Positions 1-64,000 of a stretch of DNA of 64,000 nt are shown piece after piece; position 1 is the stretch's first letter, and the number at the start of each line of letters is the position of its first letter. The translations under genes were made by a program, and so were the position numbers. This DNA is from Neoarius graeffei (Eukaryota > Chordata > Actinopteri > Siluriformes > Ariidae): NCBI RefSeq assembly GCF_027579695.1, contig NC_083571.1, forward strand, positions 92,501,186 through 92,565,185. Reading direction: 5' to 3'. The notes under the pieces are model-generated. The model was given only the letters and a program-made list of their open reading frames with translations, did no database searches and was not told where the DNA came from.

Positions 1-454
1 ACACGTAAAAAGCCACTAAATTAGAAAATAAACCTTAAATAATATAGGTATTAATAATATATCAAAACAAAAGAAAACAAGACAAAAATACAAACAAGGA
101 CACATTAAGCTGTTTTGAGTTTACATGTCTGAAAAGGAGTGGGCTGAAGTAAAAACTTATTTAATCCCACCCCTCTACTTTAGTCAATATAAATTGATTA
201 TCGAGCTTCCTTATATATATATATACACACACATATATACATACATACACTGTATATTACTTATTACTTCAACTATTCAGATATCAATTCTCTATGACTA
301 TATCATATAATTAATTAATTATATATGTATATCCATATGTCTACACATAAGTTTACTACAAATACCACGCTCACAATGGAGAACAAAATAAAAACAAAAC
401 AAATAGATGAAGACTCAAAAGAGAAAAAAGAAAAAATACACAATAAACAGCTAG
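1..454. other. AT-rich noncoding flank with TA/CA microsatellite
   Basis: This stretch is strongly AT-rich and has no supported gene. A short alternating TA/CA run lies at about 212-250 and further TTAAT/ATAT runs at about 305-335. It probably includes the 3' tail of the minus-strand LINE that follows. Confidence 0.5.
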
Positions 455-460
455 TTATGA

Positions 461-781
461 TTAATCCCCTTCATCCTTATACCCTGTGAAAATCAAATTT
501 CTGTACATCTTTTTAAACTGCTTCATGTGTGGACATCCCTTGAGCTCCTCATTTAAACTGTTCCACCGCTTCACCCCACAAACAGAAATACAAAAACTTT
601 TCTTGGTTGTGCACACCCTATAATTTTTAAATTTAAATAAACCCCTTAAATTATAACTCCCTTCTCTTTCATTGAACAGTTTTTGAATATTATGTGGTAG
701 TTGATTATTGTTTGCTTTGAATAATATTTGTGCTGTTTGATAGTCCATCAGATCTGCAAATTTCAGTATTTCTGACTGCAA
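461..781 (-). pseudogene. LINE C-terminal domain remnant
   Basis: 106 open codons lie downstream of the RT. They contain LPHNIQKLF, RVCTTKKSF and GVKRWNSLN, a tail domain typical of the 3' end of CR1/Jockey-type ORF2 proteins. It is separated from the RT core by about 370 bp with broken frames. Confidence 0.65.
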
Positions 782-1147
782 GAATAATGTATTTGTATGA
801 TCCCAATAACCAGCCTTGTGTATAATCCTTATTGCTCTTTTTTGGAGAATGAATAATGAATGTATTGTATTTTTGTAATTATTGCCCCATACCTCTGCGC
901 AGTAACTTAAATAAGGTGAAACCAGGGAACAGTAAAGAATCCGGAGTGACTTGTGATCTAGAAACTGTTTGACTTTGTTTAATATTGCAATACGTCTTGA
1001 TACTTTGGATTGTATGTTTTTTATATGTGGTTTCCAGCTGAGTTTTTCATCAGTAGTTGTTCCAAGAAATTTGATTTCCTTATCTCTTTCTATAATAACC
1101 CCATCTATTTGAATATTTATTTGTGTGTTTGTTTTGTTGTTAACAAA

Positions 1148-3516
1148 TTATATTACTTTGTATTTGTTCAAGTTTAATGATAATTTGTTACTGTTGAACC
1201 ATGTTATTAATTTACTTATTTCTGTTGTGATCTCCTGCAATAGTTCCATTAAATTATCACCAGAAAAGAGGATATTTGTATCGTCCACAAACAAGACAAG
1301 CTTCATTACTTTAGATACACTACATATGTCGTTGATATATAGTATAAAAAACTTTGGTCCTAACACTGACCCCTGGGGAACACCACAAGTTATGTCCAAA
1401 CATGAGGAAGAACAATCTCCCAGCTTCACAAACTGTCTCCTGTTACTTAAGTAGCTTTTAACCCAGTTTAAAACTATACCCCTGATGCCATATTGTTCCA
1501 GTTTTTTTTATCAATGTCATGATTTATTGTATCAAATGCTTTTTTAAATCAATGAATATTCCAACTGCATGTTTTTTTCTGCTCTATGGAATTGGTGATT
1601 TCTTCAACTAATTCTATTAAAGCCAGTGATGTTGATCTATAAGCTCTAAATCCATATTGACTGTCACTAAGTAGTTTGTTTGTCAATAAATTTATCCAAT
1701 CGGTTATTGAAAAGTTTTTCGAGAATTTTGGAGAATTGCGAAAGTAGTGAGACAAGTCTGTAGTTTGTGAAGTGGTGTTTGCTCCCAGTTTTGTACAGAG
1801 GAATGACTTTTGCTGTTTTCATTCTGTTTGGAAATGTATCAGTTAGAAATGACAAATTGCATTATGTGAATGGCTTGGATATTCCATCAATAACATTTTT
1901 CAATATCATCATGTCAATGTCATCACAGTCGGTAGATTTTTTGTTCATACATTTCCCAACAATATCAACAATTTCTTTTTCTTCCACTGCTATAAGGAAC
2001 ATTGAAAAAGAATTATTATCTATCAAATTGCCCAGATTTTCAACAGATGTTCCTGGATCCGGGATTTGTTCTGCTAAGATTGGTCCTACGTTTACAAAGT
2101 AATGGTTGAAACTATTAACTACCACATCCATATTATATTCATCTTTGTCATTATTAAGAAAGTACCTTGGATAATTTATATATCTTGACCCATTTTTTAT
2201 AATACTGTTCAAAGTGCTCCAAATTACTTTGATATTATTTCTGTTATCGTTTAATAATTTCTTATAATATTCTTTCTTAGCAGCCCTTATAATATTAGTT
2301 AATTTATTTTTATATTTTTTATATCTATCCTCTGCCTCTTTAGTTTTCTGCTTTATGAACTCTCTATACAATGTATTTTTCTTTTTACAGGCATTTTGTA
2401 AACCCCTTGTAATCCATGGACATACTGTTTGACTTTTTTACTATATTGAACAATTGGGCAATTTTTATTATATAATGATATAAATATCCTCAAGAATTCC
2501 TCATATGCTTTATTTATGTATTTTAGTCAGTATATTTCATCCCAGTTTTGTGCCAGCAAGTCATTTCTAAAAGTATTAATTGATTCCTCTGATCTAAGTC
2601 GTCTGAAAAGTTTTCTGTTTTCTGGTTTATTATTCCCAAATTTTGTTTCATAAACTGAGAAAACTGGTAAATGATCACTGATATCATTTATCAATAGTCC
2701 ACTTACTAAATTGTCATTAAAACTGTTAGTGAATATATTGTCTATGAGGGTGGCTCCGTGTGAGGTGATTCTGTTGGGTCTAGTAGTTTTAGGGGAAAAG
2801 GCCATACTGTACATTGTGTTGATAAAATTGTCTGTCATTTTGTGTTTATTTGGATTGAGCAGGTCAATATTGAAGTCTCCGCATATGAAGACTGTTTTGT
2901 GACTCACTTTTGAAAACATTTCCTCTATCCAGTTATTGAAGACCTCAATACTAGAATCTGGAGCTCTATATATACAACTAGCAATTACATTTTTTTGTTT
3001 CTCTCTTCAAATTTCAACTGTTATGCATTCCAGTGTGTTGTCAATTACTGCTGATATACTTTCCATCACATTGAATTTCAAGTCCCTATCCACCAATATG
3101 GCCACTCCCCCTCCACTCTTGTTTTGTCTATTTATGTAGTTGAATTCATAGCCCTCCAGCTCAAAGTCTGTGCCTTTGACATTATGTATCCAAGTTTCAG
3201 ATATTGCTACGATGCTGAAAGGATGCGAAAACTGATGTAGATATTCCTTGATGAGATTGAAATTTGCATACATGCTTCTGCTATTGAAGTGGATAATTGA
3301 GAGTTTGCCATCTGCTTTAATGCTCCGATTGAACTGTTCATCAGTGTAATAATAGCAGTTGTTGTTAATAGCAGAGAAGAAATTATTGTCTGGGTCTATA
3401 TCATATTCCAAATCCTGTGATTTGTGATCAGTGTACTCAAACGATTTTAGTTCCAGTAAATCCTGTTCTGTAATCCTCTGAGATGTGCAGCTTATGGTCC
3501 CACTCATGATGGTCAC
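1148..3516 (-). pseudogene. LINE ORF2: endonuclease plus reverse transcriptase, frameshifted
   Basis: The endonuclease part (3516-2527) shows HFNSRSM, AISETWI, GGGVAILV, CGDFNIDLL and SDHLPVF, the expected order of an APE endonuclease with the catalytic GDFN and SDH motifs. A linker (2371-1862) is followed by RT blocks: PLYKTGSKHHFTNYR, SQYGFR, GVPQGSVLGP and FVDDTN, where the usual FADD is FVDD. At least four frame breaks (near 3007, 2527, 1862 and 1550) show it is not functional. Confidence 0.8.
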
Positions 3517-3887
3517 TGATACTTTTCCAGGTCCTCGATATTTTTAACAACCAATACTTTGGCCTCCTCAGGTGTACCGTTTAGCTTAATAAACACCTTG
3601 CAGTTTGTAGTCCAAGTGTTCTGAATTTTCCTCTGTTTCTTTAAGGCGCGTGCATTCCTGGCTATATCTGCATTTTGTTTGGTCAGATGCTCATTTATGT
3701 AGATGCTGGATCCCTTTATCTTGTACGCTTGCTTTAATAGTGTGGTCTTATGTTTCCTGTTGACAAACCTCATAATGATAGTCTGCTTGTCGCTGGTGTT
3801 CTTCCTTGGTAGCGGGTGGCAAGCCTCGATGTTATCGCAGTCCAGTTTTATATCTTTCAAAAGAAAGTATTTTATGAGATTCGGCAT
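3513..3887 (-). pseudogene. LINE ORF1-like fragment, C-terminal part
   Basis: An open stretch of 124 codons lies immediately upstream of, and overlapping the start of, the endonuclease frame. It is lysine-rich and carries the segment KGSSIYINEHLTKQNADIAR, which I associate with the first ORF of fish LINEs; the precise function there (nucleic-acid binding) is known only for the family. The N-terminal part is missing because the Tc1 begins three bases before the first methionine. No zinc-finger motif is left in this fragment. Confidence 0.6.
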
Positions 3888-3892
3888 AGATA

Positions 3893-5500
3893 CAGTGGTG
3901 CTTGAAAGTTTGTGAACCCTTTAGAATTTTCTATATTTCTGCATAAATATGACCTAAAACATCATCAGATTTTCACACAAGTCCTAAAATTAGATAAAGA
4001 GAACCCAGTTAAACAAATGAGACAAAAATATTATACTTGGTCATTTATTTATTGAGGAAAATGATCCAATATTAAATATCTGTGAGTGGCAAAAGTATGT
4101 GAACCTCTAGGGTTAGCAGTTAATTTGAAGGTGAAATTAGAGTCAGGTGTTTTCAATCAATGGGATGACAATCAGGTGTGAGTGGGCACCCTGTTTTATT
4201 TAAAGAACAGGGATCTATCAAAGTCTGATCTTCACAACACGTTTGTGGAAGTGTATCATGGCACGAACAAAGGAGATTTCTGAGGACCTCAGAAAAAGTG
4301 TTGTTGATGCTCATCAGGCTGGAAAAGGTTACAAAACCATCTCTAAAGAGTTTGGACTCCACCAATCCACAGTCAGACAGATTGTGTACAAATGGAGGAA
4401 ATTCAAGACCATTGTTACCCTCCCCAGGAGTGGTCGACCAACAAAGATCATTCCAAGAGCAAGGCGTGTAATAGTCGGCGAGGTCACAAAGGACCCCAGG
4501 GTAACTTCTAAGCAACTGAAGGCCTCTCTCACATTGGCTAATGTTAATGTTCATGAGTCCACCATCAGGAGAACACTGAACAACAATGGTGTGCATGGCA
4601 GGGTTGCAAGGAGAAAGCCACTGCTCTCCAAAAAGAACATTGCTGCTCGTCTGCAGTTTGCTAAAGATCACGTGGACAAGCCAGAAGGCTATTGGAAAAA
4701 TGCTTTGTGGACAGATGAGACCAAAATAGAACTTTTTGGTTTCAATGAGAAGCGTTATGTTTGGAGAAAGGAAAACACTGCATTCCAGCATAAGAACCTT
4801 ATCCCATCTGTGAAACATGGTGGTGGTAGTGTCATGGTTTGGGCCTGTTTTGCTGCATCTGGGCCAGGACGGCTTGCCATCATTGATGGAACAGTGAATT
4901 CTGAATTATACCAGCGAATTCTAAAGGAAAATGTCAGGACATCTGTCCATGAACTGAATCTCAAGAGAAGGTGGGTCATGCAGCAAGACAATGACCCTAA
5001 GCACACAAGCCATCCTACCAAAGAATGGTTAAAGAAGAATGAAGTTAATGTTATGGAATGGCCAAGTCAAAGTCCTGACCTTAATCCAATTGAAATGTTG
5101 TGGAAGGACCTGAAGCGAGCAGTTCATGTGAGGAAACCCACCAACATCCCAGAGTTGAAGCTGTTCTGTACGGCGGAATGGGCTAAAATCCCTCCAAGCC
5201 GGTGTGCAGGACTGATCAACAGTTACCGGAAACGTTTAGTTGCAGTTATTGCTGCACAAGGGGGTCACACCAGATACTGAAAGCAAAGGTTCACATACTT
5301 TTGCCACTCACAGGTATGTAATATTGGATCATTTTCCCCAATAAATAAATGACCAAGTATAATATTTTTGTCTCATTTGTTTAACTGGGTTCTCTTTATC
5401 TACTTTTAGGATGTGTGTGAAAATCTGATGTTGTTTTAGGTCATATTTATGCAGAAATATAGAAATTTCTAAAGGGTTCACAAACTTTCAAGCACCACTG
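3893..5500 (+). mobile_element. Complete Tc1/mariner element with long inverted repeats
   Basis: The element starts CAGTGGTGCTTGAAAG and ends with its reverse complement CTTTCAAGCACCACTG, flanked by TA on each side (3891-3892 and 5501-5502). The terminal inverted repeats are about 215 bp (3893-4108 and 5288-5500), as in Tc1 elements with outer and inner transposase sites. The transposase frame between them is uninterrupted. Repeat arms differ at only a few positions, and a second, broken copy of the same family lies at 51249-54456. Confidence 0.95.
4258..5280 (+). CDS. Tc1 family transposase, intact
   Basis: A cut-and-paste transposase of the IS630/Tc1/mariner family. The start MARTKEISED is chosen at 4258 (340 aa, the usual Tc1 length); an in-frame ATG five codons upstream is possible. 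The N-terminal third has two helix-turn-helix units (around LHQSTVRQIV and ESTIRRTL) with a GRPTK hook between them. The catalytic DD34E triad is visible as WTDETK, QQDNDPKH and SPDLNPIE. No stop or frameshift is seen, so the protein could still be active; that is inference. Confidence 0.95.
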   Translation: MARTKEISEDLRKSVVDAHQAGKGYKTISKEFGLHQSTVRQIVYKWRKFKTIVTLPRSGRPTKIIPRARRVIVGEVTKDPRVTSKQLKASLTLANVNVHESTIRRTLNNNGVHGRVARRKPLLSKKNIAARLQFAKDHVDKPEGYWKNALWTDETKIELFGFNEKRYVWRKENTAFQHKNLIPSVKHGGGSVMVWACFAASGPGRLAIIDGTVNSELYQRILKENVRTSVHELNLKRRWVMQQDNDPKHTSHPTKEWLKKNEVNVMEWPSQSPDLNPIEMLWKDLKRAVHVRKPTNIPELKLFCTAEWAKIPPSRCAGLINSYRKRLVAVIAAQGGHTRY

Positions 5501-5502
5501 TA

Positions 5503-5682
5503 AGTGACAAGTCTGCATGCAGTACATTTGCATGCCACTTTTGAAGACTGAAATAAATAATTTTTTAAATATGATTTTTTTTTAAATAATCACCTGTATA
5601 TTTATACCAAAACAATTATCCATCGCAGGCTCAGTGAATATCAGTGAATAACAGCCAAGACTTCATTTTGGTTATTATTAGC
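5503..5682. other. Short AT-rich spacer
   Basis: Sequence between the Tc1 target duplication and the first recognisable L2 LINE codons. It has A- and T-runs around 5560-5585 and no gene. Confidence 0.4.
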
Positions 5683-5745
5683 AATGCGGTGAGAGAAGCA
5701 AAATGACTGTACTCTGAGAAACTCCAACACCAGTTCTTTGCCACT

Positions 5746-6713
5746 CACTACGTTTACATGCACATAGAGAGAATCGAATTTCTGCCGTTGCTCGACTGAA
5801 ATCGAAGTTCAAAATGCCATGTATACACCTTAATTCGGCTGAAATTGAACCGAACTTGATTTCTCGGAATCGAGCTACACGACCTAGTTTATGCGATTTC
5901 TGCCGAGCTACTTTGTGCATGTATACCCTATCGAGCTAGTTGTCGAGCTACTTCCGGGAGTGACGAGTGACGAGACCACAAGCGGGAAACACAACAGCCT
6001 CGGTCGGCATGACAACGAATCATGACAACGGCATGAATCTTTTCTTTTTGTGGCATTGTTTGCACTGTTAAAATTTAGCTCACTTACTGTATCACCAAAT
6101 ACATCTGTACAGCTGTTGCATAGCTGTGAATTGTGTACATAAACAAGTCATTGTATTCGTGTGTGTGTGTGTGTGTGTTTATACGTCCAACATCTGAAGA
6201 ATGTCAATAAAAACAAAACAATTGAACTTTTTGTGTGTTTATTAAGACATAAGTTAAATTGTAAGCAAAAAAAAATTTTTTTGTAAGCAAAAAATGGACT
6301 TTAGAAAAATATTATTGTGCAAAATAAGTTGTCTTACAAAATAGTGGTCTGCGCCGGACAGTTTGTAGCCATAGTCTAAAAGGAAAAAAAAAGCCTAACA
6401 GCTTGAACACGGAACTGCTAGTGTTGCCAGATTGGGGGTTTTAAGTGCATTTTAGCGGATTTGAACATGTTTTGGGCTGGAAAACGTCAGCAGTATCTGG
6501 CAACACTATAAGCTCTTCTTCATGACGACAACCGGAAGTGTACCAACACGATGGGGCGTGTAGCGCCACGTGTGGCTCGGGTGCACAATGCAGCTTGCAC
6601 AATAGCCCGATTTCACTTGTGCATGTAGGATTGGATTTCTCTGGCACCCCTGCTGGGACCCTTTGCTCGATTACCAACACCAGCTCGATTTGGACGTGCA
6701 TGTAAACGTACTG
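5746..6713. mobile_element. Non-autonomous DNA element (PIF-like?) inside the L2 LINE
   Basis: Terminal inverted repeats CACTACGTTTACATGCAC and GTGCATGTAAACGTACTG bound a 968-bp segment with no transposase frame. Flanking trinucleotides ACT and AGT give an imperfect 3-bp target duplication, which would fit PIF/Harbinger. Removing it rejoins the LINE linker, so the insertion is real even if the superfamily is uncertain. A short TG run lies at about 6159-6178. Confidence 0.8.
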
Positions 6714-6957
6714 AGTAATGACTGTATGTCTGCCTGGAAAGGGCTCAGACAGGTCACTAACTACAAACCTTCAGTCCTCCACTCTGTTAACGACTTGCGC
6801 CTGGCGAACCAACTGAATGAGTTCTACTGTGGCTTTGAAAGACAATGGGAATGTCCTGATAACATCCGCTGTGACTCCACACTCGAGCTTCAGCCCACCA
6901 CCCCCACCTCCTCCATCTCTACTGCTGCCGGGGCCTCTCTATCCTTGACTTGCAAGT

Positions 6958-8154
6958 GACATCAAAGCAAAATAGAACCCTGGATGTCGGCCATGCTGGT
7001 GGATATACAAATGCGGGGTCAGACAACATTCGATACCAAACATAGTCACGCGTGCGCAACTCTCTTTGTTTTTCCACTGCTTTAAGCATTCTTTTAGCTA
7101 TGCTATATCTTTGTGCTCTATATGGTTATGGTCACAACAGTACTCGTGACCGTGGCACGTTCCAATTTTTTAGAATTCCGTCCGTGATTCGGAAAGAGGG
7201 CGAAGAAACTCTGAGGCTTAGTACAGAGAGGAGACGAGGGGATCAGAACATTTCATCCAATGATCATTTCATCGAAAGCCTTTTTCAGACACACTATCAA
7301 TTATTTTATATTTCAGGTATTCCAGTGTTCGCGAACGAAGCCCCTACGAGAGTGCTGCTCCACACCTAAAGATTTAATATGATCCAGCCGGCTTTAAAAA
7401 TTAATAACTCAGCCAGGAGAGCTTGCAGCAAAGCCAGATTTTACAGGCACCCCCCTCTAAGCCTCCCTCTTTGAGAGAGCATGGTATTGGGTCGGTAGGA
7501 CCGCGCCTTAACCTGGGATTCATGAACGAAGCCCCTATGAGAACATTGCTCCTCGCCTGAAGATTTCATATGATCCAGCCGGAAACATAGACATGCAAGC
7601 GAGCAGCATGCAATGACAAGGGAGTTAACTCATCCCAGGGTCAGCAAGTGGCACAGGCCAATGTGGTTACCCCCCTTAGTACACTCTTTAGTGTTAAAGC
7701 ACATGTACTATGACACTCATTTGCTTTACAAAAATGTGTTTTGCTTCAGTCAAATTCCATTAAGAATTCCTCCTTTTTTCGAACAAACAAATACCTGAAA
7801 TATAAAATAACTGATAGTGCGTATGAAAAAGGCTTTGGACGAAATGTCTTAACTATTGGACGAGAAGGCATTGGACGAAATGGTCATTGGACGAAATGGC
7901 CTGCATTTGTACTCGATGGTCAGTAGAAGCATCTTATCTTCAGAAAAGTCAGACTTTTTTAAATAATATGGGTCAAAACCACACATATCTATCTTCTCTT
8001 TGTATTGAATCTTTGCTCAATCGTTCAAATCATGGTAATACTGAGAAAATTCAGCATTGTTTACAGACACACTTTCAGCGGATGTCATCCTAATTGCTTT
8101 GTATATCCACCATCATGGCAGACGCTTATGACGTAGCACATTTTGATCACGTGG
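6958..8154. mobile_element. P-like element remnant with 8-bp target duplication
   Basis: The segment is bounded by TTGCAAGT on both sides (6950-6957 and 8155-8162), an 8-bp direct duplication as made by P elements. Subterminal inverted repeats match well: CCATGCTGGTGGATATACAA near 6991 and the reverse complement around 8098-8118. Just inside the left repeat is a THAP-like frame. The outermost ends are diverged. The interior holds a 60-bp direct repeat (7332-7391 and 7521-7583) and a short tandem of TTGGACGAAATGG units (about 7835-7899). Confidence 0.7.
7052..7369 (+). pseudogene. THAP-like zinc-finger remnant
   Basis: The open stretch contains FQFFRIPSVIRKEGEET followed by LSTERRR, closely matching the central part of THAP domains, which bind DNA in P-element transposases and THAP proteins. 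The first cysteine pair is damaged (CALYGYGHN where C-x(2-4)-C is expected). Because the element is small and lacks a catalytic core, I read this as a leftover 5' exon of a P-like transposase, not a host gene. Confidence 0.6.
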
Positions 8155-8325
8155 TTGCAAGTCATCTATAACTTCACACCTCAGAGGCCCATCCACCCAC
8201 CACCACAGCCTCAACTCTCCCCATTCTGGAGAGGGATGTCAATAAGCTCTTTAAGAAGTTGAACCTCCACAAAGCAGAAGGTCTCACAATTTACCCTGAA
8301 GCACTGTGCTGATCAGCTGTCTCCG

Positions 8326-9603
8326 ATGTTCACAGACATCTTCAACACCTCACTGGAGATGTGCCATGTGCCAGCCTGCTTCAAGGCCTCCACCATTATC
8401 CCTATCCCCAAAAAGCCAAGAATCACAGGATTAAATGACTACAGACCCATCACCCTGACTTCTGTGGTTATGAAATCCTTCGAGCACCTTGTGCTTTACC
8501 ATCTTAAAGCCATCACTGACCCGCTCCTGGACTCCATGCAGTTCGCCTACAGATCCAATTGATCTGCAGATGATGCTGTCAGCATGGATCTTCACTTCAT
8601 CCTCCAGCACCTGGACTCCCCAGGAACCTATGCTAGGATCTTGTTTGTGGATTTCAGTTCTGCCTTCAACACGATCATCCTGGCTTTTCTGCAGGACAAG
8701 CTCTCCTAGCTGAGCGTGCCTGACTCCATCTGCAGGTGGATGACTGACTTCCTGTCTGACAGGATGCAGCATGTGAAGCAGGGGAAACACATCTCTGACT
8801 CCTGAACCATCAGCATCGGATCCCCCCAAGGCTGCATCCTTTCTCCTCTACTCTTCTCCCTGTACACCAACAGCTGCATCTCCAGTCATCAGTCTGTCAA
8901 ACTCCTGAAGTTTGCAGACGACACCACCCTCATTGGACTCATCTCTGATGAGGATGAGTCTGCCTACAGGTGGGAGATTGACCATCTAGTGTCCTGGTGC
9001 AGGCAGAACAACTTAGAGCTTAATGATCTAAAGACAGTGGAGATGATTGTAGACTTCAGAAGGAGCTCTGCCACACCCTATCCCATCACTCCGTTTGACT
9101 CCCCAGTAACTTCTGTGGAGTATTTCCGCTTCCTGGGCACTACAATCACCCAGAATCTTAAATGGGAGATAAATACCTGCTCTCTCACAAAGAAAGCACA
9201 GCAGAGGATGTACTTCCTGCAACAGTTGAAGAAGTTTGATCTGCCAAAGACAATGATGGTGCACTTTTACACCACCATCATTGAGTCCATCCTTACCTCC
9301 TCCATCACTGTCTAGTACGCTGTTGCCACTGCCAGGGACAAGGGCAGACTGCAGCACATCATTCACTCTGCTGAGAGGATGATTGGCTGCAACCTTCCAT
9401 CTCTTCAGGACCTGTACAAGTCCAGGACCCTGAGAAGAGCAGAAAGGATTGTGGCCGACCCCTCTCACCCTAGACACAAACTTTTTGAATCACTCCTCTC
9501 TAGTAGGAGGCCATCATCCATTAGAACCAAAACCTCACACCATAAGGTCAGCTTTTTCCCCACTACAGCTGGCCTCATCAATAAGGTCAGAGACCCTCAC
9601 TGA
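8326..9603 (+). pseudogene. L2 LINE reverse transcriptase, broken
   Basis: Frames from 8326, 8989 and 9379 together give an RT with [19 protein letters not shown]-like text, KFADDTTL (catalytic aspartates near 8911-8925), WCRQNNLELN and the C-terminal HKLFESLLSS. In-frame stops near 8562, 8709, 8804 and 9313 prevent translation as one protein. The block resumes directly after the P-like element's target duplication. Confidence 0.85.
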
Positions 9604-9840
9604 CTCTAACCTCACATTTTAATCTGTAACATTAATGCACTTTGTCTCTGAACTGCGAATTTTGCACGTTCCAAGGTCATATCATACATCTTCATTCTAT
9701 GAACCTTTATTGCACATTCCGGCACACACTGTACAACTTGGCTCTTTATTTAACCCACTGCATATATTCTCTTCCTCTCACACATTCATATCATGACTCT
9801 TCTCCATCTTCATCTCCATCATGTGACCGACACCACCGTG

Positions 9841-10012
9841 GTCGGCACGGTGGTGTAGTGGTTAGCACAGTTGCCTCACAGCAAGAAGGTTCTGGGTTCG
9901 CGACCGGCAGGGGCCTTTCTGTGCGGAGTTTGCATGTTCTCCCCATGTTTGCGTGGGTTTCCTCCAGGTGCTCCGGTTTCCCCCACAGTTCAAAGACATG
10001 TGGTTAGGTTAA
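9841..10012 (+). repeat. tRNA-derived SINE, 3'-truncated
   Basis: The tRNA-like head is clear: box A TGGTGTAGTGG and box B-like GGTTCGCGACC. The body stops after the AAGACATG segment, so only about 170 bp of the roughly 360-bp element is present. Confidence 0.85.
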
Positions 10013-10200
10013 TATGGGACAGCCTTGAGCTGAGGTGCCCTTGAGTGAGGCATCTAACTCCCAAACATAGGCAATAAAGTTTTGTCTCTCTAAGTAGAAT
10101 TGGGTATGGATGGTATGGACGTGTCCCTACCAATATCAAATGCCAGCTGATATGTCCCTACCAATATTTCTGATTGAAGAAAAAATAACTCACACTCCGT

Positions 10201-10554
10201 GTGCCGGTGGTGTAGTGGTTAGTGCTGTTGCCTCACAGCAAGAAGGTCCGGGTTCGAGCCCCGTGGCCAGCGAGGGCCTTTCTGTGAGGAGTTTGCATGT
10301 TGTCTGCGTGGGTTTCCTCCGGGTGCTCCGGTTTCCCCCACAGTCCAAAGACATGCAGGTTAGGTTAACTGGTGACTCTAAATTGACCGTAGGTGTGAAT
10401 GGTTGTCTGTGTCTATGTGTCAGCCCTGTGATGACCTGGTGACTTGTCCAGGGTGTACCCCGCCTTTCGCCTGTAGTCAGCTGGGATAGGCTCCAGCTTG
10501 CCTGCGGCCCTGTAGAACAGGATAAAGCGGCTAGAGATAATGAGATGAGATGAG
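10201..10554 (+). repeat. tRNA-derived SINE, full length
   Basis: Box A (TGGTGTAGTGG) and box B (GGTTCGAGCCC) of an RNA polymerase III promoter are followed by the full family body and the GATGAGATGAG tail. CTCCGT flanks it on both sides as a short target duplication. This is the reference structure for the family in this window. Confidence 0.9.
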
Positions 10555-10613
10555 CCTCCGTCTTCTTGATCAGAAATCTTTGGTTACTCCCACCTATCTT
10601 TTGAAAAGGTCAC

Positions 10614-10927
10614 TGTGGCAGCGGGGGCATGGTCAAGCACCGGTCTGTGACAGGAGGGCGGAGTCAGGGAAGGTAAGTGGCAGAATCACTTCACCTGAGA
10701 GCAATTAACCTGTGTTTGTGTGTCTTCCCACTGACCGCGCCCTATATGAGGAGGGAGAGCGAGAGCGGAAGTGGCTCATCCCTGAACCAGACGCCGGTTG
10801 TGTGTGTGTGTGTCTGTGCGAGAGCAATTATTGTTGTACTGAAAAGTGTGGCAATAAAGCCAAGTATTAAACCTGATCTCTGTCCTGCCGTCCTCTGTGC
10901 TCCACCCACACATAGGGAACTCCTACA
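10614..10927 (+). repeat. 5' LTR
   Basis: 314 bp, starting TGTGGCAGCG and ending CTCCTACA. It carries CCTATATGAGG (about 10740), a likely core promoter, a TG microsatellite (10798-10815) and AATAAA at about 10852, a likely polyadenylation signal. It matches the 3' LTR along its whole length. Confidence 0.95.
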
Positions 10928-10973
10928 GTGGTGCCGAAACCCGGGAAACGTGGAGCACCAACCCAGTAGCCCC

Positions 10974-11697
10974 ATGGAATCCTCCCCGTTCGCCGACCTG
11001 GTCCACGCCCTCGCCACGGCTCAGCAAAGCCAGCACCAGGCGCTCGTCACACTCCGAAAGGAACAAGAGCGGCACTTCGAAGCCCTGGTGCTGGCCCAGC
11101 AGGAAGATCGCAAGGCGTTCCGGCATCTCCTCGCGTCGGCGGGGCCCACCAGTGCTCCGGCCGCGGGCCCATCTCCCCTCACTGTCACCAAGATGGGCCC
11201 GCAGGACGACCCCGAGGCGTTCCTCACGTTGTTCGAGCAGGTCGCCGAAGCCTCGGGGTGGCCGATGGAGCAGCGCGCGGCACGCCTCCTCCCCCTCCTG
11301 ACGGGAGAGGCGCAGTTAGCCGCACTACAGCTCCCCGCCGACCGCCGGCTGGCCTACGCCGACCTTCGCCGGGCTGTCCTCCAGCGCGTGGGGCGCACGC
11401 CGGAGCAGCAGCGCCAGCGCTTCCGCGCGCTGCGGATGGAGGAAGTCGGCAGCCCGTTCGCATTCGGCCAGCAGCTCCAGGACGCCTGCTGGCGGTGGCT
11501 GAGGGCCGAAGATCGCGACACCGAGGGAATCATCGACCAGGTGGCGCTGGAACAGTTCATCGCCCGCCTACCCGCCGGAACCGCGGAGTGGGTCCAGTGC
11601 CACCGCCCGGAGTCGCTGGATCAGGCCGTAGGACTGGTGGAGGATCATCTGGCGGCTGTCCCGGTGGCAGGACAGCAGATGACATCATCTCTTCTCT

Positions 11698-11738
<41 letters not shown>

Positions 11739-14700
11739 CCTCCTCCTGTGTCCCGTCCTCGCCCCATTCCCCCACCGCAGAGGCGGGGGCCGGCACCACC
11801 CCAGCCGGCCCGCCGCACCCATGGTGCCCTCCCGTTTCTCCCTTCTGTGTCTGTCTCTCCCCCACCTCAGGTGAGTGAGCCCCAGGTCACCGGTGCAAAG
11901 GGAAAGCCCGGGCCGGTTTGCTGGCGCTGCGGGGAACCGGGCCACCCTCAACAGCAGTGCACAGCAATGGAAGTGGGCACGGTGGTTCGGATCCCCGACG
12001 CGCCAGAGGCCGCCCTCGATCGGGCCGGAGCGTATCGCATACCGGTGAGTATCCAAGGGGCTACATATCAGGCGTTGGTGGATTCTGGTTGTAATCAGAC
12101 CTCAATTCGCCAAAGCCTGGTTCAAAACGAGGCATTGGGGGGAGCACAAGGGGTGAAGGTGTTGTGTGTGCATGGGGATGTTCACTGCTACCCTTTGGTG
12201 TCGGTCCACATTATTTTCAGAGGGGAAAAATTTATAGTGAAGGCGGCGGTTAATCCTCGCCTTACCCACTCTTTAATTTTGGGGACTGATTGGCCGGGAT
12301 TTCGGGGTTTAATGACGCGCCTAGTAGAGAGTGGGTCCTGCCAGTTGACAGGGGGAGGTCCCGGTGTCGCTTTGGCGGGAGCAGCTGTCACAGAGCCGTC
12401 TACGTCATCTCCGCGTCAGAGTGAGGAGCCGCCGGCTCCTTCTCTCTCTATTGGGGAATCCCTCGCGGATTTCCCATTAGAGCAGTCGCGAGACGAGACT
12501 CTGCGGCATGTGTTTGACCAAGTGAGAGTAATCGATGGTCAAACGCTCCCGCCGAACGCCACCCCGTCCTTCCCCTACTTCGCGATTATGAAGGATAGAT
12601 TATACCGAGTGACGCAGGACACTCAAACTAAAGAGCGAGTCACGAAGCTTTTGATTCCAAAGAGCCGCCGGGAATTGGTATTCCAGGCGGCTCACTTTAA
12701 TCCCATGGCTGGACACTTAGGGCAGGATAAAACACTAGCCCGAATAATGGCCCGATTCTATTGGCCGGGGATTCGCGGCGATGTCCGTAGGTGGTGTACG
12801 GCATGCCGCGAATGCCAGTTAGTAAATCCAGCGGCCATTCCAAAAGCGCCTTTGTGCCCTCTACCGTTAATCGAGACCCCGTTTGAGAGAATTGGGATGG
12901 ATCTCGTCGGGCCATTAGATCAGTCAGCACGAGGGTACCGCTTTATATTAGTTCTGGTGGACTATGCAACGCGATACCCGGAAGCAGTGGCTCTGCGCAA
13001 TATCTCAGCACGCAGTATTTCAGAGGCACTCTTCCGCGTCATCTCCCGAGTTGGAATCCCGAAAGAGATTCTGACTGACCAAGGCACTACGTTTATGTCA
13101 CGAACACTGTGCGAACTGTATGGGTTATTGGGGATTAAGCCGATCCGCACCAGCGTATATCACCCACAAACGGACGGTTTAGTGGAATGGTTCAACCGCA
13201 CCCTCAAAAATATTATTAAGAAATTCGTAAGTGAGGATGCACGTAATTGGGATAAGTGGCTCGAACCCTTGCTGTTCTTAGTGCGAGAGGTCCCCCAAGC
13301 CTCCACGGGGTTCTCCCCGTTCGAATTATTATATGGGCGTAAGCCGCGCAGCATCCTGGACGTGCTGCGGGAAAATTGGGAGGAGGGACCTTCACAAAGT
13401 AAGAACGAAATTCAGTACGTTATGGACCTGCGCGCAAAACTCCACACGCTCACCCACCTAACTCAGGAGAATTTGCGGCAGGCCCAGGAACGGCAAGCCC
13501 GCCTGTACAACAAGGGTACGCGCCTTAGAGAGTTCACACCGGGAGATAAAGTACTCGTACTGTTGCCCACGTCGAGCTCCAAATTGATCGCCAAGTGGCA
13601 AGGGCCCTTTGAGGTCACACGGCGAGTCGGGGACATCGACTATGAGGTGAGGCGAACAGACAGGGGTGGGGCGCTACAGATCTACCACCTCAATCTGCTG
13701 AAACTCTGGAACGAGGAGGTCCCTGTGGCGTTGGTGTCGGTAGTTCCGGAGAAGGCGGAGCTGGGGCTGGAGGTTCAAAAAGGGACATTGGCATCACGTA
13801 CTTCTCTGATCCCCTGTGGAGACCACCTCTCCCCGACCCAACTCACGGAGGTCGCCCAGTTGCAGGCCGAGTTTTCGGATGTGTTCTCGCCCCTGCCCGG
13901 TCGCACTAACCTCATAGAACACCACATAGAGACGCCCCTGGGGGTGGTAGTGCGTAGCCGCCCTTACAGGCTACCCGAACACAAAAAAAAGGTGGTTCGG
14001 GAAGAACTTCAGGCCATGCTCGAAATGGGCATCGTCGAGGAGTCCCACAGTGACTGGAGCAGCCCGGTGGTCTTGGTTCCCAAGGCCGACGGCTCAGTCC
14101 AGTTCTGTGTGGACTATAGAAAAGTCAACACTGTGTCTAAATTCGACGCGTACCCAATGCCTCGTATTGATGAGCTGCTCGATCGACTAGGCACGGCTCG
14201 CTTTTACTCGACACTGGATTTGACGAAGGGATATTGGCAGATCCCCTTGACTCCATTATCCCGGGAGAAAACGGCCTTTTCCACACCGTTCGGCTTACAC
14301 CAGTTCGTCACACTTCCGTTTGGGCTGTTTGGGGCGCCCGCTATGTTTCAGCGGCTGATGGACAGGGTCCTCCGGCCCCATGCCACCTATGCGGCCGCGT
14401 ATTTAGACGATATTATCATTTATAGTAATGACTGGCAGCGGCACCTGCAACACCTGAGGGCCGTCCTTAGGTCGCTGAGGCGGGCGGGACTCACGGCCAA
14501 CCCAAAGAAGTGTGCGATTGGGCGGGTGGAAGTACGGTATCTGGGCTTCCACTTGGGCAACGGGCAGGTGCGTCCCCAAATTAATAAGACAGCAGCGATT
14601 GCGGCCTGCCCGAGGCCCAAGACCAAAAAGGGGGTGAGACAGTTCCTGGGGCTGGCTGGCTACTATCGTAGGTTTATACCTAATTATTCGGACGTCACCA

Positions 14701-15239
14701 GCCCGCTGACTGACCTCACTAAAAAGGGGGCACCAAGTCCGGTCCAGTGGACGGAGCAGTGTCAGCGGGCTTTCTCTGAGGTAAAGGCTGCACTGTGTGG
14801 GGGGCCACTTTTGCACTCCCCTGACTTCTCTCTCCCTTTTATGTTACAGACGGATGCGTCGGACAGAGGGCTGGGGGCCGTTTTGTCCCAGCAGGTGGAG
14901 GGGGAGGACCGCCCGGTCCTTTACATCAGTCGGAAGCTGTCAGTGCGGGAGGGGCGCTACAGCACGATTGAGAAGGAGTGCCTGGTGATCAAGTGGGCGG
15001 TCCTCGCCCTCCGTTACTACCTGCTGGGGCGCCCTTTCACCCTCTGTTCGGACCACGCGCCCCTCCAGTGGCTCCACCGCATGAAGGATGCCAACGCGCG
15101 GATCACCCGTTGGTATCTGGCACTCCAACCCTTCAACTTCAAGGTGGTCCACAGGCCGGGGGTGCAGATGGTCGTGGCGGACTTCCTCTCCCGTCAAGGG
15201 GGGGGAGTCGGCTGCAGGCCGGACGGGCGCCCGGCCTGA
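10974..15239 (+). CDS. Gag-pol polyprotein with integrase before reverse transcriptase
   Basis: The frame is open from within the LTR, but the first sensible start after the primer-binding site is MESSPFADLV at 10974, giving 1421 aa. In order: gag (to about residue 310), a CCHC knuckle (CWRCGEPGHPQQQC, about 316), an aspartic protease (ALVDSGCNQTS, about 367), an integrase zinc domain (about 565-615) and DDE core (GMDLVGP, LTDQGTTF, HPQTDGLVEWFNR; about 640-740) with a GPF module, then reverse transcriptase (YLDD at about 1143) and RNase H (LQTDASDRGLGAVLSQ). No stop is needed between gag and pol, so one polyprotein is expected. It could still be active (inference). Confidence 0.95.
11700..11737 (+). 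repeat. CT microsatellite inside gag
   Basis: A pure CT run encodes a serine-leucine stretch in the gag frame. A length change not divisible by three here would break the polyprotein, yet the frame is kept. Confidence 0.9.
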
Positions 15240-15256
15240 GTTGGGCGGTGGGGGTA

Positions 15257-15566
15257 TGTGGCAGCGGGGTCGTGGTCAAGCACCGGTCTGTGACAGGAGG
15301 GTGGAGTCAGGGAAGGTAAGTGGCAGAATCACTTCACCTGAGAGCAATTAACCTGTGTTTGTGTGTCTTCCCAGTGACCGCGCCCTATATGAGGAGGGAG
15401 AGCGAGAGCGGAAGTGGCTCATCCCTGAACCAGACGCCGGTTGTGTGTGTGTCTGTGCGAGAGCAATTATTGTTGTACTGAAAAGTGTGGCAATAAAGCC
15501 AAGTATTAAACCTGATCTCCGTCCTGCTGTCCTCTGTGCTCCACCCACACATAGGGAACTCCTACA
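15257..15566 (+). repeat. 3' LTR
   Basis: 310 bp, TGTGGCAGCG to CTCCTACA, nearly identical to the 5' LTR; the main difference is a TG run shorter by 4 bp. The target duplication GTCAC follows directly. Confidence 0.95.
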
Positions 15567-16125
15567 GTCACATACCGAGTACACACGTATGCTGAACTGA
15601 TTGGTTTTCAAGGGGGTTCATTTGAAAGCTGTAGGCGAGATGACAGGAGAGAAAAGAAAGCTGGACATTCGCAGCTATTTTTCAAAACAAACAACCAATC
15701 AGAATTCAAATACATTCTGTTGCCAAGTAAAATTGTAACCTTTCAACATGTCAAAAAAGTTCTAGAGCCCTCGTCCTGTTTTACCGTTAGATCAATCACA
15801 TATCAGCTTAAATTAGCATTCTAAAACTAGTTAAAGATCACACAGAAGAGAGCCCACTCCCCCTGCCAGCCTAATGGAACGCAGTGTTTAAGGCTCTGTA
15901 TGTGTTTTACTTCCATTTATGAGGGGAAAAGAACATACACCCTCCCGACAGTAAATGCGTTATTTGCTTATAAGACACATTTGCAAACTGGTAGAATGAG
16001 TTAATCATCACATGCAAGATTTGCAGTTAATCAAATGGATTGCATATTATTATTATTCATATTATTCATGAATTACTACAGTTCTGAACTTCAAATTTTA
16101 AAAGTCTGGACTTTGGAGAGATGAT
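15567..16125. other. Intergenic stretch, possible hAT N-terminal fragment
   Basis: No gene is supported. At 15638 a short frame begins MTGEKRKLDIRSYFSKQ, in the style of N-termini of hAT transposases, but it stops after about 30 codons and no further transposase sequence follows. Confidence 0.4.
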
Positions 16126-16531
16126 GAACTTTATTAATCACACGCTTGTGAAAGTCCTCTCTGCATTTGACCCATCTGAAGCAGTGAACATGCACACACA
16201 CATACCCAGAGCAGTGGGCAGTCATGCTAACAGCACCCAGGGAGCATTTGGAAGCAAGGGCGTAGGTTGGTATTAACTTTTGGTGGAACACAACGGAGCA
16301 AAATATTGTGACCTTCTAATGTTGACCTGAAGTTGGCGCCACTGGGGGTTGGCATTGGATTTATGTCCCCACCAATGTTAATACCAAACCTACGCCCTTG
16401 TTCCCAAATGCTCCCCGGGTGCTGTTAGCATGACTGCCCACTGCTCTGGGTATGTGTGTGTGCGCATGTTCACTGCTTCAGATGAATCAAATGCAGAGAG
16501 GATTTTCACAAGCGTGTGATTAATAAAGTTC
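16126..16531. repeat. Long inverted repeat (foldback), arms about 155 bp
   Basis: The arms 16126-16277 and 16377-16531 are reverse complements with few mismatches; both begin GAACTTTATTAATCACACGC. The loop is about 100 bp. Part of the arm (CCATCTGAAGCAGTGAACA...) also occurs in the repeat at 25658-25960, so this is a dispersed family arranged head to head. Confidence 0.85.
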
Positions 16532-16642
16532 TTCTATTTTTGTACGTTCTGGGACATAGTGTACAGCTTGGACTTCAACAACTCATACACATACCCCTTA
16601 AATTTGTCCACTTTTCAAATGTGTGTATTTCATCCATCCATC

Positions 16643-18875
16643 CAGGGGTGCCGCCAGAAATTTTGGGCCCCATGAAAGATTAGAATTTTGGGCCCCCCAA
16701 CTTTGCCCACCCTTGTCACAATTTTGATGCATTTAAATGAACTCCATGCTCAGTAGCCTTACAAATGTTACCCATAAAAGACAGGAAACATCTTATTATA
16801 AATTTATTTCAAAGTGGCATGGAGTGACATTTCAATTTGATCAATTACGTACGTATTTCTTCATATGTTGTAACCTCTATCCCTCTTTTATGTGTGCTGC
16901 GCTTTCTCCAGCTCCTCAATTTGAAACCAATGGTTTAGAACGTGTGAACATTCCACACACGTAACCATGTCAAACACTTGACTGGTGTCCGTTATTAGCA
17001 ACACTTTAATCTACCAAACTGTATATGGCGCTCGCTCATTAAAAACTTCAATCCTAAAGCATTTATGGGTTGTATTGCTGCTTACCTCCTTCTCCAAAGG
17101 GGGGTTCAGTGGTTTGGTAGGGCGGAGGTCCCCCTGAGGCTGAATCTGTGCATATTTAGGGCACCCCATTAGTTATGAAACTGGTTATCAGCACTAGTTA
17201 TTAGCACCAGCATAACGTAATATTTCATCTTGTTTATCACACAAGTCAGTTCAGTTATTAAAATGGAAAAAAATTTCACTGTACAAACTGTAAAAGTGTT
17301 CTCTTGATAGGCTAATCCAACCACGTTCATACTGTTCATTTACCATTCGCTAATATTTTGAACACACATGTGAGCGATAGCTACCTTTTTTTGGGAAAAA
17401 CTGAGTGACCAGTTGCCTGCCTCTCCGGTCCCTCTCAACTTTCAGCTGCCTTTCTTTACGTTTTTGACAGCCACTCTTCATATTTAGTGATCATAGACTG
17501 TACGCACTCCACTGCTGGCTGGCTGCTGCGCCGCGACACAGCAGCAAGTAGCGTTGCACTCATAGATATAAACATAGAAGCCGCATTGAGCTGGTGGCCC
17601 CGTTGCTGGGATACGTCAGAGTATCCGCCATATTTGATGTGGCAAATCTTCCCCGTAAACCAATGCAAGTAAATGGACTGAACTTCATAAAGCCCCTTTC
17701 TACAATAATATTTAACTCGATGCCTTTTATTCACCCATTAAGACACACACGTATATATTTGGGAAACAAACAGGCATCAAAACAACATATATAACTTTTA
17801 ATGTGATGGTTATAAATAGTGTGCGAAATACCCATCAATATTCTGTGGGAGGTGTGACCTAAATTTCCTCAACATGCAGCAGGCCTATACCGGAATCAAG
17901 CTATCGGAAACTTTTTTTTTTAAATTCCGCTGCTACTATCATAGGCTACTAATGATATCTACACATCAAGGCATGTTTTGGAGCTCAGCAGGGATCGTGT
18001 AGAATAATGTGCTGTGCTTACGCTGCTGAAGCCGTGCCGTGCCGTCTCCGCATCACTTTCATTAAATGCCGTGCAGATAGGCTATAAAATGTCTCCAAAA
18101 CAATTTTTGCAATATACAGTGCTATATGGAAAAAAATTCAATTAAACCATATTACAATGGGATTGCTCCATGTGATTGCTTCACAGTCTGACATGCTTCC
18201 AATCTCTTCTATTTTTGAGTGTGCCATCACCATCTGACAGCTGGTGGTGAAATTGGTTGGGTGGGTTATGAAATAAATTATATTATATTCGTTGTTTGGA
18301 GACAGGTTTCACCGAGCGGCTATTATGCGCGAGACTTCATATTAGCCACAAAGTCAGAAAAATCTGTTCGTAAAATTATGTTATAATGACCAAATACAAT
18401 GAAAAGTATTTTTCCAGTCTCACCTGTGAAAGGTAATCCCATGTGATCTCGTTTGGACGGTAAACCTGTTGGTACAGTTAAATGCAGCACATGAATGAGG
18501 CATCTTTATTCTCCACTTTGCCACATCCAATATGGCGGCGAGGATGACGTATGATTCTACGCGGAAGGCGGCGTCTATGTTTATATGTCTATGGTTGCAC
18601 TGATCAGCACACAGATTTAACGCATCGCGCTTCTACCAGAACTGGACCGTACCATTTCGCAAAAGGGGGAGGGTTAAATGACAATATGTTGAAGAACTCA
18701 AGAAATAGATAACCTTGTTAAATTAGCTCATTTTACCAGATGGAATATTGCATTGTTGTTATTTCAAAAGTCTTATTAAAATCATTAAAAGCATATTATC
18801 AGCCCCTTAAAGGGCCCCATGGCAGTGCTGGGCCCCTAGAATTGTTCTAACCTTTCCCCCCCGGCGGTGCCCATG
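16643..18875. mobile_element. hAT-like element, non-coding
   Basis: The left end CAGGGGTGCCGCC and right end GGCGGTGCCCATG are imperfect inverted repeats. CATCCATC flanks both sides (16635-16642 and 18876-18883), an 8-bp duplication expected of hAT elements, though it lies in a CATC repeat and is weaker evidence for that reason. GGGCCCC-rich subterminal sequence is shared by both ends. No transposase frame remains; a second element sits inside. Confidence 0.65.
17561..18593. mobile_element. Nested hAT-like MITE with perfect 8-bp target duplication
   Basis: The inverted ends are CATAGATATAAACATAGA and its counterpart TCTATGTTTATATGTCTATG. The 8-bp duplication GTTGCACT is perfect (17553-17560 and 18594-18601). 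The 1033-bp interior has no transposase frame. It lies within the CAGGGGTG element and is therefore younger. Confidence 0.85.
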
Positions 18876-18877
18876 CA

Positions 18878-19464
18878 TCCATCCATTATCTGCAGCCGCT
18901 TATCCTGTTCTACAAGGTCGCAGGCAAGCTGGAGCCTATCCCAGCTGACTATGGGTGAGGTACACCCTGGACAAGTTGCCAGGTTATCGCAGGGCCGACA
19001 CATAGACACAAACAACCATTCGCACTCACACCTACGGTCAATTCTGGTGCCCTGTGTCTGGTTGGAGTCTCATCGCATCGCTCCTGTGGAGGGCGGCCCC
19101 ATGTGGACAGTTGGGGGTCACGCCTGGAGGACGTTCTGGACTCTTGCAGTGGTGCTTTTGTGGCTGGGGACTGCAGTTGACTTGCTGACTTTAGGACTAT
19201 AGTTGTCATGAACGGTTTTGCGCTCGGGTTTCCGTCGGTAGGGGGTTTATAGCATCAACAAAGCTGACTTTATGTTAGGACTGTTAATGTTATAGTCTTG
19301 TTGTCTGTTGTTGCCCAAATGAGGATGGGTTCCCTTTTGAGTCTGGTTCCTCTCGAGGTTTCTTCCTCATGTCGTCTGAGGGAGTTTTTCCTTGCCACCA
19401 TCGCCACAGGCTTGCTCATTGGGGAAAGATTAGGGATAAAATCAGCTCATGTTTTGAGTCGTTC
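18878..19464. repeat. Truncated SINE (minus) joined to a dispersed fish repeat
   Basis: 18878-19045 is the 3' half of the SINE in reverse. It runs into a separate conserved repeat (about 19046-19530) whose end, CTGCTTTGCGACAATG and CGCTATACAAATAAACTTGA, recurs in each unit of the array that follows. Confidence 0.7.
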
Positions 19465-19741
19465 AAATTCTGTAAAGCTGCTTTGCGACAATGTTTATTG
19501 TTAAAAGCGCTATACAAATAAACTTGACTTCAGAGCCACCAATTAGCCGAACCTGCATGCCTTCAGACTATGAGGGAAACCAGAGCACCCGGACAGCATG
19601 CAACCTCCACACAGAAAGGAGGCCCTCATCGGCCGCTGGGCTCGAACGCAGGACCTTCTTGCTGTGAGGCGACAGTGCTAACCACTACACCACCCATGTG
19701 TGTTTCAGATTCTTCTCTTTTTTATTCTATGTACAGTATAT

Positions 19742-20107
19742 AGCGGGGCGGTACGGTGGTGTAGTGGTTAGTGCTGTCGCCTCACAGCAAGAAGGTCCGG
19801 GTTCGAGCCCCGTGGCCGGCAAGGGCCTTTCTGTGCGGAGGTTGCATGTTGTCCACGTGGGTTTCCTCCGGGTGCTCCGGTTTCCCCCACAGTCCAAAGA
19901 CATGCAGGTTAGGTTAACTGGTGACTAAATTGACCGTAGGTGTGAATGTGAGTGTGAATGGTTGTCTATGTGTCGGCCCTGTGATGACCTGGCGACTTGT
20001 CCAGGGTGAACCCCGCCTTTCGCCCGTAGTCAGCTGGGATAGGTTCCAGCTTGCCTGCGACCCTGTAGAACAGGATAAAGCGGCTAGAGAGAATGAGATG
20101 AGATGAG
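19742..20107 (+). repeat. tRNA-derived SINE, array unit 1
   Basis: Forward SINE with box A and box B intact and a GATGAGATGAG tail. An inverted partial copy (about 19533-19695) lies just upstream. Confidence 0.88.
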
Positions 20108-20387
20108 AAATTCCATAAAGCTGCTTTGCGACAATGTTTATTGTTAAAAGCGCTATACAAATAAACTTGACTTCAGAGCCACCAATTAGCCGAACCTGCA
20201 TGCCTTCAGACTATGAGGGAAACCAGAGCACCCGGACAGCATGCAACCTCCACACAGAAAGGAGGCCCTCATCGGCCGCTGGGCTCGAACGCAGGACCTT
20301 CTTGCTGTGAGGCGACAGTGCTAACCACTACACCACCCATGTGTGTTTCAGATTCTTCTCTTTTTTATTCTATGTACAGTATATAGC

Positions 20388-20760
20388 GGGGCAGCACGGC
20401 GGTGTAGTGGTTAGTGCTGTCGCCTCACAGCAAGAAGGTCCGGGTTCGAGCCCCGTGGCCGGCAAGGGCCTTTCTGTGCGGAGTTTGCATGTTGTCCACG
20501 TGGGTTTCCTCAAGGTGCTCCGGATTCCCCCACAGTCCAAAGACATGCAGGTTAGGTTAACTGGTGACTAAATTGACCGTAGGTGTGAATGTGAGTGTGA
20601 ATGGTTGTCTATGTGTCAGCCCTGTGATGACCTGGCGACTTGTCCAGGGTGTACCCCGCCTTTCGCCCGTAGTCAGCTGGGATAGGCTCCAGCTTGCCTG
20701 CAACCCTGTAGAACAGGATAAAGTGGCTAGAGATAATGAGATGAGATGAGATGAGATGAG
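20388..20760 (+). repeat. tRNA-derived SINE, array unit 2
   Basis: Same structure as unit 1, with a tail longer by two GATGA units, which accounts for the 653-bp unit length. Confidence 0.88.
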
Positions 20761-21040
20761 AAATTCTGTAAAGCTGCTTTGTGACAATGTTTATTGTTAA
20801 AAGCGCTATACAAATAAACTTGACTTCAGAGCCACCAATTAGCCTAACCTGCATGCCTTCAGACTATGAGGGAAACCAGAGCACCCGGACAGCATGCAAC
20901 CTCCACACAGAAAGGAGGCCCTCATCGGCCGCTGGGCTCGAACGCAGGACCTTCTTGCTGTGAGGCAACAGTGCTAACCACTACAACACCCATGTGTGTT
21001 TCAGATTCTTCTCTTTTTTATTCTATGTACAGTATATAGC

Positions 21041-21403
21041 GGGGCGGCACGGTGGTGTAGTGCTTAGTGCTGTCGCCTCACAGCAAGAAAGTCCGGGTTT
21101 GAGCCCCGTGGCCGGCAACAGCCTTTCTGTGCGGAGTTTGCATGTTGTCCACGTGGGTTTCCTCCGGGTGCTCCGGTTTCCCCCACAGTCCAAAGACATG
21201 CAGGTTAGGTTAACTGGTGACTAAATTGACCGTAGGTGTGAATGTGAGTGTGAATGGTTGTCTATGTGTCGGCCCTGTGATGACCTGGCGACTTGTCCAG
21301 GGTGTACCCCACCTTTCGCCCGTAGTCAGCTGGGATAGGTTCCAGCTTGCCTGCGACCCTGTAGAACAGGATAAAGCGGCTAGAGATAATGAGATGAGAT
21401 GAG
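21041..21403 (+). repeat. tRNA-derived SINE, array unit 3
   Basis: Forward SINE; box B carries GGTTTGAGCCC. It shares private changes (GTGCTTAGTGC after box A) with unit 4, so units 3 and 4 arose by a later duplication. Confidence 0.88.
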
Positions 21404-21683
21404 AAATTCTGTAAAGCTGCTTTGCGACAATGTTTATTGTTAAAAGCGCTATACAAATAAACTTGACTTCAGAGCCACCAATTAGCCGAACCTGCATGCC
21501 TTCAGACTATGAGGGAAACCAGAGCACCCGGACAGCATGTAACCTCCACACAGAAAGGAGGCCCTCATCGGCCGCTGGGCTCGAACGCAGGACCTTCTTG
21601 CTGTGAGGCAACAGTGCTAACCACTACAACACCCATGTGTGTTTCAGATTCTTCTCTTTTTTATTCTATGTACAGTATATAGC

Positions 21684-22062
21684 GGGGCGGCACGGTGGTG
21701 TAGTGCTTAGTGCTGTCGCCTCACAGCAAGAAGGTCCGGGTTTGAGCCCCGTGGCCGGCAAGGGCCTTTCTGTGCGGAGTTTGCATGTTGTCCACGTGGG
21801 TTTCCTCCGGGTGCTCCGGATTCCCCCACAGTCCAAAGACATGCAGGTTAGGTTAACTGGTGATTAAATTGACCGTAGGTGTGAATGTGAGTGTGAATGG
21901 TTGTCTGTGTCTATGTGTCAGCCCTGTGATGACCTGGCGACTTGTCCAGGGTGTACCCCGCCTTTCGCCCGTAGTCAGCTGGGATAGGCTCCAGCTTGCC
22001 TGCGACCCTGTAGAACAGGATAAAGCGGCTAGAGATAATGAGATGAGATGAGATGAAATGAG
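21684..22062 (+). repeat. tRNA-derived SINE, array unit 4
   Basis: Last forward SINE of the array; the repeat ends at its GATGA tail, after which unrelated sequence begins. Confidence 0.88.
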
Positions 22063-22063
22063 A

Positions 22064-22299
22064 CATAGCTATCTTAACTGTTCTCACCAAAGCAAATTCC
22101 TTGTATGTGAGAACAGAATAAACTTGATTCTGGTCTTAAACCAATTTTAAATTATTAATTCGATTTATTTGAAGTTGATCTGCGTACTTGTCGAATTATT
22201 TTTTTTTAAAGCGTTTCGTTTACAATATTTTGTCAATGACGTCCCAGTTGAAAAAAAACACGTCACTCTTAAAGGACAACATTAAATGACTGACAGAAA
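22064..22299. other. Upstream flank of eif5
   Basis: No gene or clear repeat is seen beyond a short CAAAGCAAATTCCTTG motif common at ends of fish repeats. T- and A-runs lie at about 22198-22258. Confidence 0.35.
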
Positions 22300-22412
22300 A
22301 ATGAACCAATGGTGTTAGCCCACAGTGATGAGGGGCGGAGTTAAATAACCAACCAACTTAACATTCGGAAGCACGCTGCTATAGAAACTGACTTGGGAGA
22401 CGTGTTATAGAG
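22300..22412 (+). promoter_or_regulatory. eif5: Putative eif5 promoter and first noncoding exon
   Basis: A CCAAT box (AACCAATGG, about 22304) and a GC box (GGGGCGGAG, about 22332) lie close together, and a consensus donor AG|GTAGGT occurs at 22413. This would suit a housekeeping promoter with a short untranslated first exon. The start site is not visible from sequence and the link to eif5 is inference from position. Confidence 0.4.
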
Positions 22413-22661
22413 GTAGGTGTAACGATGGCTACTTCTGTGTAAACAAGAAAGCAGGTAGAGCATGAAACTGAATTATTACAGAAGATTATATTTCGTTTTA
22501 TAGCTTGCTAGAGTGAGAAGTAATAAGCTAATAGCAGTTACAAGCTAAGACGTCCTGCCATATGTTATAGCTTGGACTAGCCTGTTTTTAGTGCTAGCTT
22601 TGAGATTACCCTTTTTTTTTTTTACTCGAAAATCCAAATAGTTTAAATCTGTTTATTTCAG

Positions 22662-22869
22662 ATTCCCGGTTTTGAGGGCGTCTCAGAGTTTGTTTTCAGG
22701 CTTCATCATTCCGCATCGTAAGGATTGCTCCAGGCTCTGCAGTGCTGCACAGTCAGTGCGACTGCTCATCCAAACACTTCATTCATCTCAGGGAGACCAG
22801 CGGTGTGTTTATGTCTTTGCTTTACGAAAACGCAGACTATTCGGACGTCAGGAGCTGCGGATGGGAAAG
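22662..22869 (+). other. eif5: Candidate untranslated exon of eif5
   Basis: An acceptor TTTATTTCAG lies at 22661 and a donor AAG|GTATAC at 22870. The sequence between is higher in GC than its surroundings. An open frame runs through it, but I do not recognise the peptide. RNA data would be needed to confirm it is transcribed. Confidence 0.3.
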
Positions 22870-22906
22870 GTATACATGTGTTCCTTGACTGGAGAACTGA
22901 ATTATT

Positions 22907-23052
22907 TGTGTTTCTTGCTCTGCGTCGCGCCTGTTCTGTCTAAAATGAGTTTATTCAAAATGGCGCCTTCATTCTTCCAGTTCGCACTTCTCTTCTGGAC
23001 TGGATAACGGGAACCTAGTGACCTTATTTACATGTAATGTTTCACTTAGGGT
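22907..23052. repeat. Intron 1 duplication, copy A
   Basis: About 145 bp (GTGTTTCTTGCTCTGCGTCG through GTAATGTTTCACTT) recurs at 27018-27172 in the same orientation with roughly 90% identity. It is not a transposon family I recognise. Confidence 0.75.
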
Positions 23053-23640
23053 TTTTTTTTTTTCTCCTCCAGCTTAACACAGATGCAGTTTTGCATGTTT
23101 GAGTACACTGGCATCTTTCAGATGTGTACAGTATGTGTGTGTATATAAGCAACATGTGGTCTCATGCAGAGTCCTTCTCTGCTTCTACGAGTTATTCCGT
23201 GTAATCTCGCGATATTTCGATTTATAATCGATATTAACTTGCCTCACGTGCTCAAGTACAGTATCAGTTGTAAGGCTGCCATTAGCACAGCTGCTGCTGC
23301 TGAAAGATAACAACTGGGTTTGAGTGGAAACGACACTAAAAACACACATTTTGGTGAAGTTGGAGCACTGGTCTGAATTGTAAAGCGGAATGTGTGTTTT
23401 GTCTCTTACTAGGCACTTTTTCCAACCTAAATCCAAGCATTACAAGTCAAGGCAAGCTTGAGTAAATGCACTAGAGGAGCAAGGCCCTTCCTTGTCGTCG
23501 TCCTCCTCCTTCTTTTCCCCCACGTTGATGTGGATAGGTTGAGCCAATGTGATTGAGGGCCCAACAGTGGCAGCTTGGCAGTGCTGAGACTCAAACCCCT
23601 AACCCTCTGATCAGTAGCCAAGAGCCTTAAAGGAACAGTC

Positions 23641-24357
23641 TACCGTACTTCCATAATGAAATATGTTCTTATCTGAATTGAGACGAGCTGCTCCGTACCT
23701 CTCCGAGCTTTGCGCGACCTCCCAGTCAGTCAGACGCGCTGTCACTCCTGTTAGCAATGTAGCTAGGCTCAGCATGGCCAATGGTATTTTTTGGGGCTGT
23801 AGTTAGATGCGACCAAACTCTTCCACGTTTTTCCTGTTTACATAGGTTTATATGACCAGTGACATGAAACAAAGTTCAGTTACACAAATTGAAACGTGGC
23901 GATTTTCTATGCTATGGAAAGTCCGCACTATAATGGCAGGCGTACTAACACCTTCTGCGCGCTTCGACAGCGCATTGATTACCTTCACTCCTGACTCCGT
24001 GACGGTATCAATGCGCTGTCGAAGCGCGCAGAAGGTGTTAGTACGCCTGCCGTTATAGTGCGGACTTTCCATAGCATAGAAAATCGCCACGTTTCAATTT
24101 TTTTTAACTGAACTTTGTTTCATGTCACTGGTCATATAAACCTATGTAAACAGGAAAAACGTGAAAGAGTTTGGTCGCATCTAACTACAGCCCCAAAAAA
24201 ATACCGTCGGCCATACTGAGCGTAGCTACATTGCTAACAGGAGTAACAGCGCGTCTGACTGACTGGGAGGTCGCGCAAAGCTCGGAGAGGTACGGAGCAG
24301 CTCGTCTCAATTCAGAAAAGAACATATTTCATTATGGAAGTGCGGTGGACTGTTCTT
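23641..24357. mobile_element. Near-perfect foldback element with TTAA target site
   Basis: Two arms of about 345 bp (23641-23983 and 24004-24357) are almost exact reverse complements around a 20-bp spacer. The element is flanked by TTAA (23637-23640 and 24358-24361), with ends AGGAACAGTC and GACTGTTCTT. TTAA targeting is used by piggyBac and Kolobok elements; the sequence does not say which family mobilised it. No protein is encoded. Confidence 0.85.
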
Positions 24358-24402
24358 TTAAAGTGCAATTTTTTTCTTTTATGTATGCATGTCCCTCCCT
24401 CC

Positions 24403-25657
24403 AGGGGCGGCACAGTGGTGTAGTGGTTAGCGCTGTCGCCCCACAGCAAGAAGGTCCGGGTTTGAGCCCCGTGGCCGGCGAGGGCCTTTCTGTGCGGAGT
24501 TTGCATGTTCTCCCCGTGTCCGCATGGGTTTCCTCTGGGTGCTCCGGTTTCCCCCACAGTCCAAAGACATGCAGGTTAGGTTAACTGGTGACTCTAAATC
24601 GGGGTGGGCAATTATTTTTTCCATGGGGCCCCATGAGAAACAGAAAATTTTGCGGAGGGCCGGACCATAAGGCTGAACTAAATTCTGCATAATAATTGTA
24701 TTTCTTTATATAAAGCAATAAATATCATTGTTTTTACAAGCTGCTAAGACTGGTAAGAGTATGGAAAAAACGAGCTTGCCTTACAAAAAATGTCATTTAT
24801 TCAATCAAATTTCCCAAAACAATGGTTAACAAAATGTGAATGTTTGTACCTTTTTTTTTTTTTTTTTTTTTCCAGTCACATTCACCCCAAAACACAAAGA
24901 CATCAAAATATTGTCTTTCTACTCCAAATATCAAAAAAGATACATCAGATTATAATAATGATGCCCACATTTGTAGTCTAATCACCTCATTTGGTGTTTT
25001 TTATTTGTTCAGTGAGAGAAATCTAGTCTCTGTTGGTCTTTAACGAGTGCATCAAAGTCAGGTTGAATGAATGAGGTGGAGATGCGAAGCACAGCTGACA
25101 GATCATCAGTCGATTCGGTGTAGGTATCAGATCTACAGATCGGCTCGGGCTCCGGCGCCTGCTGGTGACGTCACACTTTGTGATTGGCTGGACCGTTTGA
25201 AGGATGACGTACAAGTTTGTGGTTGGTCTGGACAAATTACGGAAGTAGTTATCGCGGGATTAGGTTTCGTGGGATTTCATGTCATGTTCATGTCGCGCGC
25301 ATTGCGTTTTTGTTGAACACAACTTCAAAATAAAAGCAGTGCACATTCATTCCATGCATGAGGTAAAATTAGAAAATACGTTTATTTTGTAATTTCTAAT
25401 TAACCTTACGCGGGCCAGTCAGAATGAACCAAAGGGCCGGATGCGGCCCGCGGGACGGAAAATGCCCAGGTCTGCTCTAAATTGACCGTAGGTGTGAATG
25501 CGAGTATGAATAGTTGTCTGTGTCAGCCCTGTGATGACCTGGCGACTTGTCCAGGGTGTACCCCGCCTTTCGCCCGTAGTCAGCTGGGATAGGCTCCAGC
25601 TTGCCTGCGACCCTGTAGAACAGGATAAAGCGGCTAGAGATAATGAGACTGAGAGAA
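24403..25657 (+). repeat. tRNA-derived SINE split by a hAT element
   Basis: The SINE head and body (24403-24599) and the rest (25475-25657) join exactly at the repeated CTCTAAAT. Box A and box B are intact in the first part. Confidence 0.88.
24600..25474. mobile_element. hAT-like MITE inserted in the SINE
   Basis: The ends CGGGGTGGGCAATT and AATGCCCAGGTCTG are imperfect inverted repeats. CTCTAAAT is duplicated on both sides (24592-24599, 25475-25482), an 8-bp hAT-type duplication. The interior (875 bp) has a T-run at 24850-24871 and no transposase. Subterminal sequence is GGGCCGG-rich. Confidence 0.85.
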
Positions 25658-25960
25658 GAAACTTTTATTTTGTCACATGCACACTTGAAGCACAGTGAAA
25701 TTTAACCCATCTGAAGCAGTGAACACATCCCAGAGCAGTGGGCAGCCACACTACAGCGCCCAGGGAGCAGTCAGGGGTTAGGTACCTTGCTCAAGGGCAC
25801 TTCAGCCCAAGGCCACCTCATGTTAACCTAACTGCATGTCTTTGGACTGTGGGGGAAACCCATGGGGAGACTGTGCAAACTCGACACAGAAAGGCCCTCG
25901 CCAGCTGCTGGGTTCGAACCCGAAACCTTCTTGCTATGAGGCGACCGTGCTGCCAAGGTC
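25658..25960 (-). repeat. Composite SINE-like repeat, second type
   Basis: In reverse it begins with a tRNA-like head (box B GGTTCGAACCC near 25915) and shares the middle AAGACATGCAG-type block with the main SINE. Its other half matches the arm of the 16126-16531 foldback. I read it as a recombinant or sister SINE family. Confidence 0.6.
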
Positions 25961-25984
25961 ATCTATCTACAGCAGGAAATAAAA

Positions 25985-26206
25985 TAAAATGCGTCTGGAA
26001 AAATCCCAAGGGAGTCTGGAGCCAGATTCATGATGTTGCCTGCGGAAGCGCCAGCAGGCTGCGCGAGCTTGCACAGTTTCAGTGCACAGCCTGTGTAGAC
26101 CAAGCGCTCTCATTTCTCTGTCGTTGTCCGGTCTTTTGAGAAATTGAGTACTAATCCCATCAAGATTGGTGTTGCTACACCCTCCTACGATACATCTGTT
26201 AACCAT
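25985..26206 (-). pseudogene. THAP-domain remnant
   Basis: From the ATG at 26206 the minus strand reads MVNRCIVGGCSNT, the C-x(4)-C start of a THAP zinc finger, followed by FLKRPDNDREMRALG. The frame then shifts, and the CxH ligands are not in frame. THAP fingers are found in P and Kolobok transposases and their host derivatives; the absence of a catalytic core makes a mobile-element remnant most likely. Confidence 0.55.
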
Positions 26207-26533
26207 TTTAATAATTATGTGATAACGTTTAAGAAATTTGCAGAAAACCACCAGGTTGTTTTCTCATAAACAAACCAGCGCTGACGTAGGATTCGGAGGG
26301 AGGCGTCCCGCACGTGACGTTACGAAAATCAATGTTTCCCGGGAAATCCAAATGCCAAATTTTTTCAGAGGCGGACCAATTCGCCTCAAATGGCTTGATT
26401 TCAACTGAATTTTTCTGGTATTGCGCAAGGTAAAAAAAATTGCACAAAATGTGACCAGTATTTGACCAAAGTTTAATATAAAATAGAATTACATTGATCT
26501 TGCTCCTGAATTTACCCGTGATATGCACTTTAA

Positions 26534-26964
26534 GCCAGTATCTCAATAGGCTGCGACAGCTTGCGACAAATATTGAACGTCATTCGCGAGAGAGTTTCAA
26601 AAGTGTCTTGAAACATTTGTGGGGATTCTCAATTTCCTCGCATGAGTTGCTGAAACTTTGAACATGTTCAAAAAAACTAGTGCGACACAATTTCTCTCAA
26701 AATAGCCGCACATGCATCGCTGGTGTCGCAAAGCCATCACAAACCCTTCTCAAGTCAGTCTCCGTGAGACAGGAAGTGCGAGTTCAACCAGTATCTCACT
26801 GGGCTGCGACAGCCTGCGACTAGTTGAAGACACAATTGCGATTAAAATATGCGAATATCAATTCCGTGTGATTCCAATTGAAAATTGTCACCTAATTCGC
26901 ATATTTTATCGCAATTGTTGTCTCCAACTAGTCGCAGGCTGTCGCAGCCCAGTGAGATACTGGC
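26534..26964. mobile_element. TTTAA-flanked foldback MITE
   Basis: Inverted ends GCCAGTATCTCA and TGAGATACTGGC are flanked by TTTAA on both sides. The right part (26788-26963) is itself a hairpin with arms of about 70 bp, starting CCAGTATCTCACTGGGCTGC. The left end sequence is thus present twice, suggesting an internal duplication or inversion. Confidence 0.8.
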
Positions 26965-27017
26965 TTTAAACCACTGAGCCACTGTTTGTTTTTTGCGAAT
27001 TGAATTTTTTGCCTTGT

Positions 27018-27172
27018 ATGTGTTTCTTGCTCTGCGTCGCACCTGTTCTCTCTCTAAAATGAGTTTATTCAAAATGTTGCCTTCATTCTTCCAGTTCGCA
27101 CTTCTCTTCTGGACTGGATAACAGGAGCCTAGTGACTTATTTACGTGTAATATTATTTCACTTGGGCGAGTG
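27018..27172. repeat. Intron 1 duplication, copy B
   Basis: Direct copy of 22907-23052; includes CTTCTCTTCTGGACTGGATA. It has a short CTCTCT expansion relative to copy A. Confidence 0.75.
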
Positions 27173-27350
27173 GCCTAGTGATTAGCGTGTCCACCTCTCG
27201 ATCAGGAGATTGCAAGTTCTGCTCCCGGTCGGGTCATACCAAAGACATGAAAATGGTGCCTACTGCCATCTGGCAAGGCACGCCACAATGCAGATGCGAG
27301 TGGGGAGTCAAACTCTCGCAGTTTCCAGAGGACTAGCCCCCCCACTGTAA
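27164..27350 (+). repeat. tRNA-derived SINE, third type
   Basis: A tRNA-like head with box A TGGCCTAGTGATTAGCG and a weak box B is followed by an unrelated body (TGCCATCTGGCAAGGCA). It differs from the main SINE family here. Confidence 0.65.
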
Positions 27351-27355
27351 CCTTA

Positions 27356-28059
27356 GGCCAAGTTTACATTAGACCGTATCTGTCTCGTTTTCTTCGCGGA
27401 TGCACTGTCCGTTTACATTAAAACGCCGGGAAACGGGAATCCGCCAGGGTCCACGTATTCAATCCAGATCGTGTCTGGTCCGGTGCTGTGTAAACATTGA
27501 GAATACACGGATACGCTGTGCTGAGCTCTAGCTGGCGTCGTCATTGGACGACGTCACTGTGACATCCACCTTCCTGATTCGCTGGCGTTGGTCATGTGAC
27601 GTGACTGCTGAAAAACGGCGCGGACTTCCGCCTTGTATCACCTTTCATTAAAGAGTATAAAAGTATGAAAATACTGCAAATACTGATGCAAATACTGCCC
27701 ATTGTGTAGTTATGATTGTCTTTAGGCTTGCCATCCTTCCACTTGCAAGTGGTAAGTGACGCGCATGCCCGACATGCACTGAGATCACACACACAGCGGC
27801 TCAGTCCCAAATCACTGCTCGTGCGCTATACTTGCGCGCTCTGTGAGCTGCGCAGGGCCGGAGTGCGCACCCTCCAGAGGGCACTCGCTGTTCAGGGCGG
27901 AGTGATTTGGAGCGCAGGATGCCTGCGGAGCCGAGCGTTTCCGTGTATTGGCGTTGCTGTGTGCACGCGAATCGTGTATTGGCGTTGCTGTGTGCACACT
28001 AATCGTTTTAAAAACGTTAATCTGATGATCCGCTGATGCGGTCTAATGTAAACCCCACC
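27356..28059. mobile_element. PIF/Harbinger-like MITE with TTA target duplication
   Basis: The ends GGCCAAGTTTACATTAGACC and GGTCTAATGTAAACCCCACC are inverted repeats flanked by TTA on each side (27353-27355 and 28060-28062). The interior lacks a transposase; a 31-bp segment (CGTGTATTGGCGTTGCTGTG...) is tandemly duplicated at about 27943-28005. Confidence 0.85.
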
Positions 28060-28062
28060 TTA

Positions 28063-29013
28063 GCTATGTAATATAGGCGAGAGGCTGAAGGCTATGAAAT
28101 GGAGATCGGCGCCGCCAAATGTGCCATGAAAGGTGCGGGAAGGGGATATATATAAAATGTACACTTTTTTTTTTTTTTTGGACTGTTTTGTTTTTACTTT
28201 GGTGAAGTTAAACCAGTCATCAGAGGGGAAATTAAAAGCAAATGTGTCTAAATTATATGGGGCTGATTTTCTTTCTAGCCCAGATTCCCATGGTTGTTCA
28301 TTGATTTGTTGTGGGGAATGATTTCAGTCACATGCCTGCGGGGTTTGGTGTCCTTTGAGGCTAATTTATTTAATCACACATCACTGACACCTGCATAACA
28401 ATGTCTTCGGCAGGCACAGGTATTATAAACATGAATCTAGTGGCTTACTTCTCCTTTGGAGTAGGTACAAGAAGTAAATAAACTAAACACCCTGTCCAAT
28501 CAAAGTGCTGCCAGTTTGTCTTTCACTGAGGTTGTCGGTTCCTACATGTATGCGTAATAGTTTTGTCTATATGTGCAATGAGTCCTAGTGTTGTAAGGTG
28601 TAATGACTTCTTATTGATTGGTTGTAGAATTTTTTTTTTTTTTTTTTTTAGCCATCACTGCTAAACACCAGTAAATTTGCTTTGTTAGGAAATGTATTAT
28701 TAAGCTCATGCTGTTTTTGTTTATATATAATTTGTATTTCCCCCTCCTCTTACCTAGTTCTTTCACCAGAGCGCTAGACTTTGCCTACACTGCCAATTTC
28801 CTATAACCAAAGAATAGTCATGGGAGTGATTTTAGACCAATACATTGATCTGATGCATCCGTGTGTGTAGTTTAATCTCATGTGCACGAGGGCAAAAAAA
28901 AATTAACCCATAGCCCAATATCAACACTGTGGAGATACCTGATCTACCTCTCTGCTCATTGTTGTTCTCCCCCCCCCCCCCCCCCCCCCCCCATTTCTCT
29001 CTTGTTTTTACAG
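28063..29013. other. eif5: End of eif5 intron 1 with a 24-base C tract
   Basis: No gene is seen. A pure C-run (about 28969-28992) sits just before the acceptor TTGTTTTTACAG (29002-29013); T-runs lie at 28165-28180 and 28629-28649. Confidence 0.5.
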
Positions 29014-29221
29014 AGCTGTTGGACAGCTGTTGAAACTTGCTTGGGGGGAGCTTAGTCTACAGGTTTGCCCCTTGGAGCCTCAGTGGCCAAACCATTTTCA
29101 TGTCAGAGACAGAGTCTTCTTGCAGTTATTTATGTCATCCTTTCCTTTCTGGACAGAGAATACAAAAAATTGCCAATTCAAGATCTTTTCATCTCGCTGA
29201 TAAATCCTATAGTAAGCCAAA
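29014..29221 (+). other. eif5: eif5 5' UTR part of first coding exon
   Basis: The acceptor CAG at 29011-29013 opens an exon whose first 208 bases are untranslated. The stretch contains no ATG-initiated long frame in the eif5 frame and leads to AAAATGTCC, a good initiation context with A at -3. Confidence 0.75.
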
Positions 29222-29293
29222 ATGTCCGTCAACGTCAACCGTAGCGTCACAGACCAGTTTTACCGGTACAAGATGCCTCGTTTGATTGCTAAG
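29222..29293 (+). CDS. eif5: eif5 coding exon 1 (residues 1-24)
   Basis: Encodes the start and the RYKMPRL segment with the catalytic arginine; donor AAG|GTAGGA, phase 0. Confidence 0.95.
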
Positions 29294-32200
29294 GTAGGAG
29301 TTAATTGTTTAAAAAAAAATCTCTGTTGTGGTTTTGAAAGATTATTTATATTGTGTTGTGGTTTTTTTTTGTTTTTTTTTTGCAAGGTGGAAGGCAAGGG
29401 AAATGGTATCAAGACTGTTATCGTCAACATGGTTGATGTTGCCAAGGCACTGAACAGGCCTCCTACTTGTGAGTACTGTTTTTAAACGAGGAGTTTTCTT
29501 TTTTTTTTCCTTTCTATAAAGCTTCAATGCAACTTAAGAAGAAAGGAAGTGCTAACACTTAATAATGCTGTCTCTAGATCCAACCAAGTTCTTCGGCTGT
29601 GAGTTGGGAGCCCAAACCCAATTTGATTCAAAGAATGACCGCTACATTGTCAATGGGTCTCATGAGGCAAACAAATTGCAAGACATGCTGGATGGATTCA
29701 TTCGCAAGTTTGTGCTGTGTCCGGAGTGTGACAATCCTGAGACTGATTTGGTAAGTATGCTCAAAGTGCACTTGTGTATTTTGTAATGGCTGTAGAAGTA
29801 GGCACTTCTTTTTTTTTTTTTCCCCTTTATGTGAAGGTCCTTGTTGACGTTTGAATTACTTATAAAAGCTACCATTTTCTGAACATTTGGCCATTTCATT
29901 TGCACTGGTGAACCAGGACCCCTGTGTGTTTTGTACCTGTGTTCTGCCAATTTGCACATGTTGCTGAGTATGCAGGTTGCTGCAGGCTCATTCTCAGCAT
30001 GTGACCACAAAGGGGTTTATTCCTGTGCGCCTGAGTGAAATTGCTGTTCATAAGAGCTGACATGACACACAAATTGTTCAAGAGCTTTTGTGGATATGGG
30101 TACAGGTTAGTAAGTGTCTCTAGAAACAGTAATTGAGTTGGTATGACTGACAATAGAGTGCATTGGTACAGACCCAACGGGTCTCCCCTTACTGTCTGTA
30201 CAGAGGCTGTATTTAGTTTGAAAAACAGTGCCAGGTTTGTGTACATTTGTATTCGGGGGTGGTGGAGTCTAGCCTGGTTAGTTTTGCAGTTGTGCTGTCT
30301 GACTCCTGCATAGTCTGTTACGTTAGTCTGGCTAACGCGACAAAGCTCTCCGAGCTATTGGTCTGGCCAAGATATTAAGCCCAACCGTTTCCCAGAGCCC
30401 GTGGTTGACCCGCCTCCCTGAAATGCCTCAGTTTGCTACTGGTCGAAGCCAGAAAAGGCTGTGACGAAGCTTAAACCAATCACATCACTCTTTCCTCTGA
30501 CATATGCGATGCGACTGGGCTAACTGGTAGATTAAACTCTTACCGAAGCCGGTCGGGAGCAAGACGAAAACGTCCTTCCTTTCAATAAATACCTCCAGGG
30601 CTGCTCTTTGCTCCGTTTTCAATGAGAACTTCCCGTTGAATGCTTTCAATACAGCATCTATGCGTAATAGATGCAGAAGCGTGAATGAAGCGCTTCCGGC
30701 ATAGATTCTGTAAACAATCTATGGCTTCCGGTCGCAGTTCTGCTACGTCAGTGCCTTGAACACGCCTCTACCCAGGGCCGTTGGAGATGCTCAAAGTTGA
30801 TTGGTTCCCGATTTTTCGGGAGCTTGGAAGAGCTGTAGATAGCTTGCCTGGCCAGACTAAGCTCGGAACAGCCCCTCGTGTTGCATCACACTTAGGATGG
30901 GTGGGCCCAGGCTACTGTTACGTGGCTGTCTGCTTTGACTGCAGTAGGTGCCTATTGCCTTCAGTCTGTGCTGCGTTTTGAATGTGCACTAACTGTGTAG
31001 GATGTGCTGCAAAATTAAGGGGATAAGATTAAGTTTTTAAGCTTTTCCCAGTTTCTAGCAACTTCTCGACATCAGAGTTCATTACGTTACATTAGTGGCA
31101 TTTAGCAGACACACTCTCTTATCCAGAGCGACGTGCAACATGCCCGGAGCAGTTGGGGGTTAGGTGCCTTGCTCAAAGGCACTTTGGGAAATCGAATCGG
31201 CAACCTTTTGGTCCCAAAGCTGCTTCTCTAACCATTAGGCCATGGCTTCCCCCAGGAGGGGGAACTATTAAAATGATGTAGAGGTTTCTTTTGTGAATAT
31301 AATCAACCTGTTATATCTGGAAAATGTCGGTCATCATTATTGGCTACACAATATCCAGTAAAGATTGACGATACAATTCCGGACCAACCTACCACATGAG
31401 CAAAACGCTAGGTGCTCTGCAGAAAACATCCGAGCACATTTTGTTGTACTCACTCAAATGTCTGGCAAAAGAGTAGTCTACAGAGATGCACCGATTGACC
31501 GGCTGCCGATCGGAATCGGCCGATTTTCACGTGATCGGCCATGACCGGCGACCGGCCGGTCAAAATTAAAATATGCCGATTTTCTGCCGATCAAAACTTG
31601 TGTATCACATAGAGATGAAAGTGGAAATACTCGTAATTCGCAACTAAAAGGCTGCAGCTCCACTGGCAGCTTGAACATGCTTTCTAGTCCGATTGTGTTG
31701 CGCTTGCGCAGAACAGTGTCAGTCCTGCGCGCCTAACGAGCTCCGGTGCGCGCGCCGTTAACAACAACGAAATTCACTATATTTGGATATCCACATATAG
31801 TGAAATTATTTTTGTGCCAGATATTGGATGTGAAAAGAAGAAAACGTTTGTGGTTGTGTGAATTTCCCATTACAGGAATGTTAGCCTATTACCAAACATC
31901 TAGTTAGATTTGTACAAAGAGAGAAAGAAAAAAATGCCTTTTTGTTTGTTTTACAGCCTTGGTTGCACTTGATTCCATTGGAAATTACTCTACAAATACA
32001 CATTTGACAAAGATGATAGAATGGCTATGGTATAAGTATGACTGGAAATTATTTTTGTATTTTGATACTGAATGAAGAAATGGGTTGTTCTATAAGGCAC
32101 AAGTTTTCAGATCTAAACAGGCTTATGAAAGTGTGTTCCATAGCAGTAGGCAAATAATATATGAGGGGGAAGTTGGTTTTGTGCCAGATATTGGATGGGA

Positions 32201-35200
32201 AAAGAAAAAAATGTTTGTGTGAATTTCCTATTTCAGGAATTAATATGTTAATACCAAACATGAAGAAAGATTTTACAAAGAACAATGTCTTTTTGTTTGT
32301 TTTCAACCTTTGAGGTGTTAAATTTATTACTGAAAATCTGGCAGAATGTTCTATTAAAGAAAAGATAAAAAGAAAATAGTTTGTGTGTGCTGTGAAGTGG
32401 TTTGAAAAAATGAAATCGGAATCGGCCAAAATCGGTATCGGCAGGTCACACTCCATGGAAAATCGGAAATCGGAATCGGCCCAAAAAATTGCAATCGGTG
32501 CATCTCTAGTAGTCTAAGGCCCAATTCTAATTTCTACCCCTTCCCCTCCGCCTTCCCCTTGGCCCTTCCCCTTGAAACTGAGCTACAAGGGATAGGGCTT
32601 GAAATTCAACCCTTACGTATTGGGATAGCCCTTCAACGATCGCATACGTCATCGCGTACCTCCGTCAGCGTTTACGTTAGCAAAACGCGACCAAATGCGT
32701 CATTGGCTGCGACCAGCCGCTACAGCCAGAGGCAGAACCAGAAATCTCTGCTGGCAGGGTGTGATTTGTTAACTAACACCACTGAATGGGATATCTTTGG
32801 CGCTTCGTGCACCACATCCGACAGAATGAGGTGTCAGAACACTCATGTAAACAATAAAAGCGAGAATAACAGAACAAAACGTACGCAGTCAAGCAACCGA
32901 AAACAATACTCACTCCCAAAGCTTTTTAGCAGCAGCTTGGATTTCAGAAATCGCTGCTCATTCTCAGCTCGAAAGCGAATCAAGCGGCGTGTTTCCTCTG
33001 GATAACAACTTAAAACACGTAAATAATGGAGAAAATACATTTATGACAATCTTTCGCCGTGGGAACCGCCATCTTTCTGAAATCCGCATGAAATCTCGCT
33101 GAAATCCGCATGGCATTGTGGGAAATCACTCAAACCCCTTCGTTCGGAGTCAGCTCCAGGAAAATCTCCGTTTGGAGGGGTACGGAAGCCCTCCCCCTTC
33201 CCCTACCCCTCCGCGTTAACTGGGATTGGGATACCCCTACCCCTTCACGTGAACGCGCAAAATGGAGGGGAAGGGCCAAGGGGTTGGTCCAAGGGGTGAA
33301 ATGGGATTCGGCCTTATTTATACCCCTAATAAAATGAGACATGAGCCAACCAACATGTGAATCTGAAATGATTTGCGCAGGTGTTTGAACTCTCCATTAT
33401 TAACAGAGGCTTCCTGGAAGCCCTGCCCCCTTCCTATCACACATTTCTCTCAGGGTGTGTGGGTTAATTTATCTAACATTTCCAGGTTTATATTTAACCT
33501 CCTCATTCCTGATATTTATTAGGGATGTCTCTCTGGAAATGGTCAAAATGGCTCTTTTGGATGAAGGGGAGGGATTTTGACACAAATTAGTGTAAAAAAT
33601 TAACACGCTTTTACATCCATCCATAACCGCTTATCCTGTGCAGGGTCACAGGCAAGCTGGAGCCTATCCCAGCTGACTATGGGTGAGAGGCAGGGTACAC
33701 CCTGGACAAGTCGCCAGATCATCACAGGGCTGACACAGGCAAACAACCATTCACACTCTCATTCACACCTACGGTCAATTTAGAGCCACCAGTTAACCTA
33801 ACCTGCATGTCTTTGGACTGTGGGGGAAACCCACATAGTCACGGGGAGAACATGCAAACTCCACACAGAAAGGCCCTCGCTGGCCACTGGGCTCGAGCCC
33901 AGGACCTTCTTGCTGTGAGGCGACAGCGCTAACCACTACACCACTGTGCCACACAACAATTTCCATATAATGTTGATAATGATTAGAAAGTGACTAGATG
34001 CACTTTTTTCCCTTACTTTCTTTGCCTTGCATCAACAGAATATATTGGCCGTATGAGCACTAGACAACTGATTTTCTAAAAGGAATGTCTCAAAAGAGGT
34101 GTACTTTTGCATATTACTGAAGGAAAAAAGCCACGATCCAGATTTTATCAGGATTGCCACAGTTCCTGCCTGCACAGCTTGTAATTTTATGCCTCTCCTG
34201 CTCTCCTAAAAACTGAAATGGTGGAAATGCTGTTTTTTCTTTTTCCCCTTCCTGTCTCTTCTAAGCTAATGGTTCTGGACCATTAGACTTGTATACGAAC
34301 AAGATCTTAAAAAGAAGAAATATTGCAGTCAGACATCTTTATTGCACAAGTCTTTATTTTTTAAGAGATTTTTATTTCTAGACATTCCACCTATGAAACC
34401 ACTCACTCGTTTAATACTCCCTACTTACTATATATTGAACTCATTTGATTAAATGAAAAACGCTTTTGGGCACTAGTCCGTCGCACTGTTTACGTCATTA
34501 CTGTCGCGCAACTAAAACGTGCCAGGTCAGTCAGCTGGTGGGTTTTCAAAATAATAAATACATGCATGTATTTTTGTGATAAATACAGATTATATTGAGT
34601 GTATTTCCTACATTAATAAATACAAAGTACTTTGTGTCGGCTGCGTCTTTAGTTCTTTTAAATCAAGGCTGAATACTTTCTTCTTTGCTACTGCCGCCTT
34701 CTATTAAATCAGATTTGAGGCTTTTGATTTTTCAGCGTGACCGCAATGCATGATGGGATATATTGCTTGGTTAGTGACCATCGGTTATACACTACTTTTC
34801 GTGATGCATTGTGGGATACTTTGAGTGCCCTATATAGAGGGATTTCACTGACGTCACCCGAAACCAGAAGTAAACAGACCCTGCGCCATATTGGAAGACC
34901 AACAAACTCGTGATTAGGGGGAAATAACGGCAGCGGTATGTGAACCCACAAGAATAAAGTGGAGTGGCAAACAACTTAAACAAACAAATCTGAGCTGTTT
35001 TATTTATGAATTATTGGCCCAACAGTAGACTTGAAAGAAATCTGTGTGAGACTTGGCAAAAAACTGTGGATATAATGGATAAGTCTGTGCATGATCTGTG
35101 GACACTTTGAGGTAAGCAAACGCAAGAAATTCAGATTTAAAACATGCTAAATTGGCCCCAAGTTGATAACTGTATGAGGAGCAAGCCTCCCAGACTTCAA

Positions 35201-38200
35201 TTTAATAATTTAGGATGGTTTGGGGCTTGCTCTCCCTCCTATTATATAAATAAAGCATAGTTGTTGTGTAGGCATATATCATAAATACATATGTATAATT
35301 TGGATAAGTTAACCTATTATGGATACCTTAATAGTCATCTCATCTCATTATCTCTAGCCGCTTTATCCTTCTACAGGGTCGCAGGCAAGCTGGAGCCTAT
35401 CCCAGCTGACTACGGGCGAAAGGCGGGGTACACCCTGGACAAGTCGCCAGGTCATCACAGGGCTGACACATCGACACAGACAACCATTCACACTCACATT
35501 CACACCTACGGTCAATTTAGAGTCATCAGTTAACCTAACCTGCATGTCTTTGGACTGTGGGGGAAACCGGAGCACCCGGAGGAAACCCACGCGGACACGG
35601 GGAGAACATGCAAACTCCGCACAGAAAGGCCCTCGCCGGCCCCGGGGCTCGAACCCAGGACCTTCTTGCTGTGAGGCGACAGCGCTAACCACTACACCAC
35701 CGTGCCGCCTCTACCTTAATAGTAACAAGTATTAATTTTTCAACTGAAAAGATATATTATTAAAAGATATCAACAAGATTACCTTGGCCATAACTGTGTA
35801 GGTTATTCTTAACAGCTGTAATATCACGAACCAAGCCACTAACAACATAATTGTAAGCCTGTAGGCCTTCAAGTCATCAGCAGTGTAGGCACTGGGTGTA
35901 AACAACAAATAGTTTACAATGTCTGGGTAGCAAACAGATGGCAGAATTGGTGTCAGGTCCTCCTTATGTTTCCATTCTCCCTTGCCCAGAGTCTTATCAT
36001 ATGGGTCAAACCCATCAATCACAGCCAGTTTCTCCACATACAGTGCCCTTTCTGCAGCTGGTAATGTACTCACATAATCAGAATTATCATCCATCGTGTC
36101 ACTTTACTCTCGCTCGTAGTTTGGTGTGTATCCAATATGGCGCCCTAACAAAATCTCGTGGCACAGTGACATCACGCGGTAGCCCTCTATAGGGTGTAAT
36201 AATGCTCACTATACATTTCAGACAGCCCTACAAAACGGCGACCTCATTATATTGAGTAGAGGGGTGATTTCGGACACGGGGCTCGTGTGTGGTGGGGTCG
36301 TGTGCCGTCTCCCTCCCCCAGAGCTTTTTATAATTAATACTTTAGTTTTGTTAACACTGAAGTAAAACAAGTTTTATTTGGGGTTTAAACCTATTAAATT
36401 GATCTCCTTTTGGTGTGTGTGTGTGTGTGTGTGTGTGTATAGTGCATTTATACACATTAAAATGTTATTTTGAAGCATTGATGGTAGGAGTCCCCCCGCC
36501 GTAATCTTTCTTCAAAGGACATTGCAGAGCCTCTGGCTTTACATCACAGAGCCTACTTTGAGAACCATGAACATAATGATCCATGTTAGCTAAGCTCTCT
36601 ACTCAAGTCACTCTTTGTGCTGCTGAAATCTTTCTCAGATGGTCTTTAATGGCTTGGATTTTGTGGAATTCTTTATTTAATATTCAACTCTACTCCGCTG
36701 TATCTTCAGCACATCAACGCCAAAAAGCAGACCATAGGAAACTCCTGCAAGGCCTGTGGATACCGAGGCATGCTGGACACCAGACACAAACTCTGTACCT
36801 TCATTCTCAAAAATCCACCTGGTAAGTTCAGAGGAGTGTATTGAATATTTCTTTTGATAGTACAACAGGCTTTTCCAAATGGTTGGGCAAACGACCCCAA
36901 ATAGACATTAATATTCTTCGACCCCAAGCCTTGACCCCCACCCAACACTTTATTTCATTTCAGATTTATAATTTTGGACTCCTGTAATATTTCACCATTT
37001 TATTATGCATCAGTAACAAGTAATATTCCTTGCACCGGGTTGCCAGTCTGGTGAAAAGGTCAAACTTTGATTTCTTAACCCAGCTTTCAGAAGTGAAGGT
37101 GTGACTGAGTGCGTCTTGTTTCTGCTGTCACAGCCGGCTCCAGATAATACTTTGACTTTAATGCAGGCAAGAGCACTGACTCCAGCTTCGCACTAGAGAT
37201 CTGAGCGAATTGCTGATGAATTGGCCTCAGCGTTTATAACAGCCGAGAAGTGACTCACAATAAATGTAGAACTTAAAAAAAAAAAGGAAGCAGAGACAGA
37301 AGATGGATTTTTCAACCATGTTATGAGTGTCAGTGTGCAGTTTGTCCGCCAGAGGCTACACTGTAACGACACTTTTGGCAACAATCAGCCGACCCAAGCA
37401 CAGGTCAGGTGACAATGGTGTCTCATAGAAGGTGTTCAGCTATTTAAAAAGTCAGGTTCTGTTGTACATGCATTCATGGCATGAATGCACATCTTAATTT
37501 TTAGTGTTAAATTTTTTTTCTATATAAATAAGAAGTATTCGAAAGTGTTTGAGTTATGTTAAAGGTAGACTGCCTTTCAGACTAAGTGTAGGTCATGATT
37601 TTTCCCGACACCCAATTGTTTTTGCTTAGTGGACCGAAAGCTACTGAATTTGAATCACAGACTTGCAATTTTATTTTTTTTATTAATTTTTTTTTTAAAT
37701 AGAACAATTAATGAATTTAGGGCCATGTGGCCCTAAATTCTGTTACTTTTTCCTGCTTCACCATGACCCAATTCAAGATACTATATCATGCATCACGTGG
37801 TGGACTTTCACTGTTCACACAAGGCATTGTGGGATACAAATTTGAAACAGGAGAGAAAAATGGAGGATGCGAGTGTGAATGAAACGTGAAAGACCATCTA
37901 CAGTAGCGAAAAGAAGACATTATGTTGCGAAGGAAAGGAAACGCAAGACCAAACTAATAAATGTTAGCGGTCAGCGAGCACCTCGATGTGATCAGCTGTT
38001 CGTTTAGCGACAGAGTGATGTAACTGTGAGTGCACGGTCAAAGGTAAACCTGTAGATGGCAGTAATGCAACACTGTGGATGCCAGCTGCCATAAAACCCA
38101 GAAGGTAAGCCTGCGCATGCGCACACGGCCTTCCTCTGTCTGCTTGACTGTGCAAAGTGAGCGATTTCATGCATATTTGCTAGGGAATCCCCTCAAATTA

Positions 38201-41200
38201 AATAATTTCCCAGCTACAGAATGGCTTTGAGAGAGATTACAGAAATAAGCATATATCACAATGGCCATATTTCAGAGGGAACTACATTTCACCAGCTTTA
38301 TGGAATCGAAAGGCCGTCTAGCTTTAACGTTGGATTATATGCTATGAGTTGAGGTGGATTAAACATGTATAGAGGCCTAATTCAAGTATACATGGTTAAT
38401 TTTTTTTTTCTCATGTATATTTAGGCCTGCTTGACTATTTTTGTACTATTCACTATTTTAATCCATTTCTATTTCAACCAAGATATGTTTGTAACTCGTA
38501 CTAACATTTTCAAAATGGTAGCGCGCACAATTCCTTCAGACAGATGCTGATGGTGACTGGAGTTACACGCCAAATGTTGTACACCCTTGGGGTTAATCAT
38601 GTTAATGACTTTTTGTATTATTTTTACATTACTTTGATCAAGAACCCCATTTTAGTGGTTTAATGTTCTTTTTGATAATTACTTTGTGTACTGTTTTGAT
38701 TTAAAAAATAAAAACTTATTAAAAATAGTTTACTGCAAAGAAACACATTTCTTTCTCCCCCTCTGTCCTGGAACAGAGAATGACGGTGGCTCTGTCAAGA
38801 AGGAAAAAGAAAAGAAGAACCGCAAAAAGGACAAAGAGAACAGTTCAGGCAGTGGGGAGGCTGGAAACCAGAAGGACATAGATGCCCCTGATGCTGTGGT
38901 GAGTACAGTCTAATACAGTCCTGATCCAAGTCTAAAATATTTGATTAAAGTGGTGTGTAGCATGTTTTTAAGCATGCATCAGCTAACTTTGGCGTGTGGC
39001 TGTTGGTAGGATGGAAATGATGATGACGAAGATTGGGCTGAAGAGACCACAGAGGAGGCACAGCGTCGCCGGATGGAGGAGATCAGTGAGCATGCTAAGG
39101 GTCTCACGCTGAGCGACGATTTGGAGAAAAGCCTGGAGGAAAGGGTCAACCTGTTCTACAATTTTGTGAAGGTGAGCTTCATGACCTGAGCTTTGGAGTA
39201 CTGGTTCTTAAACCAGCCATCATGTGCAAAGCAAAAATCTTTTCAGTTGTCCTAGTTTATTTTTGCTTAACAGTTGGGACAAGTTTTCAGTGTGTTTGTG
39301 ATGAAGTTGGATGTTTTGCTATTTGCTCCTTCCTGACAGCAAAAGAAGGAGCAGGGAGCGATTGACTCGGCTGATAAGGAAATCCTGGCTGAAGCAGAGC
39401 GGCTTGAGGTGAGGGCCATGGGACCGCTGATCCTGAGCGAGCTGCTCTTCGACGAGAACATCCGTGAACAGATTAAGAAATACAAGCGCCACTTCCTTCG
39501 AGTGAGTCCATCTGTGGCTGTCTTTTGTATCAAATTGGACGTTTACTACTAGGCTGGCGATGGTGACGTCGTGAACGTCTTCCGTAACTTGCACTGCTTT
39601 CTTTTTATCATCAGTTTTGCCACAATGATAAAAAGACTCAGAAGTACCTCCTGGGTGGCATTGAGTGTCTGGTGAAGCTCCATCAGAGTCAGCTGCTGCC
39701 TCGTGTCCCCATCATTCTCAAAGACCTGTATGATGCGGACCTGCTGGAAGAAGACGTCATACTCGCATGGGCCGAGAAGGTAGACGTGACGTGAACCATC
39801 GGTGCTAGGATGGTGTTGCTGATTTGACGCTACAGTATACTGTTACAAAACTAGTTTCAGTTTTATCTTAATTAAGATGCGTGTTCCAGGTCTCCAAAAA
39901 GTATGTATCGAAAGAACTCGCTAAGGAGATCCATGCCAAGGCTGAGCCTTTTGTGAAATGGTTGAAGGAGGCCGAGGAAGAGAGCGAGGGCAGTGATGAG
40001 GAAGATAAGGAAGATGGTGACAACGTGGAGGTAATTACTGGGTTCTTTAAGTGCATTTCGGAGAAGGTTTAGCTCCTAGAATAGAATGGTTTTGTATGTA
40101 GTGTGACTCTGAAGGAAGAGTTGCATTACATACAAGATCTGTCTAATTTTAAGAAAGCTCATCTCATCTCATTACCTCTAGCTGCTTTATCCTGTTCTAC
40201 AGGGTCGCAGGCAAGCTGGAGTCTGTCCCAGCTGACTACGGGCGAAAGGCGGGGTACACCCTGGACAAGTCGCCAGGTCATTACAGGGCTGACACATAGA
40301 CACAACCATTCACACTCACATTCACACCTACGGTCAATTTAGTCACCAGTTAACCTAACCTGCATGTCTTTGTACTGTGGGGGAAACCGGAGCACCCGGA
40401 GGAAACCCACGGGGAGAACATGCAAACTCCGCACAGAAAGGCCCTCGTTGGCCACGGGGCTCGAACCCGGACCTTCTTGATGTGAGGCGACAGCACTAAC
40501 CACTACACCACTGTGCCGCCCCTTTAAGAAAGCTGATTAAAATAACTTTTTTTACAGACATCACACCAGGAGAGAAATGCTTTTGTTTACTCTTGGCTTC
40601 CATTGTGGTCTGTGTTAATGTTCACTAGTCCTGTTTTTTTCTTTTGTAAATTTATTCTTGTTACCATAATTAGGGCTGAACGATATATCGTTATCGTATC
40701 TATATCTAGATATGAACATTCAAGATATTAATATCGAAAAAGCAACGATATAGATTTCCCCTCCCCGCGCTCGCCCTGCATGTACAGCTCTGGCAGTCAC
40801 AACAAACATCATTTTTACGGTTGCACTTGAATGCACCGCTAAGGCCAGCCAACCACAAACCTTATTTCATGCTTGCTGTGGATCGACAGCTGAAGCCAAC
40901 CAATGCCAAACGTATGAGGGCGGGAGTGAGGGAGACGGAGACTGACGTGCGCGCACGCTACAGACAGCGGGGAAATTAAAAAGAAAAAAAATGCGTCCGG
41001 AAGATAATGCGGCTGGTGGCAGTGCAGAACCTGACTTGGTGCCAAAACATAAATCATCCTCCATTATTTGGAGGTATTTTGGATTCAAAAAGGACGATGT
41101 TAACCAGAGTGAGGTGTTGTGCAGGTCATGCTTAGCAAAAATTGCGACGAAGCAAGGTAGCACAACAAACATGTTTCACCACCTGAAACAACACCATCGC

Positions 41201-42253
41201 GTGCTGCACGAAGAGTGTATGACGGTGAGAGAAACACTGGGGACTTCTCAGTCATCCCAAAATAAGCCAAAGCAAAGTTTGATTGCTGATGCATTCAGCA
41301 GAGATGCCTACTAGTACGGATTGGCCGTCTTTTGTACGGAAAAGTTACGTAAATACGATGTTACGGCAAACAGCGTTATTCTGTACGGAATTATTATAAA
41401 GTCTTAAATTCCAGTGAGTTGTTTTTAAATGTCCAAGCGACTTTTTCAATCCATGCGCGATTCACGGCCATTTATTTTTATGACGACCATACATGCTGTG
41501 CGTGACATGCACAGATACCGCACATTTGTTTGCGCTATTTTTGCTCGGCATCACACACGCATGGTGCTGCTTCTCAGTAGTGGAAATGAAACGCTCAGTA
41601 TCGGGACAAGTGAAACGCAGGTCTCAGGTGTTCCTCCCACGATATACGGTAGAATGGCCGTGCATTACACCCAGTCAAAAGGGCAATGGATACGCACACT
41701 GCAAACTGTGTAGAACTGACATTAACATCACTCGTGGTGGTCGCGATGACTGCAGGCGGCATGTCAACTCCAAAAAACATATGGAGTATGCTGAAATGGC
41801 GAGTCAGGCGGAAAGTAAATCTGGGGGTGTCCAGCAGTTTTTTACGAAATCTGTGGATGAAAAGACACGGAACGTGACCCGTGCTGAAGCGGTGATGGTT
41901 GACCTGTGCTTGGAGTTGAACTTGCCAATTAGTGCCATGAAATGTGAGTTAAACTTATTCAGTTTCTTTTTACATGTCTGATTTTTATTCACTGAAATAT
42001 CAAACACTGGCTGTACTTCTTTAATTCAAAGTCTTTTCAGTGTTGCAAGTGCAAATGTCCATGTAGTATGATCCAAAACAGAATTTTATGATTAGTGCTG
42101 TTGGGATTGTGGCAAAAAATTGATCATTCCACTGTTTTAAATACAATTGTAAATGTCATTTTATTCAATGTCTCTTCTGAAGCATTATGCTGAAGTATTT
42201 ATATATTGGGACATTAAGATAACGATGTCGGACTCTCTTTGGCATGAAATAAG

Positions 42254-42290
<37 letters not shown>

Positions 42291-43436
42291 AGAATCCGTT
42301 AACAGGTAGAACATTTTGCCAGGCAATATAATATAATACTTTTGAGGAGTTACATTCAATACCAATGATTGGTAGTCAACCGTAATGTCTGCAAACAGGG
42401 AACACTATTGTATTTATAAAAATGTGATATTGTATGCTGTAGAAGTTTGTTGAGTGGAAATTCAGTTGAGATGGCTGCTCGCGTTTTGTTTATTCAGTTC
42501 GCACAAAACAGTACTTTTTAATAATTTAAATGTTAAACATACTGGTATATACATCTTTTATAATGGAAATGCGCATAAATTAATGTTACTGAAAGTCATT
42601 CCAAAATACTGAAAAATGTTTTCAAGAATACTGAAATTCAAAATTTGGGGTAGGCATCTCTGGTTCAATAGCGTTACACCGTACGAGTCGACATCCACCA
42701 GACATAAAGAAGTTACAGACGCTATAACATGCCACATTGCAAAAGACATGGTACCGGTGTATACAACCTCAAAAGAGGGCTTTAAAAAAAATGGTTCAGA
42801 TGCTGGATAAGCGTTATAAAATACCATCCCGAACACATTTTAATTAAGTGGCCATTCTGAAACTCTATAATGAGTGTAAAATGAATGTTGAATCCGAGCT
42901 CCGTGAAATTGATCGTTTCGCCACAACCACGGACCTACTGTTAAAGCAGAGCTGCAGTAAAATGTTTGATTTGTAATTTATTTATTCATAATTTAATGAC
43001 TGGCAGTGGGTTCTTAAAAATAAAACTGCATTTTCCACATTTTTTTGTATTATGTTTTTATTTTTCTGAAAAATGCTTGGTTTTCACCGAACCTGTAGTC
43101 CTATCGTATCGAGATACGAAATTTTGTCCATATCGTTCAGCCCTGATAATATCGAATTCTATTATTTTTGATATTAGTTTTGCTATTTTTTGCGCCTTTT
43201 TTTTTTTTTGGCCATGTTCATACTGTGTTCTTGTATGTACTGCATTTTAACCAAATAAATCAAAATGGCTTTGGAGATTTGCTCATGCTTCAATGTTTGG
43301 GTTTTTTTTTTTTTTTTTTTTTCCGTCTCCTCTCCAGGTGGTGTATTCTTCCTCTGCACGTGAACTGAAGATGGAAACCACAAAGCCAGAAAAGGCTGAT
43401 AAGGAGGAGGAGGATATTGATATTGATGCCATTTAA
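29222..43436 (+). CDS. eif5: eIF5, translation initiation factor 5 (10 coding exons, complete)
   Basis: eIF5 acts in the cytosol on the 43S/48S complex. Its N-terminal domain is the GTPase-activating protein for eIF2, and its C-terminal HEAT domain bridges eIF2-beta, eIF1 and eIF3. Coding exons: 29222-29293, 29387-29468, 29578-29750, 36710-36821, 38777-38898, 39010-39171, 39340-39501, 39615-39779, 39890-40030, 43338-43436. Every junction is GT-AG, phases agree, and the sum (1290 nt) gives 429 aa; vertebrate eIF5 is about 430. The start [17 protein letters not shown] holds the arginine finger R15. The zinc ribbon is C99-x2-C102 and C122-x2-C125. An acidic linker, the W2/eIF5C domain (about 215-395) and the tail DIDIDAI are all present. 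The introns carry many mobile elements but no exon is damaged. Confidence 0.97.
29387..29468 (+). CDS. eif5: eif5 coding exon 2 (residues 25-52)
   Basis: Encodes [10 protein letters not shown] to NRPPT, part of the GAP-domain beta core. Acceptor TTTTGCAAG, donor GTGAGT; phase 1 exit, splitting a tyrosine codon. Confidence 0.95.
29578..29750 (+). CDS. eif5: eif5 coding exon 3 (residues 52-109)
   Basis: Encodes [30 protein letters not shown] and the first zinc-ribbon pair CPEC; donor GTAAGT, phase 0. Confidence 0.95.
30267..30917. mobile_element. Probable MITE in eif5 intron 3
   Basis: TAGCCTGG near 30269 and CCAGGCTA near 30908 can serve as short inverted ends, and GTCTGGC/GCCAGAC repeats lie inside both ends. 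There is no target duplication I can fix and no protein, so the boundaries are approximate. Confidence 0.45.
31085..31254 (-). repeat. SINE-like repeat in eif5 intron 3
   Basis: In reverse it has a tRNA-like head (TGGCCTAATGGTTAGAGAAG) and the body TGCCTTGCTCAA and GCTCTGGATAAGAG that is widespread in fish genomes. It differs from the main SINE. Confidence 0.6.
31481..32508. mobile_element. hAT MITE with perfect target duplication GTAGTCTA
   Basis: The ends CAGAGATGCACCGATTG and CAATCGGTGCATCTCTA are inverted repeats, with many internal AATCGGCCGAT-type sub-repeats near both ends. GTAGTCTA is duplicated at 31473-31480 and 32509-32516. A 135-codon minus frame inside is AT-rich and unrelated to any transposase, so I treat the element as non-coding. 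Confidence 0.92.
32517..33315. mobile_element. MITE with AAGGCC ends, abutting the hAT MITE
   Basis: Left AAGGCCCAATTCTAATTTCT and right GAAATGGGATTCGGCCTT are inverted repeats, with C-rich CCCCTTCCCCT blocks subterminal on both sides. It starts at the last base of the neighbour's target duplication. Flanking TA/TTA is compatible with an IS4EU- or Harbinger-like target but is not decisive. Confidence 0.75.
33316..33612. other. eif5: eif5 intron 3 sequence without recognised elements
   Basis: I see no gene, repeat or strong motif here. Confidence 0.35.
33613..33953 (-). repeat. tRNA-derived SINE (CCATCCAT-tailed variant)
   Basis: Reverse SINE: box B complement GGGCTCGAGCC near 33890 and box A complement CCACTACACCA near 33937. 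The 3' end carries CATCCATCCATAACCGC in place of the CTCATCTC tail, a second subfamily also seen at 48502 and 59888. Confidence 0.85.
33954..34396. other. eif5: eif5 intron 3, no recognised element
   Basis: AT-rich intronic sequence without a gene or repeat that I can identify. Confidence 0.35.
35336..35711 (-). repeat. tRNA-derived SINE with 12-bp target duplication
   Basis: Reverse full-length SINE flanked by TACCTTAATAGT at 35324-35335 and 35712-35723, a LINE-type target-primed duplication. It is the youngest layer of the three-level nest. Confidence 0.92.
35732..36094 (-). pseudogene. N-terminal exon-like fragment of a SWIM/YqaJ-type element protein
   Basis: The minus frame starts [19 protein letters not shown] and continues [14 protein letters not shown] and [11 protein letters not shown] then DDLKAYR. 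This resembles the N-terminus of large uncharacterised fish and cnidarian proteins with SWIM and YqaJ-like nuclease domains, as I remember them; no such domain is present here. After DDLKAYR the frame turns hydrophobic, which fits reading into an intron. A repetitive origin is supported by its place between inverted ends. Confidence 0.45.
36291..36709. other. eif5: End of eif5 intron 3
   Basis: Contains a TG microsatellite (about 36412-36438). No gene or element seen. Confidence 0.4.
36710..36821 (+). CDS. eif5: eif5 coding exon 4 (residues 110-147)
   Basis: Encodes the second zinc-ribbon pair [11 protein letters not shown] and [11 protein letters not shown]; acceptor TATCTTCAG, donor GTAAGT, phase 1. 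The intron before it is about 7 kb and is the most element-loaded of the gene. Confidence 0.95.
36822..37558. other. eif5: Start of eif5 intron 4
   Basis: No gene, known repeat or strong regulatory motif is visible; one short A-run lies at 37275-37285. Confidence 0.4.
37563..38323 (+). mobile_element. TTAA element, copy 1 (eif5 intron 4)
   Basis: Ends AGGTAGACTGCCTTTC and GAAAGGCCGTCTAGCT are inverted repeats flanked by TTAA (37559-37562, 38324-38327). It contains a palindrome AATTTAGGGCCATGTGGCCC at about 37716. A second copy of the family lies at 44774-45484 in opposite orientation. Both hold a short basic frame beginning MEDASV, broken here. Confidence 0.82.
38328..38776. other. eif5: End of eif5 intron 4
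   Basis: AT-rich intron sequence ending at the acceptor GGAACAG; no element recognised. Confidence 0.4.
38777..38898 (+). CDS. eif5: eif5 coding exon 5 (residues 147-187)
   Basis: Encodes the lysine-rich linker ([15 protein letters not shown]), a disordered region between the GAP and HEAT domains; acceptor GGAACAG, donor GTGAGT. Confidence 0.94.
39010..39171 (+). CDS. eif5: eif5 coding exon 6 (residues 188-241)
   Basis: Encodes the acidic stretch DDDEDWAEE then [16 protein letters not shown], entering the C-terminal domain; 162 nt, phase 0 at both ends. Confidence 0.95.
39340..39501 (+). CDS. eif5: eif5 coding exon 7 (residues 242-295)
   Basis: Encodes [18 protein letters not shown] and [13 protein letters not shown] of the W2/HEAT domain; 162 nt, phase 0. 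Confidence 0.95.
39615..39779 (+). CDS. eif5: eif5 coding exon 8 (residues 296-350)
   Basis: Encodes [19 protein letters not shown] and [14 protein letters not shown], the aromatic/acidic box region that binds eIF2-beta and eIF3c in the family; 165 nt, phase 0. Confidence 0.95.
39890..40030 (+). CDS. eif5: eif5 coding exon 9 (residues 351-397)
   Basis: Encodes [26 protein letters not shown] and an acidic run ([10 protein letters not shown]); 141 nt, phase 0. The next intron (3.3 kb) contains a hAT nest. Confidence 0.95.
40160..40522 (-). repeat. tRNA-derived SINE in eif5 intron 9, 12-bp duplication
   Basis: Reverse SINE flanked by TTTAAGAAAGCT at 40148-40159 and 40523-40534. Confidence 0.92.
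40991..41298 (+). pseudogene. hAT transposase, N-terminal BED finger fragment
   Basis: [16 protein letters not shown] leads to [29 protein letters not shown] and HHLKQHH. The BED-type ligands (C-x2-C ... H-x4/5-H) and the aromatic WRYF are intact. The frame ends at the inserted element and resumes at 42663 with FNSVTPYE. Confidence 0.8.
41299..42662 (+). mobile_element. Second hAT element nested in the BED-hAT
   Basis: Inverted ends CAGAGATGCCTAC and GTAGGCATCTCTG bound 1364 bp. The host transposase frame continues across it (ADAF before, FNSVTPYE after), proving insertion. Expected 8-bp duplication is not clean. It includes a long T-run (42256-42288). Confidence 0.82.
41586..41943 (+). pseudogene. 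Nested hAT transposase N-terminal fragment
   Basis: The frame reads [20 protein letters not shown], then [32 protein letters not shown] and [20 protein letters not shown]. This is the C-x2-C...H-x4-H finger and following segment of a hAT transposase family common in fishes. A likely splice donor (AAATGTGAG) follows at about 41940. The remainder of the transposase is absent. Confidence 0.75.
43338..43436 (+). CDS. eif5: eif5 coding exon 10 (residues 398-429 and stop)
   Basis: Encodes [11 protein letters not shown] to the conserved end DIDIDAI and TAA at 43434-43436; acceptor TCCTCTCCAG after a long T-run. Confidence 0.95.
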   Translation: MVYSSSARELKMETTKPEKADKEEEDIDIDAI

Positions 43437-43680
43437 AAAAAAAAAAATTTTAATGAAGCTGCCTCTTGAGTCTTTGCAATGCTGCTCCTTGTTAAAGTTT
43501 CTGCTCCTCAGCTATAGGCCTGCGTCAGTGCTCTGCTAGAAAGCCTTATTTTAGTCACTTTGAATTTGTCGCCATTGTATTTATATGCATGAAATTCTTT
43601 GGATTATAGGGCGCTTGAGTTATGCCCCTTCCCCTTGTATTTTTGAGATTATTAAAGGATGTTTGCCAGTGAATGTTTTC
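43437..43680 (+). other. eif5: eif5 3' UTR
   Basis: Begins with an A-run directly after the stop codon. ATTAAA at 43651-43656 is a plausible polyadenylation signal. Confidence 0.6.
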
Positions 43681-44773
43681 TGTGCTTCTGTTAACCTTCT
43701 GCTGTGAGTAAAGTGTGAAGCTTGAAACCTGCAGCTGGACAAGGTGATGACGCTGGTTTCCTGCATGCATGATGAAGCCATCAACGAGGCGTTAGCAGGA
43801 AAACGCGAACGTTCACTGTGGCACTACATGTCTGTATGTCATGTAAATGTCATTGCTTTGTATCAGTACAATAACAATACAGTGACGGGAGGTGAGTGTG
43901 CATCTTGCACCAGTCTTTAATTAAAATCTAGACCATGTAGGACAGCAGTTAAATAATAACTTTAAACACTACAATATAATTTCACATAAGAAGGGCAAAT
44001 ATCACCATCATGGGCTTTTTTTTTTTTTTTTTTTCTCCCCCATCCCCCTCGTCCCCGCCCAGTTTTAGCCACAGCATAAAAGCATAACATTTTACAAGCA
44101 ACATGTGTACCAACTAAATGTACCACCAATAATTACATCAGTGTTTAAACACTTTTTTTTTTTTTTGTTCCTTTTTTTTTTTTTAACACCTGTAAAAGTG
44201 AAATCACAGTGGTTCTCCCCAGTTGGGGTCTCATGTAAAATTGAGTCTAAAATTAGAAAATCAATACCACTAATTTAAGTTTCACATGTTTTGTAGCTAA
44301 AGTATTTTGGCACGTACTTTAAAAATACTAAAACCATGGGAAAATATTGTGCAAAATGCAACTGATCTAAAACCATACCATTCCCTTACACTTTCTACAA
44401 ATCCTGATTAGCTTGTAGTAATCTTAGTGCAACACCGAGGCAGATTAAATACCTACTTTATGCAAATAAACACACAAAAAAACATTATGCCAGCAATACA
44501 AACAAAACAAAGCATGTAGCCATTGCACTGTACTTGATTAAAGAAATCTCAATGAATGAAACACAAAGTATAAAAAGCAGTTAGCTAAGATGCCAATGCC
44601 CTTGTCCTAAAGAGAACTATCACTTGTTAAACATTCAATAAATACAGAATGGAGCACTGTCTCTGGCTCTTTTTTTTTTTCCCTTTCCCAGAAGAAAAGG
44701 TTTCTTGTATCTTTAAAAGGGTAAAAGTTTTTGTTTTTAAATCAATTTTTTTTCCTGTTTTTTTTTCCTTTAA
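43681..44773. other. Region between eif5 and enpp5 3' ends
   Basis: AT-rich, with T-runs at 44018-44034, 44153-44166 and 44671-44682. No gene is supported. It may hold alternative 3' UTR of either convergent gene. Confidence 0.4.
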
Positions 44774-45484
44774 AGTGAGACTGCCTTTTGATTTCATAAA
44801 ATCAGTGAAATTTAGTTCTCTCTGAAATTTGGTCATTGTGATGTTTATTTCTGTAATATCTTTCAAAATATCAGGCCATTCTCTTGCTGGGAAGTTATTT
44901 AATTTGAGGAGCTTCCCGAGCAAATAACGTGCATGAAATCGCTTGCTTCACGCAGTCAGGCAGACCGAGGAAGTCCGTGTGCGCAGGTTTACCTTTGACC
45001 GTGCACTGACAGTCACATCATTCTGTCGCTAAACAAACAGCTGATCACACCGAGGTGCTCGCTGACCGCTAACATTTATTAGTTTGGTTCTGCATTTCCT
45101 TTCCTTCGCAACATAATGTCTTTTCTTCTTGCTTTCCGTTACTGTTGTCGGTCTTTCACGTTTCGTTCGCACACTCGCGTCCTCCGTTTTTCTCTCATTT
45201 CGAATTTGTTTCCCCATAATGCCTTGCGCAAATGGGGAAAGCCCACCACGTGATGCATGGCATAGTATCTTGAATTGGGTCGTGGTGAAGCAGGAAAAAA
45301 TAGCTGAGAATTTAGGGCCACATGGCCCTAAATTCATTAATTATTCTATTTTTTAAAAAACTAATAAAATTGGACGTCTGATTTGACTTCAGTAGCTTTC
45401 GGTCCACTAAACAAAAATCATTGGGTGTCAGGGAAAATTCTTTTTATGACCTATACTTGAAAAATCTGAAAGGCAGTCTACCTT
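44774..45484 (-). mobile_element. TTAA element, copy 2, inverted relative to copy 1
   Basis: Flanked by TTAA (44770-44773 and 45485-45488), ends AGTGAGACTGCCTTTT and AAAGGCAGTCTACCTT. It aligns in reverse with 37563-38323 over nearly its whole length and keeps the palindrome AATTTAGGGCCACATGGCCC (about 45310). On the minus strand a short basic frame MEDASVRTKRERPTT ... [12 protein letters not shown] is open for about 52 codons; I do not recognise it. Confidence 0.82.
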
Positions 45485-45870
45485 TTAAGTATATAGGCCA
45501 CAGGATTTCGGAAATTGAAAATGCTCAGTTTTATCAGCAGAGGACTTTGAATGATTGTTCAGACTGTTTGCCTGTAGCTTCTCTTGTTGTATTGCTCTAC
45601 AGTTGCTAAACCTTGGCATAGCACCAGTGATATTGGATTCGATTTGGTAGTTGTCCTCTCTTTCGCTGATTTACAAATTAATGTGACCTTCTCTCTCGGG
45701 TTTAATTTTAAATATTTGAAAATGACAGAGAGTAAAAATTGGCTCTGAAGCACCAGAGAGTGGAGCAATGCTACATGCTTCCAAGAGCCTCCCACTAGAG
45801 ACTGTAGTGTTACTGCAAGCTTTCCCTTCTCTAAATAAAATAACGTAATAATGAGAAACACTGTTTTTCA

Positions 45871-46271
45871 TTAAAGGCGCAATTCTTCCTGCAGTAAGGG
45901 CTGTGAAATCTCCCTGTTGGTCAGAGGCAATGGGGGCAGTTGCCTCTGTGTCAACTGCTTCACGAACGTAATGAGGAATCCCAAGACGAGGCCGCTGCCC
46001 AGGACAGTGCCCACAACCCAGGCACACGAGGGCTCCTTGCGTACGGACAGAGGTACAGGTCTAGCTGTGAACGTCTCCACCAGCAGATCGCGCACACTCA
46101 TCAGGGAGCCGTTGTTGGGCAGTGCTTGAATGCCCAGAACACTACACATAAGAGGGTAGAGGTCCACTGAGCGCATCGAGGCCTTAGTGTAACCTGTACG
46201 GAATAATGGGCCACGGGCAACAAACACAGGGTGCATGCTGGGGAGGTGGTTATCATAGCCATGGTTGCCCA
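45871..46271 (-). CDS. enpp5: enpp5 coding exon 3 (last metal site, TM helix, tail)
   Basis: Encodes GNHGYDNHLPSMHPVF, the juxtamembrane segment, the transmembrane helix and a short cytoplasmic tail with LPPLPLTNREISQPLL; stop TAA at 45873-45871. Confidence 0.93.
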
Positions 46272-47680
46272 CTGTGAATAATGAAAAGCAGCACAGAATA
46301 ATCAGTTATGATCCAACAGTCGAAATAAGCATAAGCTGTTTTAAAGCCTCTACCTGAGAGTTAAAATTTAAACTCTCTGCAAAATTATTCAGCACATAAC
46401 AGTAGAATATTAATCCCATTTATACTCACTCATAAAGGGTCCAGTTTTGTTCTGTACGATGGTCCAGCCTTCTTTGACCTCAATAATAATCGGCATTATT
46501 CTTAGGTTGTGTTTATAGTGGAAATGATCAGGAATGTCTTCTCGCTTGTACACCATCATGTTAGGATTTGCATTCGCCAACAAATTATACACTTCATCAA
46601 ATTTATCTGAGAAAAAAAAAATCAATCACTACAGCGGCAAATGATGTTATGTAATATCAGAAGCGAAATTGTTTTTCCCCATAATTATAAAACTGCCAGA
46701 TAAGTGCATAACTTTGTTTAAAGTAAAGAATTCAGTTCTGTTTGAAAACGCTCAGACTTGTTTGTGCCAGCAACCCAAAATTGTACGTTTTGGATACAAG
46801 CTTAGGTATAAAATCTGTGAATGTCTCATTCTTCTAAAAATGTACCTTCTTTAGGTAGAATGCCCACCACTGGGCTCTTGTCTATCCATGTGTAGAGATC
46901 TCGACTCACATAAGTGTCCAGCTCAATGATTTTGTCACGTGACAGCTGTGTCATACCATGGTCACTTGTGACAATGAGATTGATTTTGTCATAAAGCCCA
47001 GCTCTCTTGAGCTCGTCTCGGAGAAAGCCCAGTTTGACATCAATGTCCTCAATGATCACGTCGATAAGCGGGCTCTCGGGCCCCAGGTTGTGGCCGCTCT
47101 CGTCAGGCTCTTCCCAATACAGCACCCCAAAATTAATCGCCTCTGGTCCTGAGAACCAGCTGATCAGCTTCTCTACACGCATCTCAAAAGGCATGGAGGC
47201 ATTGTATGGCATGTAACGGGTCGGGTATATTCCACCAATGGACACATCTGATCCAGGCCACATGGCAGCCCCGCTCCTCCATCCAGCCATCTGATTGGTT
47301 ACCCACAGTGGAACAGCCTCCGTCCACCATCGAGAGTCGTACACTTCCGGCCCCTCCATGGAGAAGGAGCGATTCATAACTGGGTCGTACATTTCATTTG
47401 CTACAATGCCATGACTCTCTGCGTGCAAGCCTGTCACTAAAGTGTAGTGGTTAGGAAAGGTCTTGGTGATGTAGGTGTTCTCCATACGCTCAACCTGCAC
47501 TCCCTCGTCTATCAGGGCACGGAAGTTGGGTGTGGGAACCCTGTTCACGTAGTCCCAGCGGAAACCATCAAACGACACGAGCAGCAGCTTGGGATGCTCC
47601 TCTTGGTGTGAGAGAGGGGGGAGCAGCAAGGCTAGAAGGCAGCTCAGCAAATACATCTTCCTCATTAACACAAAGTTCAT
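45871..47680 (-). CDS. enpp5: Ectonucleotide pyrophosphatase/phosphodiesterase family member 5
   Basis: A type I membrane protein of the alkaline phosphatase superfamily that acts outside the cell; ENPP5's physiological substrate is poorly defined. Exons on the minus strand: 47680-46846, 46606-46430, 46271-45871 (1413 nt, 470 aa; human ENPP5 is 477). All junctions are GT-AG, phase 1. A signal peptide (MRKMYLLSCLLALLLPP) follows a few possible start residues; I use MNFVLMRKM at 47680. Metal and nucleophile motifs are complete: VSFDGFRWDY, TKTFPNHYTLVTG, EEPDESGHNLGP, TSDHGM and GNHGYDN. A transmembrane helix (VVGTVLGSGLVLGFLITFV) and tail EISQPLL are ENPP5-like; ENPP4 is the nearest alternative but fits less well. 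It converges on eif5. Confidence 0.93.
46430..46606 (-). CDS. enpp5: enpp5 coding exon 2
   Basis: 177 nt, encoding KFDEVYNLLANANP, YKREDIPDHFHYKHN and GWTIVQNKTGPFM; acceptor TTTTCTCAG, donor GTGAGT. Confidence 0.92.
46846..47680 (-). CDS. enpp5: enpp5 coding exon 1 (signal peptide and most of catalytic domain)
   Basis: Encodes residues 1-278, through KSPVVGILPKE. An acceptor (CTTTCTGTAG) precedes it at about 47706, so 25 nt of 5' UTR belong to the same exon and an upstream noncoding exon must exist. Donor G|GTACAT at 46845. Confidence 0.92.
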
Positions 47681-47786
47681 GTTGCACTTTGATACCAGAT
47701 ACAACCTACAGAAAGAAAATAATTCATGAGGCATACCTAATGACTTTTCTCTAACCAAGAAGTTTTACATTTTCAAAATGACAGCA

Positions 47787-48158
47787 GGGGCGGCACAGTG
47801 GTGTAGTGGTTAGCGCTGTCGCCTCACAGCAAGAAGGTCCGGGTTCGAGCCCCGTGGCCGGCGAGGGCCTTTCTGTGCGGAGTTTGCATGTTCTCCCTGT
47901 GTCTGCGTGGGTTTCCTCCGGGTGCTCCGGTTTCCCCCACAGTCCAAAGACATGCAGGTTAGGTTAACTGGTGACTCTAAATTGACCGTAGGTGTGAATG
48001 TGAGTGTGAATGGTTGTCTGTGTCTATGTGTCAGCCCTGTGATGACCTGGCGACTTGTCCAGGGTGTACCCCGCCTTTCGCCCGTAGTCAGCTGGGATAG
48101 GCTCCAGCTTGCCTGCGACCCTGTAGAAGGATAAAGCGGCTAGAGATAATGAGATGAG
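47787..48158 (+). repeat. tRNA-derived SINE upstream of enpp5 coding exons
   Basis: Full-length SINE flanked by ATGACAGCA (47778-47786, 48159-48167). It lies antisense in what is probably enpp5's first intron. Confidence 0.92.
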
Positions 48159-48214
48159 ATGACAGCAATATCAGAGCACTGAAATTAGCATCAGCTGATA
48201 CTTGGGCAACCATG

Positions 48215-48410
48215 CCCTAAAGGTTACAGAAGGAACCTTGGGCCCAAAGGGTTGCTGGTTTGATTCCTTGGACCAGCAGGAAAATCCATGGCTGAAGTGC
48301 CCTTGAGCAAGATGCCTAACCCTCAACTGCTCTCCAGTGCTGGGTGTGTGTGCATGTGCTCATTGGATAGTGATCTGACGTACTTGGCAATAAACATGAT
48401 TCTGATACCA
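48215..48410 (+). repeat. SINE-like repeat, degenerate
   Basis: Contains AAAGGGTTGCTGGTTTGATTC (box B-like) then GAAGTGCCCTTGAGCAAG and CAATAAACATGATTCTG, the body of a repeat common in fish. It is an old, diverged copy. Confidence 0.55.
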
Positions 48411-48501
48411 ACTTCCACACAGCAACGGAGGTGAAATTTCCAATTATGCTACTACAAACACAAAATTAAGAAAGCAATCTAATATTTAACAGATTTTTAA
48501 A

Positions 48502-48825
48502 AATCCATCCATTATCTGTAACCGCTTATCCTGTGCAGGGTCACAGGCAAGCTGGAGCCTAGCCCAGCTGACTATGGGTGAGAGGCAGGTGTGAACAACC
48601 ATTCACACTCACATTCACACCTACGGTCAATTTAGAGCCACCAGTTAACCTAACCTGCATGTCTTTGGACTGTGGGGGAAACCAGAGCACCCGGAGGAAA
48701 CCCACACAGGCTCGGGGAGAACATGCAAACTCCGCACAGAAAGGCCCCCGTCAGCCACTGGGCTCGAACCCAGAAGCTTCTTGCTGTGAGGCGACAGCGC
48801 TAACCACTACACCACCGTGCTGCCC
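48502..48825 (-). repeat. tRNA-derived SINE, CCATCCAT variant
   Basis: Reverse SINE with an internal deletion after CCCAGCTGACTATGGGTGAG. Flanking TTTTTAAA-like sequence on both sides may be its target duplication. Confidence 0.85.
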
Positions 48826-48836
48826 ATTTTTTAAAC

Positions 48837-49160
48837 CCATCCATCCAACCATTATCTCTAGCCGCTTATCCTGTCCTACAGGGTCGCAGGCAAGCTAGAG
48901 CCTATCCCAGCTCCCTATGGGCGAGAGGCAGGGTACACAAGTCGCCAGGTTATCACAGGGCTGACACAGAAACAAACAACCATTCACACCTTCGGTCAAT
49001 TTAGAGCCATGCATGTCTTTGGACTGTAGGGGAAACCGGAGCAGACACGGGGAGAACATGCAAACTCCACACAGAAATGCCCTCGTCGGCCACTGGGCTC
49101 GAACCCAGGACCTTCTTGCTGTGAGGTAGTAGTGCTAACCACTACACCCCCGTGCTGCCC
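48837..49160 (-). repeat. tRNA-derived SINE, tandem neighbour
   Basis: A second reverse SINE directly beside the previous one, with two internal deletions relative to the full copies, so an independent insertion. Confidence 0.85.
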
Positions 49161-49190
49161 TGAAATATTTATTTTTAAATATTTAATTTA

Positions 49191-49537
49191 GGCGGCACGG
49201 TGGTGTAGTGGTTAGCGCCGTCGCCTCACAGCAAGAAGGTCCTGGGTTCATGGCCGGTGAGGGCCTTTCTGTGCGGAGTTTGCATGTTGTCCGCGTGGGT
49301 TTCCTCCGGGTGCTCCGGTTTCCCCCACAGTCCAAAGACATGCAGGTTAGGTTAACTGGTGGCTCTAAATTGACCGTAGGTGTGAATGGTTGTCTGTGCC
49401 TATGTGTCAGCCCTGTGATGACCTGGCGACTTGTCCAGGGTGTACCCCGCCTTTCGCCCGTAGTCAGCTGGGATAGGCTCCAGCTTGCCTGCGACCCTGT
49501 AGAACAGGATAAAGCAGCTACAGATAATGTGATGGGT
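49191..49537 (+). repeat. tRNA-derived SINE, forward
   Basis: Forward copy lacking several bases around box B (GGTTCATGGCC). ATTTAATTTA flanks the left, and TATTTAATTTAATTT lies past the right end. Confidence 0.85.
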
Positions 49538-49539
49538 TT

Positions 49540-50334
49540 TTATTTAATTTAATTTTTAATCATTTTTTGACAGGACAAAATAAATAAATATTTGGGTTTT
49601 TATAAAACTCAATGCTTGGTTTTCTGAATATCTCTGATGACAAAATTAACCTAAGTGATGCATACACCATATATTTTCTTGATTTCAAATATTTTTTTTT
49701 TCTGATATAGGACCAAGTCAACTAATTAAAAAAAAAAAAAGGTTTAAAGACTGCTGACCCTAAAATAGTGTTTCATCTGCCAAGAATAGTTCAGACACTA
49801 ATTAGTGCCACCATGCATGAATGTCATTTCTCAGGGTTCTCTAACAGGTGCACATGAATCTCATGGAGAAAATCAATATAAACAAGGCCGAAACGACAGG
49901 AATCGGTGTGTAATGAACACCTGTGTACATGAAATCACATGCAAATGAAGACAGCACAATTATTAAAGCACAGTCGATTAAAATGGGCTTTAGTATAAAC
50001 CGATGACATCATACAGTACCATGGAGCTCAGCACTGGCAGATTCGCCTGCAACTGCTGCTGCTATTATTATTATTATTATTATTATTATATCTTCTACAG
50101 ACGTGTTTGCAGTTATGCAAAAATGACTGAAGTACTCCTGTAACAGAAATATCCGGAGATGATCATCCTTGATCAATCCTCGAGGATTTACTCAACCCCA
50201 CACTGGCTGAATTGTCACCGAGGCTTCTGCCTGCGACACACAGCTGTATAACAGCAGCACAGGGCTGAAGAGACATCACACACATTTCCTTCAAAATCTA
50301 AACAGCGTCTAAATGTCACTGTCATGCTTCCTGC

Positions 50335-50365
<31 letters not shown>

Positions 50366-50393
50366 TAGGAACACCATACAGTGAGCACCTTAC
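49540..50393. other. Putative enpp5 first intron, (TTA)n and (AAT)n repeats
   Basis: No gene is seen. Trinucleotide repeats lie at about 50062-50090 and 50335-50365, and an A-run at 49728-49740. Confidence 0.45.
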
Positions 50394-50480
50394 CTCTCAA
50401 CAGTAGCTTACAGTCTGGCTATGAAAAAAAAAAAACAGAACCTGATGATGTCGTAAACAGGAAGTCCCGCCCACGGAAAC
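50394..50480 (-). promoter_or_regulatory. enpp5: Candidate enpp5 first exon and promoter
   Basis: On the minus strand a consensus donor GAGAG|GTAAGG occurs at 50393, preceded by a GC box (GTGGGCGGG, about 50467-50475). The gene needs a noncoding exon upstream of 47706 and this is the best candidate I can see. Transcription itself is not visible. Confidence 0.35.
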
Positions 50481-50635
50481 TTATTAGCATAATTCATGTT
50501 CAGAAACAGCCAGAGACATTAAATATTTAGGTCCCAGACCATTTCTGGGGGATGTATAAATGAAAGCAAAATTTAACCTATATGATTAAAAAAAAAATTT
50601 AAATGACAGTATCAATAACATTACACTATAAATAT

Positions 50636-51008
50636 CTCATCTCATCTCATTATCTCTAGCCGCTTTATCCTTCTACAGGGTCGCAGGCAAGCTGGAGCCT
50701 ATCCCAGCTGACTACGGGCGAAAGGCGGGGTACACCCTGGACAAGTCGCCAGGTCATCACAGGGCTGACACATAGACACAACCATTCACACTCACATTCA
50801 CACCTACGGTCAATTTAGAGTCACCAGTTAACCTAACCTGCATGTCTTTGGACTGTGGGGGAAACCGGAGCACCCGGAGGAAACCCACGCGGACACGGGG
50901 AGAACATGCAAACTCCGCACAGAAAGGCCCTCGCCGGCCACGGGGCTCGAACCCGGACCTTCTTGCTGTGAGGCAACAGCGCTAACCACTACACCACCGT
51001 GCCACCCC
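50636..51008 (-). repeat. tRNA-derived SINE, 12-bp target duplication
   Basis: Reverse full-length SINE flanked by CACTATAAATAT (50624-50635) and CACTATGAATAT (51009-51020), one mismatch. Confidence 0.92.
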
Positions 51009-51389
51009 CACTATGAATATATTGTTTTTAATGCAAAGAAGCCACAATTTCTTTTTGAACTTGAAAATGAGTCAAGCTTCTTACCTTATCTATGATGATG
51101 ATGGTAATAATAACAAGTGTTGCCAGGCAAAACAAACCTCACCCGGTAGCACTCACGATGAATATGGTACTCTATGGGTACATGTGGCTGCTGCTTATAA
51201 ATAAAATTATTTTCTGATGCCATGTCCATACAGTAAATATAGCATATACAGTGGTGCTTGAAAGTTTGTGAACCCTTTAGAATTTTCTATATTTCTGCAT
51301 AAATATGACCTAAAACATCATCAGGTTTTCACACAAGTCCTAAAAGTGGATAAAGAGAACCCAGTTAAACAAATGAGACAAAACTATTA

Positions 51390-52995
51390 CAACCCCGATT
51401 CCAAAAAAGCTGGGACAAAGTACAAATTGTAAATAAAAACAGAATGCAATGATGTGGAAGTTTCAGAATTCCATATTTTATTCAGAATAGAACATAGATG
51501 ACATATCAAATGTTTAAACTGAGAAAATGTATCATTTAAAGAGAAAAATTAGGTGATTTTACATTTCATGACAACAACACATCTCAAAAAAGTTGGGACA
51601 AGGCCATGTTTACCACTGTGAGACATCCCCTTTTCTCTTTACAACAGTCTGTAAACGTCTGGGGACTGAGGAGACAGTATGCTCAAGTTTAGGGATAGGA
51701 ATGTTAACCCATTCTTGTCTAATGTAGGATTCTAGTTGCTCGACTGTCTTTGGTCTTTTTTGTCGTATCTTCCGTTTTATGATGCGCCAAATGTTTTCTA
51801 TGGGTGAAAGATCTGGACTGCAGGCTGGCCAGTTCAGTACCCGGACCCTTCTTCTACGCAGCCATGATGCTGTAATTGATGCAGTATGTGGTTTGGCATT
51901 GTCATGTTGGAAAATGCAAGGTCTTCCCTGAAAGAGACATCGTCTGGATGGGAGCATATGTTGCTCTAGAACCTGGATATACCTTTCAGCATTGATGGTG
52001 TCTTTCCAGATGTGTAAGCTGCCCATGCCACACACACTAATGCAACCCCATACCATCAGAGATGCAGGCTTCTGAACTGAGTGCTGATAACAACTTGGGT
52101 CGTCCTTCTCCTCTTTAGTCCGAATGACACGGCGTCCCTGATTTCCATAAAGAACTTCAAATTTTGATTCGTCTGACCACAGAACAGTTTTCCACTTTGC
52201 CACAGTCCATTTTAAATGAGCCTTGGCCCAGAGAAGATGTCTGCACTTCTGGATCATGTTTAGATACGGCTTCTTCTTTGAACTATAGAGTTTTAGCTGG
52301 CAACAGCGGATGGCACGGTGAATTGTGTTCACAGATAATGTTCTCTGGAAATATTCCTGAGCCCATTTTGTGATTTCCAATACAGAAGCATGCCTGTATG
52401 TGATGCAGTGCCGTCTAAGGGCCCAAAGATCACGGGCACCCAGTATGGTTTTCCGGCCTTGACCATTACGCACAGAGATTCTTCCAGATTCTCTGAATCT
52501 TTTGATGATATTATGCACTGTAGATGATGATATGTTCAAACTCTTTGCAATTTTACACTGTCGAACTCCTTTCTGATATTGCTCCACTATTTGTCGGCGC
52601 AGAATTAGGGGGATTGGTGATCCTCTTCCCATCTTTACTTCTGAGAGCCGCTGCCACTCCAAGATGCTCTTTTTATACCCAGTCATGTTAATGACCTATT
52701 GCTAATTGAGCTAATGAGTTGCAATTTGGTCCTCCAGCTGTTCCTTTTTTGTACCTTTAACTTTTCCAGCCTCTTATTGCCCCTGTCCCAATTTTTTTTG
52801 AGATGTGTTGCTGTCATGAAATTTCAAATGAGCCAATATTTGGCATGAAATTTCAAAATGTCTCACTTTCGACATTTGATATGTTGTCTATGTTCTATTG
52901 TGAATACAATATCAGTTTTTGAGATTTGTAAATTATTGTATTCCGTTTTTATTTACAATTTGTACTTTGTCCCAACTTTTTTGGAATTGGGGTTG
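51390..52995 (-). mobile_element. Intact second-family Tc1 inserted in the Tc1 above
   Basis: Ends CAACCCCGATTCCAAAAAAG and CTTTTTTGGAATTGGGGTTG, wait-free inverted repeats of about 210 bp, with TA at 51388-51389 and 52996-52997. Deleting it restores the host repeat AGACAAAA...TATACTTGGTC. Length 1606 bp. Confidence 0.93.
51610..52632 (-). CDS. Tc1 family transposase (second family), intact
   Basis: 340 aa from [10 protein letters not shown] at 52632; 18 further in-frame codons upstream begin with another ATG. The N-terminus has paired-like HTHs ([27 protein letters not shown]) and a GRKTI hook. The DD34E catalytic residues are in [18 protein letters not shown] and [11 protein letters not shown]. 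It ends KRKGDVSQW. No break is seen. It shares only family-level similarity with the transposase at 4258-5280, so this is a distinct Tc1 lineage. Confidence 0.95.
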
Positions 52996-53049
52996 TATAC
53001 TTGGTCATTTATTTATTGAGGAAAATGATCCAGTATTACATATCTGTGA

Positions 53050-54090
53050 GTTGCAAAAGTATGTGAACCTTTGCTTTCAGTATCTGGTGTGACCCCCTTG
53101 TGCAGCAATAACTGCAACTAAACATTTGCGGTAACTGTTGATCAGTCCTGCACACCGGCTTGGAGGAATTTTAGCCCATTCCTCCATACAGAACAGCTTC
53201 AACTCTGGGATGTTGGTGGGTTTCCTCACATGAACTGCTCACTTCAGGTCCTTCCACAATATTTTGATTAGATTAAGTTCAGGACTTTGACTTGGCCATT
53301 CCAAAACATTAACTTTATTCTTCTTTAATCATTCTTTGGTAGAACGACTTGTGTGCTTATGGTCATTGTCTTGCTGCATGACCCACCTTCTCTTGAGATT
53401 CAGTTCATGGACAGATGTCCTGACATTTTCCTTTAGAATTCGCTGGGATAATTCAGAATTCATTGTTCCATCAATGATGGCAAGCCATCCTGGCCCAGAT
53501 GCAGCAAAACAGGCCCAAACCATGATACTACCACCATCATGTTTCACAGATGGGATAAGGTTCTTATGCTGGAATGCAGTGTTTTTCCTTTCTCCAAACA
53601 TAATGCTTCTTATTTAAACCAAAAAGTTCTATTTTGGCCTCATCCATCCACAAAACATTTTTCCAGTAGCCTTCTGGCTTGTCCACATGATCTTTAGCAA
53701 ACTGCAGATGAGCAGCAATGCTCTTTTTGGAGAGCAGTGGCTTTCTCCTTGCAACCCTGCCATGCACACCATTGTTGTCCAGTGTTCTCCTGATGGTGGA
53801 CTCATGAAGCCAATGTGAGAGAGGCTGTCAGTTGCTTAGAAGTTACCCTGGGGTCCTTTGTGACCTCACCGACTATTACACGCCTTGCTCTTGGAGTGAT
53901 CTTTGTAGGTCAACCACTCCTGGGGAGGGTAACAATGGTCTTGAATTTCCTCCATTTGTACACAATCTGTCTGACTGTGGATTGGTGGAGTCCAAACTCT
54001 TTAGAGATGGTTTTGTAACCTTTTCCAACCTGATGAGCATCAACAACGCTTTTTCTGAGGTCCTCAGAAATCTCCTTTGTTCGTGCCATG
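53050..54090 (-). pseudogene. Tc1 transposase, frameshifted copy
   Basis: Fragments at 54167-53910, 53767-53564 and 53601-53329 match the intact protein at 4258-5280 closely (for example HQSTVRQIVYKWRKFKTIV, NLIPSVKHDGGSIMVWACFA and QQDNDHKH). Frameshifts near 53880, 53590 and 53329 inactivate it. Confidence 0.92.
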
Positions 54091-54464
54091 ATACACTTCC
54101 ACAAACGTGTGTTGTGAAGATCAGACTTTGATAGATCCCTGTTCTTTAAATAAAACAGGGTGCCCACTCACACCTGATTGTCATCCCATTGATTGAAAAC
54201 ACCTGACTCTAATTTCACCTTCAAATTAACTGCTAATCCTAGAGGTTCACATACTTTTGCCACTCACAGATATTTAATATTAGATCATTTTCCTCAATAA
54301 ATAAATGACCAAGTATAATATTTTTGTCTCATTTGTTTAACTGGGTTCTCTTTATCTACTTTTAGGACTTGTGTGAAAATCTGATGATGTTTTAGGTCAT
54401 ATTTATGCAGAAATATAGAAAATTCTAAAGGGTTTACAAACTTTCAAGCACCATTGTACTTGCA

Positions 54465-54668
54465 TTCTTTGAAATCAGTAGTGATTATCAACTTTGGAAA
54501 GGGTTCGTCTTCCTCAGGGCTGACCATCCCAGCAAGATTGCCCTTGAGTTATATGCATTATTCTGAAGTAAGTCCTGACCAAGCTGAGTCCACGGTAAAA
54601 CAGTGGTAATCCAGAGAGGTCCAGTTCCTTAGTGTTCATTAAAAACAAACACTTATCCTTCTACTCAA
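54465..54668 (-). pseudogene. LINE fragment (Tx1/L1-like?), copy 1
   Basis: In reverse it reads LFLMNTKELDLSGLPLFYRG and ITQGQSCWDGQP, resembling the segment after the RT in Tx1-type LINEs. A matching copy lies inverted at 58408-58622. Confidence 0.4.
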
Positions 54669-55158
54669 GGCACTAGCCACTATGTCATTGTGCTATAAGA
54701 ATGTAACAGTCGCGCACTGCGCTTGCGCATACACGTGTTCTGATTAAAATGACCGGTGAGTGTATACAATTCGGTTCACCATTCAAAATAAATGGACTAG
54801 ACCAGTGGTTCTCAACCGGGGGGGCGCGCCCCCCTGGTGGGGCGCGGAGGTACTCCAGGGGGGTCGCGAGTAGGCTTCATGTATGGAGGAAAAAAAAAAT
54901 CTGGGGCTAACAGGCTATAGTAGCTAAGCAGATGCAACACATTTACCCATGTCAAAATGCAGGACATTGGACTATTACATACAAATCAATACTATTATAA
55001 AATCTATCATCAATCTATCATAAAATCTTGTGTGTGTGGCCGCATCAGTCGGGGGAACTGTGATATGTTCCCAAGCCTTGCAGACTTTATCAGTAATGCA
55101 GGCACTTCCCACGATTTCTCATCTGTCTTTCAAGCAGCGTCAGAGCACCTGTCGGTAA

Positions 55159-56052
55159 AGGCCCGGTCACACAGCACTCCGCGTCTATATCACGTACAAA
55201 AAGATACAAAAATCTGGTGGACGTGGTCGTAAGTGGTAATTTTTGGTCAATTTTGGCTTTGCCGTGCTTTGTACGGGGTATGGCCGTCGGCGGCTGTTTC
55301 ACTGCCATAGCACTGCCAAATCACGGGTAACCGCGGCTCAGCGTCGTTGGAAGAGCGGCTTGCTGCGCATATAAAAGCGGTAGGATATGTTGAGCCTGTA
55401 TCAGTTGGTTCTGTTGGTGCTGGAGCATTAAGATGAGGACATCACAGCGTTGAGGGTTCATGTTCACCCCTTGACATCTAGACTGCAAGTGCCGAGGTCT
55501 CAGAAAATTACGGTATTTACATGCCGCAAATCAGAAGTGATGCAGAAGTGATTAGACAGTGATCAATCGAATTTAGAACTTGTTTGAGACGTCGTTTAAC
55601 GGGCTTAGACAGTGCTATGTACGCGGAAAAATCCATTTCTCAGTGATAAGCCGCTAAACACACGCTATATCCCGTGATACCAACGCGTAACACCCGTCCG
55701 ATGACCGTGCTCTGCCCGTGATAGACCGCCAAACTTTCGCGTCTTACCACTTCTCCCCAAGATTTAATAACGGCCGGGACACTGATTATCACGTGTTTTT
55801 CACATGTGTTGCACGTCTTTACCACGTGTGCCGGCCGTGGTTGTCCGCGGTCTAAAGTTTTGAGCAGTCCAAAACTTTTTGCCACGTCCGACGCCGTTCC
55901 GATTTTCCCCTGCGTCCTGTCACGTCTGTATATCGACTGTAACACGTCTTAACTTCGACATCAACACGAACAATATCGTCTGCTTCACGGGAGAGCACTT
56001 TTTGACGGGTTTTGGCCGTGATAAAGTCGTAAAGCGCTGTGTGACTGGGCCT
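55159..56052. mobile_element. PIF-like MITE nested in the hAT, TAA duplication
   Basis: Ends AGGCCCGGTCACACAGC and GCTGTGTGACTGGGCCT are flanked by TAA (55156-55158, 56053-56055). It is rich in CACGTG/CACGT motifs and has no transposase. The hAT frame runs into it on the left (EHLSV) and resumes at its right edge (MRKQFAAYF). Confidence 0.88.
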
Positions 56053-56054
56053 TA

Positions 56055-56462
56055 ATGAGAAAACAGTTTGCGGCATACTTCACAGAGGATTATCGCTCTT
56101 TTGCGTGGGTTCGAGATCCATTTGTGTGTACTGCTGACGAACTTCCAGTTGACATGCAGGAACAGCTTATTGAGCTGAAGAGTGACAGTAGACTTAAGGC
56201 AGTCTTCACCTCATGCCCTCTTTCGACATTCTGGGCAGCATTGATGCAGGAGTACCCGCAACTGTGTGACGTAGCCTTGAAACTGCTCATCCCATTCGCA
56301 TCGACCTACTTGTGTGAGGCAGGATTTTCAAAAATGACTGCGCTCAAAACGAAATATCGCAATCGTGCGCAAATTGAGGATGACTTGAGACTGTGCTTGT
56401 CAAACATTTCGCCAAGAATCGAGGATCTTTGTAAGGCAAAGCAGGCTCAGGTCTCGCATTAA
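56055..56462 (+). pseudogene. hAT transposase C-terminal dimerisation domain
   Basis: Reads FAAYFTEDYRSFAWVRDPF, STFWAALMQEYPQL, LLIPFASTYLCEAGFSKMTA and YRNRAQIEDDLRLCLSNI. The LCEAGFS and RNR...DDLRL motifs are those of hAT-Charlie/ZBED-type transposases. The N-terminal two thirds are missing. Confidence 0.88.
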
Positions 56463-56581
56463 CGCAAATGCAGATCACAAAGGCACAGTAAAAAGTAAAA
56501 CCTAAATTCAGGCCTGGTCCCAATTCCCAATGATATCAATAGCCAGCTAATGATAAGCCTAATAAAATACCTAATAAAAAC

Positions 56582-56583
56582 AC

Positions 56584-56631
<48 letters not shown>

Positions 56632-56795
56632 TGATGCCTATTAATAATAATAGCATAATAATAATAATAATATCAACAACCAACAACAGCAATAATAATA
56701 ATAATAATAATAATAATAGGCCTAATAATAATAATAATGCCTGAAAGAACATAAGTCTTGTACTACTGCCAACAGCTTAGTAATGATAATAGGCC

Positions 56796-56830
<35 letters not shown>

Positions 56831-56961
56831 TATAATAATTATAATTATAATAATGCCCGAAAGCAGATTAGAAATGTGGTGCTACTGCCAATTATAACAA
56901 TAGCCTAATAATGATAATAGGCCTATGTAATTCTATGGAATGGATAATGCTACTACTGCTG

Positions 56962-57000
<39 letters not shown>

Positions 57001-57038
57001 ATAATAATAATAATAATAATAATCTAGCCCAGGGCTAG

Positions 57039-57094
<56 letters not shown>
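56582..57094 (+). repeat. Compound microsatellite: (TAA)n, (TAC)n, (ATCT)n
   Basis: TAA/AAT runs at 56584-56630, 56695-56717, 56789-56830, a TAC/TAA run at 56950-57023 and ATCT at 57039-57094, all within the hAT 3' part. Confidence 0.93.
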
Positions 57095-57095
<1 letters not shown>

Positions 57096-57924
57096 GGTCG
57101 ATATAAGGTGCTGTAGGTCGGGTGGCGTCACTGCGGGTGAGTGTGTTTGGGGGGGGGATGGGGGCAGGGCGAGAAGAGGGGCCCCCAACTGCAATGAACC
57201 AGCTTTGGTGGGGCCCAGGTTGCAAAAGGTTGAGAACCCCTGGACTAGACTAAAGAAATTGCTTTCAGACATGTTTATGCTTATTACAGAGGGAAAGTGC
57301 GTTCCACTGAGCTCTAGCGCCAGGCCATTTCCGGGAAATAGGAGTTTCGGTCATGGTGACAGCGTGTGTATGTCAGCCTCGGTTCGGAGGTTTCAGTTTC
57401 AAAAACTGTAAGAGGTAAGAGTAGAATAATATAAAGTACAGACACTTGGTATATTTTACTTCTGTGATTTTTAAATTGTTTATTTTTGGATTACGCTTCA
57501 TTTTTGTGGCTACTGCCTCATAGAGTAAATATATATACTATATTTACTGTAGGGACATGGTATCAGAAAACAATTTTATTTATAAGTACCCATAGGGTAC
57601 CTTTTTTTTTTTTGCGATATCTTCCTTCATAGTCATCATAAGTGCTACCGGGCGAGGTTTGTTTTGCCTGGCAACACTTGTTTTGTTACAGTAGTACATC
57701 TGACATGCATCATAAATATGTGGAATATTTTAGTCACAACAATTTTATAAACTTAAGAAAAAATTCATATATATATATATTTTTTTTTTACCTCAAACTT
57801 GTTGTGGTTAACTTCCTATTTGATGCTGACCTCACAACAAAGTCTTTTTTTTTGTCTTATATCTACCCAAACAGCAGAATGGACAAAGACTTGCACAGCT
57901 GTACAGTAGATCTACAGCATTTCA

Positions 57925-58299
57925 TCTCATCTCATTATCTCTAGCTGCTTTATCCTGTTCTACAGGGTTGCAGGCAAGCTGGAGCCTATCCCAGCTGACT
58001 ACGGGCGAAAGGCGGGGTACACCTTGGACAAGTCGGCAGGTCATCACAGGGCTGACACATAGACACAGACAACCATTCACACTCACATTCACACCTACGG
58101 TCAATTTAGAGTCACCAGTTAGCCTAACCTGCATGTCTTTGGACTGTGGGGGAAACCAGAGCACCCGGAGGAAACCCATGCGGACACGGGGAGAACATGC
58201 AAACTCCACACAGAAAGGCCCTCGCCGGCCACGGGGCTCGAACCCGGACCTTCTTGCTGTGAGGCAACAGCGCTAACCACTACACCACCATGCTGCCCC
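57925..58299 (-). repeat. tRNA-derived SINE with 13-bp target duplication
   Basis: Reverse full-length SINE flanked by CTACAGCATTTCA (57912-57924 and 58300-58312). Confidence 0.93.
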
Positions 58300-58407
58300 C
58301 TACAGCATTTCAGCTTGAGTTTATTTTAAAAACTCCTCACTGTCCAGGGAAACATGCATGGAGAGCAGCAGCCTGTGGAATTTTTTCACACTGTGGGACG
58401 CTGGAGA

Positions 58408-58622
58408 TTGGGTAAGTGTTTGTTTTTAATGAACACTAAGGAACTGGACAACTCTGGATTACCACTGTTTTACCGTGGACTCAGCTTGGTCAGGGCTTAC
58501 TTCAGAATAATGCATATAATGCAAGGGCAATCTTGCTGGGATGGTCAGCCCTGAGGAAGACGAACCCTTTCCAAAGTTGGTAATCACTACTGATTTCAAA
58601 GAATGTGCAAGTATCCTTCTAG
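58408..58622 (+). pseudogene. LINE fragment (Tx1/L1-like?), copy 2
   Basis: Reads LFLMNTKELDNSGLPLFYRG then IMQGQSCWDGQP; about 95% identical to the inverted copy at 54465-54668. Family call is weak. Confidence 0.4.
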
Positions 58623-59247
58623 AAAGCAAGAGGAACTTGAGCAAAAAATGAAATGAGGCCACTGGTAAGCAGAACTTGAGTGAACGTGTGCAACGTCCTT
58701 GAATTGTGCAGTGATGTAAAACCAGAAAACGACCATTAACTAAAAAAGCTGGTGACCTTCAAGGGCAAACTTGCATGGCACTGTTGAGTTAAACCATTAA
58801 ACTTTTATCGCAATTTTAAATTCAAAGGCTTTAGCCTTTGGGTTTAAAATTGCGATAAAAGTTTCATGGCATTTAATTTAATGGCAAGAGCATTCTTTTG
58901 GCTGAGACACTGACAGTGTTTCATGATTTTACACACTCTTTTAGGCAAATAAATTTACATTTGAGTTGCATTCATTGTATTTACAGAACCATTTTAAATC
59001 TGTTAACGATAATTTTGGTTTTAAATGTGTGAGAAAGGTCCAAGTTCCAGTTGGGACATGCCAAAAAAAAAAAAAAAAGCCAATATGCTTGAACAAGCAA
59101 AAACAGGAAATACAAAATGCTTGGACTTGGAAAAGTTTAAGTAAATATGGTGCTACAGGGAGAGAGCGTGTTCTGTGTCTAATGCTGAACTTACCATTGC
59201 ATGACAGGTTGGATGACAAAAAAGAACAACCTTTGAGTAAATAAGCA
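58623..59247. other. Noncoding stretch with one strong hairpin
   Basis: No gene seen. Contains the palindrome at 58799-58864 and an A-run at 59063-59077. Confidence 0.4.
58799..58864. repeat. Perfect 22-bp-arm hairpin
   Basis: AAACTTTTATCGCAATTTTAAA and its exact reverse complement enclose a short CAAAGGCTTTAGCCTTTG inner palindrome. Confidence 0.85.
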
Positions 59248-59545
59248 TTTTCTATCCTTTAACTATACCACTTATCAATCAGGGTTGAAGGGGAAGGTGG
59301 AGCCGATCCCAAAGTCAGTACACCCTGGGCAGGTTACCAATCTATCGCAGGGTTAACACAGAGATGAACAACCATTCACACTCACATCTATGGGCAATTT
59401 AGAATAGCCAGCTGACCAAATCCATATGTTTCTGGGAGGAAACTCGTGCAGACACAGGGAGAACAGGCAAACTCCACACAGAAAGGCCTCCAGTCAACCA
59501 TGAGATTCGAAACCAAAACTTTCTTGCTGTGAGACAACAATGAAA
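59248..59545 (-). repeat. Old, diverged tRNA-derived SINE
   Basis: Recognisable by GGTGGAGCCGATCCC, TACACCCTGGGCAGG and TTTCTTGCTGTGAGACAACA, with many changes; clearly older than the other copies. Confidence 0.75.
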
Positions 59546-59887
59546 ACGATTGCGCTTTTTTATTTGTAAAAAGATTTCAACGTACATTTTACCTGGTGGA
59601 TAATTTCATCCCCATGAACCCTACACAGCTGCACCTTTTTCTAAGAATTGTTACCTGGGAGGGCCATCCAGAGTTACGACATAATTAGAAACCTTCCTTA
59701 TAACTGCATGTACTCCTAGTAGATGTACTTCTGTGTCGTCAAAATTAAGGTTTGGAATGTTTTCAAATTTATAAGCAGTAGTCCCAAACGCTGCAGCTGC
59801 ATCCACCAGGACACTGTACATTAATAGTTGCTGTTTGTCCTTTTGACCAGAAGATGACAGTGTTTCACGAAATTATTATTATTATTA

Positions 59888-60249
59888 TCCATCCATTTTC
59901 TGTAACCACTTATCCTGTGCAGGGTTACGGGCGAGCTGGAGCCTATCCCAGCTGACTATGGGTGAGAGGTGGGGTACACCCTGGACAAGTCGCCAGGTCA
60001 TCACAGGGCTGACACATGGAGACAAATAACTATTCACACTCACATTCACACCTACGGTCAATTCAGAGCCACCAATTAGCCTAACCTGCGTGTCTTTGGA
60101 CTGTGGGGGAAACCGGAGCACCCGGAGGAAACCCACACAGACACGGAGAGAACATGCAAACTCTGCACAGAAAGGCCCTCGCTGGCCGCGAACCCAGGAC
60201 CTTCTTGCTGTGAGGCGACGGTGCTAACCACTACACCACCGTGCCGCCT
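59888..60249 (-). repeat. tRNA-derived SINE, CCATCCAT variant
   Basis: Reverse SINE inserted in a TTA/TAT microsatellite (59873-59888 and 60247-60258), which hides the target duplication. Part of box B is deleted. Confidence 0.88.
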
Positions 60250-60369
60250 ATTATTATCATCAGTAGTAATAGTAGTAGTAGAAGAAGAAGATTTGTTTGT
60301 AAAATTAGCAAGTTTTTGGAGACATTGTGATGCTTATTTGGGCTCAAAGACAATGTTTTATTTGCAAGA

Positions 60370-61095
60370 AACAATGATGATGATGATCTTCTTCTTTTGG
60401 CTGCTCCTGATTAGGGGTCGCCACAGCGGATCTTTCGTCTCCATTGCTCCCTGTCCTCCGCATCCTTCTCTACCACACCTGCCACTTTCATGTCCTCTCT
60501 CACCACATCCATGTATCTCCTCTTTGGCCTTCCTCGTTTTCGTGTGCCTGGCAGCTCCATCCTCAACATTCTCCTTCCCCCATGCTCTGCATCTCTTCTC
60601 AGGATGTGCCCATACCATCTCAGTCTCATCTCTCTTAGCTTCATTCCCAAGCTCTCCACATGTGCTGTCCCTCTGATGTGCTCGTTCCTTATCCTGTCCA
60701 ACCTCCCATCGCAAACCTTAACATCCTCAACTCCGCCACCTCCAACTTTGCCTCCTGTCTCTTCGTTAAGGGTACGGTCTCCAATCCGTACATCACAGCT
60801 GGTCTCACTACTGTCTTATACATCTTACCTTTCACTTTTGCTGGGACTTTCCTATCACAAACGACTCCCGAAATCCTTCTCCAACTGCTCCATCTTGCCT
60901 GCACTCTCTTTCTCACCTCACTATCGCAGCCCCCATTTTCCTGCACAGTTGACGCCAGGTACTTGAATTCACCAACTTTCTTTACGTCTGCTCCTTGCAT
61001 CTTCACTACACTCTCATCCCCATTCTCACTGATGCACATGTATTCTGTTTTACTACTGCTCACCTTCATTCCTCTAGCTCTTCAAACCTAGCTCA
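60370..61095 (-). mobile_element. RTE-type LINE, 5'-truncated 3' end
   Basis: The minus strand encodes the C-terminal part of an RTE reverse transcriptase: KTEYMCISENG, GEFKYLASTVQENGG, RISGVVCDRKVPAKVKGKMY and YGLETVPL, then after a frameshift near 60700 DRIRNEHIRGTAHVE, MRLRWYGHILRRD and GRPKRRYMDVVREDMK. It ends in a (GAT)n tail, as RTE elements do. Rex3-like is likely for a fish. Confidence 0.88.
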
Positions 61096-61147
61096 ACCTC
61101 CTTTCTACTTTCACCACATACGAGTTTTGATCACATTTTACATTTTA

Positions 61148-61500
61148 CATTATCTGTAGCCACTTATCCTGTTCTACAGAGTCACAGGCAAGCTGGAGCC
61201 TATCCCAGCTGACTATGGGCAAGAGGTGGGGTACACCCTGGACAAGTCACCAGGTTATCACAGGGATGACACAGAGACAAACAACCATTTACACTCACGG
61301 TCAATTTAGAGCTACAGATTAACCTAACCTGCATGTCTTTGGACTGTGGGGGAAACCGGAGCACCCGGAGGAAACCCACGCAGACACGGGGAGAACATGC
61401 AAACTCCACACAGAAAGGCCCTCTTCAGCCACTGGGCTTGAACCCGGGACCTTCTCGCTGTGAGGCAACAGTGCTAATCACTACTCCACCATGCTGCCCT
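61148..61500 (-). repeat. tRNA-derived SINE
   Basis: Reverse SINE, full length but diverged, with changed box regions (CACTACTCCACCATGCTGCC). Confidence 0.85.
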
Positions 61501-61502
61501 AC

Positions 61503-61829
61503 AAAGATTATCTCATCTCATTCATCTCTAGCCACTTTATCCTGTTCTACAGGGTCGCAGGCAAGCTGGAGCCTATCCCAGCTGACTACGGGCGAAAGGC
61601 GGGGTACACCCTGGACAAATCGCCAGGTCATCACAGGGCTGACACATAGACACAGACAACCATTCACACTCACATTCACACCTACAGTCAATTTAGAGTC
61701 TCCAGTTAACCTAACCTGCATGTCTTTGGACTGTGGGGGAAACCGGAGCACCCGGAGGAAACCCATGCGGACACGGGGAGAACATGCAAACTCCACACAG
61801 AAAGGCCCTCAAAGCTTTATACCCACAAA
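61503..61829 (-). repeat. Truncated SINE, tandem copy 1
   Basis: Reverse SINE lacking its tRNA head, ending at AAAGGCCCTC and joined to AAAGCTTTATACCCACAAAG. The same junction follows copy 2. Confidence 0.88.
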
Positions 61830-62153
61830 GATTATCTCATCTCATCTCATTATCTCTAGCCGCTTTATCCTTCTACAGGGTCGCAGGCAAGCTGGAGCCT
61901 ATCCCAGCTGACTACGGGCGAAAGGCGGGGTACACCCTGGACAAGTCGCCAGGTCATCACAGGGCTGACACATAGACACAGACAACCATTCACACTCACA
62001 CCTACAGTCAATTTAGAGTCACCAGTTAACCTAACCTGCATGTCTTTGGACTGTGGGGGAAACCGGAGCACCCAGAGGAAACCCATGCGGACACGGGGAG
62101 AACATGCAAACTCCGCACAGAAAGGCCCTCAAAGCTTTATACCCACAAAGATT
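61830..62153 (-). repeat. Truncated SINE, tandem copy 2
   Basis: Same truncation and same junction as copy 1, about 325 bp on. Small internal differences (a missing ACTCACATTC unit) show some time since duplication. Confidence 0.88.
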
Positions 62154-63030
62154 ATCATTATCGTTATTTCTCTAACATACAGATTGAAAAAAGAAATAAT
62201 GATAATCTTTGTAAAATGTTGTAAAAACTTGACATGATTGGGAGAGTTCACAGAATATGGAAGTGGGTTTTGGAGCACAATTTAATTGTATTTTTGTAGA
62301 AAGAATGCAAGAAAGAAATAAGAGGGAAGGATAGATAGATAGACATGCCTGCATTATAAATACACACCATGGTTCTGTTGCACTACTGGGTATTGGAGAC
62401 TAGAATAGTTGCACCTGTGTGTGTAGGTCCCCTACAGAGGGAGCACTTGGGTGTAGGTCACTGTGCTCACTGTCTCCACTGAACCGTGTCATGGGGGAAA
62501 TGTGAAGTTAAACCACAGCCTGGCTGCTGTGCAAACTATGAGGATGTGATCAGATACTTTGCTGTCTCCGTGGTAACCAGAAACTGACGCAACACCTCCC
62601 CCTTCTCATTCAAAAACCACAGTGGAAAGTCGGAGCAGCGCGAGTGATCGAGTGCGCAACTCTTTCCTTTCCTTCGTCTCCAGAGCCATATAAGCGGTAA
62701 GTCTCTTTTAACAGCATTAGAGGCAACGATGACACTCATTTCAACAATTTAGGGGCAGCAGGGGGGCACAGGAAACTGAGCTGTGTCTTTTTTTTGGTCG
62801 TTAAAATAAAAATTACAAATATTTTTACGAAGCCTTTCCAGTTTAGATCAATTCCAACGCGTTCATAATGCTGCGCGCGCTCTGACGTTTCCAGATGTTT
62901 TAGATGTTCGCTGTGAAGTTTGCGACATGTGCGGGATTTAAAGATGAAGTTATGATACAGACCTGATGCATGTTAAGTATACTCCAGGCAGTTTGCTCTG
63001 AGGATTTTTTGTTTGTTTGTTTGTTTGTTT
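62154..63030. other. Mostly unique sequence; possible first exon near 62690
   Basis: No coding gene is supported. A GC-richer stretch (about 62580-62692) ends in a consensus donor GCG|GTAAGT, so a promoter and noncoding exon of a gene lying further right is possible. A (GTTT)n run lies at 63010-63030. Confidence 0.3.
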
Positions 63031-63280
63031 AGATCTAAGTGACAGAGCATAATTTCTTTGGGATAATTACTTAATAAACAACTAAGACAATTAAAAAAAA
63101 ACAATACTAATCAGAATATATTTTATTTTCATAATAAACGCTTCATTTTCAGAAATGGGTTTTACTTGGAGACCTCTCGGATAAGGAAACTAGAGAATCT
63201 AAAGTTTCCTTATCAGAGATCTGTTTGTTTGGTTCTACAAAGAACCTTTAATGGGTCCACCAGAGAGACAAGCCAATGAA
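63031..63280. repeat. Direct duplication, copy 1
   Basis: AGATCTAAGTGACAG through GACAAGCCAATGAA; repeats at 63751-64000 with roughly 97% identity. Includes a hairpin GATAAGGAAAC/GTTTCCTTATC (about 63180-63213) and AAGAACC/GGTTCTT repeats. Confidence 0.93.
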
Positions 63281-63376
63281 CCCTTCAGGGTTCTTTACTC
63301 GACTTTTCTAATCATGTCACAGGAGTAAGGCATCTAAAATGAGTCTTTATCACCAAATAGTGCATTTACGGTAGAG

Positions 63377-63748
63377 GATACGGTGGTGTAGTGGTTAGCA
63401 CTGTCATCTCACAGCAAGAAAGTTCCAGGTTTGAGCTCAGTGACCGGCGAGGGCCTTTCTGTGCGGAGTTTGCATGTTCTTCCCGTGTCTGTGTGGGTTT
63501 CCTCCGGGTGCTCCGGTTTCCCCTACAGTCCAAAGACATGCAGGGTATGTTAATTGGTGGCTCTAAATTGACCGTAGGTGTGAATGTGAGTGTGAATGGT
63601 TGTCTGTGTCTATGTGTCAGCCCTGTGATGACCTGGCGACTTGTCCAGGGTGTACCCTGCCTCTCGCCCATAGTCAGCTGGGATAGGCTCCAGCTTGCCT
63701 GCGACCCTGTAGAACAGGATAAAGCAGCTACAGATAATGGATGGATGG
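63377..63748 (+). repeat. tRNA-derived SINE, forward, between the duplicated blocks
   Basis: Forward copy with ATGGATGGAT tail directly before duplication copy 2. Confidence 0.88.
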
Positions 63749-63750
63749 AT

Positions 63751-64000
63751 AGATCTAAGTGACAGAACATAATTTCTTTGGGATAATTACTTAATAAACA
63801 ACTAAGACAATTAAAAAAAAACAATACTAATCAGAATATATCTTCTTTTCATAGTAAACGCTTCATTTTCAGAAATGGGTTTTACTTGGAGACCTCTTGG
63901 ATAAGGAAACTAGAGAATCTAGAGTTTCCTTATCAGAGATCTGTTTGTTTGGTTCTAAAAAGAACCTTTAATGGGTCCACCAGAGAGACAAGCCAATGAA
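63751..64000. repeat. Direct duplication, copy 2 (runs off the window)
   Basis: Begins AGATCTAAGTGACAG exactly 720 bp after copy 1 and continues to the last base. Confidence 0.93.

What the first reader, a model, noticed from the sequence alone, without database searches (positions are those of the whole stretch)
10614..15566. Intact gypsy element with integrase upstream of reverse transcriptase (Gmr1 type)
The single 1421-aa frame puts the integrase (HPQTDGLVEWFNR) before the RT (YLDD) and RNase H, the reverse of the normal Ty3/gypsy order. Such elements are known as the Gmr1 group in deuterostomes but are uncommon. This copy has LTRs about 98% identical, a 5-bp target duplication, a primer site and no stop, so it may be recently active. 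Gag and pol being one frame is also notable.
Basis: partly seen in the sequence, partly recalled or inferred. Interest (0 to 1): 0.75.

Follow-up and report, generated by a model that had tools for sequence, protein, structure and literature searches.

The report
Young Gmr1-type gypsy retrotransposon copy
This is an apparently complete copy of a known kind of jumping gene whose DNA-inserting enzyme is encoded before its copying enzyme; it is a clean example of a described group whose family has spread fairly recently in this genome, so it is interesting but not new.

Summary
Window 10614-15566 (+) is a complete LTR retrotransposon: LTRs of 314 and 310 bp (6 differences in 310 aligned sites), target duplication GTCAC, an 18-nt primer site matching a tRNA-Phe of the same genome exactly, and one 1421-codon frame. 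Order: SCAN-type capsid, CCHC knuckle, protease, integrase, reverse transcriptase, RNase H. Against Ty3 Gag-Pol (7q5b_A) integrase and RT are swapped. It is not an assembly accident: 10 of 10 fetched two-LTR copies have their own target duplications and integrase after protease (9 of 10 keep the RT), and 30 of 30 fetched RT loci (window included) carry integrase upstream. Four more distant SCAN elements (three distinct RTs, 52-56% identical) share the order. In an RT tree of 40 rows the 14 integrase-upstream rows are split from 26 ordinary gypsy rows of the same genome at 100/100. So it is a Gmr1-type element, a documented group; named Gmr1 references were not available for the tree. A single gag-pol frame is normal for fish Gmr, and the group is not confined to deuterostomes. 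Recent family amplification is well supported; activity today is untested.

The parts
10609..10613 (.). target-site duplication GTCAC, left
10614..10927 (+). 5' LTR, 314 bp, TG...CA; TATA-like TATAT at 10743; AATAAA at 10853
10929..10946 (+). primer-binding site, exact 18-nt complement of tRNA-Phe(GAA) 3' end with CCA
10974..15239 (+). single gag-pol frame, 1421 aa plus TGA
11400..11651 (+). SCAN domain in Gag (capsid C-terminal part), PF02023 E=1e-21
11919..11960 (+). CCHC zinc knuckle CX2CX4HX4C (nucleocapsid)
   Evidence: Pfam score is under its curated cut-off
12039..12300 (+). aspartic protease, active site DSG at 12081-12089, ILG motif downstream
   Evidence: Pfam matches are under cut-off, assignment rests on motif and position; right edge approximate
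12654..12830 (+). integrase HHCC zinc-binding domain (PF17921 E=3.6e-21)
12879..13229 (+). integrase core (PF00665), D643-D702-E738 of the frame (D-58-D-35-E), HPQTDG at 13161
   Evidence: right edge approximate
13602..13703 (+). integrase C-terminal domain (PF22938 Integrase_p58_C E=8.9e-9)
13914..14600 (+). reverse transcriptase, YLDD at 14400-14411 (Pfam RVT_1 spans about 14076-14555; the Ty3 match starts at 13914)
14748..15134 (+). RNase H (PF17917 E=1.1e-35, PF17919 E=2e-33)
15243..15256 (+). G-rich polypurine-like tract just before the 3' LTR
   Evidence: role inferred from place and composition; interrupted by pyrimidines
15257..15566 (+). 3' LTR, 310 bp
15567..15571 (.). target-site duplication GTCAC, right

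Best explanation
It is an autonomous, env-less LTR retrotransposon of the Gmr1-type branch of Ty3/gypsy, one copy of a large young family. Shown by sequence: complete ends, target duplication, primer site, full domain set in one frame, and integrase ahead of RT. Inferred mechanism: the 5' LTR drives one RNA; it is translated as one Gag-Pol polyprotein; the element's aspartic protease cuts it; Gag with a SCAN-type capsid domain and a CCHC knuckle packages the RNA; tRNA-Phe primes first-strand synthesis at the PBS and the G-rich tract primes the second; the integrase, released from the middle of the polyprotein and not from its end, inserts the DNA with a 5-bp stagger. Because the protease frees each enzyme, the swapped order should change the order of release and not the chemistry.
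For: Pfam order SCAN, CCHC, protease, INT (HHCC, core, C-terminus), RT, RNase H. Ty3 Gag-Pol 7q5b_A: the window's RT/RH aligns to 584-1009 and its INT to 1088-1426, so RT comes first in Ty3 and INT first here. Ten of ten fetched two-LTR copies have matching 5-bp TSDs and INT after NC/PR; 9 of 10 go on to RT (L012 lacks it, L013 has a shortened INT). INT upstream of RT in 30 of 30 fetched RT loci, window included, and in 4 of 4 distant SCAN elements. RT tree: 14 INT-upstream rows against 26 ordinary rows, support 100/100. tRNA-Phe match.
Against: No reference Gmr1 sequence (cod, Ciona) was available, so grouping with the named elements was not tested; the tree has no outside root and comes from one genome. 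Protease and knuckle Pfam scores are under cut-off. The second-strand primer tract is not a clean polypurine run. No RNA or protein data.
Confidence: 0.95

Rival explanations
1. An ordinary gypsy element in which a rearrangement or assembly error moved the integrase of this one copy.
For: Only the unusual order in a single copy, as first reported.
Against: The order recurs in the fetched two-LTR copies with different target duplications (9 of 10 complete for INT then RT), in 30 of 30 fetched RT loci and in 4 of 4 elements at 52-56% RT identity; RT is separate from 26 ordinary elements.
Confidence: 0.01
2. A Ty1/copia element, whose normal order is integrase before RT.
For: Order INT-RT-RH is the copia order (PMC8220671 passage).
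Against: Best solved-structure matches are Ty3 for RT/RH (4ol8_A, E=2.6e-88) and for INT (7q5b_A, 3.8e-33); the RT match in Pfam is RVT_1; Gag has a SCAN domain.
Confidence: 0.01
3. A separate, undescribed INT-upstream lineage that reached the copia-like order independently of Gmr1.
For: No named Gmr1 sequence was in the tree; RT of the other INT-upstream families fetched from the same genome is only 52-56% identical.
Against: SCAN-type Gag is independently tied to Gmr1-like elements (PMC4131045, PMC3424704, PMC4592553 passages), and here SCAN and INT-upstream go together in divergent families.
Confidence: 0.03

Closest known systems
Gmr1-type Ty3/gypsy elements (Gmr1 of cod, Ciona and other elements; Goodwin and Poulter 2002 and Butler 2001 known here only as citations)
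   Same: Integrase upstream of RT; SCAN-like capsid; gypsy-type RT
   Different: Direct sequence identity to the named elements was not measured. This element is 4.95 kb with 310-314 bp LTRs and 1421 aa
Gmr1-Gmr4 of Tetraodontiformes (PMC11117352, passages and part of Table 2 seen)
   Same: Fused gag-pol in a single ORF, no env, young insertion ages
   Different: Those have consensus lengths of 6058-6465 bp, LTRs of 337-518 bp and 1506-1634 aa; this one is more compact
Ty3 (7q5b_A, 4ol8_A)
   Same: Homologous RT/RNase H and integrase
   Different: RT before integrase in Ty3; Ty3 was not among the 5 solved matches of the window's Gag piece
SCAN zinc-finger proteins (ZNF24, 3lhr_A)
   Same: Homologous SCAN domain, E=5.6e-13
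   Different: Host transcription factors; their SCAN domain derives from Gmr1-like Gag according to PMC3424704 (passage)

Membership tests
Gmr1-type Ty3/gypsy | Integrase domain upstream of RT, RNase H after RT | tested here: met
Gmr1-type Ty3/gypsy | RT/RNase H and integrase of Ty3/gypsy kind | tested here: met
   Ty3 is the best solved match for both
Gmr1-type Ty3/gypsy | RT separate from ordinary gypsy lineages and grouped with other INT-upstream elements | tested here: met
   elements of one genome only, unrooted; the ordinary rows form two main groups
Gmr1-type Ty3/gypsy | RT grouping with the named Gmr1 elements themselves | not testable with these tools
   no reference sequences held; viral-contig scans found none
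Gmr1-type Ty3/gypsy | SCAN-like capsid in Gag (reported in over 50% of frog Gmr elements) | tested here: met
   PF02023 1e-21; PDB SCAN 5.6e-13
Gmr1-type Ty3/gypsy | gag and pol fused in one frame (as in fish Gmr) | tested here: met
   literature
LTR retrotransposon | paired LTRs with TG..CA, TSD, PBS | tested here: met
Currently active element | transcription and new insertions | not testable with these tools
   no RNA, no population data
Ty1/copia | copia-type RT and integrase | tested here: not met
   RVT_1 and Ty3 are the matches; no copia RT model among the Pfam rows at E up to 1. No copia reference was in a tree

The most novel reading that the evidence does not exclude
A Gmr1 family in a very recent, possibly continuing expansion to high copy number, in which selection keeps the single gag-pol polyprotein intact while the capsid segment (SCAN end to CA-NC linker) diverges faster than pol, as if gag alone were escaping something in the host or being exchanged between subfamilies.
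Probability: 0.25. Interest if true: 0.5.

Novelty: new member of a known kind. Interest (0 to 1): 0.25.

Why it matters
Gmr1-type elements show that gypsy pol works with the integrase ahead of RT, and their Gag is the reported source of the SCAN domain of amniote zinc-finger factors. A genome with many copies of such a family in long open frames offers material for asking how a middle-placed integrase is processed and how the SCAN capsid assembles. The finding itself is a clean example of a documented group.

Tried and rejected
Scans of viral contigs for RT and INT relatives: no relative confirmed. A first orientation-blind order count (13 of 30) was wrong for minus-strand loci and was replaced (30 of 30). 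Gag structure prediction from a single sequence gave mean pLDDT 55.7 and pTM 0.24: too weak, so no fold search was made and it is not used. NCBIfam hits (IS481, IS3, IS30, group II) are far under their cut-offs. Literature on tRNA-Phe priming: 0 papers in one five-term search, so no claim about its novelty. Selection was not computed from the top-150 RT hits because these are ranked by protein score; the pN/pS values come from the ten LTR-selected copies and the window only. No other piece of the family was found in the window by domain and LTR searches. Genome contigs was not scanned.

Full report
What is there. The stretch 10614-15566 (+) has the parts of a complete LTR retrotransposon. The two LTRs (314 and 310 bp) differ at 6 of 310 aligned sites, K2P 0.0196, plus one 4-base indel in a TG repeat. 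With assumed neutral rates of 1e-8 to 1.5e-9 per site per year (recalled values, no host calibration) this is about 1 to 6.5 million years. The 5-bp target duplication is GTCAC. The LTR holds a TATA-like TATAT and AATAAA. There is no room for an env gene after pol: the frame stops at 15239 and the 3' LTR begins at 15257.

Primer. The PBS at 10929-10946 occurs once in the window; none of 100 shuffles has it. A tRNA-Phe 3'-end pattern has 16 listed exact matches in the host genome; the one fetched is a tRNA-Phe(GAA) by ARAGORN, and its 3' end plus CCA is the exact complement of the 18-nt PBS. In the ten other fetched copies the PBS has 0 to 2 mismatches, 2 of 10 exact; 10 of the 11 changes are C-to-T or G-to-A at CpG sites, as methylation decay would give (inference).

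Protein. Pfam on four consecutive pieces gives SCAN (1e-21), CCHC (under cut-off), aspartic protease (under cut-off; DSG at 12081), integrase zinc-binding (3.6e-21), integrase core (4.1e-10), integrase C-terminal domain (8.9e-9), RVT_1 (6.8e-4 and 2.2e-21 for the two parts split between pieces) and RNase H (1.1e-35), in that order. The integrase triad is D-58-D-35-E (counted). Against one chain of Ty3 Gag-Pol (7q5b_A) the window's RT/RH matches 584-1009 and its integrase 1088-1426: the two blocks are exchanged in the window. The Gag SCAN segment matches solved SCAN domains, 5 sequences at E up to 0.01, best ZNF24 3lhr_A, E=5.6e-13.

Not a single-copy accident. The window lies in a 2.34-Gb assembly of 38 contigs. 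The LTR has 42 reported matches there (a lower bound; 40 of 3218 first-look candidates were scored). Besides the window, 12 places in that list have two same-strand LTRs near each other; the ten with LTR starts 3.6 to 4.6 kb apart were fetched, the two with 10 and 15 kb were not. All ten have identical 5-bp flanks of their own, LTR K2P from 0.0032 to 0.0369, and the order SCAN, NC/PR, INT; nine go on to RT, all ten to RNase H; L012 has lost the RT and L013 part of INT. They come from the best LTR matches, so older copies are under-represented. The RT query returned 150 matches, the scoring cap out of 46122 candidates: these best ones are 97-100% identical, none with a stop in the match, and 97 of the 150 lie in open frames of at least 1400 codons, window included. 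Of the 30 loci fetched from these (window included), 30 have integrase upstream (L036 only 89 residues of it) and 30 have RNase H downstream of RT; one (L046) also has an integrase match further downstream, not followed. The 29 other RT genes differ from one another by 3.0% of nucleotides on average, with 4 of 406 pairs identical.

Selection. In the ten LTR-selected copies plus the window (11 in all), pooled pN/pS is 0.55 for INT (11 rows), 0.45 for RT (7 rows; L009, L013, L018 dropped for gaps, L012 has none), 0.57 for RNase H (9 rows; L012, L015 dropped) and 0.38 for SCAN (10 rows; one copy gave no row). Codons with stops were skipped and some rows are partial. Values under 1 fit amplification from coding-competent sources; pairs share branches, so no significance is claimed.

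Phylogeny. Thirty loci with the ordinary gypsy gag (PF03732) were taken from 150 matches, a capped list. In 27 of 30 an RT match follows gag within the fetched 1.5 kb; in none of the 30 does an integrase match (window integrase as query, E up to 1e-3) lie between gag and RT; one (L060) has an integrase match upstream of gag. Their own integrase lay beyond the fetched ends and was not seen, so INT-downstream is not shown for them. Four distant SCAN-bearing elements, picked for long open frames from 150 SCAN matches (capped), were fetched in part; all four have INT upstream of RT, with RT 52-56% identical to the window; two of the four (L079, L080) have the same RT. Of 45 RT candidates 40 were long enough (L012, L057, L062, L067, L075 dropped). 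In the IQ-TREE tree the 14 SCAN/INT-upstream rows and the 26 ordinary rows are separated by a branch with 100/100 support, present in 100% of 200 bootstrap trees. The tree is unrooted, from one genome, built on RT rows cut by similarity to the window, and lacks the named Gmr1 references.

Comparison. Papers read in passages: Gmr1 elements have INT upstream of RT (PMC8220671; PMC3587641); SCAN occurs in over half of frog Gmr elements and in no other element type there (PMC4131045); the SCAN family derives from Gmr1-like Gag (PMC3424704; PMC4592553); all Gmr elements of the tetraodontiform study have gag and pol in a single ORF, and Gmr insertions there are young (PMC11117352). Goodwin and Poulter 2002, Butler 2001 and Emerson and Thomas 2011 are known here only through citations; they are not held. 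So the element is a new member of a known kind.

What is left open. Activity today, genome-wide copy number (the pattern count did not complete) and the host's name (a ray-finned fish is my guess from recalled repeats; not tested). Many stop-free, closely similar copies make recent amplification likely; they do not show current transposition.

Noticed in passing
window 4204-5277 (+), inverted repeats 3891-4106 and 5287-5502: Tc1-like transposase frame of 358 aa without stop (HTH_SB, HTH_Tnp_Tc3_2, DDE_3), flanked by 216-bp inverted repeats 96% identical; a fairly young DNA transposon.
   Followed up: partly
window 51610-52692 (-), inverted repeats about 51388-51606 and 52778-52997: Second Tc1/mariner-like transposase frame, 360 aa without stop, inverted repeats about 80% identical.
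   Followed up: partly
window 2527-3003 (-): Endonuclease domain of a non-LTR retrotransposon (PF14529, 1.4e-8) in an open frame.
   Followed up: no
window 9848-10000 and 10205-10355: Two copies, about 355 bp apart, of a repeat beginning CGGTGGTGTAGTGGTTAG, tRNA-SINE-like by recall, just left of the element.
   Followed up: no
window 16123-16534: Long imperfect inverted repeats (80-95 nt arms, 88-94% complementary) just right of the element, perhaps a small foldback element.
   Followed up: no
window 46826-47764 (-): 312-codon open frame matching type I phosphodiesterase/nucleotide pyrophosphatase (PF01663, 4.1e-78), probably an exon of a host ENPP-like gene (gene name recalled).
   Followed up: no
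window 61510-62156: Tandem repeat of 320 bp, 2.0 copies, 95% matches.
   Followed up: no
window 11364-11863 against L009-L018: The SCAN end and the capsid-nucleocapsid linker differ more between copies (85-97% nucleotide identity) than pol (mostly 95-99%); rapid gag change or template switching between subfamilies.
   Followed up: partly
G000 C7:54316306-54316923 and C15:20297008-20297596: Pairs of LTRs of this family in inverted orientation only 21 and 15 bp apart, an odd palindromic arrangement.
   Followed up: no
G000 C8:46881657, C7:35877184, C2:19906591, C14:15060657: Further SCAN-bearing, INT-upstream elements in the same genome, RT 52-56% identical to the window's, so several Gmr-type lineages coexist.
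   Followed up: partly
L010, both flanks: Weak integrase-like matches (66% over 41 and 29 residues) at both ends of the fetched stretch, as if this copy had inserted into the integrase of an older relative.
   Followed up: no
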